Source: Miltoncostaea oceani (lineage in GTDB: Bacteria; Actinomycetota; Thermoleophilia; Miltoncostaeales; Miltoncostaeaceae). Taken from it: DNA of 64,000 nt. The translations under genes and the position numbers were made by a program. The stretch covers positions 1,550,001 to 1,614,000 of the forward strand of contig NZ_CP064356.1 of assembly GCF_018141545.1 (NCBI RefSeq), written 5' to 3'. Under the pieces are notes generated by a model. It ran no database searches, was not told where the DNA came from, and saw nothing but the letters and a program-made list of their open reading frames with translations. Positions 1 to 64,000 of this stretch are shown here, piece by piece; positions within the stretch are counted from its first letter, which is position 1; every line of letters begins with the position of its first letter.

Positions 1-11
1 GACCGTCCGGA

Positions 12-2096
12 TCACGCCGGCGAGACTACCCCCGTCCGCCGGGCGGCGGCCCCGGCGAGGTCGCCGCGCACGACCTCCACGAGGACGGCGGCGACCTGCG
101 GGTCGAACTGGGTGCCGGCGCAGGCGGCGATCTCGGCGAGGGCCGCCCCCGGCGGGATCGCGTCGCGGTAGGGGCGCCGCGGGGAGGTCATGGCCTCGTA
201 CGCGTCGCAGGCGAACACGATGCGCGACGCCCGCGGGATGTCCTCCCCGGCGAGGCCGTCGGGGTACCCGGCCCCGTCCCACCGCTCGTGGCTGGACCGC
301 ACGAGGGCGGCGATCGGGGCGAGGGAGGGTGCGACCCGCAGGATGCGCTCGCCGATGACGGTGTGGCGGCGCACGAAGGCGAGCTCGGCGGCGTCGAGCG
401 GCGCGGGCTTGTCGAGGATGGAGTCGGGGATGGCGACCTTCCCGACGTCGTGGAGGCGCGCCGCCCGCCGGACCTCGCCCCGGGCGGTCTCGCCGAGGCC
501 GAGGCGCCGGGCGACGCGGTCGGCCAGGTCGGCGACGCCGTCGGTGTGCTCCTCCAGGTCGGGGTGGCGCTCGGCGAGCGCGCGGACGAGGACGTCGGCG
601 CTCTGGCTCCCGGCGCTCTGGCGGCCGATCCCCTTGTGGGCGTACATGCGGTGGTCGGCGACGAGCATCGCCGCGTCGGGGGTGGTGGCGTCCACCGGCA
701 GGCGCGCGACGCCGTGGGCGGCCGTGACCTGGAAGCCGTCGCCCCGCTCCCGCAGGGCCTCGTGGACCCGGTCGAGGGTGTCGCCGAGCCGTCCCCCTCC
801 CGGGACCAGCACGCAGAACTCGTCGCCGCCGAGGCGGTAGGCGGCGCCGGGCGCGGCGGCGGCGAGGCGGGCCGAGAGCCGCACCAGCAGCGCGTCGCCG
901 GCGGGGTGGCCGAAGCGGTCGTTGTAGCCCTTGAACCCGTTCAGGTCGAGCATGACGAGGGTGAGGGGCGACCGCTCGCGGGCGGCGGCCGCGAGGTCGC
1001 GCTCGAGCCGCCGCCGGTTGGCGAGCCCGGTGAGGCCGTCGGTGTCGGCCTCGTGCCGCAGGCGGGCCGCCGCCGCGCCGCGCTCGCGGCGGCGCCCGTT
1101 CGCCTGCCCGAACAGCACGGCGAACAGGAGCGCGACGGCGGCGGCGCCGAGGGCGGGCGTCAGGACCGCGGTGGACGTCGCGGCGGGCGCCCCGGGGAGC
1201 GCGACCTTTACGGTCCAGGTGGTCCCGGCGACCCGGGCGACGCCGACCGCGTCGCGGGGGCGACCGGGGCCGATGTCGGCGAGGGTGGTGCCCCGGTCGG
1301 TGATGCGCAGGCCGCCGCCCTCGGGCAGCAGCGCGGCGGCGGGGGCCGCCAGGCCGGTGAGGGGGAAGACCCCGCCGACGTATCCGCCCAGCCCCGACCG
1401 GCGGGCGGCGACCGTCGACGGCGACGGGTCCGGTCCGTACACGGCGGCGAGCAGGGCGACCGCCGTCGGGCGGCCCCGGTCGAGCGACAGCGCGGGGGTG
1501 ACGACGGGCCGGGCCCCGTCGCGCGCCCGCGCCAGCGTCGCCCGCAGGGCCGGCCGGCCGGCGAGGTCGACGCCGAGGCTCCCGCGCGCCGCCGGTGACG
1601 CCGGGGCGGTGAAGGTGAGCGGGAAGTGCTCCCCCCGCGCGGGCGCCGCGGTGATCCGGCCGGAGGCGTCGGGCGCGCGGATCGTGCCGTGGAGGCGCTC
1701 GTACCGGGGGCGGGACGCGGCGGGCACGCGCTCGGCCCAGTTGAGCGAGAGCACCTGCGAGTCGACGAGCTCGACGGCGGCGAACCGGCCGAAGGCTGCG
1801 GCGTCGACCGCCGGCCCCCCGGCGGCGAACAGCCCCCGCGCGGCGGTCAGGTTCGACCCGGCGGCGTCGAGCTCGTCGCGGATCGTCGCCGCCGCGCGCC
1901 CGGCCCACTCCGTGTGGGCGTCGCGGTGGTCGGCACGGGCGTGGGTGGCCACCGCCGCCGACGCGGCCAGGCCGGCTCCCGCGATCGCGACCACGACGAC
2001 CACCTGCAGGGGGCGCAGACGGGCGCCGCCGAGCAGGGCGAGGGGACGTCGGAGCGCCGCGCGGACGCGACGGACCGCCGGGACGGGACCGGGCAT
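12..2096 (-). CDS. CHASE-GGDEF-HD-GYP cyclic-di-GMP signalling protein
   Basis: A 694-residue membrane sensor predicted to make and degrade cyclic-di-GMP. An N-terminal membrane segment (about residues 30-52) is followed by an extracytoplasmic CHASE-like sensor region (about 60-310), a second membrane segment (about 315-335), a GGDEF domain with an intact GGDEF motif at 423-427, and an HD-GYP domain (HD at 549-550 in LHDVGK, then [10 protein letters not shown] near 605-611). The RxxD inhibitory site that normally lies five residues before GGDEF is not seen, so feedback inhibition may be absent. ATG start has a good ribosome site (GGAGG, 7 nt spacing). It is transcribed away from the mutase operon. 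Which activity dominates cannot be told from sequence. Confidence 0.9.
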
Positions 2097-2201
2097 GGAT
2101 CGACCTCCGGATGGGGGCTCCAGGGCACGGATCCCCGCGTGCGGTCGTCATCGGCATCCCCCGATGGGGAGTGAGTCCCCCGGTCGCCGGTCCCGCGGGG
2201 T

Positions 2202-2207
2202 TATCCT
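2202..2207 (+). promoter_or_regulatory. -10 box of the acyl-CoA mutase operon
   Basis: TATCCT in the 139-base divergent intergenic region, about 28 bases before the mutase ATG, implying a short leader of about 20 bases. No clear -35 box. Confidence 0.45.
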
Positions 2208-2235
2208 CACCCGGTCAGTCCATCTGGGTTCCGGC

Positions 2236-3899
<1,664 letters not shown>

Positions 3900-3900
<1 letters not shown>

Positions 3901-4301
3901 TGGACGACGCCCCGCGCATCGTCCTCGCGAAGCTCGGCCTCGACGGCCACGACCGCGGCCTGAAGGTCGTCGCCCGCATCCTCCGCGACGCGGGCATGGA
4001 GGTCGTCTACCTGGGGCTGCGCCAGTCCCCGGAGGGGGTGGCGGGTGTCGCCCAGCAAGAGGACGCCGACGCCGTCGGCATCTCGATGCACAACGCGAGC
4101 CACCTGACGCTGGGCCCCGCGATGGTGGACGCCCTGCGCGCCCTCGGGCTCGCGACGCCGGTCGTCGTCGGCGGCATCGTGCCCCCCGACGACGTGGCGA
4201 CGTTGCGCGCGGCGGGGGTGGCGGAGGTCCTCGGCCCCGGCGCGTCCGCGGTCGAGGTGGCCGCGGCGGTGCGCCGCGCCGTCGCCGCCGCGGCCCCGTG
4301 A
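3900..4301 (+). CDS. Acyl-CoA mutase small subunit, B12-binding
   Basis: Cobalamin-binding subunit of 133 residues that partners the preceding mutase barrel. It has the base-off/His-on signature DxHxxG (Asp15, His17, Gly20 in LDGHDRGLK), a Ser in GISMHNASH and the glycine pair in VVVGG. Length matches stand-alone IcmB-type subunits (about 135 residues). Translation is coupled: its ATG overlaps the upstream TGA, and its own TGA overlaps the GTG of the MeaB gene. Confidence 0.9.
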
Positions 4302-5272
4302 GCGCCCGCGAGGGGGACCCCGCCGTCCTGCTCCGGGCCGCCCGCGACGGCGACCGCGGGGCGCTGGCGCGTCTGATCACGCGCATCGAGCGGGGCGGGG
4401 AGACGGCCGCGGAGGTGGCGGCGCTGCTGCCCGCGGGCGAGGGCGCCGCCCACGTCGTCGGCGTCACCGGGGCGCCGGGGGCCGGCAAGTCGTCCCTGAC
4501 GGGTCACCTCCTGGCGCACCTCGCGGGGGAGGGACTCCGTCCGGCGGTGCTCGCGATCGACCCGTCGTCACCCGTGACGGGCGGTGCGATCCTCGGTGAC
4601 CGGGTCCGCATGGACGGCGTCGCCCCGGGGGCGTTCGTGCGGTCGATGGCGACCCGCGGGCACCAGGGCGGGCTGGCGGCGGCGGTGCCCGCGGCCCTGC
4701 GCCTGCTGGCGCACGCCGGTCACGACCCGGTGATCGTCGAGACGACGGGCGTCGGGCAGGTGGAGGTCGACGTGGTCGCCGCCGCCGACACGACGGTGCT
4801 GGTGGTCGCGCCCGGGTGGGGCGACGCGGTGCAGGCCAACAAGGCGGGGCTGCTGGAGGTCGCCGACGTGCTCGTCGTCAACAAGGCGGACCGCCCGGGG
4901 GCCGCCGACGCCCGCCGCGACCTGGAGCAGATGCTCGACCTCGGCCACATCAGCGGCCTGGAGGCGCGCTCCGGCCGCCGCGCCGGGATCGTGATGGCGA
5001 CGTCGACGACGGGGGAGGGCGCGGCGGAGGTGTGGCGCGCGGTCGCCGCCCACCGGGCGGCGATCGCCGCCGACGGGGAGCTCGACGCCCGCCGGGCGCG
5101 GCGCCGTCGCGGGGAGGTAGTGGCGCTGGTGGGGGTCGCGTTGCGCGCCCGCACCGACGCGGCCCTCGCGGGCGAGGCGGGACGGGCGGCCCTCGCGGAC
5201 GTCGCCGCCGGGCGCATCCCCGCGGATGCCGGTGCGGCGGAGGTGCTGCGGGCGGTCCTCGACGGCGGCTGA
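4298..5272 (+). CDS. meaB: MeaB/ArgK-type G3E GTPase, mutase chaperone
   Basis: GTPase of 324 residues that in characterised systems gates cofactor loading and protects B12-dependent mutases. Visible motifs: Walker A GAPGAGKS (58-65), IDPSSPVTGGAILGDRVRM region (about 88-106), ETTGVGQ switch, and the base-specificity motif NKAD (195-198). GTG start overlaps the stop of the B12-subunit gene by four bases (GTGA), so three mutase genes form one tightly coupled operon. Position beside an IcmA-like mutase suggests service to that enzyme, though it would be annotated as methylmalonyl-CoA mutase associated. Confidence 0.93.
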   Translation: MSAREGDPAVLLRAARDGDRGALARLITRIERGGETAAEVAALLPAGEGAAHVVGVTGAPGAGKSSLTGHLLAHLAGEGLRPAVLAIDPSSPVTGGAILGDRVRMDGVAPGAFVRSMATRGHQGGLAAAVPAALRLLAHAGHDPVIVETTGVGQVEVDVVAAADTTVLVVAPGWGDAVQANKAGLLEVADVLVVNKADRPGAADARRDLEQMLDLGHISGLEARSGRRAGIVMATSTTGEGAAEVWRAVAAHRAAIAADGELDARRARRRRGEVVALVGVALRARTDAALAGEAGRAALADVAAGRIPADAGAAEVLRAVLDGG

Positions 5273-5289
5273 GGGCCCCGCCCGATCCG

Positions 5290-5991
5290 TCAGGTCGCCA
5301 GCGTGCTCCCGAAGACCTGCCAGGCGAGGGCCGACTTCGCGGCGAGGCTGAGGACGATGTACGCCCGCTCCGAGAAGAGGTAGTCCCGCCACCGGCCGAC
5401 CCGCCGGTACTGGAGGGCCATGTTCACGGCGAAGCTGTTGAACAGCACGAACAGCGACACGAAGATGGCGTAGACGAACGTCGGCGCGGAGTCGCCGCCG
5501 AAGAGGTAGACGCCGATCGCGATCCACGGCACCGCGCCGGCGACGCACCCGAACCAGTAGGGCGTCCAGTCGGCGCCGGCGTCGGGCGGCTGGCGCTCCA
5601 TCAGCAGTCCGAAGAGGATCATCGCGGCGTTCGCGCCGAAGATCGCGATGAGCGCGGCGGCGTCGGAGATCCCGGTGAGCATCGCGATCAGCACCACCAT
5701 CAGCGACGCGCTGACGGAGTACTCGATCCAGCGGGCGATGTTGCGCCGCCGCCCGAGCTCCCGCTCGTACCAGGCGCGCACCGGCGGGGTCGCCATCAGC
5801 AGGTGGTCGGCGGCGGCGAGGAACAGGAACGCGGCGACGACCGGTGCGAAGCGGACGTCGAACAGCACCTCGAGCTCGCCGGGGCCCTGACCGGGGGGCC
5901 CGCCGAGGAACGACGCGGTGACCGGCGTCGCGAAGTCGTTGGCGAGGGCGAGGATCACGAGCCCCTGCACGAGGTGGGCGAGCCCCACCAC
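5290..5991 (-). CDS. Heliorhodopsin
   Basis: Seven-helix retinal protein of the heliorhodopsin family, 233 residues from the GTG given. Helix 7 has ERAYIVLSLAAKSALAWQVF with the retinal lysine Lys219 in SxxxK; helix 3 has RWIEYSVSAS with counter-ion Glu90; His6 and His63 occupy the positions of His23 and His80 of heliorhodopsin 48C12 (spacing to the Glu is identical). WFGCVAGAVPWI and NSFAVN are also family hallmarks. Homologues carry about 17 more N-terminal residues; the same open frame upstream encodes a fitting cytoplasmic tail from an ATC codon at 6042 (6 nt after CATCCT, a leaderless-like spacing), so the true start may be non-canonical. It lies downstream of an MFS gene on the same strand. 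No retinal-synthesis gene is in the window. Family function is unsettled: no ion pumping, slow photocycle, inverted topology. Confidence 0.95.
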   Translation of the reverse strand: MVGLAHLVQGLVILALANDFATPVTASFLGGPPGQGPGELEVLFDVRFAPVVAAFLFLAAADHLLMATPPVRAWYERELGRRRNIARWIEYSVSASLMVVLIAMLTGISDAAALIAIFGANAAMILFGLLMERQPPDAGADWTPYWFGCVAGAVPWIAIGVYLFGGDSAPTFVYAIFVSLFVLFNSFAVNMALQYRRVGRWRDYLFSERAYIVLSLAAKSALAWQVFGSTLAT

Positions 5992-6100
5992 GAGGTTCAG
6001 GTTGCGCAGGCGGCGCAGCGTCGGTGCGGGGGTCGTCGCGATGCCGGGAGGATGACAGGGCCGCGCTCCCGCGGGCCGGGGGTCGGCGCCCGCCCCCGTT

Positions 6101-7390
6101 TCAGCCCGTGGCGTCGGCGGGGGCCGCGGGCGGATGCACCCACCGGGGGCCGAGGAAGACCACCGAGATCACGGCGGCCAGGAGCCCGACGGCGGCGAAC
6201 CCGGCGGCGCCGAGTACGACGCCGGATCCGAGGCCCCCGGTGGCCCCCGCGAGGCCGACGAGCAGGTCGGCGTTGCCCTGCGCCTGGGGCCGGCGCGCGA
6301 GCGGGACGGCGTCGACGACGAGGGCGCTGCCTGCGACGAGGCAGAGGCTCCAGCCGAGGCCGAGCAGGAACAGGGCGATCGCGAGGACGACGCTGGACGC
6401 CGGGTCGGCGGCGGCGGCGAGCACCCCGGCGGCGGTCAGCGTCACGGCGCCGGCCCGGACGGTCGCCATGCGGCCGACGCGGTCGCAGAGCAGTCCGACG
6501 AGGGGGGAGAAGAGGTACATGCCGGCGATGTGGACGCTGATGACGAGGCCGATGACGGAGAGGCCGTGGTCGTGGGCACGCATGTGCAGCGGCGTCATCG
6601 TCATGACGCCCACCATCACCGTCTGGGCCGCGACCATCGCGCTGACGCCGGTGAGCGCGGGGCCGTGGGACAGCTCCGCCCATCCGCCCCGCCGCGAGGG
6701 GGCCGCGGGCACGGCGGGGCGCGCGGCGGCGTCGATCGCCCGGGCCAGGAGCAGGGGGTCGGGCCGGAGGGCGAGGGCGACCACCGCGGCGGCGGCGCCG
6801 TAGGCGAGGGCCGAGAGGGCGAAGGGGCCGGACAGCACCGGCAGCCCGACGGCGTCGGCGGCGGCGCCGGTCGCGTCGATCAGGTTGGGGCCGGCGACGG
6901 CGCCGAACGTGGTGGCGAAGAGGACGGTGCCGAGCGCCCGGGCGCGGTGGCCGGGCAGCGCCAGGTCGGCCCCGGCGAACCGCGCCATCAGGCTGGAGGT
7001 GTTGCCCGCCCCGAAGAGGACCATCCCGGCGAGCAGCAGCGCGAACGAGCCGATCGCCGCCGCGACCACCACGATGACCGAGCCGGCGGCGCCGAGCAGG
7101 TAGCCGAGGGCCAGCCCGGGGCGGCGGCCGCGGAGGTCGGCGAGCCGCGCGAGGAGCGGCGCGGCGAGGGCGCCGCCGGCGGTGCCGACCGCGACCGGCA
7201 GGCCGGTGAGGCTGTCGCCGTCGAGGAGGTCGCGGGCGAGCAGCGCCCCGACCGCGACACCCGCCGCGAGGCCGACCCCCCCGAGCACCTGCCCGGCGAC
7301 GAGCACGCGCAGGGTGCGCCGCTGGGCGCGCTCACGCTCGTCACCCGTCCCGTCCGGGCCGGTCACGGCGACCGTCGGCCCCGCGCGCAT
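6101..7390 (-). CDS. Major facilitator superfamily transporter
   Basis: Twelve-helix MFS permease, 429 residues. The MFS loop signature is degenerate but visible (LARLADLRGRRPG after helix 2; LLCDRVGRMATVRAG after helix 8). I chose ATG 7390 because a strong purine-rich ribosome site (GAGGGGGG) lies just upstream; an upstream GTG at 7414 is possible. Substrate cannot be predicted. The heliorhodopsin follows on the same strand about 60-110 bases downstream and may be co-transcribed. Confidence 0.85.
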   Translation of the reverse strand: MRAGPTVAVTGPDGTGDERERAQRRTLRVLVAGQVLGGVGLAAGVAVGALLARDLLDGDSLTGLPVAVGTAGGALAAPLLARLADLRGRRPGLALGYLLGAAGSVIVVVAAAIGSFALLLAGMVLFGAGNTSSLMARFAGADLALPGHRARALGTVLFATTFGAVAGPNLIDATGAAADAVGLPVLSGPFALSALAYGAAAAVVALALRPDPLLLARAIDAAARPAVPAAPSRRGGWAELSHGPALTGVSAMVAAQTVMVGVMTMTPLHMRAHDHGLSVIGLVISVHIAGMYLFSPLVGLLCDRVGRMATVRAGAVTLTAAGVLAAAADPASSVVLAIALFLLGLGWSLCLVAGSALVVDAVPLARRPQAQGNADLLVGLAGATGGLGSGVVLGAAGFAAVGLLAAVISVVFLGPRWVHPPAAPADATG

Positions 7391-7445
7391 CCCCGTCCCC
7401 CCTCGCTCGGCCACGGGCCCGGGGGCGTCCGTGCCCAGAACGACG

Positions 7446-7470
7446 AAAGGCCCCGAGATGCAGGGCCTTT
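7446..7470 (-). terminator. Intrinsic terminator of tRNA-Asn
   Basis: AAAGGCCC stem, 9-base loop, GGGCCTTT stem, starting 8 bases past the tRNA 3' end on the minus strand and followed by CGTCGTT. It separates the tRNA from the MFS gene. Confidence 0.8.
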
Positions 7471-7477
7471 CGATCTA

Positions 7478-7549
7478 CTCCTCGGGCAAGACTCGAACTT
7501 GCAACCCTCCGGTTAACAGCCGGATGCTCTACCATTGAGCTACCGAGGA
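7478..7549 (-). tRNA. tRNA-Asn (GTT)
   Basis: Complete cloverleaf of 72 bases, CCA not encoded. Acceptor TCCTCGG pairs with CCGAGGA; D stem GCTC/GAGC; anticodon stem TCCGG/CCGGA with loop CTGTTAA giving anticodon GTT; T arm GCAAG-TTCGAGT-CTTGC; discriminator G, as expected for tRNA-Asn. Confidence 0.97.
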
Positions 7550-7589
7550 ACGCTCTCGACCCACCTTATCGAATGGGGGCGGGGGTGAC

Positions 7590-8270
7590 TCAAGCCCCGG
7601 GGACGCCACCCGGCGGCGGGCGCAGCCGGTGGAGGCGCACGAGGGGCCCCGACTCGTCGACGCGGCCCCCGTGGCGGACCTCCCGCATCAGGTGCGACCA
7701 GCCCGCGGCGACGAGCGGGTCGATCAGCGCGTCGGCGTGGGGACGCCGGGGGTCGGCGATCAGCGCGTCCCCGTCGGGCGCGAGGATCCGCGGCAGCAAC
7801 GCCGCGAGGGCCGGGCCGTTGCGCGCCTCGTAGAGCAGGTCCGCGCCGATCACCAGGTCGGCCCGCGGTCGCGCGAGCAGCTCCGGCGGGGGATCCGCCC
7901 AGTCCACCAGCATCGTGTCGAGGCGTGCGCCGGCGGCGGCGGCGTTCGCGCGGGTGAAGTCGAGGGCCTCGCCGTACCAGTCCGTCGCGAGGACGTCCCC
8001 GCCGGCGAGGGCGCAGACGACGGAGGGGACGCCGACGCCGCAGCCGAGCTCCACGACCCGGCGGCCGGCGAGGGGGACGGCGGCGAGGCGGTCGGCGAGG
8101 GCCAGCCCGCTCGGCCACAGCTCCGCCCAGTAGGGGAGGCGCTCGTCGCGGGCGTACGCCTCCTCGTCGATCAGGTCCTCGGCGGAGCGGGGTCGTGCGA
8201 TGGTGAGCCGGCGGCCGCCCGCGACGACGTCGTCGCGGACCGGGTCGAAGGGGGAGAGGGGGTCGTCCAT
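7590..8270 (-). CDS. Class I SAM-dependent methyltransferase (Methyltransf_16-like)
   Basis: Protein of 226 residues with a Rossmann methyltransferase fold. Motif I is VVELGCGVGVPSV, followed by the acidic ATDW and the DLVIGADLLYE motif typical of the Methyltransf_16 (METTL/ETFB lysine methyltransferase-like) group; YWAELWPSG precedes motif I as in that group. Start chosen at ATG 8270; GTG 8276 is just upstream. Target is unknown, protein lysine being a family-based guess. It is divergent from the small HTH gene. Confidence 0.82.
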   Translation of the reverse strand: MDDPLSPFDPVRDDVVAGGRRLTIARPRSAEDLIDEEAYARDERLPYWAELWPSGLALADRLAAVPLAGRRVVELGCGVGVPSVVCALAGGDVLATDWYGEALDFTRANAAAAGARLDTMLVDWADPPPELLARPRADLVIGADLLYEARNGPALAALLPRILAPDGDALIADPRRPHADALIDPLVAAGWSHLMREVRHGGRVDESGPLVRLHRLRPPPGGVPGA

Positions 8271-8296
8271 CGCCACGGGGCCCAATAGTGCCTGGT

Positions 8297-8311
8297 GGAG
8301 ATCGATTCTCC
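8297..8311. promoter_or_regulatory. Inverted repeat GGAGA-N5-TCTCC, possible operator
   Basis: Perfect 5-base arms around TCGAT in the 86-base divergent space between the methyltransferase and the HTH gene, placed where it could control both. Short, so could be chance. Confidence 0.3.
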
Positions 8312-8356
8312 GGCCCTTTCGTAGCGATCGGCTCATGCGTAGTGTGCGCGATCCAG

Positions 8357-8797
8357 ATGCCCGCGTTCCCGCTGCCCGATCGACGGCCGCCCCTGCCCGC
8401 GGCCAGCGACGACCCCCTGTCCGCGTCCGTCGCCGCGATCCTCGACCGGCGGTCCCTCACCGTGTCGGCGCTCGGGAGCCTCCTGCGCGCCGAGGGCATC
8501 GCGATCAGCCGCACCCGCCTGCACCAGCTCTGCTCCGGCACGGGCGCCCCGCCGACGGCGGAGCAGCTCGAGCGCCTCGCGAGCGTCCTCGGCGTGAGCC
8601 CCGGCTACTTCGCCGAGTACCGCCTCTGGCGCGCACGCGCGCTGCTCGACCCGGCCGTCGTGGGATTCGACCGCGCGATGGCCAACTTCGACCGCCTCCG
8701 CGGCCGTCGCGACCTCCCCCTGGGGCGCGCCGACGACCCGGAGGCCGGGTCGCGCTATCCTGGCGCGGTCCGAACCGAGTCCAAGGAGCGTGCATGA
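8357..8797 (+). CDS. Small helix-turn-helix (XRE-like) protein
   Basis: Protein of 146 residues. The middle carries a Cro/C1-type helix-turn-helix: LTVSALGSLLRAEGIAISRT then LHQLCSGTGAPPTAEQLERL and LASVLGVSPGYFAEY, a pattern of DNA-binding regulators that sense which gene to bind by this fold. No ligand or partner domain is seen. A TAGTGT box lies 11 bases before the ATG. The stop overlaps the ATG of the next gene (ATGA), so the two are translationally coupled; a shared role is likely but unknown. Confidence 0.78.
   Translation: MPAFPLPDRRPPLPAASDDPLSASVAAILDRRSLTVSALGSLLRAEGIAISRTRLHQLCSGTGAPPTAEQLERLASVLGVSPGYFAEYRLWRARALLDPAVVGFDRAMANFDRLRGRRDLPLGRADDPEAGSRYPGAVRTESKERA
8757..8762 (+). 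promoter_or_regulatory. Possible internal -10 box for the acidic small protein
   Basis: TATCCT inside the end of the HTH gene, about 31 bases before the next start, which has its own AAGGAG ribosome site. Confidence 0.3.
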
Positions 8798-9174
8798 GCG
8801 AGACCGAGCAGGTCGCGGGGGACGAGGCCGCGGTCTCCGAGGCTGACACCATCGGTGTCGAGGAGACCCCCGCCGACCCCGCCGCGGGCATCGACGTCGC
8901 GAACGATCCCGAGATCCAGGCCGCCGAGGAGGAGCTCCTCGAGGAGGCGATCCCGGTCGCGCTGCCGCCCGTCGCGGGTCGTCAGGCGAAGGTGTTCCTC
9001 TGCGAGCGCGGTCACCGCACCGTCGCCGTGTGGAGCGAGCCGACGACATGCCACGCGCGCCCGACGCGCCGCACCGAGTGCGGCCGCCAGCTCTACCCGA
9101 TCGGCGAGCTGCCCGAGCAGGTGCAGAAGGCGCTGAACCCCCTCAAGGCCTCCAAGAAGGCCTCCAAGGGCTAG
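8794..9174 (+). CDS. Acidic protein with C-terminal Cys/His cluster
   Basis: Uncharacterised protein of 126 residues. The first about 60 residues are strongly acidic and probably disordered. The second half holds a compact cluster: FLCERGHRTVAVW, then TTCHARPTRRTECG, giving three Cys and two His that could bind zinc, followed by LYPIGELP and a lysine-rich tail (KASKKASKG). The acidic front and basic end recall small nucleic-acid or RNA polymerase associated proteins, but no family is recognised. Strong ribosome site AAGGAG; ATG overlaps the HTH gene stop. Confidence 0.75.
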   Translation: MSETEQVAGDEAAVSEADTIGVEETPADPAAGIDVANDPEIQAAEEELLEEAIPVALPPVAGRQAKVFLCERGHRTVAVWSEPTTCHARPTRRTECGRQLYPIGELPEQVQKALNPLKASKKASKG

Positions 9175-9198
9175 CGCCCCCCGCCGGACGGCGCGTGA

Positions 9199-9307
9199 CA
9201 TCTCCCGGCTGCATCCCATCGCGGGGCGGCGTCCTCGGCAGCCCCGGTATTCCCGATACCGGGACTGACCTGCGTCCTTGCCCCGCGGGGGATTCGCTCG
9301 GGAGATG
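9199..9307. repeat. Nested inverted repeats in a convergent intergenic region
   Basis: The 187 bases between two convergent genes contain a hairpin CCCGGTAT-TCCCG-ATACCGGG (9243-9263) lying inside a wider pair of exact 9-base arms, CATCTCCCG (9199-9207) and CGGGAGATG (9299-9307), plus the palindrome CCCCGCGGGG (9281-9290). Likely a bidirectional terminator; a small structured RNA is possible. No coding frame of interest. Confidence 0.45.
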
Positions 9308-9361
9308 CAGACGGACGCCCGGCGCGGGGCACTAGCGGGTCCCGGAGGGCCGGGGCGGGGG

Positions 9362-11164
9362 TCACCCCGCCTCGGCCACCTCCACCATCCGCTCCATCTC
9401 GCGGAAGCCGGGCTCCCAGACCTCCGGGTCGGTGACGTCCACTCCGAGCTCGCCGAGAAGCTCCGTCGGAGTCTTCGACCCGCCGGCCGACAGGAACGCG
9501 ATGTAGGCGTCCACGAAGGCCGGGCCCATCTCGCGGAAGCGGGCGTACAGGGCCAGCGTCGACAGGTGCGCGAACACGTACGCGTAGGTGTAGAAGCGCG
9601 TCGAGATGAAGTGCGGGATGTACGACCACCCCAGCCGGTAGCGGTCCGGCAGGGAGAGGGCGTCGCCGTAGTACTTGGCGTTCTCCTCGAACCAGATGTC
9701 CGAGAGGCGGTCCGCGGTGAGGGTGCCGCCCTGCCCGCGCAGGTCGTAGGCGCGCTGCTCGTAGCGGGTGAGGACCGTCTGGCGGAAGACCGTCGCGAAC
9801 GACCCCTCGACCCGCTCGGACACCAGGGCGCGGCGGGTCGCCGGGTCCTTCTCGACCTCCATCAGGTGGTCGAAGGCGACGAGTTCGGCGAACGTGGACG
9901 GGACCTCGGCGAGGGCCAGGCCGGTGCCGGCCGACAGGGCCGTCTGCTCCGCCGACGCGAGGGCGAAGTGCATGCCGTGCCCGAGCTCGTGGGCGAGCGT
10001 CATCACGTCGTCCATGCGGTCCGTGAAGTTCATCAGCACGTACGGGGAGGCGTCCTGGGCGACGGGGGCGCAGAACGCGCCGCCGCGCTTGCCCGCCCGG
10101 GGCTCCGCGTCGATCCGCCGCTCGTCGAAGAAGCCCCCGGCGATCTCCGCGATGCGGGGGGAGAAGCGGGCGAAGGACTCGTCGATGAGCCGCCGCGCCT
10201 CGGGGTAGTCGACCGAGCGCCCCTCGCCGATCGGCGCGTACTGGTCGTGCAGCTCCAGCTTCCCGACGCCAAGGATGCCCGCCTTGATGCGGAACCAGCG
10301 GTGGGCGATGGGGTAGTGGCGCTCGACGGCGTCGAGCATCCCCTCCACGACCGGCCCCGGCAGCTCGTTGCGCAGGTGCGTCGGCTCCATCGGGCCCGCG
10401 TAGCCGCGCAGCCTGTCCATCGCGAGGCGGTCGCCGACCAGCGTGTCGTAGCAGTGGGCGAGCGTGTCGGTGTGCGGGTCGAGGGCGTCGTAGAGCGTCT
10501 CGAGCGCACGCCGCCGCAGGTCGCGGTCGGGGTTGCGGACGTGGGCGAGGAGGCGGTCGATCGTGTGGGGCTCGACGCCGTCGCCCTCGCCGGCGTCGAA
10601 CGGCACCTCGAGCGTCGAGGTGATCTGCCCGAAGAGGGTGTGCCAGGCGCTCACCGCGGCCGGGCTGCGCTCCGAGAGCATCCGCTCCTCCGGCTCGGAG
10701 AGCGTGTGGGGCGCGAACCGGCGCATCGCCACCAGGTAGTGGCGGTCGCGGGCGACCTCCGGGGCGTCGTGGAGGGCGCGGGCGCGCTCGTCGTCGAGCG
10801 CCAGCCACTCGAGGTCGAAGAAGCGCAGCGCGTTGCCGGCCTCGACGAGGCCGCGGTCGATCGCCGAGGAGAGGTCCTTGTTCTCCTGGCTCGTCACGTC
10901 CACCGACTCGCGCAGGTGGGCGTAGGAGCTGACCCGCGAGAGCTCGTTGTCGATCTCGGCGAGCTCGGCGAGCGCCTCCGCGAGGGCGGGGCCGTCCATC
11001 CCGGGGAGGGCGCCGCGGTAGCGGGACTCGAACGCGCGGGCGCGCTCGAGCGCCGCCGCCAGGCGGGTGCGCGCCGCGTCGGCGTCCGGGACGAGGGGCG
11101 CGAGGTCCCAGTGGACACCGGCCGCGCGGCGGCCGGAGGGGGCGGTGTCGGTGGCTGTCGTCAT
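9362..11164 (-). CDS. pepF: Oligoendopeptidase F (M3 metallopeptidase)
   Basis: Cytosolic zinc oligopeptidase, 600 residues, the usual length for PepF/M3B. The zinc site HExxH is visible in LAHELGHGMHFALA, with the downstream helix containing the third ligand in STFAELVAFDHLM. No signal peptide. I chose ATG 11164 rather than GTG 11173 because TAGCGT sits 7 bases before the ATG, the leaderless pattern common in this window. It is probably a single-gene transcript that degrades short peptides. Confidence 0.92.
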   Translation of the reverse strand: MTTATDTAPSGRRAAGVHWDLAPLVPDADAARTRLAAALERARAFESRYRGALPGMDGPALAEALAELAEIDNELSRVSSYAHLRESVDVTSQENKDLSSAIDRGLVEAGNALRFFDLEWLALDDERARALHDAPEVARDRHYLVAMRRFAPHTLSEPEERMLSERSPAAVSAWHTLFGQITSTLEVPFDAGEGDGVEPHTIDRLLAHVRNPDRDLRRRALETLYDALDPHTDTLAHCYDTLVGDRLAMDRLRGYAGPMEPTHLRNELPGPVVEGMLDAVERHYPIAHRWFRIKAGILGVGKLELHDQYAPIGEGRSVDYPEARRLIDESFARFSPRIAEIAGGFFDERRIDAEPRAGKRGGAFCAPVAQDASPYVLMNFTDRMDDVMTLAHELGHGMHFALASAEQTALSAGTGLALAEVPSTFAELVAFDHLMEVEKDPATRRALVSERVEGSFATVFRQTVLTRYEQRAYDLRGQGGTLTADRLSDIWFEENAKYYGDALSLPDRYRLGWSYIPHFISTRFYTYAYVFAHLSTLALYARFREMGPAFVDAYIAFLSAGGSKTPTELLGELGVDVTDPEVWEPGFREMERMVEVAEAG

Positions 11165-11171
11165 GCCGCTC

Positions 11172-11177
11172 ACGCTA
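11172..11177 (-). promoter_or_regulatory. -10 box, leaderless pepF
   Basis: TAGCGT, 7 bases before the ATG. Confidence 0.55.
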
Positions 11178-11222
11178 GCGGATCGCCCTGGGCATGGGCC
11201 GTCCGGGGACGGTCCCGCGGCC

Positions 11223-12056
11223 TCAGGCGGCGGCCGCCTCCAGCAGGCGGTCGATCGCGTCGGGGGGGAGCGGCGGGGTGCCGGTGTCCCCGGGCCGCAG
11301 CGCCTCCTCGGGGCGGTGGAAGTCCGATCCCCCCGCCGCCACCAGGCGCAGCCGCCGGGCGATGCCGGTCAGGTGGTCGCGGCGCTCCGGCGTGTGCTCC
11401 GGCCGGTGGACCTCGATGCCGAGCAGCCCGTAGGAGGTGAGCCGGTGCACGAACGCGCCGAGCTCCCGCGGGGGCATGCGAAGCGACGCCGGGTGGGCGA
11501 GCACCGGCGCGCCGCCGCTCCCGCGCACCAGCTCGATCGCCTCCCGCGGCGCGAGGCCCTCGTGCGGCACCCACGCGGGGCCGCCGTCGGCGAGGTAGCG
11601 GTCGAAGGCCTCCTGGCGGTCCGCGACGTGCCCGGCGGCGACGAGCGCGTCGGCGAGGTGCGGCCGCCCGATGGCGCCGGCGGCGCGTGCCGCGACGTCG
11701 GCGAAGTCGATCGGCGCCCCGATCTCCGCGAGCCGCGCGACGATCCGGCGGGCGCGGTCCTCACGCGCGTCGCGCAGCCCGGCGAGGCGCGCGCCCAGCG
11801 GCTGCGGGTCGGCGCCCGGGAAGTAGCCGAGCAGGTGCAGCGACCCGGACGGCGCACGCACCGACAGCTCGACGCCCGCCACGACGCGGACGCCGTGCGC
11901 GGGTCCCGCCTCCTGCGCCTCCGCCACGCCCGCGAGGGTGTCGTGGTCGGTCACCGCCAGCAGGCCGACCCCGCACCCCGCCGCCAGCGCGACGAGCGCG
12001 GCCGGGGCCAGCGCCCCGTCGGAGGCGACGGTGTGCGAGTGGAGGTCGGCCCGCAG
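11223..12056 (-). CDS. PHP-domain metal-dependent phosphoesterase
   Basis: Phosphoesterase of the PHP family (YciV/TrpH-like, whose members cleave 3',5'-nucleotide diphosphates or RNA 5' ends), 277 residues. Metal ligands appear in order: DLHSHT at the very start, VTDHDTL, GVELS, PVLAHPASL and GGSDFH. The first ATG (11954) would delete the DLHSHT ligands, so translation must start further up; the only fitting codon is CTG 12056, six bases past the cysC stop, giving (M)RADLHSHTVASDG. Being directly behind cysC it could hydrolyse pAp, the by-product of PAPS use; that is inference. Confidence 0.85.
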   Translation of the reverse strand: MRADLHSHTVASDGALAPAALVALAAGCGVGLLAVTDHDTLAGVAEAQEAGPAHGVRVVAGVELSVRAPSGSLHLLGYFPGADPQPLGARLAGLRDAREDRARRIVARLAEIGAPIDFADVAARAAGAIGRPHLADALVAAGHVADRQEAFDRYLADGGPAWVPHEGLAPREAIELVRGSGGAPVLAHPASLRMPPRELGAFVHRLTSYGLLGIEVHRPEHTPERRDHLTGIARRLRLVAAGGSDFHRPEEALRPGDTGTPPLPPDAIDRLLEAAAA

Positions 12057-12061
12057 GGGGG

Positions 12062-12619
12062 CTAGGCGGGGACGGCCCCGCCGATGAGGCCGCGCGCCTC
12101 GAGCTCGGCGATGACCTGGGCGGCGCTCTCCTCGGGGGTCTGGCCCTCGGTGGAGATGTGGACCTCGGGGTCCGTCGGCGCCTCGTAGGGGTCGCTGACC
12201 CCGGTGAACTCCTTGATCTCGCCGGAGAACGCCTTGGCGTAGAGGCCCTTCACGTCACGCTTCGCGCACTCCTCGACGGAGGTGTCCACGAAGACCTCGA
12301 CGAAGGAGCCGAACTCCTCGACCATCGCCCGGGCCGCGGCGCGGGTGTCGGCGTACGGGGAGATCGCCGAGACGAGCGTGACGACGCCCGCGCGGGTGAG
12401 GCGGCTCGCGACCCAGCCGATGCGGCCGATGTTGGTGTCGCGGTCCTCCTTCGAGAACCCGAGGCCCTTCGACAGGTGGGTGCGGACGACGTCGCCGTCG
12501 AGGTACTCGACCAGCGCGCCGCGCCTCTCCAGCTCGGGACCCACGATCTCGGCGATCGTGGACTTGCCGGTGCCCGAGAGCCCGGTGAACCACAGGGTGA
12601 CTCCTCGACGCTCGCTCAC
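12062..12619 (-). CDS. cysC: Adenylylsulfate kinase
   Basis: Phosphorylates adenosine 5'-phosphosulfate (APS) to PAPS. 185 residues with P-loop GLSGTGKS (13-20), the DGD substrate motif in YLDGDVVRTHL, the APS-kinase signature GFSKEDRDTNIGRI, and KGLYAKAFSGEIKEFTGVSDPYE near the lid. GTG start with GAGGAGGG ribosome site. It follows cysH by 42 bases on the same strand. Since that reductase has the marks of an APS-using enzyme, PAPS made here may serve sulfotransferases. Confidence 0.95.
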   Translation of the reverse strand: MSERRGVTLWFTGLSGTGKSTIAEIVGPELERRGALVEYLDGDVVRTHLSKGLGFSKEDRDTNIGRIGWVASRLTRAGVVTLVSAISPYADTRAAARAMVEEFGSFVEVFVDTSVEECAKRDVKGLYAKAFSGEIKEFTGVSDPYEAPTDPEVHISTEGQTPEESAAQVIAELEARGLIGGAVPA

Positions 12620-12661
12620 TCGTACCGCCCTCCTCGGGGCGGTCGTGCCCCGGTCGTCAGT

Positions 12662-13384
12662 TCAGCGTCCGGCGGCGGCGTCCTGGGCCGGCAGGTGGAG
12701 ACCGCACTCGGTCTTCTCCGCATCGGCCCAGCGGCCCGCCCGGGAGTCCTCGCCCGGCCGGATCGCACGCGTGCAATGGGTGCACCCTATCGACGGGAAC
12801 CCGCGGTCGTGCAGCGGGTTGTACGGGACGTCGTGCGCGAAGAGGTACCCCTTCACGTCGGCGTCGTCCCATCCCGCGAGCGGCTGCACCTTCACCACGC
12901 CGCGGGGGTCGAGCTCCAGCACGCGCGCGTTGGCGCGGGTCACGCTCTGGGCGCGGCGGATGCCGGTGATCCAAGCGTCCATGCCCACCAGGGCGCGCTC
13001 GAGGGGCTCGACCTTGCGGAGCGCGCAGCAGTGGTCGGGGTCGCGCTTCCACAGCTCCGGGCCCTCGGTCGCCTCCTGCTCGGCGACGGTCTGGAGGGGG
13101 TCGATCCGCTCGATCCGGAGGTCGTACCGCTCGATCAGCCGGTCGCGGGTCTCGTAGGTCTCCGGGAAGAGGAGGCCCGTGTCGAGCTCGACGATCCGGA
13201 TGTCGGCGCCGATCCGGTGGAGCATGTCGACCAGGATCGAGGACTGGTGCTGCCAGGAGCAGGTGAGCAGGATCTTCCCGGCGAACCGGTCGACGGCCCA
13301 CTCCAGCAGCTCCTGGGCACTGCGGTCCTCGAACTCGTCGGCGAGCGCGTCGACTTCGGCGCGCGAGAGCGAGAGGGTGTTCAC
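12662..13384 (-). CDS. cysH: Assimilatory APS reductase, iron-sulfur type
   Basis: Reduces activated sulfate to sulfite; 240 residues. It has the catalytic Cys227 in KTECGLH and the pairs Cys119-Cys120 and Cys201-x2-Cys204, the four ligands of the [4Fe-4S] cluster found in APS reductases and absent from PAPS reductases. This points to APS as substrate. Ser-rich CSWQHQSS (42-49) is the phosphate loop. GTG start preceded by TAGCCT at 7 bases, a leaderless promoter. First gene of cysH-cysC-PHP. Confidence 0.93.
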   Translation of the reverse strand: MNTLSLSRAEVDALADEFEDRSAQELLEWAVDRFAGKILLTCSWQHQSSILVDMLHRIGADIRIVELDTGLLFPETYETRDRLIERYDLRIERIDPLQTVAEQEATEGPELWKRDPDHCCALRKVEPLERALVGMDAWITGIRRAQSVTRANARVLELDPRGVVKVQPLAGWDDADVKGYLFAHDVPYNPLHDRGFPSIGCTHCTRAIRPGEDSRAGRWADAEKTECGLHLPAQDAAAGR

Positions 13385-13391
13385 ACGGCGC

Positions 13392-13397
13392 AGGCTA
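13392..13397 (-). promoter_or_regulatory. -10 box, leaderless cysH
   Basis: TAGCCT, 7 bases before the GTG. Confidence 0.55.
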
Positions 13398-13412
13398 GCA
13401 GAGGGAAAACGG

Positions 13413-13745
13413 ATGGCAGGGATAAGCGAGGGGAATAGCCGGCTCGTCTGGTCGAGCGACGAGGGACGCGTGCCCGACCCCCCGCGGCGCGCCGCGCCGG
13501 AGCCGGCGCGCGGGGACGGCGTCGTCCGCGTGGGTCGCACCTCGTCGGGCCGGAGGGGCAAGACCGTGACGCTGGTGACCGGGCTCCCGCCCGCCGACGT
13601 CGCGGGCGTGGCGAAGGAGCTGAAGCGCCTCTGCGGGTCCGGCGGGGCCGTCAAGGACGGGGTCGTCGAGATCCAGGGCGACCAGCGGACGCGCATCATC
13701 GGGCACCTCGAGGGGCGGTACCGCGTGAAGGCCACGGGCGGCTGA
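13413..13745 (+). CDS. yciH: SUI1/eIF1-like translation factor YciH
   Basis: Small protein of 110 residues with a disordered front and a C-terminal SUI1 domain (VTLVTGLPPADVAGVAKELK, LCGSGGAVKDGVVEIQGDQ, RIIGHLEGRY), the bacterial relative of eukaryotic initiation factor 1. It probably acts at the 30S subunit, perhaps in start-codon selection, which is notable next to the many leaderless and non-ATG starts here. Ribosome site GAGGG before ATG. Stop is directly followed by the GTG of the doxX gene. Confidence 0.9.
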   Translation: MAGISEGNSRLVWSSDEGRVPDPPRRAAPEPARGDGVVRVGRTSSGRRGKTVTLVTGLPPADVAGVAKELKRLCGSGGAVKDGVVEIQGDQRTRIIGHLEGRYRVKATGG

Positions 13746-14174
13746 GTGGACCGTCTCCGCCGCCGGCTGGCCGACCCCGGCAGCCCCGCCCGGTGGCCGG
13801 TCGTCCTGCGCGTCGTCCTCGCCGCGGTGTTCCTGCAGGCCGGGGTCGGCAAGTTCGTGAACCACGACGCGTACACCGCGCGCTTCGAGCGCTGGGGGTT
13901 CGGCACTGCGCCGGGCGCGGTTGCGATCCTCGTCGGGCTCACCGAGACGCTCGGGGCCCTGGCCCTGCTCACGGGCGTGCTGCCGCGGGTGGCGTCGGTG
14001 GCGCTGATCGGCGTGATGGTGGGCGCGCTCGCCACCGCGGGCCGCGTGGACGGCGGGCGCGACGTGTGGCTGCCGGTCGTGCTGATCGTGCTGCTCGCGG
14101 CCCTCGCCGTCGCCGGGTCGCGGAGTGCGGCGCTGCTCCCCGCGTGGCCCCGCCCGCGGGCCGCGGCCGAATAG
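13746..14174 (+). CDS. DoxX family membrane protein
   Basis: Four-helix membrane protein of 142 residues. Helix 1 carries the family pattern VVLAAVFLQAGVGKFVNHDAYT, with later helices at about 57-75, 80-97 and 107-125. DoxX proteins are linked to quinone-coupled or redox-stress roles, but this one has no extra clue. GTG start abuts the yciH stop with no gap. Confidence 0.82.
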   Translation: MDRLRRRLADPGSPARWPVVLRVVLAAVFLQAGVGKFVNHDAYTARFERWGFGTAPGAVAILVGLTETLGALALLTGVLPRVASVALIGVMVGALATAGRVDGGRDVWLPVVLIVLLAALAVAGSRSAALLPAWPRPRAAAE

Positions 14175-14204
14175 GAACGGCGCCCCCGGGGCATCACGCC
14201 ACCC

Positions 14205-15104
14205 GTGCTCGTGATCGACGGACTGACCAAGAGCTACGGCGGACGCCGGGCCCTTGACGACCTGACCGTCGAGGTCCCCGCCGGCGAGGTGGTGGGGCTC
14301 CTCGGTCCGAACGGGTCCGGCAAGACGACCGCGATGCGGATCGTCTTCGGCGTCATCGACGCCGACGCGGGCCGCGTCACGTACCGCGGCGGGCCCATCG
14401 GCCCCGTCGAGCGGCGGCGCTTCGGCTACATGCCGGAGGAGCGCGGGCTCTACCCCGACATGCGGGTCCGCGACCAGCTCGTGTACTTCGGCCGCCTCGC
14501 CGGCGTCCCGCGCGCCCGCGCCGCGGAGCGCGCCGACGCCCTCCTCGAGCGCCTCGGCATCGCCGACCGCGCCGACGAGGAGGTCCAGAAGCTGTCGCTC
14601 GGCAACCAGCAGCGCGTGCAGCTCGCCGCGGCCCTCGTGCACGAGCCGGAGGCGCTCGTCCTCGACGAGCCGTTCTCGGGACTCGACCCCCTGGCCGTGG
14701 CGGGCCTGTCGGAGATCGTCCAGGAGGCGGCCGACGCCGGCCGGCTCGTGCTGTTCTCCAGCCACCAGCTCGACCTCGTCGAGGGGCTCTGCGAGTCGGT
14801 CGCGGTGATCGACCACGGACGGCAGGTCATGTCCGGCCGGGTCGAGGACCTCAAGGCCGGCAGCGGCCGGCGGGTGCTGCGGGTGGTCGTCGGCGGCGAC
14901 GAGCAGGCCGCGTGGGCGCGGTCGGTGGACGGCGTGCGGGTGCTGTCGGCGGGCGCGGACGGCGCGCGGCTGGCGCTCGACGGCGGCACCGACCCCCTGG
15001 CCGTGCTCGACCGCGCCCGCGCCGCCGGCACGGTCACCGACTTCGGACTCGAGATGCCGAGCCTGACGGAGCTCTTCATGGACGCCGTGGACGGTCGCCG
15101 ATGA
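14205..15104 (+). CDS. ABC transporter ATPase (NatA-like)
   Basis: ATP-binding subunit of 299 residues: Walker A GPNGSGKT (38-45), signature LSLGNQQRV (Gln-variant of LSGGQ), Walker B LVLDEPFSGLD, switch His in SSHQLD. A C-terminal extension of about 80 residues follows, as in NatA/YhaQ exporters. Pairs with the ABC-2 permease, whose ATG overlaps its stop (ATGA). Probably exports Na+, drugs or peptides; substrate unknown. Confidence 0.9.
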   Translation: MLVIDGLTKSYGGRRALDDLTVEVPAGEVVGLLGPNGSGKTTAMRIVFGVIDADAGRVTYRGGPIGPVERRRFGYMPEERGLYPDMRVRDQLVYFGRLAGVPRARAAERADALLERLGIADRADEEVQKLSLGNQQRVQLAAALVHEPEALVLDEPFSGLDPLAVAGLSEIVQEAADAGRLVLFSSHQLDLVEGLCESVAVIDHGRQVMSGRVEDLKAGSGRRVLRVVVGGDEQAAWARSVDGVRVLSAGADGARLALDGGTDPLAVLDRARAAGTVTDFGLEMPSLTELFMDAVDGRR

Positions 15105-16285
15105 GCCGGTGGAGGGGTGCGGCGCTCGTCGCCGAGCGGGAGATCCGCGAGCGGCTCCGCACGAAGAGCTTCGCCGTCATCACCGCGATCCTCGTGCTCG
15201 CCGCGCTCGCGGCCGTCATCGTCCCGAGCATCGTCGGCGACGACGGGCTCGACACCGCGACCGTCGCCGTCGCGGGTGCGCCCGAGGGCCTCGGCGACGC
15301 GATCGCGGCTGCGGGTCGCGCGCAGGACTTGGACATCACCGTCCGCGACGTCGCCGCGCCGGCGGCGCGTGCCCAGGTCGTCGACGAGGAGGCCGACGCC
15401 GCCCTCATCGACCGCGGGGTGGGGGAGCGCTCGACGATCCTCGTGCGCGACGACCTCGACCCGGCCCTCCGCGCCGCGGTGCTCCAGGCCCTCGCCCAGA
15501 CGCGCCTGGTGGCGGGCCTCTCCGAGGCCGGCGTCCCGCCGGACCGGGTCGCCGCGCTCACCGGCGCCCCGGACGTCGCCGTGGAGTCCACCGACCCCGA
15601 CGGCCCGAGCGGCTCCGAGGTCGGCGTCGGCATCCTGATGGCGGTGCTCCTCTACGTCGCCCTCCTGTTCGCGGGCACCCTCGTCGCGACCGGTGTGGCG
15701 GAGGAGAAGACCAGCCGCGTGTCCGAGGTGCTCCTGTCGAGCCTGCGCCCCATCGACCTGCTCGTCGGCAAGGTCGCCGGCATCGGCCTCGTGTCGCTCG
15801 GGCAGCTCCTCGTCGCGGCGGTCCCCGCCGTCGTCGTGGCGCTCGTGATCGGCGCGGCCGACGTCCCCGACGCCACCGTCCCCGCCATCGTCGGCGGCGT
15901 CGTCTGGTTCGTCGCCGGCTACGCCCTCTACGCGTCGGCCTACGGCGCCCTCGGCGCGCTGGTGGGCCGCCAGCAGGAGGTCGGCCAGGTCACCGCCCCG
16001 CTCGCGATCCTCCTCCTCGCCGGGTACCTCGCCGCAGCCCTGTTCGGCGCCGGCGACCCCGAGGGGACCCTCGTCCGGGTGCTGTCGTTCATCCCGCCGT
16101 TCGCGCCGCTGGTCATGCCGCTGCGCATCGCCACCGACACCGTGTCGATCGGCGCCGTCGCCGTCTCACTGGCGCTGACCCTCGCCACGGCCGCGGCGGT
16201 CCTCGCGTTCGGCGCCCGCGTCTACCGCGGGGGCATCACCCGCACCGGCGCGCGCACCTCGGTGCGCCAGGCCCTGGGGGGCTAG
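15101..16285 (+). CDS. ABC-2 type permease (NatB-like)
   Basis: Membrane subunit of 394 residues. One N-terminal helix (about 22-42), a large extracytoplasmic domain (about 45-170) and a C-terminal cluster of five to six helices, the ABC2_membrane_3/NatB arrangement. The EEKTSRVSEVLLSSLRP stretch is the coupling region typical of this group. Stop codon is the TAG within CTAG shared with the convergent phosphatase gene. Confidence 0.88.
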   Translation: MSRWRGAALVAEREIRERLRTKSFAVITAILVLAALAAVIVPSIVGDDGLDTATVAVAGAPEGLGDAIAAAGRAQDLDITVRDVAAPAARAQVVDEEADAALIDRGVGERSTILVRDDLDPALRAAVLQALAQTRLVAGLSEAGVPPDRVAALTGAPDVAVESTDPDGPSGSEVGVGILMAVLLYVALLFAGTLVATGVAEEKTSRVSEVLLSSLRPIDLLVGKVAGIGLVSLGQLLVAAVPAVVVALVIGAADVPDATVPAIVGGVVWFVAGYALYASAYGALGALVGRQQEVGQVTAPLAILLLAGYLAAALFGAGDPEGTLVRVLSFIPPFAPLVMPLRIATDTVSIGAVAVSLALTLATAAAVLAFGARVYRGGITRTGARTSVRQALGG

Positions 16286-17832
16286 CCCCCGGCGACCTCG
16301 ATGCGCAGGCGCCGCTCGAAGGCGCGCTGCACCACCGGACCCTCCAGGGCGGCGCTCCACAACGCGACGGCCGGGTCGCCCTCGGCCCGGACGCGGAGCA
16401 CCAGCTCGCCGTCGGGCGCGTCGACCTCGACGCCGGTGACGCCCCGGGCCCGGCCGCGCTCGAGCTGCTCGGCGATCCGCAGGCAGCACGCGAGACGTTG
16501 CAGGCGGTCCACGTCGTCGTCGTCGAGCACGCCCTCCAGCGGGGCGGGGTTCGGCAGCGCCTTGCGGTGGGCCCGCACCAGCAGCGCGATCATCGCGAGC
16601 TCGGCGTGCCGGAACCCCGGGAGCCCCGAGTTCAGGATGAGGTAGAAGCCGTGCTTGTGGTGGTCGTTGTAGTCGACCGTCACGCCGGCGTCGTGGAGCA
16701 TCCCGGCCGCCCACAGCAGCTCGCGCTCCCGGCGGTCGATGGTGTGCATGCCGACCCGGGCGAGCTCGTCGTAGATCCCCAGCGCGAGCTCGCAGACGTG
16801 CGCCGCGTGCGGGACGTCGCAGCGGTACACCTCGACGAGGTTGAGGACGCTCTGGCGGCGGACCCCGCGGATCAGCGGCGGGTCGAGCGGCTGGAGGAAC
16901 CGCTCGTAGAAGAGGCCCTCGCGCAGGCCCTGCGAGCAGATCTCGACATGGTCGACGCCGAGCTGCTCCAGCGCCGTCGCGATGACGACCGCCCCGGCGA
17001 GGGTGATGTCGGCGCGGTCCTGCTTGAGGCCCGGCAGCCGGCTGCGCTCCGTCGCGGGGAGCTCGAGCATCGCGTCGACGAGCTCCTCGATGCCGGTCCG
17101 CGGCAGCAGGTAGCCGTGCAGCTCGTCGAGGGGGTACCGCGTCGCGCGCTGGTGCATCGCCGCGAGCGTGCGGATCGTGCCGCCGACGCCCACGAGGCGA
17201 CCACCGGCGTCCTGGATCCACGGGACGTCCGCGAGCTCCTTCACCACGTGCTTGCGGAGGGGCTTCAGGTCGCCGCGCGTGGCGCGGGCGCCCGGAAGGA
17301 ACCGCTCCGTCATGCGCACCGCCCCGAGCGGGCGCGAGACGATGCGCTCCAGGCCGCGTCCCACCACCTGGCTGACCTGGATGCTGCCGCCGCCGAGGTC
17401 GAGGACGTGCCCGTCGCCGAGGGTCGTGCTGTTGACCGCCCCGAGGAACCCGTACCAGGCCTCCTCCTCGGCCGAGAGGACGCGCACGTCCAGGCGGCCG
17501 CCGGCGGTCAGGGCCTCCATCACGTCGTCGCGGTTCGCGGCGTCGCGGGCGGCGCTCGTGGTGACGGCCGCGACGTCGTCGATGCCGGCCGCCTCCACGA
17601 ACGCGGCGTACAGCCGGGCGGTGTGCGCCGCGCGCTCGAGCGAGTCGGGGTGCAGCCCGGCGGGGCCGGCGCCGGCGGAGAGCCGCACCGCGTCGCGGAT
17701 CTCGTCGACGAGCTGGAACGACCCGCCGGTCCGGTAGCGGAACACCACCAGGCGGAAGGTGTTGGAGCCCATGTCGATCACCGCGAGGCGGCGCTCGGCG
17801 GAGCCCTCCGGCGCCGCTAACCTAAGTTCCAT
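16282..17832 (-). CDS. Ppx/GppA family phosphatase with HD-like domain
   Basis: Exopolyphosphatase or pppGpp phosphohydrolase, 516 residues. Actin-fold motifs: VIDMGSNTFRLVVF near the start, VTTSAARDAAN, VLDLGGGSIQVS and GVGGTIRTLA; the second half is the HD-like domain of longer enzymes (LLWAAGMLHDAGVTVDYNDH). Polyphosphate versus pppGpp preference cannot be read from sequence, but a small alarmone hydrolase is encoded divergently, favouring an alarmone role. ATG 17832 and the ATG of the divergent gene share a CATG palindrome. Confidence 0.92.
   Translation of the reverse strand: MELRLAAPEGSAERRLAVIDMGSNTFRLVVFRYRTGGSFQLVDEIRDAVRLSAGAGPAGLHPDSLERAAHTARLYAAFVEAAGIDDVAAVTTSAARDAANRDDVMEALTAGGRLDVRVLSAEEEAWYGFLGAVNSTTLGDGHVLDLGGGSIQVSQVVGRGLERIVSRPLGAVRMTERFLPGARATRGDLKPLRKHVVKELADVPWIQDAGGRLVGVGGTIRTLAAMHQRATRYPLDELHGYLLPRTGIEELVDAMLELPATERSRLPGLKQDRADITLAGAVVIATALEQLGVDHVEICSQGLREGLFYERFLQPLDPPLIRGVRRQSVLNLVEVYRCDVPHAAHVCELALGIYDELARVGMHTIDRRERELLWAAGMLHDAGVTVDYNDHHKHGFYLILNSGLPGFRHAELAMIALLVRAHRKALPNPAPLEGVLDDDDVDRLQRLACCLRIAEQLERGRARGVTGVEVDAPDGELVLRVRAEGDPAVALWSAALEGPVVQRAFERRLRIEVAGG
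17818..17823 (+). promoter_or_regulatory. -10 box, leaderless alarmone hydrolase
   Basis: TAACCT, 7 bases before the ATG; lies within the start of the divergent phosphatase gene. Confidence 0.55.
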
Positions 17833-18538
17833 GTGTCCCACCCCGCTGCGTCCACCGTCGGTCAGCGACGTCGGCGAGCGCGGACCGCACAGCGAGGAGG
17901 GGCGCGCCTGGCCGGGCACCTTCGACGCGCCGGAGACGGTCGAACGGGTGTGGATCGACTTCGTCGCCGCCCTGCCCGACCCGGCGCAGCGGACGGCCCT
18001 GCGTCGCGCCGTCGCCTTCGCGCGCGCCCGTCACGGCGAGCAGCGCCGCCGCGGAAGCGACACGCCCTACTGGGTCCACCTGGTGCGCGTCGCGATGGAG
18101 CTCGCCCGCTGGGGCGAGACGTCCCCGGTGCTGCTGCAGGCGGCCCTGCTGCACGACACCGTCGAGGACACCGCGACGGGCATCGGGGAGATCCGTGTGG
18201 GCTTCGGTCCCGAGGTCGCCGACCTCGTCGACTGGCTGACCGCCCCCGACGACCAGGCGGAGCTGCGCGGGTACTACGCCCGCCTGCGGGCCCAGGCGCC
18301 CTTCGCGGCGCAGGTGCTGAAGCTGGCCGACCGCGTCGACAACCTGCGCAGCATCCAGGCGCTCGTGATGCGGACCGGCGACCGCTACACCGGCTGGGCG
18401 GCGACGTACCTGCGCCGCACGGTGTGGCAGGTGCTCCCGCTGGCCGCGGCGGCGCCGTCGGTCGCGCGCGTCGCCCTGGTCACGGCGATGGCCGACCTGG
18501 CGCCGCTCGTGGGCGACGACGGCTTCACCGAGCCCTAA
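17831..18538 (+). CDS. HD-domain small alarmone hydrolase (RelA/SpoT HD-like)
   Basis: Protein of 235 residues resembling the hydrolase half of RelA/SpoT: YWVHLVRVAMELARWG, then the metal motif ALLHDTVEDT, and VLKLADRVDNLRS, matching HD-4/(p)ppGpp hydrolase motifs. No synthetase or TGS/ACT domain is present, so it is a stand-alone hydrolase (SAH/Mesh1-like). The ATG at 17831 overlaps the start codon of the divergent Ppx/GppA gene. The pair may clear (p)ppGpp together. Confidence 0.85.
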   Translation: MCPTPLRPPSVSDVGERGPHSEEGRAWPGTFDAPETVERVWIDFVAALPDPAQRTALRRAVAFARARHGEQRRRGSDTPYWVHLVRVAMELARWGETSPVLLQAALLHDTVEDTATGIGEIRVGFGPEVADLVDWLTAPDDQAELRGYYARLRAQAPFAAQVLKLADRVDNLRSIQALVMRTGDRYTGWAATYLRRTVWQVLPLAAAAPSVARVALVTAMADLAPLVGDDGFTEP

Positions 18539-18617
18539 CGCGCGCGCAACCGGCGTGTCACGGAGCGCGGATTGGATGGGCCGCACATCAGCCACCCCAC
18601 CCGCTCCGGGAGACGAC

Positions 18618-18773
18618 ATGACCCCCACCCTCAGCGCCACCGAGACCGCCCGCATCCTGGCCCTGCTTGATCGACTCGACCCGCCGGCCACGACGTGCGC
18701 GGTCGCCGGGTGCCTCCACGGGCACCGGACACACCCCCGCCCCCGGGAGGAGGCACCGGCCATCGCGGCCTGA
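18618..18773 (+). CDS. Small Cys/His protein, 51 residues
   Basis: Short reading frame with ATG and a ribosome site GGGAG 5-6 bases upstream. It holds a compact metal-site-like cluster TCAVAGCLHGHRTH (Cys-x4-Cys-x-His-x-His) near residues 28-41 and no other known motif. The following strong hairpin fits as its terminator. No family recognised. Confidence 0.5.
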   Translation: MTPTLSATETARILALLDRLDPPATTCAVAGCLHGHRTHPRPREEAPAIAA

Positions 18774-18794
18774 GGCGTCCTCCCGGAGGCTCCG

Positions 18795-18824
18795 GCGGGC
18801 GGCCCGCCCCGCAGGGCCGCCCGC
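18795..18824. terminator. Bidirectional hairpin terminator
   Basis: 11-base-pair stem (GCGGGCGGCCC with GGGCCGCCCGC) and 8-base loop between the convergent small Cys/His gene and the universal stress gene. No U tract, common in very GC-rich genomes. Confidence 0.6.
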
Positions 18825-18837
18825 GCCGCGCGGGCGA

Positions 18838-19284
18838 TCAGTTGCGGTCGCCCGGAGGGACGAGCAGCACCGGGCAGGGTGCGTGGTGGGCGATGTGCCC
18901 CGCGAAGCTGCCGAGCAGGGCCCGCTCCACCAGTCCGCGGTGGGTCGCGGCGACCATCACGTCCACCCCCGCGCCCGCCGCCCAGTCGCAGGCCTCGGAC
19001 GCCGGGTGACCCTCCAGCAGGACGGCCTCCGCGCCCTCGCGGTCGCGCACCTGCTCGTCGAGCCACATCTGCGCGGCGTCGCGCTCGATCTCGGGGTCGT
19101 TGACCACGCCGCCCCCGAGGCCCGCGGCCAGGGAGACGAGGAACGACGGGCTCGCGATGACGTGCACCACGCTCAGCCGCCCGCCCGACAGGGCGCGCAG
19201 CCCCTCGGCGTGCCGCAGCGCGTGCGCCGCGGCCTCGGAGCCGTCGATGAAGCAGGCGATGTGGTCGAAGCGCGGCGCGGTCAC
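18838..19284 (-). CDS. Universal stress protein (UspA family)
   Basis: Single-domain Usp of 148 residues. The ATP-binding pattern G-x2-G-x9-G-[ST] is approximated by ATHRGLVERALLGSFAGHIA; ends PCPVLLVPPG as usual. GTG start with TAGAGT 8 bases upstream, a leaderless promoter. Single-gene unit between RNase D and a terminator. Confidence 0.9.
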   Translation of the reverse strand: MTAPRFDHIACFIDGSEAAAHALRHAEGLRALSGGRLSVVHVIASPSFLVSLAAGLGGGVVNDPEIERDAAQMWLDEQVRDREGAEAVLLEGHPASEACDWAAGAGVDVMVAATHRGLVERALLGSFAGHIAHHAPCPVLLVPPGDRN

Positions 19285-19292
19285 GGCCCCGG

Positions 19293-19298
19293 ACTCTA
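19293..19298 (-). promoter_or_regulatory. -10 box, leaderless universal stress gene
   Basis: TAGAGT, 8 bases before the GTG; overlaps the end of the upstream RNase D gene. Confidence 0.5.
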
Positions 19299-20486
19299 CC
19301 CGTCCCCGGGGGGATCGCCGCGGCGCACCTCGGCGAGGTAGGGGCGGCGCGGGTCGGCGCCGAGCGCGAGGCGGCCCTCGGCCAGCTCGACGAGGGCGTC
19401 CCCGACGAGCTCGCGGCGCCAGCCGCTGCCGAGTTGCTCGCCGTCGCCGTCGCCCGACACGACCGCGGCGAGGAACGACGTGATGTCGTCGCGGGTCGCG
19501 AGGAGGCTCGGGGCGAGGCCCACCGCGGCGGCGCGCGCCGCGACGAGCACCGCGCCGAGCGGCGCGAGCACCTCGAGGCGGTGCTGGACCTCGGGTGAGG
19601 GGGGAGGGGCGGAGGCGATCGGCTCGGCGGCGGCCCCGGCGCGCAGCGCGGCGAGCAGCGACTCGGCCTCGGCGCCCTGGATGCGGGCCGGGAGGCCCCG
19701 CTCGTTCTCGAGGGCGCGCCGGTCGGCGGGACGGCGGTGGGCCATCTCGACGAGGGTGCGGTCCGGGATGATCCACGAGGCCGGCTTGTCGCGGCGGGCG
19801 GCCTCGCGCTCGCGCCACTCGGCGATCGCGGCGAGCACCGCACGGTCGCGGGCGTTGAGGCGTCCACCGCCCTTGACCCGGCGCCACGCGGTGGCGGGGT
19901 CCGGCACGAGGCGCGCGCCCGGTCCGTACCGGCGCCGGTGCTCCTCGGCGACCCAGTCGAGGCGGCCCATCTCCTCGGCGCGGCGGGTGAGCTCGTCGGC
20001 GAGCTGCAGCAGGTGCGCGACGTCGGCGGCGCCGTATTCGAGCTGCGCCTCCGACAGGGGGCGGCGGCTCCAGTCGGTGTACCGCTCGCCCTTGTCCAGG
20101 TGGACGCCGAGGACGCGCTCCAGCAGCGTCGCGAGGCCCTGCCCGGCGCCGAGGCCGACGAAGCCGGCGAGCACCTGGACGTCGACGAAGTTCTCGGGCC
20201 GGGTGCCGAAGGCGAGGCCGAGCAGCGTCAGGTCGGCCGACGGGGCGTGCATCACGACCTCGACGTCCGGGTCGGACACCAGCTCCGCGACCGGCCCGAG
20301 CGGCGCCCCGTCGATCGGGTCCACGATGTGGATGCCGCGGGGGGTGGCGATCTGGGCGAGGCACGCGACGGGCGCGTAGGTCCGCTCCCAGAGGAACTCC
20401 AGGTCGATGGCGGCGCGCCCCTCGGCGCGTGCCTCGCGGACGACGGCGTCGACGCCGGCGGCGTCGGTGATCGGCGGCGGCGACAT
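19296..20486 (-). CDS. rnd: Ribonuclease D
   Basis: 3'-5' exoribonuclease for tRNA and small RNA maturation, 396 residues. DEDDy motifs: IDLEF (Asp-x-Glu), HAPSADLTLL, and the Tyr-x3-Asp of EYGAADV. An HRDC domain follows at about 200-280 (LNARDRAVLAAIAEWRE, PDRTLVEMA). ATG 20486 has TAGGCT 8 bases upstream. Divergent from the ABC-F gene. Confidence 0.9.
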   Translation of the reverse strand: MSPPPITDAAGVDAVVREARAEGRAAIDLEFLWERTYAPVACLAQIATPRGIHIVDPIDGAPLGPVAELVSDPDVEVVMHAPSADLTLLGLAFGTRPENFVDVQVLAGFVGLGAGQGLATLLERVLGVHLDKGERYTDWSRRPLSEAQLEYGAADVAHLLQLADELTRRAEEMGRLDWVAEEHRRRYGPGARLVPDPATAWRRVKGGGRLNARDRAVLAAIAEWREREAARRDKPASWIIPDRTLVEMAHRRPADRRALENERGLPARIQGAEAESLLAALRAGAAAEPIASAPPPSPEVQHRLEVLAPLGAVLVAARAAAVGLAPSLLATRDDITSFLAAVVSGDGDGEQLGSGWRRELVGDALVELAEGRLALGADPRRPYLAEVRRGDPPGDG

Positions 20487-20494
20487 CCGGGTGA

Positions 20495-20500
20495 AGCCTA
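20495..20500 (-). promoter_or_regulatory. -10 box, leaderless rnd
   Basis: TAGGCT, 8 bases before the ATG. Confidence 0.55.
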
Positions 20501-20557
20501 GTGGAGCGGGCCCCGGGCCCGCGTGGACCGGGCCGCCCCCGGTGTGGACGCACTCGC

Positions 20558-20563
20558 TACGCT
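20558..20563 (+). promoter_or_regulatory. -10 box, leaderless ABC-F gene
   Basis: TACGCT, 8 bases before the GTG. Confidence 0.55.
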
Positions 20564-20571
20564 GGTCCGTC

Positions 20572-22491
<1,920 letters not shown>

Positions 22492-22523
22492 CCGCCGGCG
22501 GCCCCGTGCGGCTCAGCCGGCGG
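22492..22523. terminator. Bidirectional hairpin between convergent genes
   Basis: CCGCCGGC (22492-22499) pairs with GCCGGCGG (22516-22523), overlapping neither coding sequence; sits between the ABC-F stop and the FHA gene stop. Confidence 0.5.
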
Positions 22524-22526
22524 GCG

Positions 22527-23781
22527 TCACCAGCGCAGGGCCATCGCGGCCCCCCCGATCGCGATCGACGTCAGGGCGATCGCGGTGCCCGTCATCGCGA
22601 GGCTGAGGCCGGCGCCCGCGCGGAACTCCCCGAAGCCGATCGCGGCCCCGTTCACGAACGCGAACGCCGCGCCGCCGAGGGCCGCGGCGACGACCACGGT
22701 GCAGGCCGCCGCCCGGTGCTCGCCGCTGCGACTCACCGCGAGCGTCAGGGCCGACGCCGCGGCGACGGCGAGGGCGAGGGGTACCAGCCAGCCCCCGGCC
22801 TCGAAGCCGTCCTCGAAGCCCCCCAGGTCGGCCGTGGCGGTGCTCACCCACGTCAGGGGGCTCGCGACGAGGGCGAGCACGCCGCCGGCCCCGCCCCCCG
22901 CCGCGACCAGCGCCGGGCGGCGGGGCTCGACCGCCGCGGCCGCGTCCCCGCCGTCGCCCGCGCCACGCCCGCCACGGCGCAGCCGGAGATCGCCAGGCCG
23001 GCCAGCAGCATCAGCACGAGGCCGGCCTCGGTTCCGACGCCCTCCAGGTCGATGGCGGCGAGGAACAGGGGCAGCCCCGCGACGAGGCCCCCGGCGAGGC
23101 CGGTCGCCGCCGCGAGCGTCACGCGGGCGGGCGCCATCGCGGGCACCGTCACCGCCGCCAGCCACGCCCCGGCGGCCGCCATGGAGAGCAGGGCGGCGAG
23201 GATCCCGTGGACGCGGAACCCGGTCGATTCGAGGGTCCAGAGGCTGTCGGTCCCCGCGGGGGTGCCGAGCACCGGCATCCACACCGCGAGCAGCGCGAAC
23301 CCCGCCAGGGCGAGGGCGGCGACGGCGAGCAGCAGCTCGGGGCGCGCGACGACGCGGACGGCCGGCAGCGGCTGGGTCGCCGCGGCCGCGGCCGCGGCGG
23401 GGGGGGGGAGGGCCGGTGCGCGGGCGCCACCGCCGGGGCGACCGGGGGCGGCGCGGGCGGCGCGTACGCGCCACCGGGGGTCCACAGGACCGTCAGCTCG
23501 GTCGACCCCACCCCGATGCGGTCACCGGGCGCGACGACGGTCGCCCCGGCGATGGTGACGCCGTTGACGGTGGTCCCGCCGCTGGAGGCGAGGTCCTCCA
23601 CCACCAGCGCGGCGTCGCGCACCGCCACGCGGGCGTGGCGGCGGGAGACCCGCGGGTCGGAGAGGACGATGTCCATCACCGGCCCGCGGCCGATGGTGGC
23701 CTCGGAACCACGGAGCCCGAAGCGGGCCCCGTGGTCCTGGCCACCGGTGACGCCGAGGACGTCGACCGGGGCGGCCGGCAC
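22527..23781 (-). pseudogene. FHA-domain polytopic membrane protein, two apparent frameshifts
   Basis: One protein of about 418 codons spread over three frames. From GTG 23781: FHA domain (ATIGRGPVMDIVLSDPRVSRRHARV, SSGGTTVNG), a Pro-rich linker, then a shift at a run of ten G (23399-23408; C on the coding strand) into a frame with four helices (ELLLAVAALALAGFALLAVW onward), then a second shift near 22945-22970 into a frame with three more helices ending at 22527. FHA domains bind phosphothreonine. It starts 3 bases after the gltB stop, so it should be co-transcribed. Either the sequence has base errors here or the gene is broken or slippage-controlled. Confidence 0.75.
23399..23408. repeat. 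G10 homopolymer within FHA gene
   Basis: Longest single-base run in the window, exactly at the first reading-frame break of the FHA membrane protein. Confidence 0.9.
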
Positions 23782-23784
23782 GAC

Positions 23785-26700
23785 CTACTCGGTCGAGATG
23801 TTGGGGTCGGCCTGCTGGGTGACCGGGTTGATCGCCAGGAAGTGCTCCTCGGGGTCGTCGAGGAGCGGCTGGAGCCGGGCGGCGGTCTCGCCCTGCCCGC
23901 CCTCCCGCAGCGCCTCGAGGTAGTCGCCGAGCAACTCGGTGACGTTGGCGACGTCCGACTCCTCGAGCGGCGCCAGGCTCACCTTGGCGGCCTTCGACAG
24001 GCGCCGGCGGACGGCGGCCTCGTCGAGGTTCCAGTCGGCGTTCTGGCGGACGTAGACCACGCCGCCGGTCATGCCGCTGCACAGCCACGGCCCCGGGTCG
24101 CCGAGCACGAGCACCCGGCCGCCCGTCATGTACTCGAACGCGAAGCCCTTGCAGTTCGCGCGGGCCGCGAGGGTGCCGAGGCGGTCGTCGAGCGGGTCGG
24201 TCGGCTCGCCGCCCAGGACCATGTCGGCGCCGGAGAGTCGGATGCCCGCCCGGGCGTCGGCGTTGCCCTGGATGAGGAACAGGCCGCGCTGCGCGCCGTA
24301 GGCGAAGCTCTTGCCCACGTGCCCGCCGACCCAGTCGCCACGGGAGTTCTGCGCCTTCAGCACCTGGATCTCGCCGCCGAGCGCGCACTTGCCGACGCCG
24401 TCCTGCGCGCCGCCGAACACCCGCACGCGCACGCCGTCGAGGGTGAACGCCGCCAGGCCGGAGCCGACCGCGGCGCCCTTCGTGAACGCGAGGTCCACGA
24501 GGGTCGGGCGGTGCCCGTTGCCGTTGCCGTTGCCGTTGCCGTTCCCGGTGCCCGGCGCCCGTGCGCCGACGCCGGTGACGTCGCCGCCCTGCACGCCGTC
24601 GGGGCCGCCGGAGCCGTTGTTGCCCGACGGGTCCTCCCGCGCCGCCTCCTCGGAGGCGTTCGTCGGCGAGACGCCGCCCCCGTCGCCGTTGACCCACGCG
24701 TTGTGCACGCCGGTCGTGGCGCGGGCGATCAGCCCGGCGAGGTCGGTGCCGAGGTTGCGGTCGGCGGCCGTGGTGGCCTCCTCCTCCACCGCGAGCGCGG
24801 CGCCGGCCGACAGCCGCTCAGCGGCCACCTCGGGCGCCCGGTGCGGCGGCGGCGGGTGGAACGGCCGGAAGAAGCGGGGCGTCCCGGCGGGGGAGGTGAT
24901 GAGGCGCTGCCCGACGGGCGTCAGAAGGCTCGACAGGTCGAGGCGGTCGTGATGGGAGACCTGGACGAGGCGGTCGGCCTGGCCGACCAGGTCCTGCACC
25001 TCGCGCACGCCCATCTCGCCCGCGATGGTGCGGAGGGCGGTGCCCATCTCGGTGAAGTAGCGCACCAGGGTCTCGACCGACGGGTCGAAGACGCGCGGCA
25101 CGAAGCGCTTCAGGCCGCGCTCGTGCGCCTCCTCCTCGTCGAGCTGGGTCGCGATGCCGACGTGGCAGGTGTCGAGCTGGCAGCCGCGGCAGATGGTGCA
25201 CCCGATGGCGACCATCGCGGCGGTGCCGAAGCCCAGCCGGTTGGCGCCCATGCACATCAGCTTGATGGCGTCCGCCGCGCTGCGCAGCCCGCCGTCGGCC
25301 CAGATCTCCACGCGGTCGCGGATGCCGGCCTCGGTGAGGGCGTGGTGCGCGAGCACCGTGCCGATCTCGCAGGGCAGGCCCGCGCGCCGCAGGGCGTGCT
25401 GGCGCGCCGCGCCGGTGCCGCCGTCGTAGCCCGAGAGGGTCAGGACGTCGGCCCCCGCCTTCGCGATGCCGATCGCGATGGTGCCGATGCCCGGGACGAC
25501 GGGGACCTTGACGATCACCTTGGCGTGCGGGTTGGCCGTCTTCAGCTCGTCGATGAGCTGGGCGAGGTCCTCGATCGAGTAGAGGTCGTGGTTGTTGGAC
25601 GGGCTGATCAGGTCGCTGCCGACGGCCGCGTTGCGCGCCTGGGCGATGGCCTGGGTCACCTTCGAGCCCGGCAGGTGGCCGCCCTCGCCGGGCTTGGCGC
25701 CCTGGCCGATCTTGATCTCGACCCACTCCGAGGAGTTGATCAGCAGCGACGAGACGCCGAAGCGGCCGCTGGCGATCTGCTGGCCGCGGTGCTTCGGGTA
25801 CTTGCCGTACATGTCGGGGATCTCGCCGCCCTCGCCGTTCATGCAGAGCATGTCGGCCTGGTAGGCGGCCTCCGCGTAGGAGCGGAAGGCGACCTCGCCC
25901 TGGCTGCCGAAGCTCATCGAGCTGATGAGGAACGGCAGCTCGTGCTCGCCGACCTTCGACGAGACGTCGCCCGGGGCGATCCGGTCGGCCTCGGCGGCGA
26001 GCTGGGGCTGCACCGCGTGGCGCAGGGCCACCGGCTGCTCGGTCTCGAGCTTGTCGAGCGTCTCCGCGAACTCGTCGTAGCCCCGCTCGGACGTGGCGAC
26101 CCGCGAGAGGGCCTTCCACACCTTGGGGTACATGCGGGGGAGCTTGACCTTGGACGGGCTCTCCTCGCCGGCGCGGATCTGGCGGCCCTGCTCGGCGAGC
26201 GCGTCGAGGTCCTCGAGGCCGAGGCCGCGTCCCTCCGAGGCGCAGAAGCCCGGGATCGCGAGGAGGTCGAGCACCTCGGGGGAGACCCCGATCGCCGACA
26301 CGAGGCGGCCGTAGCCGCGCAGCTCGTGGATGCCGAGCGTGGACAGGACCTTCTCCATGCCCTTCTGCAGGCCCTCGAGCACGTGGGTGGCGGCGGCGAA
26401 CGGCTCGGGCGAGCCGTCCATCGCCTTCTCCATCAGCGCGTACGGGCAGAGCGCCTGGGCGCCGAAGCCGAGCGCGACCATGACGTCGTGGACGTTGCGG
26501 ATGCCCGCGGCCTGCAGCACGAGGCTGGCGTCGCGGCGGTAGGACGAGCCGTCCTCCTTGCGCGCCTCCCGCAGGGCCTTGTCGACCGCCGACAGGGCGA
26601 GGTGGGGGTCGCAGACCCGCTCGTCGGGACCCGCGCCGAGGTCGTTCAGCACGATCAGCTCGGCGCCGTCCGCGACGGCCGCGACGGCGGCCTCCGCGAG

Positions 26701-28539
26701 GTGCTCGAGGTGGGCGCGGACGCTTCCGTCCTGCGGGAAGTGCAGCGGCAGGCGCGCGGCCCGCCAGTCCCAGGCGGCGAGGACGTCCTCCATGCACGCG
26801 ACGCCCTGGCTGACGGCCACGCGGCGCATCTCCGGCAGCGACAGCGTCGCGGCGCCGGGGCGCATCCCGCCGAGGATGAGCGGCATCCGCAGCTCGCAGC
26901 GCTGCGGCGGCTCGGGCTCGACGCCCTCGATCGGGGGCCGGCGGCCGAGGACGACGCGGGTCGAGAAGTGCTCGACCTCGCGCTCCCGGTCGATGGCCGG
27001 GTTCGTCACGACCGCGACGGTCTCCTGGAGGTAGTCCGAGAGCGGCATCGGGACGGGGGTGAACGGTCCGAGCGGGCCGTCCCAGCCGAGCGATCCGATC
27101 GGCTCGGCGCCGCGGTCCGCGTGGAACTGGAGCTGCTGCTTGTCGCTCTCGATCCAGCCCGCGGAGGCGAGGAGGGTCTCGAGCGGGAGCTCGGGTGCCT
27201 CGAGGTCGTCGTCGGGGTACTCCTCGACGGCGACGGGGTCGAGCCCGCCGGCGAGGCGCGCGCGCGTCTCGGCCGTCGGGAGGGCGCCGCGGCCCTTGGC
27301 GCGCTGGTAGACCTCGCGCTGGACCTCCCAGTAGTCGAGCACCCGGGGCACGCCGTCCTCGCCGCTCAGCAGGGCGACCTTCTCGCCGGGGGCGAGCGGG
27401 GCCGGGTCGCGGGTCAGGTCGGTGACGGGGACGATGCCCGGCTCCGACGAGACGACGTACATGTCCTCGGTCTCGATCCACCACAGCGGGCGCAGGCCCA
27501 TCGCGTCGACCGCGAACACCATCTCGTCGGCGGCGCGGCACGCCAGGCCGACGGGGCCCTGCGCGTACGGGCCGAGCGCCTCGCGGTAGTGGACGTAGAG
27601 GTCCTGGAGCTTCGCCGGCAGGCGGTGCACCTCGCCCAGGATGGGCGGGAAGGCGAACTCGACGGCCTCCAGCAGCGACAGGCCCTTCTCGAAGATCAGT
27701 CCCTCGAGGAGGCGGTTCAGGTCCTGGCTGTCCGACCCGTTGCGGGTGATGGGCAGGCCGAGCTGCTCGCTCTGCTCGCGGAGCTGGGCGATCGTGTTGA
27801 TCTCGCCGTTGTGGCCGAGGATCGAGAACGGCTGCACCCGGCTGAACGTCGGGTACGTGTTCGTCGAGTAGCGGTTGTGGGCGATGATCCGCGCCGCCGC
27901 GAAGTCGGGCTCCTGCATCTCCGGGTAGAACCGGGCGATGACCTCGGGCTGGCCCTGCACCTTGTAGACGGCGTCGTTCGCCGAGAACGAGGCGACGTGG
28001 CAGTCGAGCTCGCGCTCCATCCGCACCATGGCGCGGTAGCAGTTGGTCGACGCGGGGGTGCCCGGCTGCGCGAGGCAGGCGATCTGCCAGAAGATCGGCG
28101 GGGTCTCCGAGGCGCGCGGGCCGAGGGCGCCGCGGTCGATGGTGCCCTCGCCGCTCCACAGGATCTCGAACCCGTGCTCGCGGATGATCGCCTCGATGCT
28201 CGGCACCTGGGCGTCCACGTCCTCCGGCGCGTCGAAGAAGATGTGCGCGACGGTGAAGCTGCGGTCGTCGGCGGCGGCCGGGTCGAGGCCCTCCGACGCG
28301 AGCCGGCGGCGCCAGGCCGGGCGGGGCAGGTCGATCAGCAGGCCGCTCCCGTCGCCCTCGCCGTCCACGCTCCCGGAGCGGTGGACCATCATCTGGAGCG
28401 ACGTCAGGGCGTGCTCCAGCATCGCGCGGCTCGGCTTGCCGTCGCGCGTGGCGAAGGCTGCGAGCGCGCACGCATCGTGCTCGATCAGGTCCGGGAGGCC
28501 GCTCGGCGGCGTGGTGGCGAACGGGGGCGGGACGGTCAT
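23785..28539 (-). CDS. gltB: Glutamate synthase large subunit
   Basis: Makes glutamate from glutamine and 2-oxoglutarate; 1584 residues. Order: short propeptide, class II amidotransferase with nucleophile Cys24 in HDACALAAF, central domain, FMN-binding synthase domain (ADVLTLSGYDGGTGAA), [3Fe-4S] Cys cluster CTICRGCQLDTCHVGIATQ, and C-terminal beta-helix (GXXG repeats). A Gly-Asn repeat linker GTGNGNGNGNGNG lies just before the beta-helix domain. No gltD small subunit is adjacent; the electron donor must be encoded elsewhere. ATG preceded by GAGAGG at 11-12 bases. FHA gene follows. Confidence 0.95.
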   Translation of the reverse strand: MTVPPPFATTPPSGLPDLIEHDACALAAFATRDGKPSRAMLEHALTSLQMMVHRSGSVDGEGDGSGLLIDLPRPAWRRRLASEGLDPAAADDRSFTVAHIFFDAPEDVDAQVPSIEAIIREHGFEILWSGEGTIDRGALGPRASETPPIFWQIACLAQPGTPASTNCYRAMVRMERELDCHVASFSANDAVYKVQGQPEVIARFYPEMQEPDFAAARIIAHNRYSTNTYPTFSRVQPFSILGHNGEINTIAQLREQSEQLGLPITRNGSDSQDLNRLLEGLIFEKGLSLLEAVEFAFPPILGEVHRLPAKLQDLYVHYREALGPYAQGPVGLACRAADEMVFAVDAMGLRPLWWIETEDMYVVSSEPGIVPVTDLTRDPAPLAPGEKVALLSGEDGVPRVLDYWEVQREVYQRAKGRGALPTAETRARLAGGLDPVAVEEYPDDDLEAPELPLETLLASAGWIESDKQQLQFHADRGAEPIGSLGWDGPLGPFTPVPMPLSDYLQETVAVVTNPAIDREREVEHFSTRVVLGRRPPIEGVEPEPPQRCELRMPLILGGMRPGAATLSLPEMRRVAVSQGVACMEDVLAAWDWRAARLPLHFPQDGSVRAHLEHLAEAAVAAVADGAELIVLNDLGAGPDERVCDPHLALSAVDKALREARKEDGSSYRRDASLVLQAAGIRNVHDVMVALGFGAQALCPYALMEKAMDGSPEPFAAATHVLEGLQKGMEKVLSTLGIHELRGYGRLVSAIGVSPEVLDLLAIPGFCASEGRGLGLEDLDALAEQGRQIRAGEESPSKVKLPRMYPKVWKALSRVATSERGYDEFAETLDKLETEQPVALRHAVQPQLAAEADRIAPGDVSSKVGEHELPFLISSMSFGSQGEVAFRSYAEAAYQADMLCMNGEGGEIPDMYGKYPKHRGQQIASGRFGVSSLLINSSEWVEIKIGQGAKPGEGGHLPGSKVTQAIAQARNAAVGSDLISPSNNHDLYSIEDLAQLIDELKTANPHAKVIVKVPVVPGIGTIAIGIAKAGADVLTLSGYDGGTGAARQHALRRAGLPCEIGTVLAHHALTEAGIRDRVEIWADGGLRSAADAIKLMCMGANRLGFGTAAMVAIGCTICRGCQLDTCHVGIATQLDEEEAHERGLKRFVPRVFDPSVETLVRYFTEMGTALRTIAGEMGVREVQDLVGQADRLVQVSHHDRLDLSSLLTPVGQRLITSPAGTPRFFRPFHPPPPHRAPEVAAERLSAGAALAVEEEATTAADRNLGTDLAGLIARATTGVHNAWVNGDGGGVSPTNASEEAAREDPSGNNGSGGPDGVQGGDVTGVGARAPGTGNGNGNGNGNGHRPTLVDLAFTKGAAVGSGLAAFTLDGVRVRVFGGAQDGVGKCALGGEIQVLKAQNSRGDWVGGHVGKSFAYGAQRGLFLIQGNADARAGIRLSGADMVLGGEPTDPLDDRLGTLAARANCKGFAFEYMTGGRVLVLGDPGPWLCSGMTGGVVYVRQNADWNLDEAAVRRRLSKAAKVSLAPLEESDVANVTELLGDYLEALREGGQGETAARLQPLLDDPEEHFLAINPVTQQADPNISTE

Positions 28540-28618
28540 ATGCCAGGGGCCTCTCGGTCGGCAACCGTGGGACACGCGGACGCCGGCCCCCGGGGGAGCC
28601 GGCTCGCGAAGCCCCAAG

Positions 28619-28624
28619 TAAACT
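28619..28624 (+). promoter_or_regulatory. -10 box in the gltB divergent region
   Basis: TAAACT in the 159-base space between gltB and the small membrane gene, oriented to the latter, implying a leader of about 65 bases. Confidence 0.35.
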
Positions 28625-28698
28625 CGTCGCGAGAACGGAGGTCAACGCGGCCGCTCCACGCGCTCAAGTCCCCGGCGGGGATGCCGAGGACGGCGGGG

Positions 28699-29103
28699 AT
28701 GACGACGACGACCGAGATCACGGACGCCGAGCTGGCGCTCGTCGCCCGCGTGGCCGGGCGCGAGGGGTGGGGCGACCTGTCCGCGCCGCCCGAGGACCAC
28801 GGTCCGCGCAGCCTCGCCGAGGGCCTCGCCGTGGCGCGCTTCGCCGCCGCGATCCCCGGCGCCCGCCCGGCACGCGTCCGGAGCCCGCGCGCCGCGCGCA
28901 TCCGCGCCCGGGTGGCGATCGCCGCCCTCACCGTCGGCGTGCTCGGGGCCTGCTGGGTCGTGAGCCCCACCCGCACCGCCATCGGCCTGTTCGGGGCCGG
29001 GCTCTTCAGCCTGGTCGCCCTCCGTCGCGCGAAGCGGCGCGCGGACGAGCCGGCGCGTCCGCGGCGGCGCACCCCGTTCTCAGGCGGTCTCGGAGCGCGG
29101 TAG
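28699..29103 (+). CDS. Small membrane protein with two helices
   Basis: Uncharacterised protein of 134 residues with a soluble first half and two membrane segments (about 75-91 and 95-112), then a basic tail. ATG 28699 has GAGGA 8 bases upstream; ATG 28681 is also possible. Its last 24 bases overlap the end of the convergent GAF-ANTAR gene. No family recognised. Confidence 0.65.
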   Translation: MTTTTEITDAELALVARVAGREGWGDLSAPPEDHGPRSLAEGLAVARFAAAIPGARPARVRSPRAARIRARVAIAALTVGVLGACWVVSPTRTAIGLFGAGLFSLVALRRAKRRADEPARPRRRTPFSGGLGAR

Positions 29104-29832
29104 GCGCGCGCCGACGACGTCGTCCCCCTCCAGGGTGCGGGCGGCGAGGTCGGCGACGGCGCAGCGCGCGTCCCGGGCGGCCCGCCGCAGCGCGGCGAAC
29201 GCCACCACGTCGGTGACCGCGTGGCGCTCCATCAGCATCCCGATCGCCCGCTCCACCACGACGCGGCGCTCGAGGGCGGTCTGGAGCTGGTCGACGACGA
29301 TGCCCCGCTGACGGGCGACGAGCGCGGTGCTGATCATGGACTCGAGGACCTCGTTGTGCGCCTCGACGGCGCCGATGTCGCTCGCGTCCCATTCGTAGGG
29401 GGCCGACCGGTACACGTTGAGCGAGCCGATCACCGTCCCCGCGACGCGCGTCGGCACCCCGAGCACCGCGGCGACGCCCTCCGGCGCGACGCGCGCGGCG
29501 AGCTCCGGCCAGCGGTCGTCGCGCGCCAGGTCGGCGGTCGTCACCACCGTCCCCGTGACGAAGCCCTCGACGCAGGGCCCGTCGCCGAGGTCCTCCTGCG
29601 CGGTCTCGAGCGCACGGGCCGCCGCGTCCGTCGCCCCGACGTAGCGCAGCGCCCCCTCGGCATCGACCAGCATCAGCCCGACACCGGTGACGGCGAACAG
29701 GCGACGGGCCGCGTCGATGACGCGCGCGAGGCTCGCCTCGATGGGCGGGACCTCCGACGCCGGGGACGACGAGATCGCCTGCAGGCTCGCCGCGAGCGCG
29801 CCCGGATCGATGTGCACCGGGTCCCCGGTCAC
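29080..29832 (-). CDS. GAF-ANTAR transcription antiterminator
   Basis: Cytoplasmic regulator of 250 residues. A GAF sensor domain (about 30-170; CVEGFVTGTVVTTADLARDD) is followed by an ANTAR RNA-binding helical domain (about 180-235; LQTALERRVVVERAIGMLME, then AFAALRRAARDARC). ANTAR proteins bind paired hairpins in nascent RNA and stop termination. GTG start overlaps the stop of the STAS gene (GTGA), so sensor and anti-sigma antagonist are one operon. Confidence 0.92.
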   Translation of the reverse strand: MTGDPVHIDPGALAASLQAISSSPASEVPPIEASLARVIDAARRLFAVTGVGLMLVDAEGALRYVGATDAAARALETAQEDLGDGPCVEGFVTGTVVTTADLARDDRWPELAARVAPEGVAAVLGVPTRVAGTVIGSLNVYRSAPYEWDASDIGAVEAHNEVLESMISTALVARQRGIVVDQLQTALERRVVVERAIGMLMERHAVTDVVAFAALRRAARDARCAVADLAARTLEGDDVVGARLPRSETA

Positions 29833-30194
29833 TCGTCCGGGTCGGCCACGTCGAGGCGCTCGCCCAGCCCGAGCAACTCGATCAGGCGTCGTGCCGGCCC
29901 GTCACCCTGCACCACCCGCATGCGCGCGCCGGCGGCCTGGGCGGCGGCCTGCGCGTCGATGAGGATGCGGACCCCCGTGCTCCCGAGGAACGTGACGTCG
30001 CGCAGGTCCACGGTGACGGCGTCGCCACCGCGCGCGACGGCGTCGGCGAGCGCCTCGCGGGCGAGCGGCGCCTCCTCGAGGTCCAGCTCCCCCCGGAACG
30101 CGACGATGGTCGCGCCCTCCCTCTCGGAGACGTCGATGCGCAGACCGACATCGCGCGCACCCTCGTCTCCCCGATGCTCTCCAACGGCGACCAA
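29829..30194 (-). CDS. STAS-domain anti-sigma factor antagonist
   Basis: SpoIIAA/RsbV-like protein of about 121 residues: GELDLEEAPLAREAL, then VTVDLRDVTFLGSTGVRIL with the phospho-acceptor Ser in LGSTG. It would bind an anti-sigma kinase, none of which is in the window. Start is uncertain: TTG 30194 has the best ribosome site (GAGGAG, 5 bases); GTG 30200 is an alternative. Coupled to the GAF-ANTAR gene. Confidence 0.85.
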   Translation of the reverse strand: MVAVGEHRGDEGARDVGLRIDVSEREGATIVAFRGELDLEEAPLAREALADAVARGGDAVTVDLRDVTFLGSTGVRILIDAQAAAQAAGARMRVVQGDGPARRLIELLGLGERLDVADPDE

Positions 30195-30325
30195 CGCCAC
30201 TCCTCGCGACGCGGTCCGCGGGGTCAGGGCGGACGTTTTCAGCGCCCGTACGGGCGCCGACAGGGTCGCAGGAAGGCCGGGCGCCCGCAAGGCCGGCGGG
30301 ACGTCGCCGGGGCCCCCCGACGCGC

Positions 30326-30331
30326 TACGCT
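30326..30331 (+). promoter_or_regulatory. -10 box of rhomboid gene
   Basis: TACGCT, 9 bases before the ATG; near-leaderless. Confidence 0.5.
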
Positions 30332-30340
30332 CACCCACGG

Positions 30341-31210
30341 ATGGCGACGACGCACGAGACCGAGACGCAGCGCTGCTACCGCCACCCCGACCGCGAGACG
30401 CTGCTCTCGTGCTCGAACTGCGAGCGCCCGATCTGCACGTCCTGCATGACCTCCGCGGCGGTCGGGATGCGGTGCCCGGAGTGCGCCCGCGGCGGCGCGT
30501 CGGCGGCGGGCACGGCGGTGCGTCGGGCGACCGCGCGCGGCGCGGCGGGGGACACCGCCCTCGCCACCTCCGCGATCGTCGCGTTCACCCTGCTGGTGTA
30601 CCTCGCGCAGGTCATCCAGACCGGTGACCTCTGGAACCCGGACAACGCGCGCCTCGTCGCCGACGGCGCCCTGTTCGGGCCGGCGGTCGCCGACGGGGAG
30701 TGGTGGCGGCTGCTGACGGCAGGCTTCCTGCACGCCAGCCCGATCCACGTGGGCTTCAACATGTACCTGCTCTGGTTCCTCGGCGGCGCCCTCGAGCGCT
30801 ATGCCGGGACCGGCCGGTTCCTCGTCGTCTACGTCACGTCGATCCTGTGGGGCTCGGTCGGCGCGCTCCTGCTCGATCCGAACGCCTACACCCTCGGCGC
30901 GTCGGGCGGCGTCTTCGGCCTGATGGCGGCCCTCTACCTGCTGGAGCGCCAGCGCGGCGTGGCGCTGCTCGGGTCGAGCGTCGGGATGCTGCTCGTCCTG
31001 AACCTCGTCATCACGTTCGTGCTGCCGGGGATCTCGATCGGCGGCCACATCGGCGGGATCGTCGGGGGCGCCGCCGCCGGGTTCGTGCTGTCGGGCTTCG
31101 GCCGGGGGCACCTCGCCTACGGCCGCCTGAGCCCGCAGATCTACGCCGCGATCACCCTCCTGATGGTCGGCGCCGTCGTCGCGGGCGTCGTGGTGGCGGG
31201 GGCGGGCTAG
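30341..31210 (+). CDS. Rhomboid intramembrane serine protease with B-box zinc finger
   Basis: Membrane protease of 289 residues. N-terminal B-box type zinc finger (CYRHP, CSNCERPICTSCM, CPEC; about 12-50), then six or more helices with rhomboid motifs: HASPIHVGFNMY, catalytic Ser188 in GASGGVFGL and His236 in GGHIGG. The cytoplasmic zinc finger is a common actinobacterial add-on. Stop TAG is the CTAG shared with the convergent aminopeptidase gene. Confidence 0.94.
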   Translation: MATTHETETQRCYRHPDRETLLSCSNCERPICTSCMTSAAVGMRCPECARGGASAAGTAVRRATARGAAGDTALATSAIVAFTLLVYLAQVIQTGDLWNPDNARLVADGALFGPAVADGEWWRLLTAGFLHASPIHVGFNMYLLWFLGGALERYAGTGRFLVVYVTSILWGSVGALLLDPNAYTLGASGGVFGLMAALYLLERQRGVALLGSSVGMLLVLNLVITFVLPGISIGGHIGGIVGGAAAGFVLSGFGRGHLAYGRLSPQIYAAITLLMVGAVVAGVVVAGAG

Positions 31211-32229
31211 CCGAGCTCGTCGACGCGCTCGATCAGCCCGGCCACGAGGCGCACCGACGCGTCGATGTCGTCGGGGTGGCAGGCCTCCACGCTGGAGTGC
31301 ACGTAGCGCGTCGGGATCGAGACGCAGCCCGCGACCGATCCCTCGCCCGCGAGCTGCAGGCTTCCGGTGTCGGTCCCGCCCTTGTTCGCCACGTGGAACT
31401 GGTGGGGGATGCCGGCCTCCTCCGCGATCCGGGTGAGCAGCTCCACCAGGGCGTGGGAGCCGATCGCGCTGGCGTCCATGACCCGGATCGCCGTGCCCTT
31501 CCCGAGGCGCGTGCTCGGACCGCTGGTCGGCGTGCCGGGGCCGTCGTTCGCCGGGCAGGTGTCGATCGCGAGGGCGATGTCCGGCCGGATCCGGGTGGCG
31601 GCGACCCGCGCGCCGCGCAGCCCGACCTCCTCCTGGACCGTGGCCGTCGCGACGACCTCGGCGGGCGAGCGGCCGGCGCGGCGCAGGGCCTCGATCATCA
31701 CGTAGACGCCGACGCGGTCGTCGAGGGCCTTGCCGGTCACGAGGTCGCCGAGGGCGCGCACCTCGCGGATGCGCGTCGCGCCGTCGCCGGGCCGCACCAG
31801 CTCCCGGACGCGCTCGCCCGGCAGGCCGAGGTCGATGGCGAGGTCCGTCACCTCGATGTTCTTCCCGCGGTCCTTCGCGTCGAGCAGGTGGACCGGCGTC
31901 ATGCCGACGACGCCCTCCAGGTCCTCGCGCCCGTGCACCCGCACCCGCTGTCCCACGAGCGTCCGCGCGTCCCAGCCGCCGACGGGGATGACGCGCAGGT
32001 AGCCGCGCTCCTCGACGTGGGTGACCATCAGCGAGATCTCGTCCATGTGGGCGGCGAGCATCAGGCGCGGCCCGTCGCCGTCGCGGATGCCGGAGAGGTT
32101 GCCGAGGGGGTCGGTCTCGACCCGGTCGCAGAGGGCCTCGAGCTCGGGCGCGACCACGGCGCGCACGCGCTCCTCGCGCCCCGACGGACCGGACGCCTCG
32201 GCGAGGGCGCGCAGCAGTGGGAGGTTCAT
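31207..32229 (-). CDS. M42 family glutamyl aminopeptidase / endoglucanase-like
   Basis: Cytosolic dinuclear metal aminopeptidase of 340 residues, forming tetrahedral shells in known members. Metal-site motifs: LAAHMDEIS, GKALDDRVG, TVQEEVGLRG, ALAIDTC and the late His in TRYVHSSVE. Start ATG 32229 with TAGGGT 8 bases upstream. Shares stop palindrome CTAG with the rhomboid gene. Confidence 0.93.
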   Translation of the reverse strand: MNLPLLRALAEASGPSGREERVRAVVAPELEALCDRVETDPLGNLSGIRDGDGPRLMLAAHMDEISLMVTHVEERGYLRVIPVGGWDARTLVGQRVRVHGREDLEGVVGMTPVHLLDAKDRGKNIEVTDLAIDLGLPGERVRELVRPGDGATRIREVRALGDLVTGKALDDRVGVYVMIEALRRAGRSPAEVVATATVQEEVGLRGARVAATRIRPDIALAIDTCPANDGPGTPTSGPSTRLGKGTAIRVMDASAIGSHALVELLTRIAEEAGIPHQFHVANKGGTDTGSLQLAGEGSVAGCVSIPTRYVHSSVEACHPDDIDASVRLVAGLIERVDELG

Positions 32230-32237
32230 GACCGCGA

Positions 32238-32243
32238 ACCCTA
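32238..32243 (-). promoter_or_regulatory. -10 box, leaderless M42 gene
   Basis: TAGGGT, 8 bases before the ATG. Confidence 0.5.
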
Positions 32244-32268
32244 GTCACCGTTCTGCCACCCTGCCGGG

Positions 32269-33918
32269 GTGCTCCACCTCGACTCCGTGTCGCTCGCCTT
32301 CGGCCCGCGCACCGTCCTCCGCGACGTCTCCCTGATCGTCCCCGACGACGCCCGCATCGGCGTGGTCGGGCCGAACGGCATCGGCAAGTCCACCCTGATG
32401 CGGGTGATGGCGGGGCTGCAGGCCCCCGACGAGGGCACCGTGCTGCGCGTCCCGCCGGCGCTGCGGGTCGGGCTGCTCGACCAGCGCGGCCGCCCGGCCG
32501 CCGACGAGACCGTCGCGCAGCACCTCGCCCGGCGCACCGGCGTGGCCGACGCGGAGGCGCGCCTCGACGCCCTGACGGCGGCGCTCGCGGACGACCCCGG
32601 CCGCGTCGACGAGTACTCCGAGGCCCTCGACGCCTTCCTCGCCCTCGGCGGCGACGACCTCGCGGCGCGCGCGGGGGCGGCGATGACGGAGGTCGGCCTG
32701 TCGCCGGACCGCCTCGGCCTGCCGATGGGCGCCCTCTCGGGAGGCCAGGCGGCGCGGGTGGGCCTCGCGGTGCTGGTCCTCGCCCGCGTCGACCTGCTGC
32801 TGCTCGACGAGCCGACGAACGACCTCGACTTCGGCGGCCTCGACATCCTCGAGCGGCTCGTCGACGCCCACCGCGGCGCCGTCGTCACCGTCTCCCACGA
32901 CCGGGCGTTCCTCGACCGGTGCGCCCGCCGGATCGTGGAGGTGGTGGAGCCGAGCCACGAGGTGCGCGAGTACGCCGGCGGGTGGACGGACTACGTCGCC
33001 CAGCGCGACCAGGCCCGCGCGCGCCAGTACGAGGCCCACGGCCGGTACGCGGGGGAGCGGGGTCGCCTCGAGGACCGCATGCGGCGCCAGCGCGCCTGGT
33101 CGGAGGAGGGCGTCAAGAAGGAGAAGAAGCGCCCGAAGGACCCCGACAAGATCGGCCGCGCGATGCGGGCGGAGCGCTCCGAGCAGCAGACGTCGAAGGT
33201 GCGGGCGACCGAGCGGGCGATGGAGCGGCTCGACGTGGTCGAGAAGCCGTGGGAGGGCTGGCGCCTGCAGCTGCGGCTGGCGTCGGGCCGCGGGGGCGGC
33301 GACGTCGTCGCGGTGCTGGAGGAGGCCGTCGTGCGACGGGGGTCGTTCCGCCTCGGGCCCGTCGACCTCGACGTCCGCCGCGGCGACCGGCTCGTGGTGA
33401 CCGGCCCGAACGGGGGCGGAAAGAGCACGCTGATCGGCGCCCTGCTGGGGCGCATCCCCCTCGACTCCGGCGCGGGGCGCACCGGGCCCTCGATCGTCGT
33501 CGGCGAGATCGAGCAGGAGCGCACGGCGTTGTCCGGCGCGCCGCGCCTGCTCGACGCGGTGATGGAGCGCGCCGGCCTGCGCGCCGAGGAGGCCCGCACG
33601 CTGCTCGCCAAGTTCTCGCTCGACGCGGACCGCGTGGAGCGGCCGGCCGACCAGCTGTCGCCGGGGGAGCGCACCCGCGCCCTGATGGCCGTCCTCGCGG
33701 CGCGCGAGGTGACCTGCCTCGTGCTCGACGAACCCACGAACCACCTCGACCTCGAGGCGATCGAGCAGCTCGAGGAGGCCCTCGGCGACTACGAGGGCAC
33801 CCTCATCCTGGTCACGCACGACCGGCGGATGCTGGAGCGGGTCGCGGTGACGCGGCGCATCGAGGTGCGCGACGGCGTGGTGACCGAGCGCGCCGCCCCG
33901 GTGGCCTCCGGGGCCTAG
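32269..33918 (+). CDS. ABC-F family ATPase, second copy
   Basis: Second twin-cassette ABC-F protein, 549 residues, clearly different from the one at 20.6 kb: VGPNGIGKST, LSGGQAAR, LLLDEPTNDLD; then GPNGGGKST, LSPGERTRA, LVLDEPTNHLD. The second signature has Pro instead of Gly. The inter-cassette linker (about 235-330) is long, basic and helical, with KKEKKRPKDPDK. It lacks the C-terminal coiled coil. Antibiotic-resistance ARE-type ABC-F proteins are possible, but the subtype is not clear. GTG start; stop shared in CTAG with the next convergent gene. Confidence 0.9.
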   Translation: MLHLDSVSLAFGPRTVLRDVSLIVPDDARIGVVGPNGIGKSTLMRVMAGLQAPDEGTVLRVPPALRVGLLDQRGRPAADETVAQHLARRTGVADAEARLDALTAALADDPGRVDEYSEALDAFLALGGDDLAARAGAAMTEVGLSPDRLGLPMGALSGGQAARVGLAVLVLARVDLLLLDEPTNDLDFGGLDILERLVDAHRGAVVTVSHDRAFLDRCARRIVEVVEPSHEVREYAGGWTDYVAQRDQARARQYEAHGRYAGERGRLEDRMRRQRAWSEEGVKKEKKRPKDPDKIGRAMRAERSEQQTSKVRATERAMERLDVVEKPWEGWRLQLRLASGRGGGDVVAVLEEAVVRRGSFRLGPVDLDVRRGDRLVVTGPNGGGKSTLIGALLGRIPLDSGAGRTGPSIVVGEIEQERTALSGAPRLLDAVMERAGLRAEEARTLLAKFSLDADRVERPADQLSPGERTRALMAVLAAREVTCLVLDEPTNHLDLEAIEQLEEALGDYEGTLILVTHDRRMLERVAVTRRIEVRDGVVTERAAPVASGA

Positions 33919-34613
33919 CCCCGGGCGCGGCGCAGGCCCGCCTCCCAGAGGGCGGCGGCGTCGCGGTCGGCGGCGCGCAGGGCGGCCTCGAGGGCCGCGA
34001 CGTCGGCGGCGATCGTGGCGAGGCTGTCGTCGAGCCCGCGCGCCGCGGCGTGGCGGGCGGCCGCCTCGGCGCGGATCAGGGCGTCGCGGAGGTCCTGGCG
34101 TGCGGCCTCGCGGGCGTGCAGGGCCCGGGCCGTCCCGTCGAGGCGCGGGTCGCGGGGCCCGCCGCCCGTCCCCGCCGGGGCGGCGTCGCCCAGGTCGCCG
34201 AGGGGCTCGCGGGCGACCGCCGCCGCCCACGCCCCCTCGGGACCCGCGACGCCGGCGCGGATGATCCCGAGCGCCCGCCACGTGCTCGCCCCGAAGCCGG
34301 GCAGCACCACCCGGCCGGGGCCGTCGGGCGCCAGCTCGCCGGCGAGCAGCAGCTCGTCGACGGCGGCGCGGGCCGCCTCGACGCGGGCGCGCCGCGCGGC
34401 CCGCGGCCCCGGCTCCGGGCCGGGGCCGTCGAAGGGGCCCTCGGCGCCGGCGGCGGCGACGGCGGCGTCGAGCGCACCGCGGGCGGCCGGGTCGCCCTCG
34501 ACGACCGCGGCGAGCCGGTCGGCGTCGAGCGCCCACGGGGGACCGCCCGCCGCGGCCCGGCGGCCGACCTCCACGCGGGCGGCCCGCAGCACACGCGCCG
34601 CGAGCGGCGTCAC
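33915..34613 (-). CDS. Uncharacterised Ala-rich helical protein
   Basis: Protein of 232 residues, almost wholly Ala/Arg/Glu-rich helix with no recognised domain; the second half is likely coiled coil. GTG start overlaps the stop of the quinone oxidoreductase gene (GTGA), making it the last gene of a four-gene operon. Ends on a CTAG shared with ABC-F. Real gene supported by coupling and frame length, function unknown. Confidence 0.65.
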   Translation of the reverse strand: MTPLAARVLRAARVEVGRRAAAGGPPWALDADRLAAVVEGDPAARGALDAAVAAAGAEGPFDGPGPEPGPRAARRARVEAARAAVDELLLAGELAPDGPGRVVLPGFGASTWRALGIIRAGVAGPEGAWAAAVAREPLGDLGDAAPAGTGGGPRDPRLDGTARALHAREAARQDLRDALIRAEAAARHAAARGLDDSLATIAADVAALEAALRAADRDAAALWEAGLRRARG

Positions 34614-35611
34614 CCGATGGTGAGGACCAGCTTGCCGAAGTGCTCCCCGGCCTCCTCGCGGGCGTGCGCGTCGCCGGCCTCGGCCAGGGGCCGGACGGAG
34701 TCGATCACCGGCGCCCACCCACCGGTCCGCACCGCGGCGAGGAGCCCGGCGAAGTCGCGGGGGCTCCCCATCGTCGTGCCGAGCAGGGAGACCTGGCCCA
34801 TCGTGACGGGCCGGACCATCAGCTCGACCTTGCCGCCGCCGGTGCCGCCGAAGACCACGACGCGTCCGCCGGGCCGGACGCTGCCGATGCTGTCGGCCCA
34901 CGTCGAGCCGACGGAGTCGACCACGACGTCCACGCCGCCACCGGAGGCCTCCTTCACCTCCGACACCCAGTCCCCGCCGGTGTAGTCGAATCCCGCCGCC
35001 GCGCCCATCTCGCGGGCGCGCGCCAGCTTCTCGCCGGAGGACGACGTCACGATCACGCGGCACCCGGCCTGGAGGGCGAGGTGCAGCGCGATGGTCGCCA
35101 CGCCGCCGCCGATCCCGATGATCAGGACCGTCTCGCCGGGCCGGACCTGCGCCCGGCTGACGAGCGCGCGGTAGGCGGTGAGCCCGGCGAGCGGCAGGGC
35201 GGCCGACTCCTCCCACGAGAGGCGGGAGGGCCGCGGCAGCACGTTCTCGGCCGGCACCTTCACCATCTCCGCGTAGGTGCCGTCGTCGGGGCCGCCGAGG
35301 ATCCGGAAGCCCGGCGCGGGGGCGGCCTCGCCGCCGCCCCATCCGAGCGAGGGGAGCACCACGACCTCGTCGCCCTCGGCGATCCCGGTGACGCCCGCGC
35401 CGACGGCGTGGACGACCCCGGCGCCGTCGGAGCCGGGGATCACCGGCAGGGGGCTCGGTGCGATCCCCTTGCGCAGGAAGACGTCGCGCCGGTTCAGGGC
35501 GGCGGCGCGGAGGGCGACGACGACCTCGCCGGGCCCGGCCACGGGGTCGGGTGCGGACCCGACCCGGAGCACCTCGGGGCCACCGGTCTCGGTCAGGACG
35601 ATCGCGTTCAC
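34610..35611 (-). CDS. Zinc-free MDR alcohol dehydrogenase / quinone oxidoreductase
   Basis: NAD(P)H-dependent oxidoreductase of 333 residues. GroES-like N-domain (ALNRRDVFLRKG, PVIPGSDGAGVV) and Rossmann domain (VLIIGIGGGVATIALHLALQ). The catalytic zinc cysteine is replaced and the structural Cys lobe is absent, as in QOR-like enzymes. I chose the second of two tandem GTG codons (35611), 6 bases after GGAGG, giving MNAIVLTETGGPEVL as in relatives. Confidence 0.9.
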   Translation of the reverse strand: MNAIVLTETGGPEVLRVGSAPDPVAGPGEVVVALRAAALNRRDVFLRKGIAPSPLPVIPGSDGAGVVHAVGAGVTGIAEGDEVVVLPSLGWGGGEAAPAPGFRILGGPDDGTYAEMVKVPAENVLPRPSRLSWEESAALPLAGLTAYRALVSRAQVRPGETVLIIGIGGGVATIALHLALQAGCRVIVTSSSGEKLARAREMGAAAGFDYTGGDWVSEVKEASGGGVDVVVDSVGSTWADSIGSVRPGGRVVVFGGTGGGKVELMVRPVTMGQVSLLGTTMGSPRDFAGLLAAVRTGGWAPVIDSVRPLAEAGDAHAREEAGEHFGKLVLTIG

Positions 35612-35642
35612 CACGTACCTCCGGGGATGTGGGCGGGCGCCG

Positions 35643-36035
35643 TCAGCCTACGGCCGGGGGCGGCGCGTCGCCCACCGTGATCGGGGGCGCCGCGACGTCC
35701 GGCCGCGGGTCGCCGGCGTCCCACGCGGCGAACGCCCGGACGAGGTCGTCGGTGGCGTCCCGCCACGCCGAGATGTCGACGCCCATGTACCCGGGCGGGG
35801 CGTCCCGCAGGTTCGCCAGCGCCCGCCCGAGCAGCACGCGGGCGCCGTGGGGGTTGCCGCGCCGGTGGTGCTCGAACGCGACCGACCACTGGATGAGCCC
35901 CTGCAGGAACCGCATCGGCAGCGCGTCGGAGCGGCGCCACACCGCCTCGAGCGTCTCGTGGGCGTCGAAGAAGCGGCCCGCGGCGTAGAGCTCGGCGAAC
36001 CCGGTGAGCGCGCGGTGCCGCGCCCCGTCGTCCAC
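35643..36035 (-). CDS. DUF309 family protein
   Basis: Helical protein of 130 residues with the DUF309 signature ELYAAGRFFDAHETLEAVWR followed by FLQGLIQWSVAFEHHRRGN. The conserved His-Glu residues suggest a metal or active site, but function is unknown. GTG start lies 10 bases after the stop of the secreted-protein gene. Confidence 0.85.
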   Translation of the reverse strand: MDDGARHRALTGFAELYAAGRFFDAHETLEAVWRRSDALPMRFLQGLIQWSVAFEHHRRGNPHGARVLLGRALANLRDAPPGYMGVDISAWRDATDDLVRAFAAWDAGDPRPDVAAPPITVGDAPPPAVG

Positions 36036-36045
36036 CGCCGGGCGG

Positions 36046-37170
36046 TCAGGCCGCGGGCGGCCGCGTCGCCTCGAGCAGGCCGAACGGGTCGATGCGCTCG
36101 CCGCCGCGCTCCCAGGCGACCCGCACCGCGCCCGCCCCCGTGCCGAGGTGGGCCCCCGGCGCGACGGCCGCGCCCTCCGCGACGCCCGGCTCGTAGGCCG
36201 CGAGCGGCCCGTAGCCGAGGCGGTCCCCGCCGGCCGTCTCGATCCAGAAGGCGATCCCGGCCTCGCGCTCGGCGGGGTCGGCGCCGCGCAGGACGCCGGC
36301 GGCCATCGCGACAACGGCGTCGCCGGGCGCGCTGGTGATGACGACGGCGCACTGGTGGCGCCCGCCGTCGCACGTGTCGGGGCCGGCGTCGGCGAACCCG
36401 TCGCGGTAGGCGGCGGGGGCGCCCGGGGCGAGGGCCAGGGGGAAGACGAAGCCGTCGATGACGGCGGGGGCGCCCGTCGCCGGGTCGCCGCCCTCGGCGG
36501 GACCGGGGCCGGCGGCGCGCGGCGGCGCACCGCCCCATGCCGTCACGACCGGCGGGCCGGCGGGGGCGGCGGCGCCCGCGGGGGGCGCGAGGGCCGGCCC
36601 ACCGGCGCATGCGGGCACGGCGTCCTGGCTCGCCGTCAGCACGGGGCGCGCCGGGTCGCCGCCGAGGGCGGCGTAGTAGGTGCCGACGCCGGTGGTCCAG
36701 TGGGCGTTGAGGCCGCCCGGGTCGTTCGCGGCGCCGAGCGGGGCCCACTTCGCGCCGATGGCGTCCAGGGTCGTCCGGCCCTCGGCGAGGTAGTAGGCGC
36801 CGAGGGTGGAGGCGGCCCGCCGGATCGCGGCCTCCTCCGAGGCGAACGCGATGCCGGGGCCCAGCCCGAAGGCGTTGCGGATCGCCTGCGACGGCACGTA
36901 GGTCTCGAGCATCGTCTCGTGCGCGGCGATGGCGACCAGCGCGCGCGGGTCGAGGCCCTCCGCGGACGCCGCCGCGACGAACGTCGCGCCCTCGCCGGCG
37001 AGGGGGCTCGCGGCCCGCTCCAGCATGGCGTCGATGCCGGCGGCGTCGCCCGGGGCGAGGCAGGTCATGTGCGCGACGACGCCCGCGGTCTGCGCGCCCG
37101 CGGGGACGGCGGCGGCTCCCACGAGGGCGGCGGATCCCGCCAGGGCCGCGAGGACGGTGCGAGCGCGCAT
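36046..37170 (-). CDS. Secreted protein with lysozyme-like and degenerate M23-like domains
   Basis: Exported protein of 374 residues with a signal peptide (about 1-27, ends PAGAQTAG). Residues about 55-180 resemble a glucosaminidase/lysozyme-like domain (LVAIAAHETMLE, RNAFGLGPGI, ALGAYYLAEGR); a Pro/Ala-rich linker follows. The C-terminal about 140 residues look like a peptidase M23 beta fold, but the HxH zinc ligands are not visible. Likely cell-wall directed. TACACT lies 8 bases before ATG. First of four genes. Confidence 0.7.
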   Translation of the reverse strand: MRARTVLAALAGSAALVGAAAVPAGAQTAGVVAHMTCLAPGDAAGIDAMLERAASPLAGEGATFVAAASAEGLDPRALVAIAAHETMLETYVPSQAIRNAFGLGPGIAFASEEAAIRRAASTLGAYYLAEGRTTLDAIGAKWAPLGAANDPGGLNAHWTTGVGTYYAALGGDPARPVLTASQDAVPACAGGPALAPPAGAAAPAGPPVVTAWGGAPPRAAGPGPAEGGDPATGAPAVIDGFVFPLALAPGAPAAYRDGFADAGPDTCDGGRHQCAVVITSAPGDAVVAMAAGVLRGADPAEREAGIAFWIETAGGDRLGYGPLAAYEPGVAEGAAVAPGAHLGTGAGAVRVAWERGGERIDPFGLLEATRPPAA

Positions 37171-37178
37171 CGGCCGGG

Positions 37179-37184
37179 AGTGTA
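37179..37184 (-). promoter_or_regulatory. -10 box, leaderless secreted-protein operon
   Basis: TACACT, 8 bases before the ATG. Confidence 0.55.
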
Positions 37185-37229
37185 GGGCAGGTGCGCGCCG
37201 TCACCCCGCGACGGTGGTCGCGCCGCCGC

Positions 37230-37235
37230 TACCCT
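37230..37235 (+). promoter_or_regulatory. -10 box, leaderless 61-residue membrane protein
   Basis: TACCCT, 7 bases before the ATG. Confidence 0.5.
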
Positions 37236-37242
37236 CCCGGGC

Positions 37243-37428
37243 ATGGCGGTGGACCACGACGCGCGGCGGCGCCGGATCGGCTGGGCCCTGGTGGTGCTCG
37301 CCCTGCTGCTCTTCGTGGTGCAGATGACGGCGCTGGCCCTCGGCTCGCTCGAGGTCGCCGGCCTCATCTTCCTCGTCTACGTCGCCGGGTGGTTCGCCCT
37401 GCGCTCGTACCAGCGCCGCCACACCTGA
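37243..37428 (+). CDS. Small two-helix membrane protein, 61 residues
   Basis: Two membrane segments (about 13-33 and 36-53) with a positively charged N-terminus and tail. ATG with leaderless promoter. No family recognised. Ends 7 bases from the convergent O-methyltransferase stop. Confidence 0.65.
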   Translation: MAVDHDARRRRIGWALVVLALLLFVVQMTALALGSLEVAGLIFLVYVAGWFALRSYQRRHT

Positions 37429-37435
37429 GGGGCCG

Positions 37436-38086
37436 TCACCGCACGACGCTGAGGGTGATGCCGTCACCGACGGTCAGCAGGCTCGTCACGAGCCGCGGGT
37501 GCCCGAGGGCGACCCGCGTGAACGCCACCAGCGCCGCCGTGGTGGGGTCGTGGTCGTCGGGCGGCAGTGCCACCCGGCCGGAGGAGAGGACGTTGTCGGC
37601 CACCACCATGCCGCCGGGGCGGACGAGCCGCACGGCGTGCTCCAGGTACGCCACGTAGCCGCCCTTGTCGGCGTCGATGTAGCAGAGGTCGTAGGCCCTG
37701 TCGGCGAGTCCGGGGAGGGTGTCGCCCGCCGGTCCGCGGTGCACCGTCACGCGGTCGCCGACGCCCGCCCTGCGCAGGAAGTCCTCGGCGCGGTCCGCCC
37801 GGGCCGGGTCGGCCTCGAGCGTGTCGATGTGCCCACCGGGGGCGAGGCCGCGCGCCATCCACGCCGCCGAGGTGCCGACGAAGGTGCCGACCTCCAGCAC
37901 CCGCCGCCCGCCGGTGGCGCGCGTCAGCACCTCCAGCAGGGCCCCGAGGTCGGGGTGGGTCATCATGACCTCGTCGGGGTCGCCGTCCATCTCGTGGTGG
38001 AGCGCCGCGATCTCGTCGGGCACCCGCGCCAGGCCGTCGAGGTGGTCCCCGAGGGCCTCGTCGATCACCAGCCGGTCGCTCGCCAC
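37436..38086 (-). CDS. Caffeoyl-CoA-type O-methyltransferase
   Basis: SAM-dependent O-methyltransferase of 216 residues. Motif VLEVGTFVGTSAAWMARGL, the metal-associated YDLCYIDADKGGYVAYLE and ADNVLSSGRV match the catechol/caffeoyl-CoA family. The GTG at 38086, 5 bases after GGAGG, is preferred. Last gene behind a DrrABC-like exporter (2 bases apart), so may modify an exported or toxic phenolic compound. Confidence 0.9.
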   Translation of the reverse strand: MASDRLVIDEALGDHLDGLARVPDEIAALHHEMDGDPDEVMMTHPDLGALLEVLTRATGGRRVLEVGTFVGTSAAWMARGLAPGGHIDTLEADPARADRAEDFLRRAGVGDRVTVHRGPAGDTLPGLADRAYDLCYIDADKGGYVAYLEHAVRLVRPGGMVVADNVLSSGRVALPPDDHDPTTAALVAFTRVALGHPRLVTSLLTVGDGITLSVVR

Positions 38087-38088
38087 CG

Positions 38089-38856
38089 TCACCTCCGTCC
38101 GAGAGTCGCCAGGCCCGACAGGGCCCACGCGCCGAGCACGGTCACCAGGCCCGCCACCGCCAGCATCCCGGGCCACAGCTCGTCCCACCCCAGCGTCCCG
38201 AGCTCGGCGGCGCGGGACGCCTCGATCAGGTACGTCACCGGGTTGTAGTCGGCGACGTGGCCGAGCCAGCCGGTCAGCACCTCGCGCGGCGCGTACGCCA
38301 CCGAGGTGAACACCGACAGGAACACCACCACCTGCATCAGGGGGGCGGCCTGGATGGTGCGGGTGCGGAACGCGACCCCCATCGCCCAGCACGCCGTCGC
38401 CGCCGAGAAGCCCATCGCGAGCCCGTAGACCGTCAGCGTCCCGCCGACCCCCGGCAGCCCGACGCCGCCGATCAGCCCGGCGGTGAGCACGACGGTGGTC
38501 GTGAAGAGGCTCCGCGCGATCGCGGCCGCGAGGGGGCCGGTGATGAGGGTGATGCGGGGGGCGGGGCTCGCGACGAGGCGGTCGACGAACCCGCCCTCGA
38601 TGTCGCGCGCCATCGTCATCCCGGCGTTGATGCCGGCGAAGCCGGCGCCCATCACCGTGGCGAGGGGGATCGTGAACGCCAGGTAGGAGGCGCCGTCGAA
38701 CACCGGCAGCAGCGAGATGCCGCGGAAGGCGCCGGCGGTCGCCACCAGGATGAACAGCGGCATGATCAGCGACGGCAGGAACACCGACGGCATCCGCCGC
38801 ACCAGGATGAGGCTGCGCCAGGCGAGGCCCGCGCTGACGGTGGCGGCGTGCCTCAC
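38089..38856 (-). CDS. ABC-2 permease (DrrB-like), second subunit
   Basis: Six-helix membrane protein of 255 residues; DIEGGFVDRLVASPAPR and the late FLSVFTSVAYAPREVL... NPVTYLIEA motif are typical of ABC-2/DrrB permeases. GTG overlaps the stop of the first permease (GTGA). Confidence 0.9.
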   Translation of the reverse strand: MRHAATVSAGLAWRSLILVRRMPSVFLPSLIMPLFILVATAGAFRGISLLPVFDGASYLAFTIPLATVMGAGFAGINAGMTMARDIEGGFVDRLVASPAPRITLITGPLAAAIARSLFTTTVVLTAGLIGGVGLPGVGGTLTVYGLAMGFSAATACWAMGVAFRTRTIQAAPLMQVVVFLSVFTSVAYAPREVLTGWLGHVADYNPVTYLIEASRAAELGTLGWDELWPGMLAVAGLVTVLGAWALSGLATLGRR

Positions 38857-39635
38857 GTGTCGCCCCCGAGGCGCCGCCGGAACGCGGAGTGGCACCCGGC
38901 GAGCGACGCCGCCGCCATCACGACCACGACGCCCAGGCCCATCAGCGTGACCCGCGCGTCGACGCCGTCGATCACCTGCTCCCGCATCGCCTCGACCAGG
39001 TAGGAGATCGGGTTCGCGTCGGCGACGACCTTGAACCAGCCGGTCATGGTCTCGCGGGGGAAGAACGCCGACGAGAAGAACAGGAGCGCGAAGAAGAGGG
39101 GGAAGGTCCCCTGCACCGACTCCGCCGACCCGCTGCGCAGCGCCAGCACGATCCCGAGGCCGCTGATCGCGACGGCGAGCAGCGCGGCGAGGACCAGCAG
39201 CACCGCCACGCCGGCGACGCCCCCCTGCACGCGCGCGCCGAACGCGACGCCGAGGGAGACGAACAGCACGGTCTGGATCATCGCGACGGCGACGCCGCCG
39301 GCGAGGCGCCCCACGAGGATCGCGGTGCGCGACACGGGCGACGCGACGAGCCGGTCGAAGAACCCGCCCTCGATGTCGAGGGCGAACGCGGCGCCGGCGG
39401 TCGTGCCGCCGATCAGGATCCCCTGCAGCACGGCCCCGGCGAGCGCGAAGTCGAGGAACCCCCGGACCGGCGGGAACCCGGGGATCGTGCCGGGCGCCGC
39501 GCCGAACGACCCCGTGAAGATCGCGAGCAGCACCAGGGGGAAGAACAGGCCGGGCACGAGGGCCTGGGGCGTCCGCAGGGTCCCGATGACCGACCGCCGC
39601 GCCAGGGCCGCCGTCTGTGTGAGGGCGAGCCTCAC
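38853..39635 (-). CDS. ABC-2 permease (DrrB-like), first subunit
   Basis: Six-helix permease of 260 residues, paralogous to the next one (shares DIEGGFFDRLVASPVSR, FPRETMTGWF, NPISYLVEAMR). Together with the second permease it likely forms a heterodimer. GTG overlaps the ATPase stop (GTGA). Confidence 0.9.
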   Translation of the reverse strand: MRLALTQTAALARRSVIGTLRTPQALVPGLFFPLVLLAIFTGSFGAAPGTIPGFPPVRGFLDFALAGAVLQGILIGGTTAGAAFALDIEGGFFDRLVASPVSRTAILVGRLAGGVAVAMIQTVLFVSLGVAFGARVQGGVAGVAVLLVLAALLAVAISGLGIVLALRSGSAESVQGTFPLFFALLFFSSAFFPRETMTGWFKVVADANPISYLVEAMREQVIDGVDARVTLMGLGVVVVMAAASLAGCHSAFRRRLGGDT

Positions 39636-40624
39636 GGCGCGGCCGCGACGGGCGGGCCGCCCGGGTCGGCGGCCTCGTCCCCCTCGAGGCGCCGCCCGGT
39701 CTTCGCCGCGAACACGTCGTCGAGGGTCGGCCGCGCCACGTCGAGCCCGGCGGGCACGACCCCCGCCGCGTCGAGGGCGCGGACCACGGCGGGCAGCGCG
39801 CCGGCGCCGCCCGGCAGGCGCACCGCGACGACGCCGGGGCGGGCCGGGACGGGCGCGCCGAAGGGGGAGAGGGCGGAGGCCGCGCGGTCGTGGTCGGCGG
39901 GGTCCGCGAGGGCGATCTCGAGCGTCGGGTCGCCGACCTCGGCCTTCAGCGCCTCGGGTGTCCCCTCCGCGACGATCCGGCCGCCGTCGATGATCCCGAC
40001 CCGCCCCGCGAGCTGGTCGGCCTCCTCCAGGTACTGGGTGGTGAGGAACACCGTCGTCCCCGACTCGCGGTTCAGGCGGCGGACCTCGTCCCACAGGGTC
40101 AGGCGGGAGATCGGGTCGAGCCCCGTCGTGGGCTCGTCGAGGAACAGCACCTCGGGCTCGTGGACGAGGGCGAGCGCCAGGTCGAGGCGGCGCCGCATGC
40201 CGCCCGAGTAGGTGCCGACGCGGCGGTCCGCGGCGCCGACCAGGTCGACCCGCTCCAGCAGCTCGACCGCACGGTCGCGGCCGTGGCGCCGGTCGAACCC
40301 GTGCAGCACCGCCTGCAGGTGCAGCAGCTCGCGGCCCGTCATGTACGGGTCGATCGCGGCGTCCTGCAGCGCGACGCCGATGCTGCGGCGCACCGCGCCG
40401 GGGTCCCCGACGAGGTCGTGCCCCGCGACGCGCGCGCGGCCGCCGGTGGGGCGCAGCAGGGTCGCGAGCATCCGCACCGTGGTGCTCTTGCCGGCGCCGT
40501 TCGGGCCGAGGAAGCCGTAGACCTCGCCGCGCCCGACGGCGAGGTCGACGCCGTCGACCGCGCGGATGCCGCCTTTGAACTCCCGCTCGAGGCCCTCCGC
40601 CTCGACCGCGTGCCCCTCGGCCAT
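39632..40624 (-). CDS. ABC exporter ATPase (DrrA-like)
   Basis: ATP-binding subunit of 330 residues, first gene of a four-gene operon with two permeases and an O-methyltransferase. Motifs: GPNGAGKST (40-48), YSGGMRRRLD, LFLDEPTTGLD, and TTQYLEEADQL. The long C-terminal domain matches daunorubicin-resistance DrrA proteins. GGGAGG ribosome site. Probably exports a hydrophobic natural product or lipid. Confidence 0.92.
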   Translation of the reverse strand: MAEGHAVEAEGLEREFKGGIRAVDGVDLAVGRGEVYGFLGPNGAGKSTTVRMLATLLRPTGGRARVAGHDLVGDPGAVRRSIGVALQDAAIDPYMTGRELLHLQAVLHGFDRRHGRDRAVELLERVDLVGAADRRVGTYSGGMRRRLDLALALVHEPEVLFLDEPTTGLDPISRLTLWDEVRRLNRESGTTVFLTTQYLEEADQLAGRVGIIDGGRIVAEGTPEALKAEVGDPTLEIALADPADHDRAASALSPFGAPVPARPGVVAVRLPGGAGALPAVVRALDAAGVVPAGLDVARPTLDDVFAAKTGRRLEGDEAADPGGPPVAAAP

Positions 40625-40706
40625 CGGAAGACCTCCCGTCGCGACGCCCCGGAGGAGGCTAGCGCCCGCCCGCGCGGGGTGCCTGGGACACGCCCGGCGG
40701 TGTCGC

Positions 40707-40712
40707 TACCAT
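40707..40712 (+). promoter_or_regulatory. -10 box, leaderless dksA/traR-like gene
   Basis: TACCAT, 6 bases before the ATG. Confidence 0.5.
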
Positions 40713-40718
40713 CCCGTG

Positions 40719-41075
40719 ATGCCCGAGGGGATCCCCCGATACGACGGTCAGGCCGAACGCCTCGCGCGACTGCGCGAGGAGGTCGAGTCGGCCCTGCAGC
40801 AGCGGGACCTCGCGACCGATGAGGAGCGCGGCGACGGCCACCACCACCCGGCGGAGGCCGCGACCGACGCGGAGCTGCGCGAGCGGGAGCTCCGGGCCCA
40901 GCTGCGCTGGCGCGAGCGCGAGGCGCGCCTGCGCGCGGCGCTCGACGCGATCGACGCGGGGACCTACGGGATCTGCGTGGACTGCGGCGCCGAGATCCCC
41001 GAGGGGCGGCTGAGGGCGCTGCCCGACTCGGTGCGCTGCGTCCCCTGCCAGCGGGTCGCGTCCCGCAGGGCGTAG
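40719..41075 (+). CDS. TraR/DksA family zinc-finger protein
   Basis: Protein of 118 residues: an N-terminal coiled coil (about 8-80) followed by a four-Cys zinc finger CVDCGAEIPEGRL...CVPCQ. Such proteins enter the RNA polymerase secondary channel and, in many bacteria, act with ppGpp. Its last 112 bases overlap, on the other strand, the end of the heme A synthase gene. Confidence 0.9.
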   Translation: MPEGIPRYDGQAERLARLREEVESALQQRDLATDEERGDGHHHPAEAATDAELRERELRAQLRWREREARLRAALDAIDAGTYGICVDCGAEIPEGRLRALPDSVRCVPCQRVASRRA

Positions 41076-41971
41076 TCCCCGGTCGCGCGCACCGGCCGCG
41101 CGACGCCCCGGCAGGCCGCGACGATCACCGCCCACACGAGGGCGGCGATGCTCACGTGCACGACGACCACCTGCCACGGCAGGCCGTTGCGGTACTGGTA
41201 CTCGCCGACGGCGATCTGCAGGGCGACGAGGGGGAGGGCGAGCGCGGCGAGGCGGGCGGTGAGCCGGTCGACCCCGCCCTCGCGGGCGACCCAGGCGATC
41301 AGCACCGCCGCCAGGACGGTGAAGACGATCGCCGCCCGGACGTGCACCTGCAGGGCGAGCAGCAGGTCGCCGAAGCGCTTGGTGACGTCGTCGTCGCCGC
41401 TGTGCGGCCCGGCGGCGGTCACGATCACCCCCGTCACGACCACCACCGCCGCGCTGAGGGTCGTGAGCACGGCCAGCACCCCCCGCCGGGGGCTCCACTC
41501 CCGGGTGACGCCGTCGCGGTGGTCGCGGGCGCCGAGGGCGAGGAGCGTGCCGCAGCCGAGGGCCGCGATCGACACGAGGAAGTGGGAGCCGACGGCGAGG
41601 GGGTGCAGGCCCGAGAGCACGGTCACCGCCCCGAGGGGCATCTGCACCACGCAGGCGGCGGCGGCGCCGAGCGCCCACCGGTGCAGCGCGGCCGGGGCGC
41701 CGGGCAGCCGCCGGGCGACGAGCCACGTCCCGATGGCGACGAGGCCGACGACGCCCGAGAGCAGGCGGTTGGTGTACTCGATGGCCGCGTGACCGGCGGC
41801 GGCCGGCACGACGCCGCCGTCGCAGAGCGGCCAGTCGGGGCAGCCCAGCCCCGACGCCGTCAGGCGCACGATCGCCCCGCTCGGCACGACCACCCAGAGC
41901 AGGGCCATGGTGACGAGGGCGAGGCGGGCGAAGGCGGAGGGGGTCCGCAGGCGTCGCAGCAGGTCGCGCAT
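40964..41971 (-). CDS. ctaA: Heme A synthase
   Basis: Eight-helix membrane enzyme that oxidises heme O to heme A for cytochrome oxidase, 335 residues. It has the disulfide pair Cys in LGCPDWPLCDGG and heme-ligand His residues in ALHRWAL, LQVHVRAAIVF and VVVHVSIAALVW, plus EYTNRLLSG. ATG 41971 chosen: TACGAT is 7 bases upstream. The tail after the last helix (about 45 residues) is unconserved-looking and is read antisense to the TraR/DksA gene. Confidence 0.88.
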   Translation of the reverse strand: MRDLLRRLRTPSAFARLALVTMALLWVVVPSGAIVRLTASGLGCPDWPLCDGGVVPAAAGHAAIEYTNRLLSGVVGLVAIGTWLVARRLPGAPAALHRWALGAAAACVVQMPLGAVTVLSGLHPLAVGSHFLVSIAALGCGTLLALGARDHRDGVTREWSPRRGVLAVLTTLSAAVVVVTGVIVTAAGPHSGDDDVTKRFGDLLLALQVHVRAAIVFTVLAAVLIAWVAREGGVDRLTARLAALALPLVALQIAVGEYQYRNGLPWQVVVVHVSIAALVWAVIVAACRGVARPVRATGDYALRDATRWQGTQRTESGSALSRPSGISAPQSTQIP

Positions 41972-41978
41972 CGGGACC

Positions 41979-41984
41979 ATCGTA
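41979..41984 (-). promoter_or_regulatory. -10 box, leaderless ctaA
   Basis: TACGAT, 7 bases before ATG 41971; overlaps an alternative ATG at 41980. Confidence 0.5.
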
Positions 41985-42024
41985 GCCCCGCGGGCCGCCG
42001 GGCCGGGGGTGTCAAGATCCCCGG

Positions 42025-42567
42025 ATGGCCGAGCCCGACGACCCCATCGTGCCGCCGCCGCCCGCCCCCGGGCACCGGCGCGCGGGCACGATCGCCGGCC
42101 TCGTGCTCATCGCGGTGGCGGTGGCGGTGGCGGTGGCGTTCGGCCTCGGGCGCGCCGACGACCCGGGGCGGATCGTGACGGAGGTCGTCGGGGTGCACGA
42201 CGCCGGCACCCGCGGCGACACCCCCCTGCCGGAGCTCGGCGACACCGGGTTCGCCGGCTTCGCGGCCCGCGACGGGTGGACGCCCGTCGGGGCGCGCACC
42301 GACGACCTCGAGGGGCGCCGCGCCGTGACGGTGTTCTGGGAGCGCGCCGGCCGGCGGATCGCCCACACCACCGTGTCGGGCGACCCGGTGGACGCCCCGT
42401 CGGGGGCGCGCCGGACGGGGCGGCGCGGGATCCTCCTGCGCAGCTTCGAGGCCGACGGGCGGGTGGCCGTCACCTGGACCGAGGGGGGCCGCACGGCGGT
42501 GATCTCGTCGGTCGGCGTGTCGCGGGCCGCGCTCTACAACCTCGCCGGCGGCAGACCCCTCCGTTAG
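42025..42567 (+). CDS. Uncharacterised membrane-anchored protein
   Basis: Protein of 180 residues: Pro-rich cytoplasmic start, one membrane helix (about 21-42, including the repeated VAVAVAVAV) and a soluble outer domain rich in strands (TVFWERAGRRIAHTTVSG). Recognised family none. Starts ATG 42025 with no clear ribosome site. A hairpin directly follows the stop. Divergent from ctaA. Confidence 0.65.
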   Translation: MAEPDDPIVPPPPAPGHRRAGTIAGLVLIAVAVAVAVAFGLGRADDPGRIVTEVVGVHDAGTRGDTPLPELGDTGFAGFAARDGWTPVGARTDDLEGRRAVTVFWERAGRRIAHTTVSGDPVDAPSGARRTGRRGILLRSFEADGRVAVTWTEGGRTAVISSVGVSRAALYNLAGGRPLR

Positions 42568-42568
42568 A

Positions 42569-42584
42569 GGGGCGCCGACGCCCC
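42569..42584 (+). terminator. Short hairpin after stop codon
   Basis: GGGGCG-CCGA-CGCCCC, then a further GC hairpin (CCCCC...GGGGG, about 42588-42604). No U tract. Confidence 0.4.
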
Positions 42585-42630
42585 CGAACCCCCTGCCCGG
42601 GGGGTAAGGCGCGGGCCCGTGCGTGCCGAC

Positions 42631-42644
42631 GTGACGTATGTCAC
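42631..42644. promoter_or_regulatory. CRP/FNR-like palindrome
   Basis: GTGAC-GTAT-GTCAC, which reads GTGA-N6-TCAC, the core of CRP-family operators. It lies 25 bases before the 28-residue membrane peptide and upstream of copCD. No CRP-like gene is in the window. Confidence 0.45.
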
Positions 42645-42668
42645 CACCGCCACGTACCGGAGCCCCCG

Positions 42669-42755
42669 ATGGTCGTCCGCCAGTTCCGCCTCGCCGCGAG
42701 CAGCTTCGTCCTCACCTCCTTCGCGATCGTGGCGTTGCACGTCCTCCTGAAGTAG
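42669..42755 (+). CDS. 28-residue single-helix membrane peptide
   Basis: Short frame with ATG and a textbook ribosome site (GGAG, 6 bases). Positively charged start (MVVRQFR) then a hydrophobic helix of about 18 residues and a Lys end. Such peptides often stabilise respiratory complexes; copCD and ctaA are close by, but a role is only inferred. Confidence 0.5.
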   Translation: MVVRQFRLAASSFVLTSFAIVALHVLLK

Positions 42756-42789
42756 GTCCCGGCCCGCGGCCGCGACGGCCGGGTGGTGG

Positions 42790-42795
42790 TACCGT
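42790..42795 (+). promoter_or_regulatory. -10 box, leaderless copCD fusion
   Basis: TACCGT, 7 bases before the GTG. Confidence 0.55.
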
Positions 42796-42802
42796 CGCCG
42801 CC

Positions 42803-44212
42803 GTGCGCGCACCGTCGTGGCTCGTCGGCCTCCTCATCGCGGCCGCCGCCCTCCTGACCCCCACGGCGGCCCTGGCGCACGCCACCGCGCGCGTGTCCGA
42901 GCCCCCCGCCGGGGCGACCGTCGCGACCGCGCCGGACGAGGTGCGCCTGGTGCTGTCCGCACCGGTCGAGGACGAGTTCCTGACCCTGCGGGTCACGACC
43001 CCGGCGGGGGACGAGGTCTCGGGCGGGTCCCGCCGCGACCCGTTCGACCCCCGGGCGATCCTCGCCCCGGTCGCGGTGCCCGCGGGGACGGACGGCCTGG
43101 TCGTGACGTGGCGGGTCCTGTCGCGGGACGGGCACGCCACCGGGGGCGTCTACGGCATCGGCATCGGCGCGCCCGCACCGGACACCGGCGCGGTCGCCTC
43201 GCCGGTGCGCTCCGACCTCGTGCCGTTCGGGGTGCTCGCGCGCCTGCTGATGCTCGTCGCGCCCCTCGGGCTCCTCGGGTTGATCGCCCTCGCGGCGGGG
43301 GTCGTCGGGCCGGCGGTGGTCGCGGGCGGCATCGGCCCCCCGGGGGAGTCGCCGTCGGTGCGGGCCTCGGTGCGCGCGCGCGCCGCGGAGGCGGTCCTCG
43401 GGGCCACGCACGGCTGGTGGCGCGCCTGGTACGCGCTGACCGCGGCGTGGGCCCTCGCGCTGGTGCTCGTGCCGGTCGCCGCCCTCTGGGCCCTGCGGGA
43501 GGGGCCGGGCGGCCTCGGCGACCTGCTCGGCGGGACGTCCCTCGGCGACGCGTGGCGCCTGCAGCTCGCGGGGCTCGTCGTCACGGCGGTGGCGGTGCTC
43601 GTCGCCCGCCGCGCGACGGGGCCGGGCGGCCTGCCCGACGCGCCGCTCGCGGCCGTCGGCCTGGCGTTCGGGCCGGTCGCCGCGCTGTACGCGATCAGCG
43701 CCTCGGGGCACGCCTCCACGGGCGGTGACCGCACCCTCAACATCGGCATCGACCTGCTGCACAACGTCGCGACCGCCGCGTGGATCGGGGGCCTGCTGGG
43801 GCTCGCCGTGCTGGTCTCGCCCGCGGTCGCCGCCCTCGGGGCCGACGACCGCACCCGCCTCGCCGCGGCCGTCGTGGTCCGCTTCTCCGCCCTCGCCCTG
43901 ACCGCCGTCGCGGTGCTGGTGGTGACGGGGGTCTACCGCGCGCTGGCGGAGGTGTCGCCGGACGACCTGCTCGACACGGGCTACGGCCGCGCGCTGCTCG
44001 TGAAGCTCGGCCTCTTCGCCGTGCTGCTCGTCGGCGGGGCGTACAACCGGATGGTCGTGCACCCGCGCCTCGAGCGCGCCGCCCTCGGCCTCGACCCGGA
44101 CGACCGCGGGGGCGCCGCCGCGCTGCGCGTCAGCGTGCGCGCCGAGCTCGTCGCCGCCGGGGTCCTGCTGGTGGCGGTCGCGGTGCTGATCAGCCTCGCC
44201 CCACCGGGGTGA
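42803..44212 (+). CDS. CopC-CopD fusion, copper import/resistance protein
   Basis: Membrane protein of 469 residues. Signal peptide (ends ALAHA), so the first residue of the mature chain is His, the amino-terminal copper ligand of CopC. CopC beta-barrel (about 28-120; SEPPAGATVATAPDEVRL, ...SRDGHATGG) is fused to an eight-helix CopD domain (about 135-465, including HNVATAAWIGGL and the His in SGHAS). YcnJ-like: takes copper into or across the membrane, consistent with cytochrome oxidase needs. GTG start, leaderless. Confidence 0.9.
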   Translation: MRAPSWLVGLLIAAAALLTPTAALAHATARVSEPPAGATVATAPDEVRLVLSAPVEDEFLTLRVTTPAGDEVSGGSRRDPFDPRAILAPVAVPAGTDGLVVTWRVLSRDGHATGGVYGIGIGAPAPDTGAVASPVRSDLVPFGVLARLLMLVAPLGLLGLIALAAGVVGPAVVAGGIGPPGESPSVRASVRARAAEAVLGATHGWWRAWYALTAAWALALVLVPVAALWALREGPGGLGDLLGGTSLGDAWRLQLAGLVVTAVAVLVARRATGPGGLPDAPLAAVGLAFGPVAALYAISASGHASTGGDRTLNIGIDLLHNVATAAWIGGLLGLAVLVSPAVAALGADDRTRLAAAVVVRFSALALTAVAVLVVTGVYRALAEVSPDDLLDTGYGRALLVKLGLFAVLLVGGAYNRMVVHPRLERAALGLDPDDRGGAAALRVSVRAELVAAGVLLVAVAVLISLAPPG

Positions 44213-44223
44213 GGCTGGGTCGC

Positions 44224-44229
44224 TAGGGT
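44224..44229 (+). promoter_or_regulatory. -10 box, leaderless gatCAB
   Basis: TAGGGT, 7 bases before the gatC ATG. Confidence 0.55.
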
Positions 44230-44236
44230 TGGGACG

Positions 44237-44521
44237 ATGATCGACGACGCCACCGTCCGTCACGTCGCCCGCCTGGCGCGACTGCACCTCGACCCCGACG
44301 AGGAGACCCGGATGGGCGTCGAGCTCTCCGGAATCCTCGCGCACGTCGACGCGATCCAGGCGCTCGACCTGGACCACGTGGCGCCGACGACGCACGTGAT
44401 CTCGCTGGAGAACGTGATGCGCGACGACGTGCCGCGCCCGAGCCTGCCGGTCGAGGAGGCGCTGCGGGAGGCGCCCGAGGTCGTGGAGGACCGCTTCGCG
44501 GTCGTGAAGTTCGACTCGTGA
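44237..44521 (+). CDS. gatC: Asp/Glu-tRNA amidotransferase subunit C
   Basis: 94-residue GatC, a belt subunit stabilising GatA-GatB in the enzyme that converts Glu-tRNA-Gln or Asp-tRNA-Asn to the correct amide. Family pattern [16 protein letters not shown]. GatA starts in its stop (GTGA). Confidence 0.95.
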
Positions 44522-45960
44522 GCGCCCCGCACGAGCTGACGGCGCACGAGGCCGTGCGCGCGCTCCACGCGGGCGAGGTCCCCGCCACGGAGATGGTCGA
44601 GGCCCACCTCGAGCGGGCGCAGGCCGACCGGTGGGGCAGCTTCCTCGCCGTCGACGCGGAGCGGGCGATGGCCCGGGCGCGGGAGATCGACGCGATGCCG
44701 GAGCGCCCGCCGCTCGGCGGCGTCCCCATCGCCGTCAAGGACGCCCTGTCGACGCGCGACCTCACCACCACGGCGGGGTCGCGGATCCTCGAGGGCTTCC
44801 GCCCGCTCTACACCGCGACGTGCGTGGACCGCCTGGAGCGGGCCGGCGCGATCGTGATCGGCAAGACCAACATGGATGAGTTCGCCATGGGGTCGAGCAC
44901 CGAGAACTCGGCGTACCAGCTGACCCGCAACCCGTGGGACGAGGGGCGAGTCCCGGGCGGCTCGAGCGGCGGCTCGGCGGCGTCGGTCGCGGCCTACCAG
45001 GCGCCGTGGTCGCTGGGCAGCGACACCGGCGGCTCCATCCGCCAGCCCGCCGCGCTCTGCGGCATCGTCGGCATGAAGCCGACGTACGGCGCGGTGTCGC
45101 GTTACGGGCTGATCGCCTTCGCCTCGTCCCTCGACCAGGTCGGGCCGTTCGCCCGCACGGTGTCCGACGCCGCGCTGCTGCTCTCCCACATCGTGGGGCG
45201 CGACCCGATGGACTCGACCTCCCTCGACTGGCCCGAGCCGATCGCGGTGCCGACGGCGCGCGACCTCACGGGCGTGCGGTTCGGCGTGGTGGAGGAGCTG
45301 ATGGGGGAGGGCGTCGAGCCGGGCGTGCGCGCTGCGGTGGACGCCGCGATCGGCCTCGTCACGGACCTCGGCGGCACGGTCGAGCAGGTCAGCCTGCCGA
45401 CGAGCGAGCACGGGGTCGCCACCTACTACCTGATCGCCCCCGCGGAGTGCTCGGCGAACCTCGCCCGCTTCGACGGCATCCGGTACGGGCCGCGCCTCGA
45501 CGGCGCGAACGACATCCTCGAGCACTACGAGCAGACCCGTGGGCGGGGCTTCGGCCCCGAGGTGAAGCGGCGCATCATGCTCGGCACGTACGCGCTGGCG
45601 TCGGGGTACTACGACGCCTACTACCTGCGGGCGCAGAAGGTGCGCACCCTGATCCGCGACGACTTCCAGAAGGCGTTCTCGCGCGTGGACTTCCTGATCT
45701 CCCCGACGTCGCCGTCGGTGGCGTTCCCGATCGGCGAGCGCGTCTCCGACCCGCTGGCGATGTACCTCTCCGACGTCTGCACGATCCCGGTGAGCCTGGC
45801 GGGCATCCCGGCGATCTCGATCCCGTGCGGCCTCGCCGACGGCCTGCCGGTCGGCCTGCAGATCGCGGGCCCGGCGTTCAGCGAGAACGCCCTGTTCGAC
45901 GCGGCCCACGCCTTGGAGGGCGCGATCGGCTTCGACCCGTCCCCGCCGGGGGTCCGGTGA
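44518..45960 (+). CDS. gatA: Asp/Glu-tRNA amidotransferase subunit A
   Basis: Amidase-family subunit of 480 residues that frees ammonia from glutamine. Ser-cis-Ser-Lys triad: Lys in [12 protein letters not shown], Ser in [11 protein letters not shown] and [14 protein letters not shown]. Middle of the gatCAB operon, start and stop both in GTGA overlaps. A GatCAB next to tRNA-Asn elsewhere in the window is in line with use of the indirect pathway. Confidence 0.97.
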
Positions 45961-47414
45961 GCACGCCCACCGGCTGGGAGCCGGTGATCGGCATCGAGAT
46001 CCACGTCCAGCTCGCGACGCGGACGAAGATGTTCTGCGGGTGCGCCCTCAGCTTCGGCGACCGCCCGAACACCCACACCTGCCCGGTCTGCCTCGCCCAC
46101 CCGGGGGCCCTGCCGGTGCTGAACCGGGAGGCCGTCCGCCTCGCGATCATCACGGGCCTCGCGCTCGGGTGCGACATCGCCCCGCGGTCCGAGTTCCACC
46201 GCAAGAACTACTTCTATCCGGACCTCTCGAAGGCGTACCAGATCTCCCAGTACGACGAGCCGATCTGCATCGGCGGGAGGGTGGAGGTGCTGACGCCGGA
46301 CGGGGGCTTCCCCGTCGGGATCACCCGCGCCCACCTGGAGGAGGACGCCGCGAAGCTGGTGCACGCCGGCGCCGACGGCCGCCGCGCCGGGGCGCAGGGG
46401 TCGAGCGTCGACTTCAACCGCGGCGGGACCCCGCTCCTCGAGATCGTGACGGAGCCGGACCTGCGCACCGCGGCCCAGGCGGGCGCCTTCCTGCGCCAGC
46501 TGCGGGCGACGCTCCGGGCGCTCGGGGTGAGCGACTGCAACATGGAGGAGGGCTCGATGCGGGCCGACGCGAACGTCAGCGTGCGGCGCGCCGGGACCAC
46601 GGGCCTCGGGACGAAGACCGAGCTGAAGAACATGAACAGCTTCCGCTTCCTGGAGCGCGGCATCGACGCCGAGATCGCGCGGCAGGTGGCGATCCTCGAG
46701 GACGGCGGGGAGATCGAGCAGGAGACCCTGCACTTCGATCCCGAGTCGGGCGACATCCACTCCCTCCGCAGCAAGGAGGAGGCCCACGACTACCGGTACT
46801 TCCCGGAGCCGGACCTCGTGGACGTCGTGCCGGACCGCGCCTGGGTCGAGGAGCTCCGCGCCGGGCTCCCGGAGGTGCCCGTCGACCGCCGGCGCCGGTG
46901 GATGGACGAGCTCGGCCTGAGCTACGACGACGCGGAGGTGCTCTCCGAGCCGGCGGAGCTGGCGGCCTACTTCGAGGAGGTCGCGGCGGCGGCGGACCCG
47001 CAGTCGGCGGCGAACTGGGTGCGCGGCGAGCTGCGGGCGCAGCTGCGCGAGCGCGGCCAGGAGCCGTGGGAGAGCGCCGTCACCCCGGCGCACCTCGCGG
47101 AGCTGATCTCCCTCATCGGCGACCGGACGCTGTCGGTGCCGCTCGCGAAGGAGGTCCTCGCCGAGGTGGCCGCCACCGGGTCCGCCCCGCGCGCGGTCGT
47201 GGAGGAGAAGGGCCTCGGTCAGATCTCCGACGAGGGCGAGCTGGTCGCCCTCGTGGAGAGGCTGATCGCCGACAACCCGGCCCAGGCGCAGCAGCTGCGC
47301 GAGGGCAAGGACAAGCTCGTCGGGTTCTTCGTCGGCCAGGCCATGAAGGCCACCGGCGGCCGCGCCGACCCCGCCCGGGTCGGCGAGCTCGTGCGGGAGC
47401 GGACGGGCAGCTGA
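45957..47414 (+). CDS. gatB: Asp/Glu-tRNA amidotransferase subunit B
   Basis: tRNA-binding kinase subunit of 485 residues: [12 protein letters not shown] start, zinc Cys residues in [10 protein letters not shown] and [26 protein letters not shown] motif, and YqeY-like tail domain (about 340-485). Completes gatCAB. GTGA overlap with gatA. Stop lies in the inverted repeat TGACCCCGGGTCA that also holds the convergent stop. Confidence 0.97.
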
Positions 47415-47421
47415 CCCCGGG

Positions 47422-47706
47422 TCAGGTGCCGAGCAGCCCCTCGACGCCCTCCGCCGCCCGCACCGGGTTGTACTCGCGGATCTCGTACTCGGAGTAGCCG
47501 GCCACGTGGAAGGGGTCCTGGCGGACCATCTCCCACATCGCGTCGATGCTCTCCCCCCGGGCGAGGATGAGCCCGCCGATGAGCGGCTCCTCCCGCGCGG
47601 TCAGCAGGATCCGGTCCTTGTTCGCGCCGATCCAGGCCTTGTGCTCCTCGAGGAGCGTGTCGACCTGCTCGGCGGGGACGGTGTAGCGGGCCATCAGGAC
47701 GAACAC
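47422..47706 (-). CDS. YCII-family small protein
   Basis: 94-residue YciI-related protein (alpha/beta fold, LMARYTVPAEQVDTLLEEHK, DPFHVAGYSEYEIREYNP). Function of the family is unclear; some are dehydrochlorinase or muconolactone-like. GTG start with GGGAGG, last gene of the two-component operon. Confidence 0.85.
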   Translation of the reverse strand: MFVLMARYTVPAEQVDTLLEEHKAWIGANKDRILLTAREEPLIGGLILARGESIDAMWEMVRQDPFHVAGYSEYEIREYNPVRAAEGVEGLLGT

Positions 47707-47731
47707 GTGGGCCTCCCGGCCTCGGGGACGG

Positions 47732-48202
47732 TCAGGGGATCGGCTCCCAGACGAGCTCGGCGACGTCGATGACGAAGTCGACGGCGGCGCCGACGACCTT
47801 CCGGGCCTCGACCGGCCCGCCCGCGCGGGGACGGAACTCGCCGGTGCCGACGCAGACGACGTCGTTGAGCCAGGAGTACCGCTCGTCGCCGGTGACGTGG
47901 GTGATCGCGACGACGATCTGGCGGTTCTCCGGCGGGTACGGCCGGGCGAAGCCGCGGACGTCGAAGACGATCACGGCCCCGTCGTCGGTCTCGATGGCGC
48001 CCTGGATGTCGGGCAGCGCCGTCTTGTCGACCCGGGAGCGCGGGTGGTTCGCACCGGTCAGGCGGCCGGTCACCCGGCCCTCCACGGTGCCGTCGGCGAC
48101 GAAGAAGTAGTGCCCCTCGCTGCCGGCCTCGCCCTCGAGCAGGGTGCCCCTGCCGCCGTCGGGATAGTGGAACACGGTGCGGTACAGCGGTTCGAGTCTC
48201 AT
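47732..48202 (-). CDS. DUF3237 family protein
   Basis: 156-residue beta-barrel-type protein of DUF3237; LLEGEAGSEGHYFFVADGTVEG and RGFARPYPPENRQIVVA are the visible conserved blocks. Function unknown. ATG overlaps the histidine kinase stop (ATGA), so it is likely a target or accessory of the two-component system. Confidence 0.75.
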   Translation of the reverse strand: MRLEPLYRTVFHYPDGGRGTLLEGEAGSEGHYFFVADGTVEGRVTGRLTGANHPRSRVDKTALPDIQGAIETDDGAVIVFDVRGFARPYPPENRQIVVAITHVTGDERYSWLNDVVCVGTGEFRPRAGGPVEARKVVGAAVDFVIDVAELVWEPIP

Positions 48203-49563
48203 GCGGGCCTCCTCGTCGCCGGCGATCGTACCGGCGCGGGCGGCCCCGGGGCGGGCGCGCCGGTCGCCCCGGCCAGGGGGAGGCGCACCTCGAACCGTGC
48301 GCCCCCCTCCCCGGGCAGCAGCCGCACCGTCCCGCCCCAGCGCTCGGCCGTCGCGCGGGCGATGGGCAGGCCGAGGCCCGCGCCCGGGGTCCCGCGCCGG
48401 CCGGGGGCGCGGTAGAAGCGGTCGAACACGCGGTCGCGGTCGTCGTCCGCGACGCCGGGGCCGTCGTCGTCGACGTGGACGACGGCCTCGGAGCCCTCGA
48501 CGCCGAGCCGGACGGTCACGGCGCCCCCGTGCCGGCGCCCGTTGTCGATGAGGTTGACGAGCATCCCGCGGAGGGCGGCGCGGTCGCCGACGACCTCGGC
48601 GGGGTCGAGGCGGCCGCACTCGCCGGCGGTGGCGATCTCCCCGATCATCTCGGCGAGGTCGACGCGCTCCGGCTGGGCGTCGCCGCCGTCGACGCGCGCC
48701 AGGCCGAGCAGCCCCGCGACCAGCCGGTCCATCCGGTCCACCGACCGGGCCATGTCCTCCAGGGCCGCGGCCCTCCCCGCGGGGTCCGGGTCGTGGGCCT
48801 GCATCGTCTCGATCTCCCCGCGCAGGGCGGTGAGCGGCGTCCGCATCTCGTGGGACGCGTCGGCGGCGAACCGGCGCTGCTCCGACAGCGTCGCCCGCAG
48901 CCGCCCCTGCGCGTCCTCGAGCCGGCCGAGCATCCGGTTCATCGCGCGGGCCAGTCCGCCGACCTCGTCGGCGCGGCCCTCCGGCACCCGCAGCGACGGG
49001 TCCTGGCTGTCGGCCACCGTCTCCGCGGCCCGGCGCGCCGCGATGAGGGGGCGCAGGGCGCCCCGCGCGATCAGCAGGGTGAGCCCCGTCGCCAGGAGCG
49101 CGGCGAGGGCCGCGGCGACCGCGAGGCCGACGGCGACCTCGTCGAGCGTCTCCTCCACGTCGGTCAGCGGCCGCGCGACCGCCACGGTCCGCGCCGCCCC
49201 GTCCCCCGTGTCGGGGAGGGCGCGCACGAGGAGCCGGTAGGGGTCGCCGTCGAGGGTCACGGTCCGCGGGCCCCCCGGTGTCGCGCCCCCGGCGGGGTCG
49301 ACCTCGATGCGGGTGCCGTCGTCCTCCGGCCCGGCGGTGGGCTCGGCCGGCGCCCCCGGCGTCGGCGGGGCGGTGAAGTCGCGGTCGCCGAGGTCGGGCA
49401 GCGTGATCTCCGCGGCGACGCGGTCGGCGGTCTCCTCCAGCGACCCGTCCAGCCGGTCGTACGCCCGCTCCGAGATCAGCTGGTAGGCGCCGACGGAGAA
49501 GAGCGCGATCGCCGCGAGCACCGCCGCGCCCGCCGCCAACGCGATGCGCGTCTGGAGGCGCAT
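48199..49563 (-). CDS. Sensor histidine kinase
   Basis: Membrane kinase of 454 residues: helix 1 (about 8-28), an extracytoplasmic domain (about 30-140), helix 2 (about 145-167), HAMP (about 170-220), HisKA with phospho-acceptor His238 in ADASHEMRTPL, and HATPase_c (NLIDNGRRHGG, DDGPGV, GAGLGLPIARA). OmpR/EnvZ-like partner of the next gene, overlapping it (ATGA). Confidence 0.94.
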   Translation of the reverse strand: MRLQTRIALAAGAAVLAAIALFSVGAYQLISERAYDRLDGSLEETADRVAAEITLPDLGDRDFTAPPTPGAPAEPTAGPEDDGTRIEVDPAGGATPGGPRTVTLDGDPYRLLVRALPDTGDGAARTVAVARPLTDVEETLDEVAVGLAVAAALAALLATGLTLLIARGALRPLIAARRAAETVADSQDPSLRVPEGRADEVGGLARAMNRMLGRLEDAQGRLRATLSEQRRFAADASHEMRTPLTALRGEIETMQAHDPDPAGRAAALEDMARSVDRMDRLVAGLLGLARVDGGDAQPERVDLAEMIGEIATAGECGRLDPAEVVGDRAALRGMLVNLIDNGRRHGGAVTVRLGVEGSEAVVHVDDDGPGVADDDRDRVFDRFYRAPGRRGTPGAGLGLPIARATAERWGGTVRLLPGEGGARFEVRLPLAGATGAPAPGPPAPVRSPATRRPA

Positions 49564-50255
49564 CAGGCCTCCGGCGCCCGCCGCAGCACGAAGCCGACGC
49601 CGCGCACCGTGTGGATCAGGCGCGACTCGCCGTCCTCCTCCAGCTTGCGGCGCAGGTACCCCACGTAGACGTCGAGGGAGTTCGTCTCGACCGCGGAGGT
49701 GTAGCCCCACGCCTCCGTCAGCAGGCGCTCGCGGGGCATGACCGTCTCGGGGTTGTCGAGCAGCAGGGCCAGCAGGTCGAACTCGCGGCGGGTCAGCTCC
49801 ACGTGCCGGTGGCCGCGGCGGACCTCGTGGGTCGACGCGTCGAGGTGCAGGTCGGCGTAGGCGCGGGCCTGGCGGGGGCCGTCGACCGTGCGGGCACGGC
49901 GCAGCAGCGCCCGCACCCGCGCCACCAGCTCGGCGGTCGAGAACGGCTTGACCAGGTAGTCGTCGGCCCCCGACTCGAGGCCCTCCACCCGGTCCGACAC
50001 CGTGTCGCGGGCGGTGACCATCAGGATCGGCAGGCGCGCCCCGCTCGCACGGAGCCGGCGGCACACCTCGACGCCGTCGTCGTCGGGCAGGAGCAAATCG
50101 AGGAGGATCAGGTCGGGCGGCGCCGCGCGGATCGCGGCCATCGCCGACCCGGCGTCGCCGGCGGCGTCGACCTCGAACCCCTCGTAGGCGAGGGCGCGGG
50201 TCAGCATCGCCCGCACCTGGGGGTCGTCCTCCACCACCAGGAGCCGTCCGTCCAT
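49563..50255 (-). CDS. OmpR-family response regulator
   Basis: 230 residues: receiver with phospho-acceptor Asp53 in LLDLLLPD, Lys in YLVKPFS, and winged-helix DNA-binding domain (LTRREFDLLALLLDNPE, NSLDVYVGYLRRKLE, IHTVRGVGFVLR). ATG 50255 has TACCCT 7 bases upstream. First gene of an operon with kinase, DUF3237 and YCII. Confidence 0.95.
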   Translation of the reverse strand: MDGRLLVVEDDPQVRAMLTRALAYEGFEVDAAGDAGSAMAAIRAAPPDLILLDLLLPDDDGVEVCRRLRASGARLPILMVTARDTVSDRVEGLESGADDYLVKPFSTAELVARVRALLRRARTVDGPRQARAYADLHLDASTHEVRRGHRHVELTRREFDLLALLLDNPETVMPRERLLTEAWGYTSAVETNSLDVYVGYLRRKLEEDGESRLIHTVRGVGFVLRRAPEA

Positions 50256-50262
50256 GCCCGCA

Positions 50263-50268
50263 AGGGTA
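50263..50268 (-). promoter_or_regulatory. -10 box, leaderless response regulator
   Basis: TACCCT, 7 bases before the ATG. Confidence 0.55.
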
Positions 50269-50299
50269 GACGCACCCGGGCCGGGCCGGGCGCGTCGGG

Positions 50300-50305
50300 T
50301 ATGCT
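50300..50305 (+). promoter_or_regulatory. -10 box, leaderless ilvN
   Basis: TATGCT, 8 bases before the GTG. Confidence 0.5.
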
Positions 50306-50313
50306 GCCCGGCC

Positions 50314-50799
50314 GTGAAGCACACCCTCTCGGTCCTGGTGGAGAACAAGCCAGGAGTCCTGTCCCGCGTCGCCGGTCTCTTCACCCGTCGCGGCTACAAC
50401 ATCGACTCCCTGGCCGTCAGTCCCACCGAGGAACCACACACGTCCCGCATGACCATCACGGTCGATGCCAGCCGCTTCCCCGTGGAGCAGATCACGAAGC
50501 AGCTCGACAAGCTGGTGAACGTGATCAAGATCCGCGACATGGACCCGGAGAACATGGTCTCCCGGGAACTGGCGCTGATGAAGGTCGCGGCCGACGCGCG
50601 GACCCGCAGCGAGGTGATCCAGCTCGTCGAGATCTTCGAGGCGCGGATCATCGACGTGACCCCCGAGTCGCTCACCATCCAGGTGACGGGGGAGTCCGAC
50701 GAGCTCGTGAACTTCGAGCAGCTCCTGCGCCCGTTCGGCCTGATCGAGCTCGTGAAGACCGGCGTCGTCGCCCTCGGGCGCGGCGCGTCGGCCACCTAG
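50314..50799 (+). CDS. ilvN: Acetolactate synthase small (regulatory) subunit
   Basis: 161 residues: N-terminal ACT domain ([31 protein letters not shown]) binding valine for feedback, and C-terminal ALS_ss domain (ELALMKV...FEARIIDV). The catalytic ilvB is not in the window. Followed by ilvC after 43 bases. Confidence 0.95.
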
Positions 50800-50842
50800 C
50801 CCTCACCGGGCCCCCTTCCACCACCGCACCCGGAGCCCCACC

Positions 50843-51844
50843 GTGCCGATGTTCTACGACGACGACGCCGACCTCGACCTGCTGGCCGGCAAGACCGTGG
50901 CCGTCATCGGCTACGGCAGCCAGGGCCACGCCCACGCGCTGAACCTCCGCGACTCGGGCGTCTCCGTCGTGGTGGGCCTGCGGTCGTCGTCCTCGTCGGT
51001 GGCGTCCGCGCAGGAGGAGGGCCTCGAGGTGCTGTCGCCCGCCGAGGCCGCGGCGAAGGGCGACCTCGTCATGATCCTCGCGCCCGACGAGTTCCAGGCG
51101 CAGATCTACCGCGACGAGATCGCCCCCGGCCTCGTGGACGGCAACGCCCTCCTCTTCGCCCACGGCTTCTCCGTCCACTTCGGCCAGGTGCCGCTCACGC
51201 CGGGCATCGACGTGATCATGTGCGCCCCGAAGGGCCCCGGCCACCTCGTGCGCCGCACCTACGCGGAGGGCGCCGGCACGCCGGGCCTGATCGCGGTCGC
51301 CCAGGATGCGAGCGGGCAGGCGATGGCCGTCGCCCTCGCCTACGCCAAGGGCATCGGCTGCACCCGCGCGGGCGTCATCGAGACGACGTTCGCGGAGGAG
51401 ACCGAGACGGACCTGTTCGGCGAGCAGGTCGTCCTGTGCGGCGGCCTCAGCGAGCTCGTCCGCGCCGGCTTCGACACGCTGGTCGAGGCGGGCTACAACC
51501 CCGACCTCGCCTACTTCGAGTGCCTCCACGAGCTCAAGCTGATCGTGGACCTCATGTACGAGAAGGGCATCTCGGGCATGCGGTACTCGATCTCCAACAC
51601 CGCCGAGTACGGCGACCTGACGCGCGGGCGGCGCATCATCACGGACGACACCCGCGCCGAGATGCGGAAGATCCTCGGGGAGATCCAGAGCGGGCAGTTC
51701 GCGAAGGAGTTCCTCACCGAGAACCTGGTGGGCCGCCCCACGTTCAACGCCCTCGAGCGGCGCGACGCCGAGCACCAGGTCGAGGAGGTCGGCAAGCGCC
51801 TGCGGGGGATGATGAGCTGGATCGACACGGAGTTCTCGAACTGA
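50843..51844 (+). CDS. ilvC: Ketol-acid reductoisomerase, class I
   Basis: 333 residues, second enzyme of valine/isoleucine synthesis. N-terminal Rossmann [15 protein letters not shown], a Ser-rich NADPH loop ([10 protein letters not shown]), and C-terminal knot with Mg ligands ([39 protein letters not shown]). GTG start with GGAG 8 bases upstream. The stop overlaps the start of the aminotransferase gene. Confidence 0.97.
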
Positions 51845-53034
51845 CGACCTCGCCGACATCCACGCCCACGGCCGCCCCGGCGACCGTCGGGGCGCTGAAG
51901 ACGACCCTGATGGTGCCCGGCCCGACGGCGCTGCCCCCCGAGGTGGTCGCCGCCGGCGCACGTCCGATCCTCTACTCCCGCTCGGCGGACTTCGTCGCGA
52001 TCTGGGAGGACGTGGTGACCCGCCTGAAGGGCGTGTTCCAGACCGAGGGCGAGGTGCTGATCTTCGGCTCCTCCGGCACGGGCGCGATGTCGTCCGCCGT
52101 CGCCAACCTCGCGGCCCCCGGCGAGCGCGTCCTGATCGCCTCCTGCGGCAACTTCGGCGAGCGGTGGGCGAAGATCTGCGCCGACGAGGGCGTCGACGTC
52201 CTCCACGTCGCGGGGGAGTGGGGGCAGCCGATCGACCCGGCGGCCGTCGCCGCCGCCCTCGAGGCCGAGCCCGGCATCGAGGTCGTCTTCGTCACCCAGA
52301 GCGAGACCTCCACCGGCGTCGTCTCCGACCTGCCCGCCCTGCGCGCCGCCGCGGGTGACCGGATCCTCGTCGCGGACGCCGTCTCCGGCCTCGGGGTCGC
52401 CGACCTGCCGATGGACCGCTGGGGCATCGACGTCGTCGTCTCCGGCTCCCAGAAGGGGCTCATGACCCCGCCGGGCCTCGCCTTCGTCGCGGCCAACGCC
52501 CGCGCGATCGAGCGCTCCGCCGGCCTCGGCCCGGGCGGCTTCTACCTCGACTGGGAGCGCACCCGCACAGGCGGCTCGCGCAGCCCGTTCACCCCGCCCG
52601 TCACGGTCGTGGCGCAGCTGCAGGCCGCCCTCGAGCTGATCGACGCCGAGGGCCTCGAGAACGTCTTCGCGCGCCACCGCGTGCTCGGCCGCATGTGCCG
52701 CGCCGGCGTGAAGGCCCTCGGCCTGGAGCTCCTCGGCCCGGAGAACCCCGAGGCGAACGTCGTCACCGCGTTCCGGGTCCCCGAGGGCGTCCCCGGCAAG
52801 GCGATCCCGAAGGCGATGCGCGAGCGCTTCGGCATCACCATCGCCGGCGGCCAGGGGCGGCTGGCGGAGAAGATCTGCCGGATCGGTCACTGCGGCTACT
52901 ACGACTACCGCGACATCGTGACCACGGTCGGCGCGCTCGAGATCGTCCTCGACGGGCTCGGGCACCCGCTGGAGCTCGGCGCCGGCGTGACCGCCGTGCA
53001 GCGGACCCTGGCCGCCGCCGGTCTCCCGGGCTGA
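51841..53034 (+). CDS. Class V aminotransferase (serine-pyruvate/AGT-like), possible phosphoserine aminotransferase
   Basis: PLP enzyme of 397 residues. Pattern [12 protein letters not shown] at the front; PLP lysine in [15 protein letters not shown]; Asp in ADAVSGLG. It lies directly before serA, as in other bacteria where this family fills in for SerC. CTG 51841 is a good start: CTGA overlaps the ilvC TGA and GGAG lies 8 bases upstream; ATG 51910 would cut the first 23 residues. Exact substrate unproven. Confidence 0.88.
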
Positions 53035-53036
53035 GC

Positions 53037-54644
53037 GTGGGCACCACCGACACCCTCGCCCGCGCCGACCTGCGCGTCCTCGTCTGCGAGAAGATCGCCG
53101 ACGCCGGCGTCGCGCACCTGTCGGGGCTGTTCAGCGTCGACCTCGGCCTGGACTGGTCGAAGGAGGAGCTCGCCGACCGGATCGCCGACTACGACGCGAT
53201 CGTCGTCCGCAGCGCCACGAAGGTCACCGCGGACCTCATCGCCCGCGCCGACCGGCTGAAGGTCGTGGGCCGCGCCGGCACCGGCGTCGACAACGTCGAC
53301 GTCCCCGCGGCCACCCGCCGCGGCATCGTCGTCTGCAACGCCGCGGGCTCGAACGCCCTGTCGGCGGCGGAGCACGCCATCGCGCTGATGCTCTCCCAGG
53401 CGCGCAACATCCCGCAGGCCCACTCGAGCCTGGTGCAGGGCCGTTGGGAGCGCTCGAAGTTCGGCGGCATCGAGGTCACCGGCAAGACGCTCGGCGTCGT
53501 CGGGTTCGGCCGCATCGGCCAGATGGTCGCCGAGCGCGCCAAGGGCCTCGGCATGAACGTCATCGCCTACGACCCCCTCGTCGCCGAGGGCCGGTACCGC
53601 GAGCTCGGCGTCGACAAGGCCGAGACGCCCGCCGACCTCTACGCGGTGAGCGACTTCATCACGCTCCACCTGGCGTCGACGCCGGAGACGCGGAACTTCG
53701 TCAGCACCGAGGCGTTCGCGGCGATGAAGAAGGGCGCCCGGCTGATCAACGCGGCCCGCGGCGACGTGGTCGACACCGACGCGCTCGTCGCGGCCCTCGA
53801 GTCGGGTCACCTCGGCGGCGCCGGCATCGACGTCTTCCCGACGGAGCCGACCACGGAGAGCCCCCTGTTCGGGCTGCCGGGCGTGGTCGTCACCCCGCAC
53901 CTCGGGGCGTCGACGGAGGAGGCCCAGGACCGCGCCGGCGTGGTCGTGGCCGAGCAGGTCGCCGCCGCCCTCACCGGCGGCGTCGTGACGTCGGCCGTCA
54001 ACATCCCCGCCCTCGGCCCCGAGGCCCTCGCGGTGCTCGGCCCGTTCCTGCCGCTCGCCCGCCAGCTCGGCCAGCTCGTCACGGTGCTCGCCGGCGGCGT
54101 GGCGCCACTCGAGATCTCGTACGAGGGCGACCTCGCGACCCTCGACACGCGCATCCTCACCTCGGCCGTCCTGGCCGGCGTGCTGCACGGGCGCATCGAC
54201 GAGGCCGTCAACGTCGTGAACGCCGCCTCGCTCGCCGCGGAGCGCGGCATCGAGTGGTCCGAGATCACGATCCCCCGGGCCCGCGACTACACGAACCGCC
54301 TGTCGTTGCGCGCCGGCGACGTCAGCCTGAGCGGCACGACGGTGGGCACCACGTCGCGTCCCCGTCTCGTCTCGGCCTTCGGCCAGGACATCGACATCGA
54401 GCTGGCCCCCCACATCGGCCTGTTCCGCTACCTCGACATCCCCGGCCAGATCGGCCGCGTCGGCACGATCCTCGGCCTGGCGAACGTCAACATCGCCTCG
54501 ATGGCGGTGTCGCGCTCGCGCGCCGAGGGCGGCGCCGTGATGGCCGTGACCGTGGACTCCCCGGTCCCCGAGGAGACGGTGCGCGAGATCGCGAACGTGG
54601 ACGGCTTCGCCCAGGTCTGGTTCGCCGCGCTCGACGTCGAGTAG
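53037..54644 (+). CDS. serA: D-3-phosphoglycerate dehydrogenase
   Basis: First enzyme of serine synthesis, 535 residues, long type. Substrate and NAD domains (GRAGTGVDNVD, GVVGFGRIGQ, NAARGDVVD, DVFPTEP, VTPHLGAST with the His of the His-Glu pair), then an intervening domain and a C-terminal ACT domain (about 455-535, IPGQIGRVGTILG) for serine feedback. GTG 53037; CTG 53031, overlapping the preceding TGA as CTGA, is an alternative. Confidence 0.96.
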   Translation: MGTTDTLARADLRVLVCEKIADAGVAHLSGLFSVDLGLDWSKEELADRIADYDAIVVRSATKVTADLIARADRLKVVGRAGTGVDNVDVPAATRRGIVVCNAAGSNALSAAEHAIALMLSQARNIPQAHSSLVQGRWERSKFGGIEVTGKTLGVVGFGRIGQMVAERAKGLGMNVIAYDPLVAEGRYRELGVDKAETPADLYAVSDFITLHLASTPETRNFVSTEAFAAMKKGARLINAARGDVVDTDALVAALESGHLGGAGIDVFPTEPTTESPLFGLPGVVVTPHLGASTEEAQDRAGVVVAEQVAAALTGGVVTSAVNIPALGPEALAVLGPFLPLARQLGQLVTVLAGGVAPLEISYEGDLATLDTRILTSAVLAGVLHGRIDEAVNVVNAASLAAERGIEWSEITIPRARDYTNRLSLRAGDVSLSGTTVGTTSRPRLVSAFGQDIDIELAPHIGLFRYLDIPGQIGRVGTILGLANVNIASMAVSRSRAEGGAVMAVTVDSPVPEETVREIANVDGFAQVWFAALDVE

Positions 54645-54660
54645 GGGAGGGGGCGGCCGG

Positions 54661-55770
54661 GTGGACGTCCTCCCGGAGTTCGCCCTGGAGCGGTGGTTCG
54701 CACGGTGGGAGTTCACGGCCCGCTGGAACCTGAGCGCCTCCGACGTCGAGGGGATGCGCCTCGACGAGCTGCTGGCGCTGACCGACCCCGACACCCGCGA
54801 GCTCTGGGACGACCTGGCGCTCGGGTACACCGAGTCGGCCGGGCACCCGCTGCTGCGCGCCGAGATCGCCGAGCTCCACACGACGATCGGGCCCGACGAC
54901 GTGCTCGTCTGCGCGGGGGCGGAGGAGGCGATCCTGCTGCTGGCGACCGCGCTCGCCGGGCCCGGCGACGCCGCGGCCTGCGTCGTCCCGGCGTACCAGT
55001 CCCTGCACGAGGTCGCGCGCGGCGCGGGGGCGGAGGTCCGCACCGTCGCCCTCGACCCGTCCCGCGGGTGGGCGCTCGACCCGGGGGAGTGGGCCGCCGC
55101 CGCCGACGGCGCGCGGATGGCCGTCGTGAACTTCCCCCACAACCCGACCGGGGCCCTGCCGGGCGCGGAGGAGTTCCGCCGCATCGTCGCGGCCGGGGTC
55201 GCGGGCGGCGGGCACCTCGTCTCGGACGAGGTCTACCGCCTGCTGGAGCACGACCCGGACGACCGCCTGCCGGCCGCCGCCGACCTCCACGAGCGGGCCG
55301 TCAGCGTCGGCGTGATGTCGAAGGCCTTCGGGCTGGCGGGGCTGCGCATCGGCTGGATCGCGACCCGCGACCGCGACCTGCTCGCCCGCGTCGCCCGGCT
55401 GAAGGACTACACGACGATCTGCGCGTCGGCGCCGTCGGAGGTGCTCGCGATCTGCGCCCTGCGGGCCCGGGAGCGGGTGCTGGAGCGCGCCCGGGGGATC
55501 GTGCTCGCCAACCTCGGGGCGGTGGCGGCGTTCGCCGCGGCGCACGCCGACCGGATCACCTGGGAGCCGCCGCGCGCCGGCACCGTCGGGTTCCCGCGCG
55601 TCGCCGTCGACGGCCCCGTCGAGGAGTGGGCCGGGGCGCTCGCGCGCGACCACGGCGTCCTGCTCCTGCCGGGGGCGGTCTTCGGCGACCACCCCGACCG
55701 GGTGCGGATCGGCCTCGGCCGGCGCGACCTGCCCGCGGGGCTGGACGCGCTCGGCCGGGCCCTCGGCTAG
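54661..55770 (+). CDS. Class I/II PLP aminotransferase
   Basis: Fold-type I aminotransferase of 369 residues. Motifs: NFPHNPTGALP, SDEVYRLLEHD, PLP lysine in VMSKAFGLAGLRIGW. Spaced 16 bases after serA with strong GGGGAGGGGG ribosome site; ends in the CTAG shared with SemiSWEET. Amino-acid substrate not clear; position suggests amino-acid metabolism. Confidence 0.88.
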   Translation: MDVLPEFALERWFARWEFTARWNLSASDVEGMRLDELLALTDPDTRELWDDLALGYTESAGHPLLRAEIAELHTTIGPDDVLVCAGAEEAILLLATALAGPGDAAACVVPAYQSLHEVARGAGAEVRTVALDPSRGWALDPGEWAAAADGARMAVVNFPHNPTGALPGAEEFRRIVAAGVAGGGHLVSDEVYRLLEHDPDDRLPAAADLHERAVSVGVMSKAFGLAGLRIGWIATRDRDLLARVARLKDYTTICASAPSEVLAICALRARERVLERARGIVLANLGAVAAFAAAHADRITWEPPRAGTVGFPRVAVDGPVEEWAGALARDHGVLLLPGAVFGDHPDRVRIGLGRRDLPAGLDALGRALG

Positions 55771-56063
55771 GCGCCCGCGCCCACCACGGCGAGGCGCGCC
55801 TGCTCGGCCCGCCGCACCCGCACCGCGAACCCGATCATCACGCCGGTCACCAGCACGTTGACCATGTTCGCCAGGATCAGGGGCGTGTCACCCTCGGCCA
55901 GCCCGTAGGCGAGCCAGATGCAGAACCCGATCCAGAGCACCACGGCGTAGCCGATCGACACCCCGCGGGCGGATCGCTCCTGCCGCATCCGGCGCACCTG
56001 CAGCCCCGGGGCCAGCGCCATGATCACCCCGTACACGCTCACCGTCGCCGCCAACGCGTTCAT
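55767..56063 (-). CDS. SemiSWEET sugar transporter
   Basis: 98-residue, three-helix half-transporter of the SWEET/PQ-loop family. Family residues: Pro and Gln in LAPGLQVRRM, then SARGVSIGYAVVLWIGFCIWL, WLAYGLAEGDTPLILANMVN. Works as a dimer, moving sugars down gradient. Stop TAG shares CTAG with the aminotransferase. Confidence 0.85.
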   Translation of the reverse strand: MNALAATVSVYGVIMALAPGLQVRRMRQERSARGVSIGYAVVLWIGFCIWLAYGLAEGDTPLILANMVNVLVTGVMIGFAVRVRRAEQARLAVVGAGA

Positions 56064-56123
56064 CCCGTACCTCCTCGTCCGACCTCGTCACGTCCGTGGG
56101 CGGGCCGCCCCGGGGGGGGGCGG

Positions 56124-56219
56124 TCAGGCCGGATGCGGGACGTCGCCGCGCTCGCGGTCCATGCCGTAGAGGAACGGCGTGAGGCCGGGGTCGCGGGGGA
56201 TGGAGCGGAGGGGCGGCAC
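56124..56219 (-). CDS. Candidate leaderless 31-residue ORF
   Basis: GTG start 7 bases after TAGCCT, no ribosome site, ending with TGA. Encodes a short polypeptide rich in Pro and Asp/Arg (PRDPGLTPFLYGMDRE). No family recognised. The promoter spacing is the main support; a chance ORF remains possible. The rest of the 183-base gap between SemiSWEET and the secreted protein holds a G-rich run (56112-56120) and nothing else. Confidence 0.4.
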   Translation of the reverse strand: MPPLRSIPRDPGLTPFLYGMDRERGDVPHPA

Positions 56220-56226
56220 GGGACCG

Positions 56227-56232
56227 AGGCTA
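56227..56232 (-). promoter_or_regulatory. -10 box for 31-residue ORF
   Basis: TAGCCT, 7 bases before the GTG. Confidence 0.4.
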
Positions 56233-56246
56233 ACAGCGCCCGGCCG

Positions 56247-57035
56247 TCACGGCCTCAGGATCACCGGCGTCTGGACGAGGCACTCGAGGGAACCGTCCTT
56301 CGCCGACGTCGACCAGGCCTCCAGCATCGCGCGCAGGCCCGGCGGGGTCCCCCCGGGGCTCCCGAGCGTCACGCGGAGGCGCCCGCTCCAGCGCCCCGGC
56401 GTCGCGTAGCCGGAGAAGTCGGGCAGGAACGTCCCCTCCGTCGCGGTCAGCGGCCGTTCGGCGACCGTCGCCCCGCCCGCGCCCTCGGTGCGGAGGGAGA
56501 GGACGAGGGCGTGCTCGAACAGCGGCCGCAGCTCCCGTCCCTCGGCCCGCGCGCCGCCGTGACCGCTCCACGACGTGAGGCGCAGGCACCCGTCGTCGAG
56601 GATCCGCGCCCCCGGCGCGACCGTCGCCCGCCAGAGGCGGATGACGAGGCGCGTCCGCGACCCGTCCACCGCGTACGACACGAACTTGAAGCGGCTCATG
56701 GGGGTGTCGAGCACCACCAGGATCGACCCGGTGCGCCGCACCAGCCGGGCGGTGACGCCGGCGCGCGACCGCGTGACAGGCCGCGCCGTGATGCCGCGGC
56801 CGTTGACCCGGACGACCGCGCGGCCGTCCGCGACGGCGGGGTCGACGGCGTCCGTCTGGCGCTCCAGGCCGGTCAGGCTCCCGCCCGCGAAGGGCACGAC
56901 GACCTGCTCGTACGCGGGGCGCCCGGCCAGCGAGACCCCCGTCGCGGTGAGGGCCGCCGACGCCGCCGAGGGCGCCGCGGCCACGAGCGCACCGGCGGCG
57001 ACCGCCAGGGCGATGGCGCGGGAGGTCCGGCTCAC
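56247..57035 (-). CDS. Secreted protein with AMIN-like and Gmad2-like domains
   Basis: 262 residues with a signal peptide (about 1-28, AASA end). Middle resembles AMIN-like (RFKFVSYAVDGSRTRLVI, LWRATVAPGA) and the C-terminus resembles the immunoglobulin-like domain of spore-germination type proteins, Gmad2 (PLFEHALVLSLRTEGAGG, RWSGRLRVTLGSP). Cell-surface or wall association inferred. GTG start, with a consensus -35/-10 upstream. Confidence 0.6.
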   Translation of the reverse strand: MSRTSRAIALAVAAGALVAAAPSAASAALTATGVSLAGRPAYEQVVVPFAGGSLTGLERQTDAVDPAVADGRAVVRVNGRGITARPVTRSRAGVTARLVRRTGSILVVLDTPMSRFKFVSYAVDGSRTRLVIRLWRATVAPGARILDDGCLRLTSWSGHGGARAEGRELRPLFEHALVLSLRTEGAGGATVAERPLTATEGTFLPDFSGYATPGRWSGRLRVTLGSPGGTPPGLRAMLEAWSTSAKDGSLECLVQTPVILRP

Positions 57036-57041
57036 GTCGCC

Positions 57042-57071
57042 AGGATCCGGCACGCGTGGGTCGGGTGTCAA
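57042..57071 (-). promoter_or_regulatory. Promoter of secreted AMIN-like protein
   Basis: -35 TTGACA (57071-57066), 18-base spacer, -10 GATCCT (57047-57042), then 6 bases to GTG: leaderless geometry. Confidence 0.5.
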
Positions 57072-57082
57072 TCGCCGGTCGT

Positions 57083-57111
57083 TTGCCCGGCCCCGTCCGC
57101 GCCGGTATCCT
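57083..57111 (+). promoter_or_regulatory. Promoter of leu operon leader
   Basis: -35 TTGCCC (57083-57088), 17-base spacer, -10 TATCCT (57106-57111), and 6 bases to the leader ATG. Back to back with the divergent promoter. Confidence 0.65.
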
Positions 57112-57117
57112 GGCCGC

Positions 57118-57192
57118 ATGCTCATGGACGCCGCGCACACCCTGCTGCCGTCGCGCGACCTCCTGGGGCTTCGTGGGCTCCTCCCCCGGTAG
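57118..57192 (+). CDS. Leucine-rich leader peptide of leuA
   Basis: 24-residue peptide encoded just upstream of leuA. Eight of 24 codons are leucine (CTC, CTG, CTG, CTC, CTG, CTT, CTC, CTC), including three adjacent pairs. Starts at the promoter's expected TSS. The last Leu codons and TAG lie in a strong hairpin. Typical of leucine-responsive attenuation leaders; ribosome stalling when leucine is short would change the folding. Confidence 0.75.
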   Translation: MLMDAAHTLLPSRDLLGLRGLLPR

Positions 57193-57230
57193 GGGGAGCT
57201 TGCCGACACCCACGCCCGGATGCGCCGGGC
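57181..57230 (+). promoter_or_regulatory. Attenuator-like hairpins after leader
   Basis: Hairpin A: CTCCCCC-GGTA-GGGGGAG (57181-57198), 7 pairs, enclosing the leader stop. Hairpin B: GCCCGG-ATGCG-CCGGGC (57214-57230). No U tract, so could be transcriptional or translational control. Confidence 0.5.
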
Positions 57231-57257
57231 ACGCAACGCCTCGAAGCCCATTCGTGA

Positions 57258-57269
57258 GGAGGATCCTCC
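57258..57269 (+). promoter_or_regulatory. Palindromic ribosome site of leuA
   Basis: GGAGGATCCTCC is a perfect 12-base palindrome containing the leuA ribosome site GAGGAGG (57256-57262), 8 bases before GTG; it could hide the site by pairing. Confidence 0.5.
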
Positions 57270-57270
57270 C

Positions 57271-58859
<1,589 letters not shown>

Positions 58860-58860
<1 letters not shown>

Positions 58861-60284
58861 TGGCGGGTAGGACGCTGTTCCAGAAGGTGTGGGACGACCA
58901 CGTCGTGAGGGCCGCCGACGCGTCGGGCCCCGCGATCCTGTTCGTCGACCTCCACCTCGTGCACGAGGTCACCTCGCCCCAGGCGTTCGACGGGCTCCGC
59001 CTCGCCGGGCGCCGGGTGCGCCGTCCCGACCGGACCCTGGCGACGGTCGACCACAACGTCCCGACCATCGGGCGCGAGGCCGGCATCGCCGACCCGCTCT
59101 CGAAGGCGCAGATCGAGGCGCTGGAGCGCAACGCCGCCGAGTTCGGCATCCCGCTCTTCTCCCTCCGCAGCTCGCGGCAGGGCATCGTCCACATCATCGG
59201 CCCGGAGCTCGGGGTCACCCAGCCCGGCATGACGATCGTGTGCGGCGACAGCCACACCTCGACGCACGGCGCATTCGGGGCGCTGGCGTTCGGCATCGGC
59301 ACCAGCGAGGTCGAGCACGTCCTCGCCACGCAGACCCTGACCCAGGGCCCGCCGCGGACGATGCGCATCAACATCGACGGCGACGTCGGGCTCGGCGTCG
59401 GCGCGAAGGACCTGATCCTCGGCACGATCGGCCAGATCGGCGTCGCGGGCGCGCAGGGCCACGTCATCGAGTACGCCGGGTCGGCGATCCGCGCGCTCTC
59501 GATGGAGGGGCGCATGACCGTCTGCAACATGTCCATCGAGGGCGGCGGCCGCGCCGGCATGATCGCCCCCGACGAGACCACGTTCGCGTGGCTCGAGGGC
59601 CGCCCCGGCGCCCCCCGCGACTACGCCGCCGCCGTCGAGCGCTGGCGGGAGCTGCCGACCGACTGGGACGCCCGCTTCGACACCGAGATCCACGTCGACG
59701 CCGCGGCCCTGGCGCCGCAGGTCACGTGGGGCACCACCCCGGGGATGGTCGCGCCGGTCACCGGCCGCGTCCCGGTCCCCGAGGACTACGAGGACGCCTC
59801 CGACCGCGACGGCGTCCGCCGCGCGCTCGAGTACATGGGCCTGCAGGGCGGCGAGGCGATCGAGGACATCGCGGTCGACACCGTCTTCATCGGCTCGTGC
59901 ACCAACGGCCGCCTCCCCGACCTGCGCGCCGCCGCCGAGGTGGTCCGCGGCCGGAGGGTCGCGGACAGCGTCCGCGCCATGGTCGTCCCCGGCTCGATGC
60001 AGGTGAAGGCCGAGGCCGAGGCGGAGGGGCTCGACGAGGTGTTCCGCGCCGCGGGCTTCGAGTGGCGCGACGCGGGCTGCTCGATGTGCCTCGCCATGAA
60101 CGACGACGTCCTGCAGCCGGGCGAGCGGTGCGCCTCGACGAGCAACCGCAACTTCGAGGGGCGCCAGGGCAAGGGTGGCCGCACGCACCTCGTCAGCCCC
60201 CCGATGGCGGCCGCCGCGGCGATCGCCGGGCACCTGGTGGACGTCCGCGCATTCGACCCCGACGCGGTGGAGGCGGTGGCCTGA
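58860..60284 (+). CDS. leuC: 3-isopropylmalate dehydratase large subunit
   Basis: 474 residues, aconitase family. Binds [4Fe-4S] by Cys residues in FIGSCTNGR and [23 protein letters not shown] and [14 protein letters not shown] blocks seen. Overlaps leuA and leuD by one base each. Confidence 0.97.
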
Positions 60285-60883
60285 TGGACGCGTTCACGAA
60301 GGTGGAGGGCGTCGTCTGCCCGCTGGACCGGGCGGACGTCGACACCGACCAGATCATCCCGAAGCAGTTCCTGAAGCGCATCGAGCGCACCGGCTTCGGC
60401 GAGTTCCTCTTCTGGGACTGGCGGGGCGAGGAGGGCTTCCCGCTCGAGCAGCCCGCCTACGCGGGCGCGCCGATCCTCGTCGCCGGTCGCAACTTCGGCT
60501 GCGGGTCGTCCCGCGAGCACGCGCCGTGGGCCCTCGAGGACCACGGGTTCCGCGCCGTCATCGCGCCGAGCTTCGCGGACATCTTCCGCACCAACTGCAC
60601 GAAGATCGGGCTCCTGCCCGTGCAGCTCACGGAGGAGCAGGTGCACGCCCTCATCGCGCAGGCGCAAGGGGAGCCGGGCGCCCGCGCCACGGTCGACCTG
60701 GAGCGCCAGGTCGTCACGGCGCCCGACGGCAGCGAGTTCCCGTTCGAGATCGACCCGGTCACCCGCGAGCGCCTGCTCAACGGGTGGGACGACATCGCCA
60801 TCACGCTGACCCACGCCGACGAGATCACGGCGTACGAGTCGGAGCGTGAGCGGGAGGGGCCGGTCACCACCCCCTTCGCCTGA
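60284..60883 (+). CDS. leuD: 3-isopropylmalate dehydratase small subunit
   Basis: 199-residue swivel subunit partner of Leu[37 protein letters not shown] motifs. ATG overlaps leuC stop. Confidence 0.97.
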
Positions 60884-60903
60884 CGGACCCGGAGGCGCCC
60901 CCC

Positions 60904-61302
60904 ATGGCCGACTTCACCCACCTGAACCTGCGCGGCGACGTCCGGGACATGGCGGCGGAGTCCGGCATGGAGGGCGTCGAGGGCCGCTTCGCGACCGGGG
61001 CCCTCGGCCTGCGGGACTCGGCCGTGAGCTACCAGCGGATGCAGCCCGGCGTGCGCCAGCCCTTCGGCCACCGCCACACCTCCCAGGAGGAGGTGTACGT
61101 GGTGGTCGAGGGTGGCGGCCGCGCGAAGCTCGGCGACGAGGTCGTCGAGCTGCGCACGTGGGACGCCCTGCGGGTGCCGGGCCCGACGTGGCGGTGCTTC
61201 GAGGCCGGCCCCGACGGCCTCGCCTACATCGCCGTCGGCGCCCCCCCGATGGACGACCCCCACGCGGGGTCGGAGATGCAGATCGGATGGTGGGGCGACT
61301 GA
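60904..61302 (+). CDS. Cupin-domain protein
   Basis: 132-residue single cupin: first motif FGHRHTSQEEVYVVVEG with two His and Glu, second motif near RVPGPTWRCFEAG. GGAGG ribosome site. Lies between leuD and leuB on the same strand; a metal-dependent enzyme or sensor role is possible. Confidence 0.85.
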   Translation: MADFTHLNLRGDVRDMAAESGMEGVEGRFATGALGLRDSAVSYQRMQPGVRQPFGHRHTSQEEVYVVVEGGGRAKLGDEVVELRTWDALRVPGPTWRCFEAGPDGLAYIAVGAPPMDDPHAGSEMQIGWWGD

Positions 61303-61384
61303 CCCCCGCCCGCGAACCTGACCGATTCATGAACGTCTCCCCCGGTGCCGGGCGGTCGTCCTGGCCCCATCCCATCCGCGCGGG

Positions 61385-61390
61385 TAGCGT
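61385..61390 (+). promoter_or_regulatory. -10 box before broken diguanylate cyclase
   Basis: TAGCGT, 6 bases before an in-frame CTG (61397); suggests a leaderless transcript. Confidence 0.4.
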
Positions 61391-61396
61391 GCCCGG

Positions 61397-63297
61397 CTGG
61401 CCGGCACCCTCCAGGACGGTCCACCACTGACCCACATCCACGCGGCCGGGCTCCCGGACGCCGAGACGGCCGTCACCCGCCCCGGATCGCTCGACGCGCT
61501 CGTGCGCCTCGCCATGCGCACCCTCGGGTGCCCCTCCGCCCGCGTGGACCTGGTCGGCGGGCCGCACGTGGTGGTCCCCCCGGCGGGTGCGCCCCCCGAC
61601 GACGGGATCGCTCCCGCGCTCTGCCACCGGGTCGTCGAGACGCGGACGCCGGTCCTCGTCACGGACGTCCGGGAGGATCCGCCGGCGGTGCCGGACGCCG
61701 GTGCGGCGGGGTCGGGGCTCGTCGCGTTCGCGGGCGTCCCCCTGTTCGCCGGGGGCGGGTGCGCCGGGTCCCTCTGCGTCGCCGACACGACGCCGCGGGA
61801 CTGGGGCCCGGACGACCTGTCCGTCCTCGAGGACCTCGCGGCCGCCGCGACGGCCGAGCTCGACCGCCGGGCGCTCGCGGCGGAGCGGGACGATGCGGCG
61901 GGGGCGCCCGCCGGTCGGAGGAGCGGCTCCGCGCCCTCGTGGAGGGCATGGCCGAGGGGGTCGTCCTGCACGCCGCCGACGGCGCGATCGTCGCCTGCAA
62001 CCCCGCCGCCGAGCGGATCCTCGGGCTGACGGCCGGCCAGATGATGGGACGGACCCCGCGCGATCCCCGGTGGAGGGCCGTGCGCGAGGACGGCACACCC
62101 TTCCCCGCAGAGGAGCACCCGGCGGCCCGCACCCTCCGGAGCGGCCGCCCCCTCCGCGACGTGATCATGGGGGTCCACCGCGCCGACGGACGTCTGCGCT
62201 GGATCTCGGTCGGCACCGACACGCTCCCCGGGGGCGACGAGGGCGGCCGGATGGTCCTGAGCACGTTCATGGACGTCACGGAGCGGCGGACGGCGGAGCA
62301 GGCCCTGCGCGCCGACGCCGCCCAGCACGCCGCCCTCACGCGCGTCGCGACCCTCGTGGCCTCGGGCGCGGCTCCGGGGGCCGTCTTCGCGACCGTCGCG
62401 CGGGAGGCGGCCCGGGTGCTCGACGCCGAGGCGGCCGGGGTGGTCCGCTGCGACCCCGAGGGGACCGTCCGGGTTGTCGGGACGTGGTCGTTCGCCGACC
62501 TGCTCCGGCCGCCGCTCGGCAGCCTCGTGCCGCTGGACGCGCCCACCGCGGTCGCCCGGGCGCTGCGGGAGCGGCGTCCCGCCCGCGTCACCGGGTACGA
62601 GGGGCTGGACGGCGGGGACGACGTCCCCTACCGCTGCGGCGCCGCGTGCCCCGTGCAGGTGGAGGGGCGGCTCTGGGGGGCGGTGACGGTCGCCGCCGCG
62701 GGCAGGGACGGGTTCGACGACGCCGCGACGACGCGGCTGGAGCGCTTCGCCGACCTCGTGGCGCTCGCCGTCAGCGGGGCCGAGGCGCGCGAGCGGCTGG
62801 TCGGGCTCGCGACGACGGACGACCTGACCGGTCTCGCCAACCTGCGCGCCTTCCGCGAGCGCCTCGACCAGGAGGTCGGCCGCGCCGTCCGCCACGGCCG
62901 GCCCCTCAGCCTCGTGGCGATCGACATCGACCACTTCAAGGCCGTCAACGACGCGCACGGACATCCCGCCGGCGACCGTGTCCTCGCGGCGGTCGCCCGC
63001 CGCCTCCGCGACCTCGCGCGCGGGGAGGACCTCCTCGCCCGCGTGGGCGGCGAGGAGTTCGCCTGGATCATCCCCGAGACCGGCGCCGCCGAGGCCGGGG
63101 CCGCGGCGGAGCGCGCCGTCCACGCCGTCCGCCGCGAGGGGTTCCCCGGCGTCGGCCGCGTCACCATCTCGGCCGGCGTCGGCGAGCTCCGGGCGGGATC
63201 GTCACCGGCCGACCTGGTCGGCAGCGCCGACCTCGCCCTCTACGCGGCGAAGGCGGGCCGCGACCGGGTCGCGCAGGCCGACGGCGGGGCCGCCTGA
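61397..63297 (+). pseudogene. GAF-PAS-GAF-GGDEF diguanylate cyclase, frameshifted
   Basis: Sensor cyclase whose first part (GAF, about 61430-61905) is in one frame and the rest in another. The GAF frame (TPVLVTDVREDPPAVPD, LEDLAAAATAELDRR) shifts at a G5 tract (about 61900-61910) to PAS (RLRALVEGMAEGVVLHAADG...TERRTAEQALR), a second GAF, and GGDEF (TDDLTGLANLRAF, GGEEF). One added G rejoins them. GGDEF is GGEEF, an active variant. Start is CTG 61397 or 61427, or GTG 61502. Possible sequencing error, or a real break. Sits inside the leu gene run. Confidence 0.75.
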
Positions 63298-63303
63298 GGA
63301 CGT

Positions 63304-63335
63304 CGTCCGGCGCGGGTGGCCACGGGCGCCGGACG
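63304..63335 (+). terminator. Hairpin before leuB
   Basis: CGTCCGGCGC (63304-63313) pairs with GCGCCGGACG (63326-63335), 12-base loop that itself holds GTGGCCAC. Follows the cyclase stop and precedes the leuB promoter; could be terminator or regulator. Confidence 0.55.
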
Positions 63336-63341
63336 GCGCGT

Positions 63342-63347
63342 TACTCT
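63342..63347 (+). promoter_or_regulatory. -10 box of leuB
   Basis: TACTCT, 38 bases before the leuB GTG, giving a short leader with ribosome site GAGAGGGG. Confidence 0.4.
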
Positions 63348-63385
63348 CCCTCGCCGTCCGGGTCTCCGCCGAGAGGGGTCGTTTC

Positions 63386-64000
63386 GTGCCAGAGGTGTCC
63401 GTAGCGCTGTTGCCGGGTGACGGGATCGGCCCGGAGGTCATCGGGGAGGCCCGCCGGATCGTGGACGCGGTCGCCCCCCAGCACGGGCTGACCATCGACT
63501 GGCACGAGCACCTCGTCGGCGGGGTGTCGATCGACGCCCACGGCACGGCGCTCACCGACGACGTCCTCGAGGCCTGCTCCGGCTCCACCGCCGTCATGCT
63601 CGGCGCGGTCGGCGGCCCGAAGTGGGACACCACGGACCCCGACAAGCCCCGCCCCGAGCAGGGGCTGCTCGGCCTGCGGTCCGGCCTCGGCCTCTACGCG
63701 AACCTGCGGCCCGTGCGGCCGTGGCCGGCGCTCTACGAGGCGAGCCCGCTGCGCCGCGAGCGCATCGAGGGCACCGACCTGCTCGTCGTGCGCGAGCTGA
63801 CCGGCGGCCTCTACTTCGGCGAGCGCGGCCGCGAGCCGGAGCGCGCCTTCGACACGTGCGTCTACACCACCGAGGAGGTGTCGCGGCTCGCCGAGTGGGG
63901 CTTCCGCGCCGCCGCCGGGCGCCGCGGCAAGGTGACCTCGGTCGACAAGGCCAACGTCCTCGAGACGTCGCGCCTGTGGCGGGAGGTCGTGATCGGCGTC
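63386..64000 (+). CDS. leuB: 3-isopropylmalate dehydrogenase (partial)
   Basis: First about 205 residues; runs off the window end. LLPGDGIGPEV start, GAVGGPKWD, then GLRSGLGLYANLRPVRP and VVRELTGGLYFGE, DKANVLETSRLWREV match LeuB. GTG start with GAGAGGGG upstream. Separated from leuD by the cupin and cyclase, with its own promoter. Confidence 0.96.
   Translation, partial: MPEVSVALLPGDGIGPEVIGEARRIVDAVAPQHGLTIDWHEHLVGGVSIDAHGTALTDDVLEACSGSTAVMLGAVGGPKWDTTDPDKPRPEQGLLGLRSGLGLYANLRPVRPWPALYEASPLRRERIEGTDLLVVRELTGGLYFGERGREPERAFDTCVYTTEEVSRLAEWGFRAAAGRRGKVTSVDKANVLETSRLWREVVIGV

Follow-up and report, generated by a model that had tools for sequence, protein, structure and literature searches.

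The ten partner groups that have been named for heliorhodopsins do not include MFS transporters (PMC11109279). Leaderless initiation has been dissected with reporters in mycobacteria, where the 5' end must carry an ATG or GTG and ATC serves as the initiation-incompetent control; combined with a Shine-Dalgarno sequence, ATC gives activity there that is low but above background (PMC4633059). More widely, AUC is a rare bacterial start codon (PMC9094748).

The heliorhodopsin gene analyzed here lies directly behind an MFS transporter gene in a 64,000-nucleotide stretch (the window) of the Miltoncostaea oceani genome, which comprises 4.54 Mb in 3 contigs and has an estimated completeness of 100%. 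Among the papers searched, none treats heliorhodopsin in this genus. That the gene is missing a canonical start codon is well documented by the data below; the ATC found in the expected position is an unproven candidate only.

Table 1. Features of the heliorhodopsin locus (positions in the window)
Feature	Position	Strand	Remarks
Heliorhodopsin coding frame, read from ATC	5290..6042	-	250 aa plus stop; PF18761, NF038020; 48C12 is the best sequence and fold match
MFS transporter, upstream, same strand	6101..7414	-	PF07690, 90.9 bits; stop lies 58 nt before ATC
MeaB GTPase, convergent, 17 nt from heliorhodopsin stop	4298..5272	+	PF03308, 244.5 bits; TIGR00750, 264.7 bits
CATCCT, weak -10-like hexamer, 6 nt before ATC	6049..6054	-	One mismatch to TAnnnT
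ATC at expected start position, residue 1	6040..6042	-	From sequence; gives His23 numbering
CTG, residue 9, alternative near-cognate start	6016..6018	-	From sequence; other near-cognates at 6009 and 6000; neither 6018 nor 6009 has a Shine-Dalgarno match
GTG GTG, earliest RTG codons in frame (residues 18-19)	5986..5991	-	Within predicted helix 1 (residues 6-34); no Shine-Dalgarno match
His23	5974..5976	-	Invariant in alignment; conservation of at least 95% across 91 further heliorhodopsins
His80	5803..5805	-	Invariant in alignment; conserved in 91 others
Glu107, counter-ion (RWIEYS)	5722..5724	-	Same number as in 48C12; invariant in alignment; conserved in 91 others
Lys236, retinal lysine in helix 7, SLAAK (SxxxK), S232-L-A-A-K236	5335..5337	-	Conserved in 91 others

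The heliorhodopsin and its conservation

The frame at 5290-6042 (-) is open, with the coordinates and strand given in a preliminary description of this DNA, and profile searches bear out the identity proposed there. The translation scores 323.8 bits against the Pfam Heliorhodopsin model PF18761 (cut-off 26.7; model positions 1-242 of 242 covered) and 304.8 bits against the NCBIfam HeR model NF038020 (cut-off 100; positions 1-244 of 244 covered), and residues 7-248 align to 48C12, the nearest solved heliorhodopsin, and its relatives. The alignment shows that His23, His80, Arg104, Glu107, Ser232 and Lys236 are all kept. The retinal lysine, the glutamate counter-ion and the two histidines are therefore in place, as had been claimed, with His23, His80 and Glu107 numbered as in 48C12. 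The lysine is residue 236 rather than 241 because the loop before helix 6 is five residues shorter than in 48C12. A structure predicted from 11 relatives has seven helices in the heliorhodopsin fold (mean pLDDT 69, moderate confidence), and all 10 PDB entries that match this model at E <= 0.001 are heliorhodopsins. The N-terminus is inferred to be cytoplasmic, giving the protein an inverted topology; the charge bias agrees with this assignment, with 15 Lys/Arg residues in the N-terminus and intracellular loops against 1 in the extracellular loops when helix limits are set by hand. Judged by its sequence, 5290-6042 (-) is a genuine, undegraded heliorhodopsin that is ordinary apart from its start codon.

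The gene is patchily distributed among its relatives. Heliorhodopsin matches are present in 25 of 42 genomes of the order, covering 7 of 12 genera. Within the genus the gene is intact in the genome G021, carries a 14-nt deletion in G020 and is absent from G019 (99% complete), and so looks labile. The G020 deletion (L031:6706-7429) follows SVMV relative to G021 and is either a real disruption or an error in the metagenome-assembled genome.

No sign of relaxed selection was seen. None of the 45 positions that are at least 95% conserved in the 91 other heliorhodopsins is changed in the window protein. Ranking the protein among these 91 is biased, since the GTDB loci were chosen by similarity to the window query, and the fair comparison is with the intact G021 ortholog, which deviates at 6 of 83 conserved columns against 3 of 83 in the window protein. 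The dN/dS ratio of the window gene relative to G021 is 0.34, close to the 0.33 of a flavin reductase pair. Given this lack of decay in the protein, any start loss would be recent and any silencing very recent, unless the gene remains in use.

The start region

No ATG, GTG or TTG is present between the MFS stop (6101) and GTG 5991 in any frame. GTG 5991, previously noted as the nearest GTG, is indeed the first RTG codon. In 92 heliorhodopsin frames we took the His23 codon as the reference point and listed the in-frame starts upstream of it, counted from 14 codons up. An ATG, GTG or TTG lies 14-45 codons before His23 in 91 of these frames, mostly at a distance of ~20-26 codons; the window gene alone has none, which makes its missing start more than a matter of chance. 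The same-genus heliorhodopsin genes start with GTG. The preliminary description had pointed to ATC 6042, and the sequence agrees both with the His23 numbering that this codon gives and with the placing of CATCCT 6 nt upstream.

The hexamer stands at the distance seen for leaderless genes of this genome. A TAnnnT motif 6-7 nt before candidate start codons was seen 23 times in 478 kb of the window's genome, against ~0.3 expected from internal start codons, and a gap of 6 is the modal spacing of its leaderless genes. The score of CATCCT is equalled by ~1% of random genome positions, or ~3.6% when gaps of 5-8 are allowed, and TGTCAT, 9 nt before ATC, scores slightly higher. The hexamer at leaderless spacing is thus supportive of a promoter at this site, but not strongly so. 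Similar arrangements recur across the family: TAnnnT stands 5-8 nt ahead of a candidate start in 9 of 20 heliorhodopsin genes from relatives in the order and in 19 of 70 others, compared with 6 of 1137 internal start codons, suggesting that leaderless transcripts may be common among heliorhodopsins. The loci concerned are L007, L009, L011-L013, L015 and L018-L020, together with 19 GTDB heliorhodopsin loci. In the same-genus orthologs the hexamers ahead of the GTG are CATGCT, at a gap of 6, and CACACT, at a gap of 7.

Codon composition changes close to the ATC. A codon model trained on the window's genome gives -0.64 per codon over the 17 codons that precede ATC and +0.35 over the 17 that follow it, and the other two frames in this region score strongly negative. 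The first eight codons after ATC are about neutral, so that the firm claim is for coding as far back as codon 9 at the least. Two residues that lie before GTG 5991, Leu12 and Asn16, belong to the positions with at least 95% conservation among the 91 other heliorhodopsins and are kept in the window gene. Together, the leaderless -10 spacing and the nearby onset of coding make it most likely that ATC 6042 stands where a start codon is to be expected.

Of the five candidate starts examined, not one shows a Shine-Dalgarno match, while coding onsets average -5.3 kcal/mol. RNA folding around the start is unremarkable (z +1.8 and +0.4). The 58-nt stretch ahead of ATC shows no similarity above dinucleotide shuffles to the heliorhodopsin upstream regions of G020 and G021, leaving an inherited promoter unsupported. 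Neither does it beat the shuffles in comparisons with the MFS 3' flanks of G019, G020 and G021, and no insertion boundary could be traced.

We consider it probable that an intact heliorhodopsin, at a locus unlike that of its same-genus relatives, has lost its canonical start and is made at or next to ATC 6042 at a low level or not at all. Ancestrally, a -10 box would have stood 6-7 nt upstream of an ATG or GTG that was also the 5' end of the transcript, yielding a leaderless mRNA. This RTG start would then have been lost in the window's genome, where its position is now occupied by ATC behind a weakened -10 (CATCCT). Any protein still produced would begin at or beside the ATC, in small amounts or perhaps none. 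We count against this explanation the absence of decay in the protein, the weakness of the -10 and the dissimilarity of the upstream region.

The alternative that survives best, although we regard it as doubtful, is that a leaderless mRNA is in fact translated from ATC 6042 as a physiological start, perhaps as a means of keeping heliorhodopsin low. As far as position is concerned, the earlier proposal of ATC as a non-canonical start holds up: the leaderless spacing is exact, the N-terminus has the usual length, and the coding signal of a fully conserved protein begins there. The rare use of AUC as a bacterial start (PMC9094748) and its low activity with a Shine-Dalgarno sequence in mycobacteria (PMC4633059) also speak for it. 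Initiation from the ATC, however, fares less well. Coding onsets with a leaderless signature were counted under a strict filter in 1.28 Mb of genome stretches (the window stretches plus L166 and L168-L227), giving 46 ATG and 32 GTG but no ATC, CTG or TTG; the scattered other codons at leaderless spacing mostly precede an RTG by a few codons. With no ATC against these 78 ATG/GTG onsets, ATC should be a poor initiator. The candidate also has no Shine-Dalgarno match, and by analogy with mycobacteria, which need a 5'-end ATG or GTG and in which ATC is the negative control, and given the rarity of AUC starts, expression from it should be low or nil. We think it unlikely that this is a native actinobacterial gene in which AUC initiation at a leaderless 5' end, against the ATG/GTG rule, holds a photoreceptor at low abundance.

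Translation from the internal GTG 5991 (or from CTG 6018/6009) into a shortened protein is improbable. This GTG is the only RTG-type start, would be the expected choice of annotation software and retains His23, at position 6. Nevertheless, it has no Shine-Dalgarno sequence, lies inside predicted helix 1 and would discard the three arginines that the N-terminal cytoplasmic stretch contains, along with the conserved Leu12 and Asn16, while codons 9-17, which it also excludes, keep a coding signal. No other heliorhodopsin has a candidate start so near His23 in our census, which counts from 14 codons up.

An assembly or base-calling error at or near the start, hiding an ATG or GTG in the real gene, is more improbable still. 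It would bring the gene into line with its relatives, all of which have a canonical start, and ATC is one base from ATG. On the other hand, the error would have to be a base substitution at precisely the start codon, in an assembly of 3 contigs whose completeness is estimated at 100%; there being no ATG, GTG or TTG in any frame from 6101 to 5991, a single indel could supply no start. A +1 frameshift at the stop codon of the MFS gene (GGC TGA A), which would join the two products in a single fused protein, can be dismissed on codon composition, since, although the two frames differ by +1, the heliorhodopsin frame stays open for 42 codons back into the MFS gene and both joined termini would presumably be cytoplasmic, the linker codons are non-coding in composition (-0.64 per codon), there is no recognizable slippery sequence and the MFS ortholog does not adjoin heliorhodopsin in relatives.

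Genomic neighborhood and retinal supply

The MFS gene lies upstream of the heliorhodopsin on the same strand, as the preliminary description had it, and reaches no specific NCBIfam subfamily at cut-off in profile searches. It is conserved in the genus at 74-80% identity, but its orthologs in G019, G020 and G021 are followed by other genes and lie away from heliorhodopsin, and tblastn found no MFS relative beside heliorhodopsin at 77 other loci. The pairing is private to the window's genome. It is therefore not conserved in relatives, a check that had been suggested earlier, and the idea that the MFS neighbor might hint at the biology of the heliorhodopsin is unsupported. A Pfam census of 67 downstream and 56 upstream neighboring ORFs, called mechanically, revealed no dominant partner, and MFS_1 is not listed among the families that occur at least twice, singletons being dropped from that list. 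Scanning the heliorhodopsin loci of the same genus for Rfam families and tRNAs gave no matches.

The gene directly after heliorhodopsin in G021 and G020, on the same strand, encodes a flavin reductase (PF01613; L030:3429-4715, L031:6172-7429), which belongs to none of the ten partner groups in PMC11109279. The flavin reductase gene of the window's genome and the alpha/beta hydrolase genes near it are 530 kb from the heliorhodopsin, in a block without a heliorhodopsin gene; G019 has the same block, likewise without one. Either the heliorhodopsin gene has moved or two separate acquisitions placed it at the two sites. The window protein is 79% identical to that of G021, a level that other orthologs also show, which favors a move. 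The flavin reductase pairing, found in two same-genus genomes, is a better partner lead than the MFS gene, though it is broken in the window's genome.

On the other side of the heliorhodopsin, 2238-5272 encodes large and B12-binding subunits of methylmalonyl-CoA mutase, recognized by eye, followed by MeaB, which alone was confirmed by HMM. The same-genus genomes have only a MeaB paralog (44-47% identity), and a second MeaB of the window's genome lies at C1:1206680. A GGDEF and HD-domain protein, also recognized by eye, is encoded at 12-2096 (-), ~3.2 kb downstream of the heliorhodopsin stop; a relative in G020 is on the same contig as the G020 heliorhodopsin.

The earlier observation that no retinal synthesis gene lies nearby extends to the genome as a whole, in which searches found no match to a BCD/Blh or RPE65-type oxygenase. 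The only two squalene/phytoene synthase-type genes form a tandem pair that passes the HpnC and HpnD cut-offs, and no separate phytoene synthase was recognized in the genome. With neither a retinal-forming oxygenase nor a separate phytoene synthase, retinal is probably imported. The genome also has no match to a type-1 rhodopsin. Across the order, a BCD-type retinal-forming oxygenase is present in just one of 42 genomes, G026 (G026:C106:38765-39610, L130), with a phytoene synthase-type gene close by, as well as a fragment of a type-1 rhodopsin.

If made, the protein would be expected to have its N-terminus in the cytoplasm and to bind retinal, presumably taken up from outside, on Lys236 with Glu107 as counter-ion. 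Judging from the family (see PMC8612252, PMC9529153, PMC11109279), it is likely to act through light-driven isomerization of this retinal, with a slow photocycle and signaling to a partner in the cytoplasm. The conformational change would be relayed without ion pumping, in keeping with a putative sensory role.

Significance and comparison with known systems

As a heliorhodopsin, the window protein is one more member of its family. The value of the locus is that it offers a clean natural test of start-codon rules, having no ordinary start in any frame, an undegraded protein and an ATC in the position expected of a leaderless start. Production of the protein would mean that leaderless AUC initiation occurs naturally in Actinomycetota; otherwise the locus is a textbook case of start-loss, affecting a gene that looks labile within its genus. 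In addition, the leaderless promoter spacing seen in many heliorhodopsin genes should help to correct annotated N-termini.

Compared with 48C12 (PDB 6su3, 6su4, 6uh3), the window protein aligns over its full length and is ~48% identical in the structural match. The two share His23, His80, Glu107, the SxxxK lysine, seven helices and, by prediction, a concentration of Lys/Arg on the cytoplasmic side; what sets the window heliorhodopsin apart, besides the shorter loop before helix 6, is that its gene has no canonical start codon. Like the operons that link heliorhodopsins to partners such as glutamine synthetase, photolyase, TerC, ABC transporters and others (PMC11109279, PMC9529153, PMC9769723), the window gene has a co-directional upstream neighbor, but this MFS gene is outside the groups of PMC11109279 and the pairing is unconserved even within the genus. 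The start region resembles that of the leaderless genes of Actinomycetota as described in mycobacteria (PMC4633059, PMC3898074), with a candidate -10 hexamer ~6-7 nt before the putative first codon and no Shine-Dalgarno match, although the box is one mismatch off and, where the mycobacterial genes need ATG or GTG, the window gene has ATC.

Follow-up and report, generated by a model that had tools for sequence, protein, structure and literature searches.

A conserved 28-residue membrane peptide encoded before a CopC-CopD fusion gene in Miltoncostaeaceae

Known copper systems and the layout of the locus

CydX and KdpF are one-helix accessory subunits of membrane complexes, each about 30 residues long and encoded beside a large partner. 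Among copper systems, the CopC-CopD fusion YcnJ of Bacillus subtilis is reported to be a copper importer that supports cytochrome aa3 in copper starvation (PMC13344008). The small upstream ORFs CutF (PMC9973294, PMC8456105) and CruR (PMC9426467) are described as able to regulate copper genes, and CutF is exported. By the criteria of PMC9973294, a CutF-like protein has fewer than 150 residues, a same-strand gene within 1,000 nt downstream, a PP motif in its last 15 residues, and a Cys and/or His metal-binding motif.

We analysed a window of 64,000 nucleotides from Miltoncostaea oceani (genome of 4.54 Mb in three contigs), in which a 28-codon ORF precedes copCD, the gene of a CopC-CopD fusion (Table 1). 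The copCD product matches the Pfam families CopC (2.5e-13) and CopD (5.3e-22), and its signal peptide, ending in ALA, is followed by the N-terminal His of mature CopC (HATAR). It is like YcnJ in joining CopC and CopD in one protein and in its tie to haem-copper oxidase function, but the Pfam scan finds only these two domains, without a YtkA domain, and the accessible part of the YcnJ report mentions no such peptide (PMC13344008). By analogy, because YcnJ supports cytochrome aa3, a copper-for-oxidase reading of the locus appears reasonable. The preliminary description had proposed a cytochrome-oxidase or copper assembly unit under CRP/FNR control; its copper and haem-A setting is borne out, with ctaA called in 16/19 family loci, and its CRP/FNR control is not supported, the palindrome discussed in the last section being chance-level and unconserved. 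Two more CopC-CopD paralogues of this genome (G000) occur without the peptide (G000:C1:470700-472091 and 3132512-3133900).

Like CutF and CruR, the peptide is small and its gene directly precedes a copper gene, and its size and position agree with the CutF-like definition. In contrast to both, it is far shorter, has a conserved helix face and lacks CXXC or CXXXC and a C-terminal proline motif. Across 11 peptides of the family, we found Cys in 0/11, Pro within the last 15 residues in 0/11 (hence a PP motif in 0/11) and no metal-binding motif of the CutF-like kind; a comparison with CruR and DUF2946 revealed no CXXC, no C-terminal RAPP and no DUF2946 match. Since the 11 peptides have neither Cys nor C-terminal Pro, they carry neither a metal nor a stall motif of known kinds.

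The gene upstream of the peptide encodes the c11 protein, modelled as a single N-terminal helix with an outer domain rich in beta structure (mean pLDDT 89.6). Its best structural matches, both weak, are Dip2269 (7.7e-3) and RseB (1.5e-2), and it is linked to the peptide by position only. Homologues of 180-200 aa occur in most family loci, with no Pfam family over the cut-off.

Table 1. Features around the peptide gene, in window coordinates
Feature	Positions	Strand	Remarks
ctaA, haem A synthase family	40964..41980	-	divergent neighbour; COX15-CtaA 5.4e-25
membrane-anchored protein, cluster c11	42025..42567	+	180 aa; conserved upstream of the peptide
GGGTAA	42602..42607	+	counterpart of the GTAACA element of g5/g6; putative promoter element
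CGAC	42627..42630	+	counterpart of the relatives' CGAT/C element before the peptide; putative promoter -10
palindrome GTGACGTATGTCAC	42631..42644	.	chance-level, unconserved
GGAG	42659..42662	+	Shine-Dalgarno-like, 6 nt upstream of the peptide's ATG
peptide MVVRQFRLAASSFVLTSFAIVALHVLLK	42669..42755 (stop included)	+	28 residues, single-helix membrane; ATG 42669, stop 42753-42755
TACCGT	42790..42795	+	-10-like element 7 nt before copCD start; leaderless-type
copCD, CopC-CopD fusion	42803..44212	+	starts GTG 42803

Occurrence and conservation of the peptide

We compared 42 Miltoncostaeaceae genomes from 12 genera, numbered g1 (the window's own genus) to g12. An orthologous copCD is present in 37/42 (matches down to 3.9e-43), 19 of them in g12 and 18 elsewhere; the fourth g1 genome, G021, is a draft without one. 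All 18 non-g12 loci were inspected, together with the g12 loci among L015-L035 and L073-L074. Equivalents of 28 or 29 residues, alignable without internal gaps, lie just upstream of copCD in 11/18 non-g12 loci, with the copCD match starting 12-163 nt downstream of the peptide. A fixed ORF filter (ATG start, with every ATG tried; 24-34 residues; hydropathy >1.5; GC3 >0.6; within 350 nt) yields exactly one ORF in each of the 11 positive loci and none in 20 control copCD loci, comprising 10 family paralogues and 10 from other families (11/18 versus 0/20, Fisher P 2.6e-5). The search among relatives that the preliminary description proposed has thus found the overlooked peptide it suspected.

A single-sequence search identified equivalents in two genomes of the same genus (G019, 75%; G020, 65%) and one of another (G018, 52%), all in the same place; its fifth match, in G006, lies in a different place and out of context (E 0.34). 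A first profile of four sequences reached g1 and g11 only, and the wider family was found by reading the gaps between ctaA and copCD. The family was then evaluated by leaving out a genus and searching the profile of the rest against all six-frame ORFs of 19 loci. Held-out profiles rank the peptide ORF first in g1, g5 (0.042 and 0.0099), g6 (5e-7 and 8e-7), g7 (9.5e-4) and g11 (G018, 5.5e-6, with only g11 left out). When g1 and g11 are both left out, the three g1 ORFs rank first at 15 bits (the next at 3 to 5; E 0.004-0.006), and G018 is missed among the 19 loci. The ORFs of g3 (G006) and g4 (G008) rank 3 and 32. Consequently, nine peptides from five genera are backed by held-out profiles, and those of G006 and G008, admitted solely by position and length, were excluded from the conservation test.

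In the class and phylum genomes searched, the peptide is seen beside orthologous copCD alone. A profile of all 11 rows has 11 matches below 1e-7 among 399 genomes of the class, all beside an orthologous copCD and all contained in the profile itself; outside these, the best match is 7.3e-4. Among 396 genomes of the phylum, nothing else appears at 0.001 save one partial match (7e-4). By sequence, no match at a meaningful E-value was found in Pfam, NCBIfam or the PDB, and the literature within our reach, which leaves out most subscription journals, contains no report of such a peptide.

Several features suggest that the ORF is a translated gene. Shine-Dalgarno-like tetramers precede 9/11 peptides, against a background of 10.7% among the 831 ATGs of the window (binomial 8e-8, kinship ignored), in keeping with the ribosome site pointed out earlier for the window's ORF. 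The G018 peptide may be leaderless, because it has no Shine-Dalgarno site and TAGGGC stands seven bases before its ATG. Among the nine confident peptides, R7 and F13 are invariant and A10, T16 and H24 are each kept in 8/9; H24 is replaced by N in G009 and by Y in G008, a doubtful member. The His at position 24 is the only one in those eight members, sits at the helix end and is part of no motif. Together, R7-A10-F13-T16-L20-H24 form a conserved helix face: across positions 8-26, column entropy is most strongly periodic at 100 degrees per residue (scan 60-180), which is alpha-helical (P 0.0004 for nine), and the peak holds in all seven subsets, with leave-one-genus-out P <=0.0018 (highest without g7). 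The peptide's dN/dS of 0.43 to 0.94 over seven pairs adds weak support, with 28 codons to draw on.

We conclude that the 28-residue ORF encodes a genuine but unclassified membrane protein, of a small size class usually skipped by annotation. It represents a conserved membrane protein family added to copper handling. The rows that carry the peptide are scattered over several deep branches of the CopCD tree, requiring four changes; most simply, the peptide is old in the family, with losses. It is absent from 7/18 non-g12 copCD loci and from the inspected g12 loci, and CopCD and ctaA can therefore manage without it.

Possible partner and function of the peptide

The peptide probably works with the neighbouring copper transporter. 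The peptide is a single helix with a conserved face, always sits in front of copCD and is absent from other places; this favours a small accessory helix or subunit of the CopC-CopD protein, to which we assign a probability of about 0.5. A cis-acting upstream ORF comes second and a factor for CtaA or the oxidase third. In the genomes searched, the gene stands beside copCD and nowhere else, as an accessory subunit's gene would. Like CydX and KdpF, the peptide has about 30 residues, a single helix and a gene beside a candidate large partner; it differs from them in lacking database relatives and in having a partner proposed from context.

In the proposed mechanism, the ORF would yield an inner-membrane peptide of 28 residues and a single helix, its positively charged N-terminus inside and its C-terminus outside, as the positive-inside rule predicts. 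The face R7-A10-F13-T16-L20-H24 would dock onto a partner in the membrane, with the CopD domain as the likeliest candidate, and the helix would stabilise the CopC-CopD protein or complete its copper path. This would put H24 close to the outer side, at the point of copper transfer from CopC, in which it could take part. As with YcnJ, the role of CopCD itself, encoded beside ctaA, would be to supply haem-copper oxidase assembly with copper, by import or delivery. Should the helix be a subunit of CopCD, the way in which CopD-type proteins move copper would become easier to explain.

The start of copCD bears directly on the second reading. In 9/16 loci (G000, G020, G019, G018, G013, G008, G014, G015 and G005), TANNNT, mostly TAGCGT, stands 6-9 nt before an RTG start without a Shine-Dalgarno site. 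A TA(G/C)CGT element is conserved before copCD, mostly as TAGCGT where relatives possess it, and supports, as far as sequence can, the leaderless-type start first read from the window alone. Elsewhere, copCD overlaps the c11 stop (ATGA in G001, GTGA in G003) or the stop of an NRAMP gene (TGATG in G027). Four genomes of g5 and g6 (G009, G010, G012 and G011; L068-L071) have no in-frame ATG, GTG or TTG just upstream of the copCD signal-peptide core; relative to the start of the copCD match, the nearest usual start is absent in G009 and at +3 in G010, +18 in G012 and -138 in G011. Instead, the peptide stop lies across the copCD frame, which reads C-TAG there in G009, G010 and G012 and C-TGA in G011. 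Starting at the overlapping CTA or CTG would give ordinary signal peptides, as might other codons. Draft-genome errors are an unlikely cause in four genomes, and the arrangement suggests, at the level of the reading frames, non-AUG initiation of copCD coupled to the peptide, which the g5/g6 frames make open to a concrete test. A frameshift fusion of peptide and CopCD was rejected: no slippery site is seen in the junctions inspected and the topology would be wrong.

Because copCD in g5 and g6 lacks a usual start and overlaps the peptide stop, coupling or a copper-responsive upstream ORF is a serious rival. Translation and insertion of the peptide would then control copCD translation in cis, with little or no function in trans, a reading that we hold to be tentative. 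The short distance to copCD, the overlaps in four genomes of two genera and the precedent of CutF and CruR as upstream ORFs of copper genes speak for it. However, the peptides lack the Cys and C-terminal Pro of such regulators, copCD has its own leaderless-type start in g1, g11, g7 and g4 as well as in the peptide-free g8 and g9, and the conserved helix face suggests a function as protein.

That the peptide is a small subunit or assembly factor of CtaA or cytochrome oxidase, and not of CopCD, appears unlikely. The frequent presence of ctaA is consistent with it, and the conserved, membrane-embedded His could sit near haem or copper. However, ctaA is kept in peptide-free loci (for example G014, G015, G003, G001 and G027), the peptide is co-directional with copCD and not with ctaA, and in G018 no ctaA is called next to the peptide. 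Even less probable to us is a composite, in which a Cys-free, membrane-inserting upstream ORF senses copper or its insertion state and gates copCD by termination-reinitiation, with a non-AUG (CUA/CUG) start in g5/g6, its product also serving as a CopCD helix.

A chance ORF in GC-rich DNA is barely credible: in G000 and G018 the frame stays open for a long way upstream, as such DNA allows, but the held-out profiles, Shine-Dalgarno enrichment, helical periodicity and difference from the controls all contradict it. Descent from the last helix of an NRAMP transporter can be set aside, for although in G027 an NRAMP gene (Pfam 6.6e-118) separates copCD from the c11 gene and the g12 NRAMP gene ends exactly at the peptide's place with a superficially similar tail, profile comparison gives no alignment (probability 1%) and the NRAMP rows form one clade on the CopCD tree while the peptide is spread over the family. 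In g12 (L073 9700-11055 and other loci), the peptide's place is often taken by an NRAMP gene whose end overlaps the start of copCD.

Sequence elements upstream of the peptide

The perfect GTGA-N6-TCAC palindrome noted in the window does exist. As a CRP/FNR-type operator of a peptide-copCD unit in this species it is very unlikely. Its perfect 5-bp arms lie directly after the CGAC element, and the genome contains 77 GTGA-N6-TCAC sites, compared with 9 of the control pattern, read backward. The window, however, has one site where 0.56 are expected, a number reached by 43/100 shuffles, and scaling the shuffle mean of the window up to 4.54 Mb gives about 40 sites, leaving a modest genome-wide excess; many of the listed cores look codon-phased. 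The longer GTGAC-N4-GTCAC occurs three times in 4.54 Mb (control 0; about 4 predicted from base composition), and inverted-repeat strength at the palindrome is locally ordinary (P 0.43). The outer bases are C and C, against T and A in the CRP consensus. Within the 90 nt before the peptide start, 1/11 genomes has a perfect copy and G020 has a 7-of-8 match. We therefore rejected the palindrome as a conserved operator, and since it occurs at chance density and is unconserved even within the genus, CRP/FNR control of peptide and copCD is not supported. The regulator that the preliminary description wished to see found has candidates, four of the seven listed HTH_Crp_2 matches being over the family cut-off, and none of them is tied to the palindrome. 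Conservation, on which that description would have let both elements stand or fall, is found for the peptide and not for the palindrome.

The leaders of G011 (L071) and G012 (L070) contain long inverted repeats, which differ in sequence and lie downstream of the CGAT element, ahead of the ribosome site; 0/300 shuffles match them in each. The repeats are weak in G009, G010 and G013 and no better than chance in G000 (P 0.43), G019, G020, G006 and G008. We do not claim a conserved RNA hairpin, because the region was picked after inspection.

In g5 and g6, a GTAACA element stands 17 nt before TCGAT. The pattern GTAAC-N18-TCGAT has 23 sites in 19/42 genomes; it marks the peptide locus in G009, G010, G011 and G012 and is otherwise rare and scattered, and for this reason we rejected it as a regulon. 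In several genera (window 42602-42630; L068-L071), GGGTAA(CA) and CGA(T/C), about 17-20 nt apart, precede the peptide, an arrangement that is rare in the genomes searched and resembles an ECF-type promoter. A further small ORF of 61 aa, likely with a membrane helix, lies at 37243-37428 of the window, and a similar ORF is present at the G019 locus.
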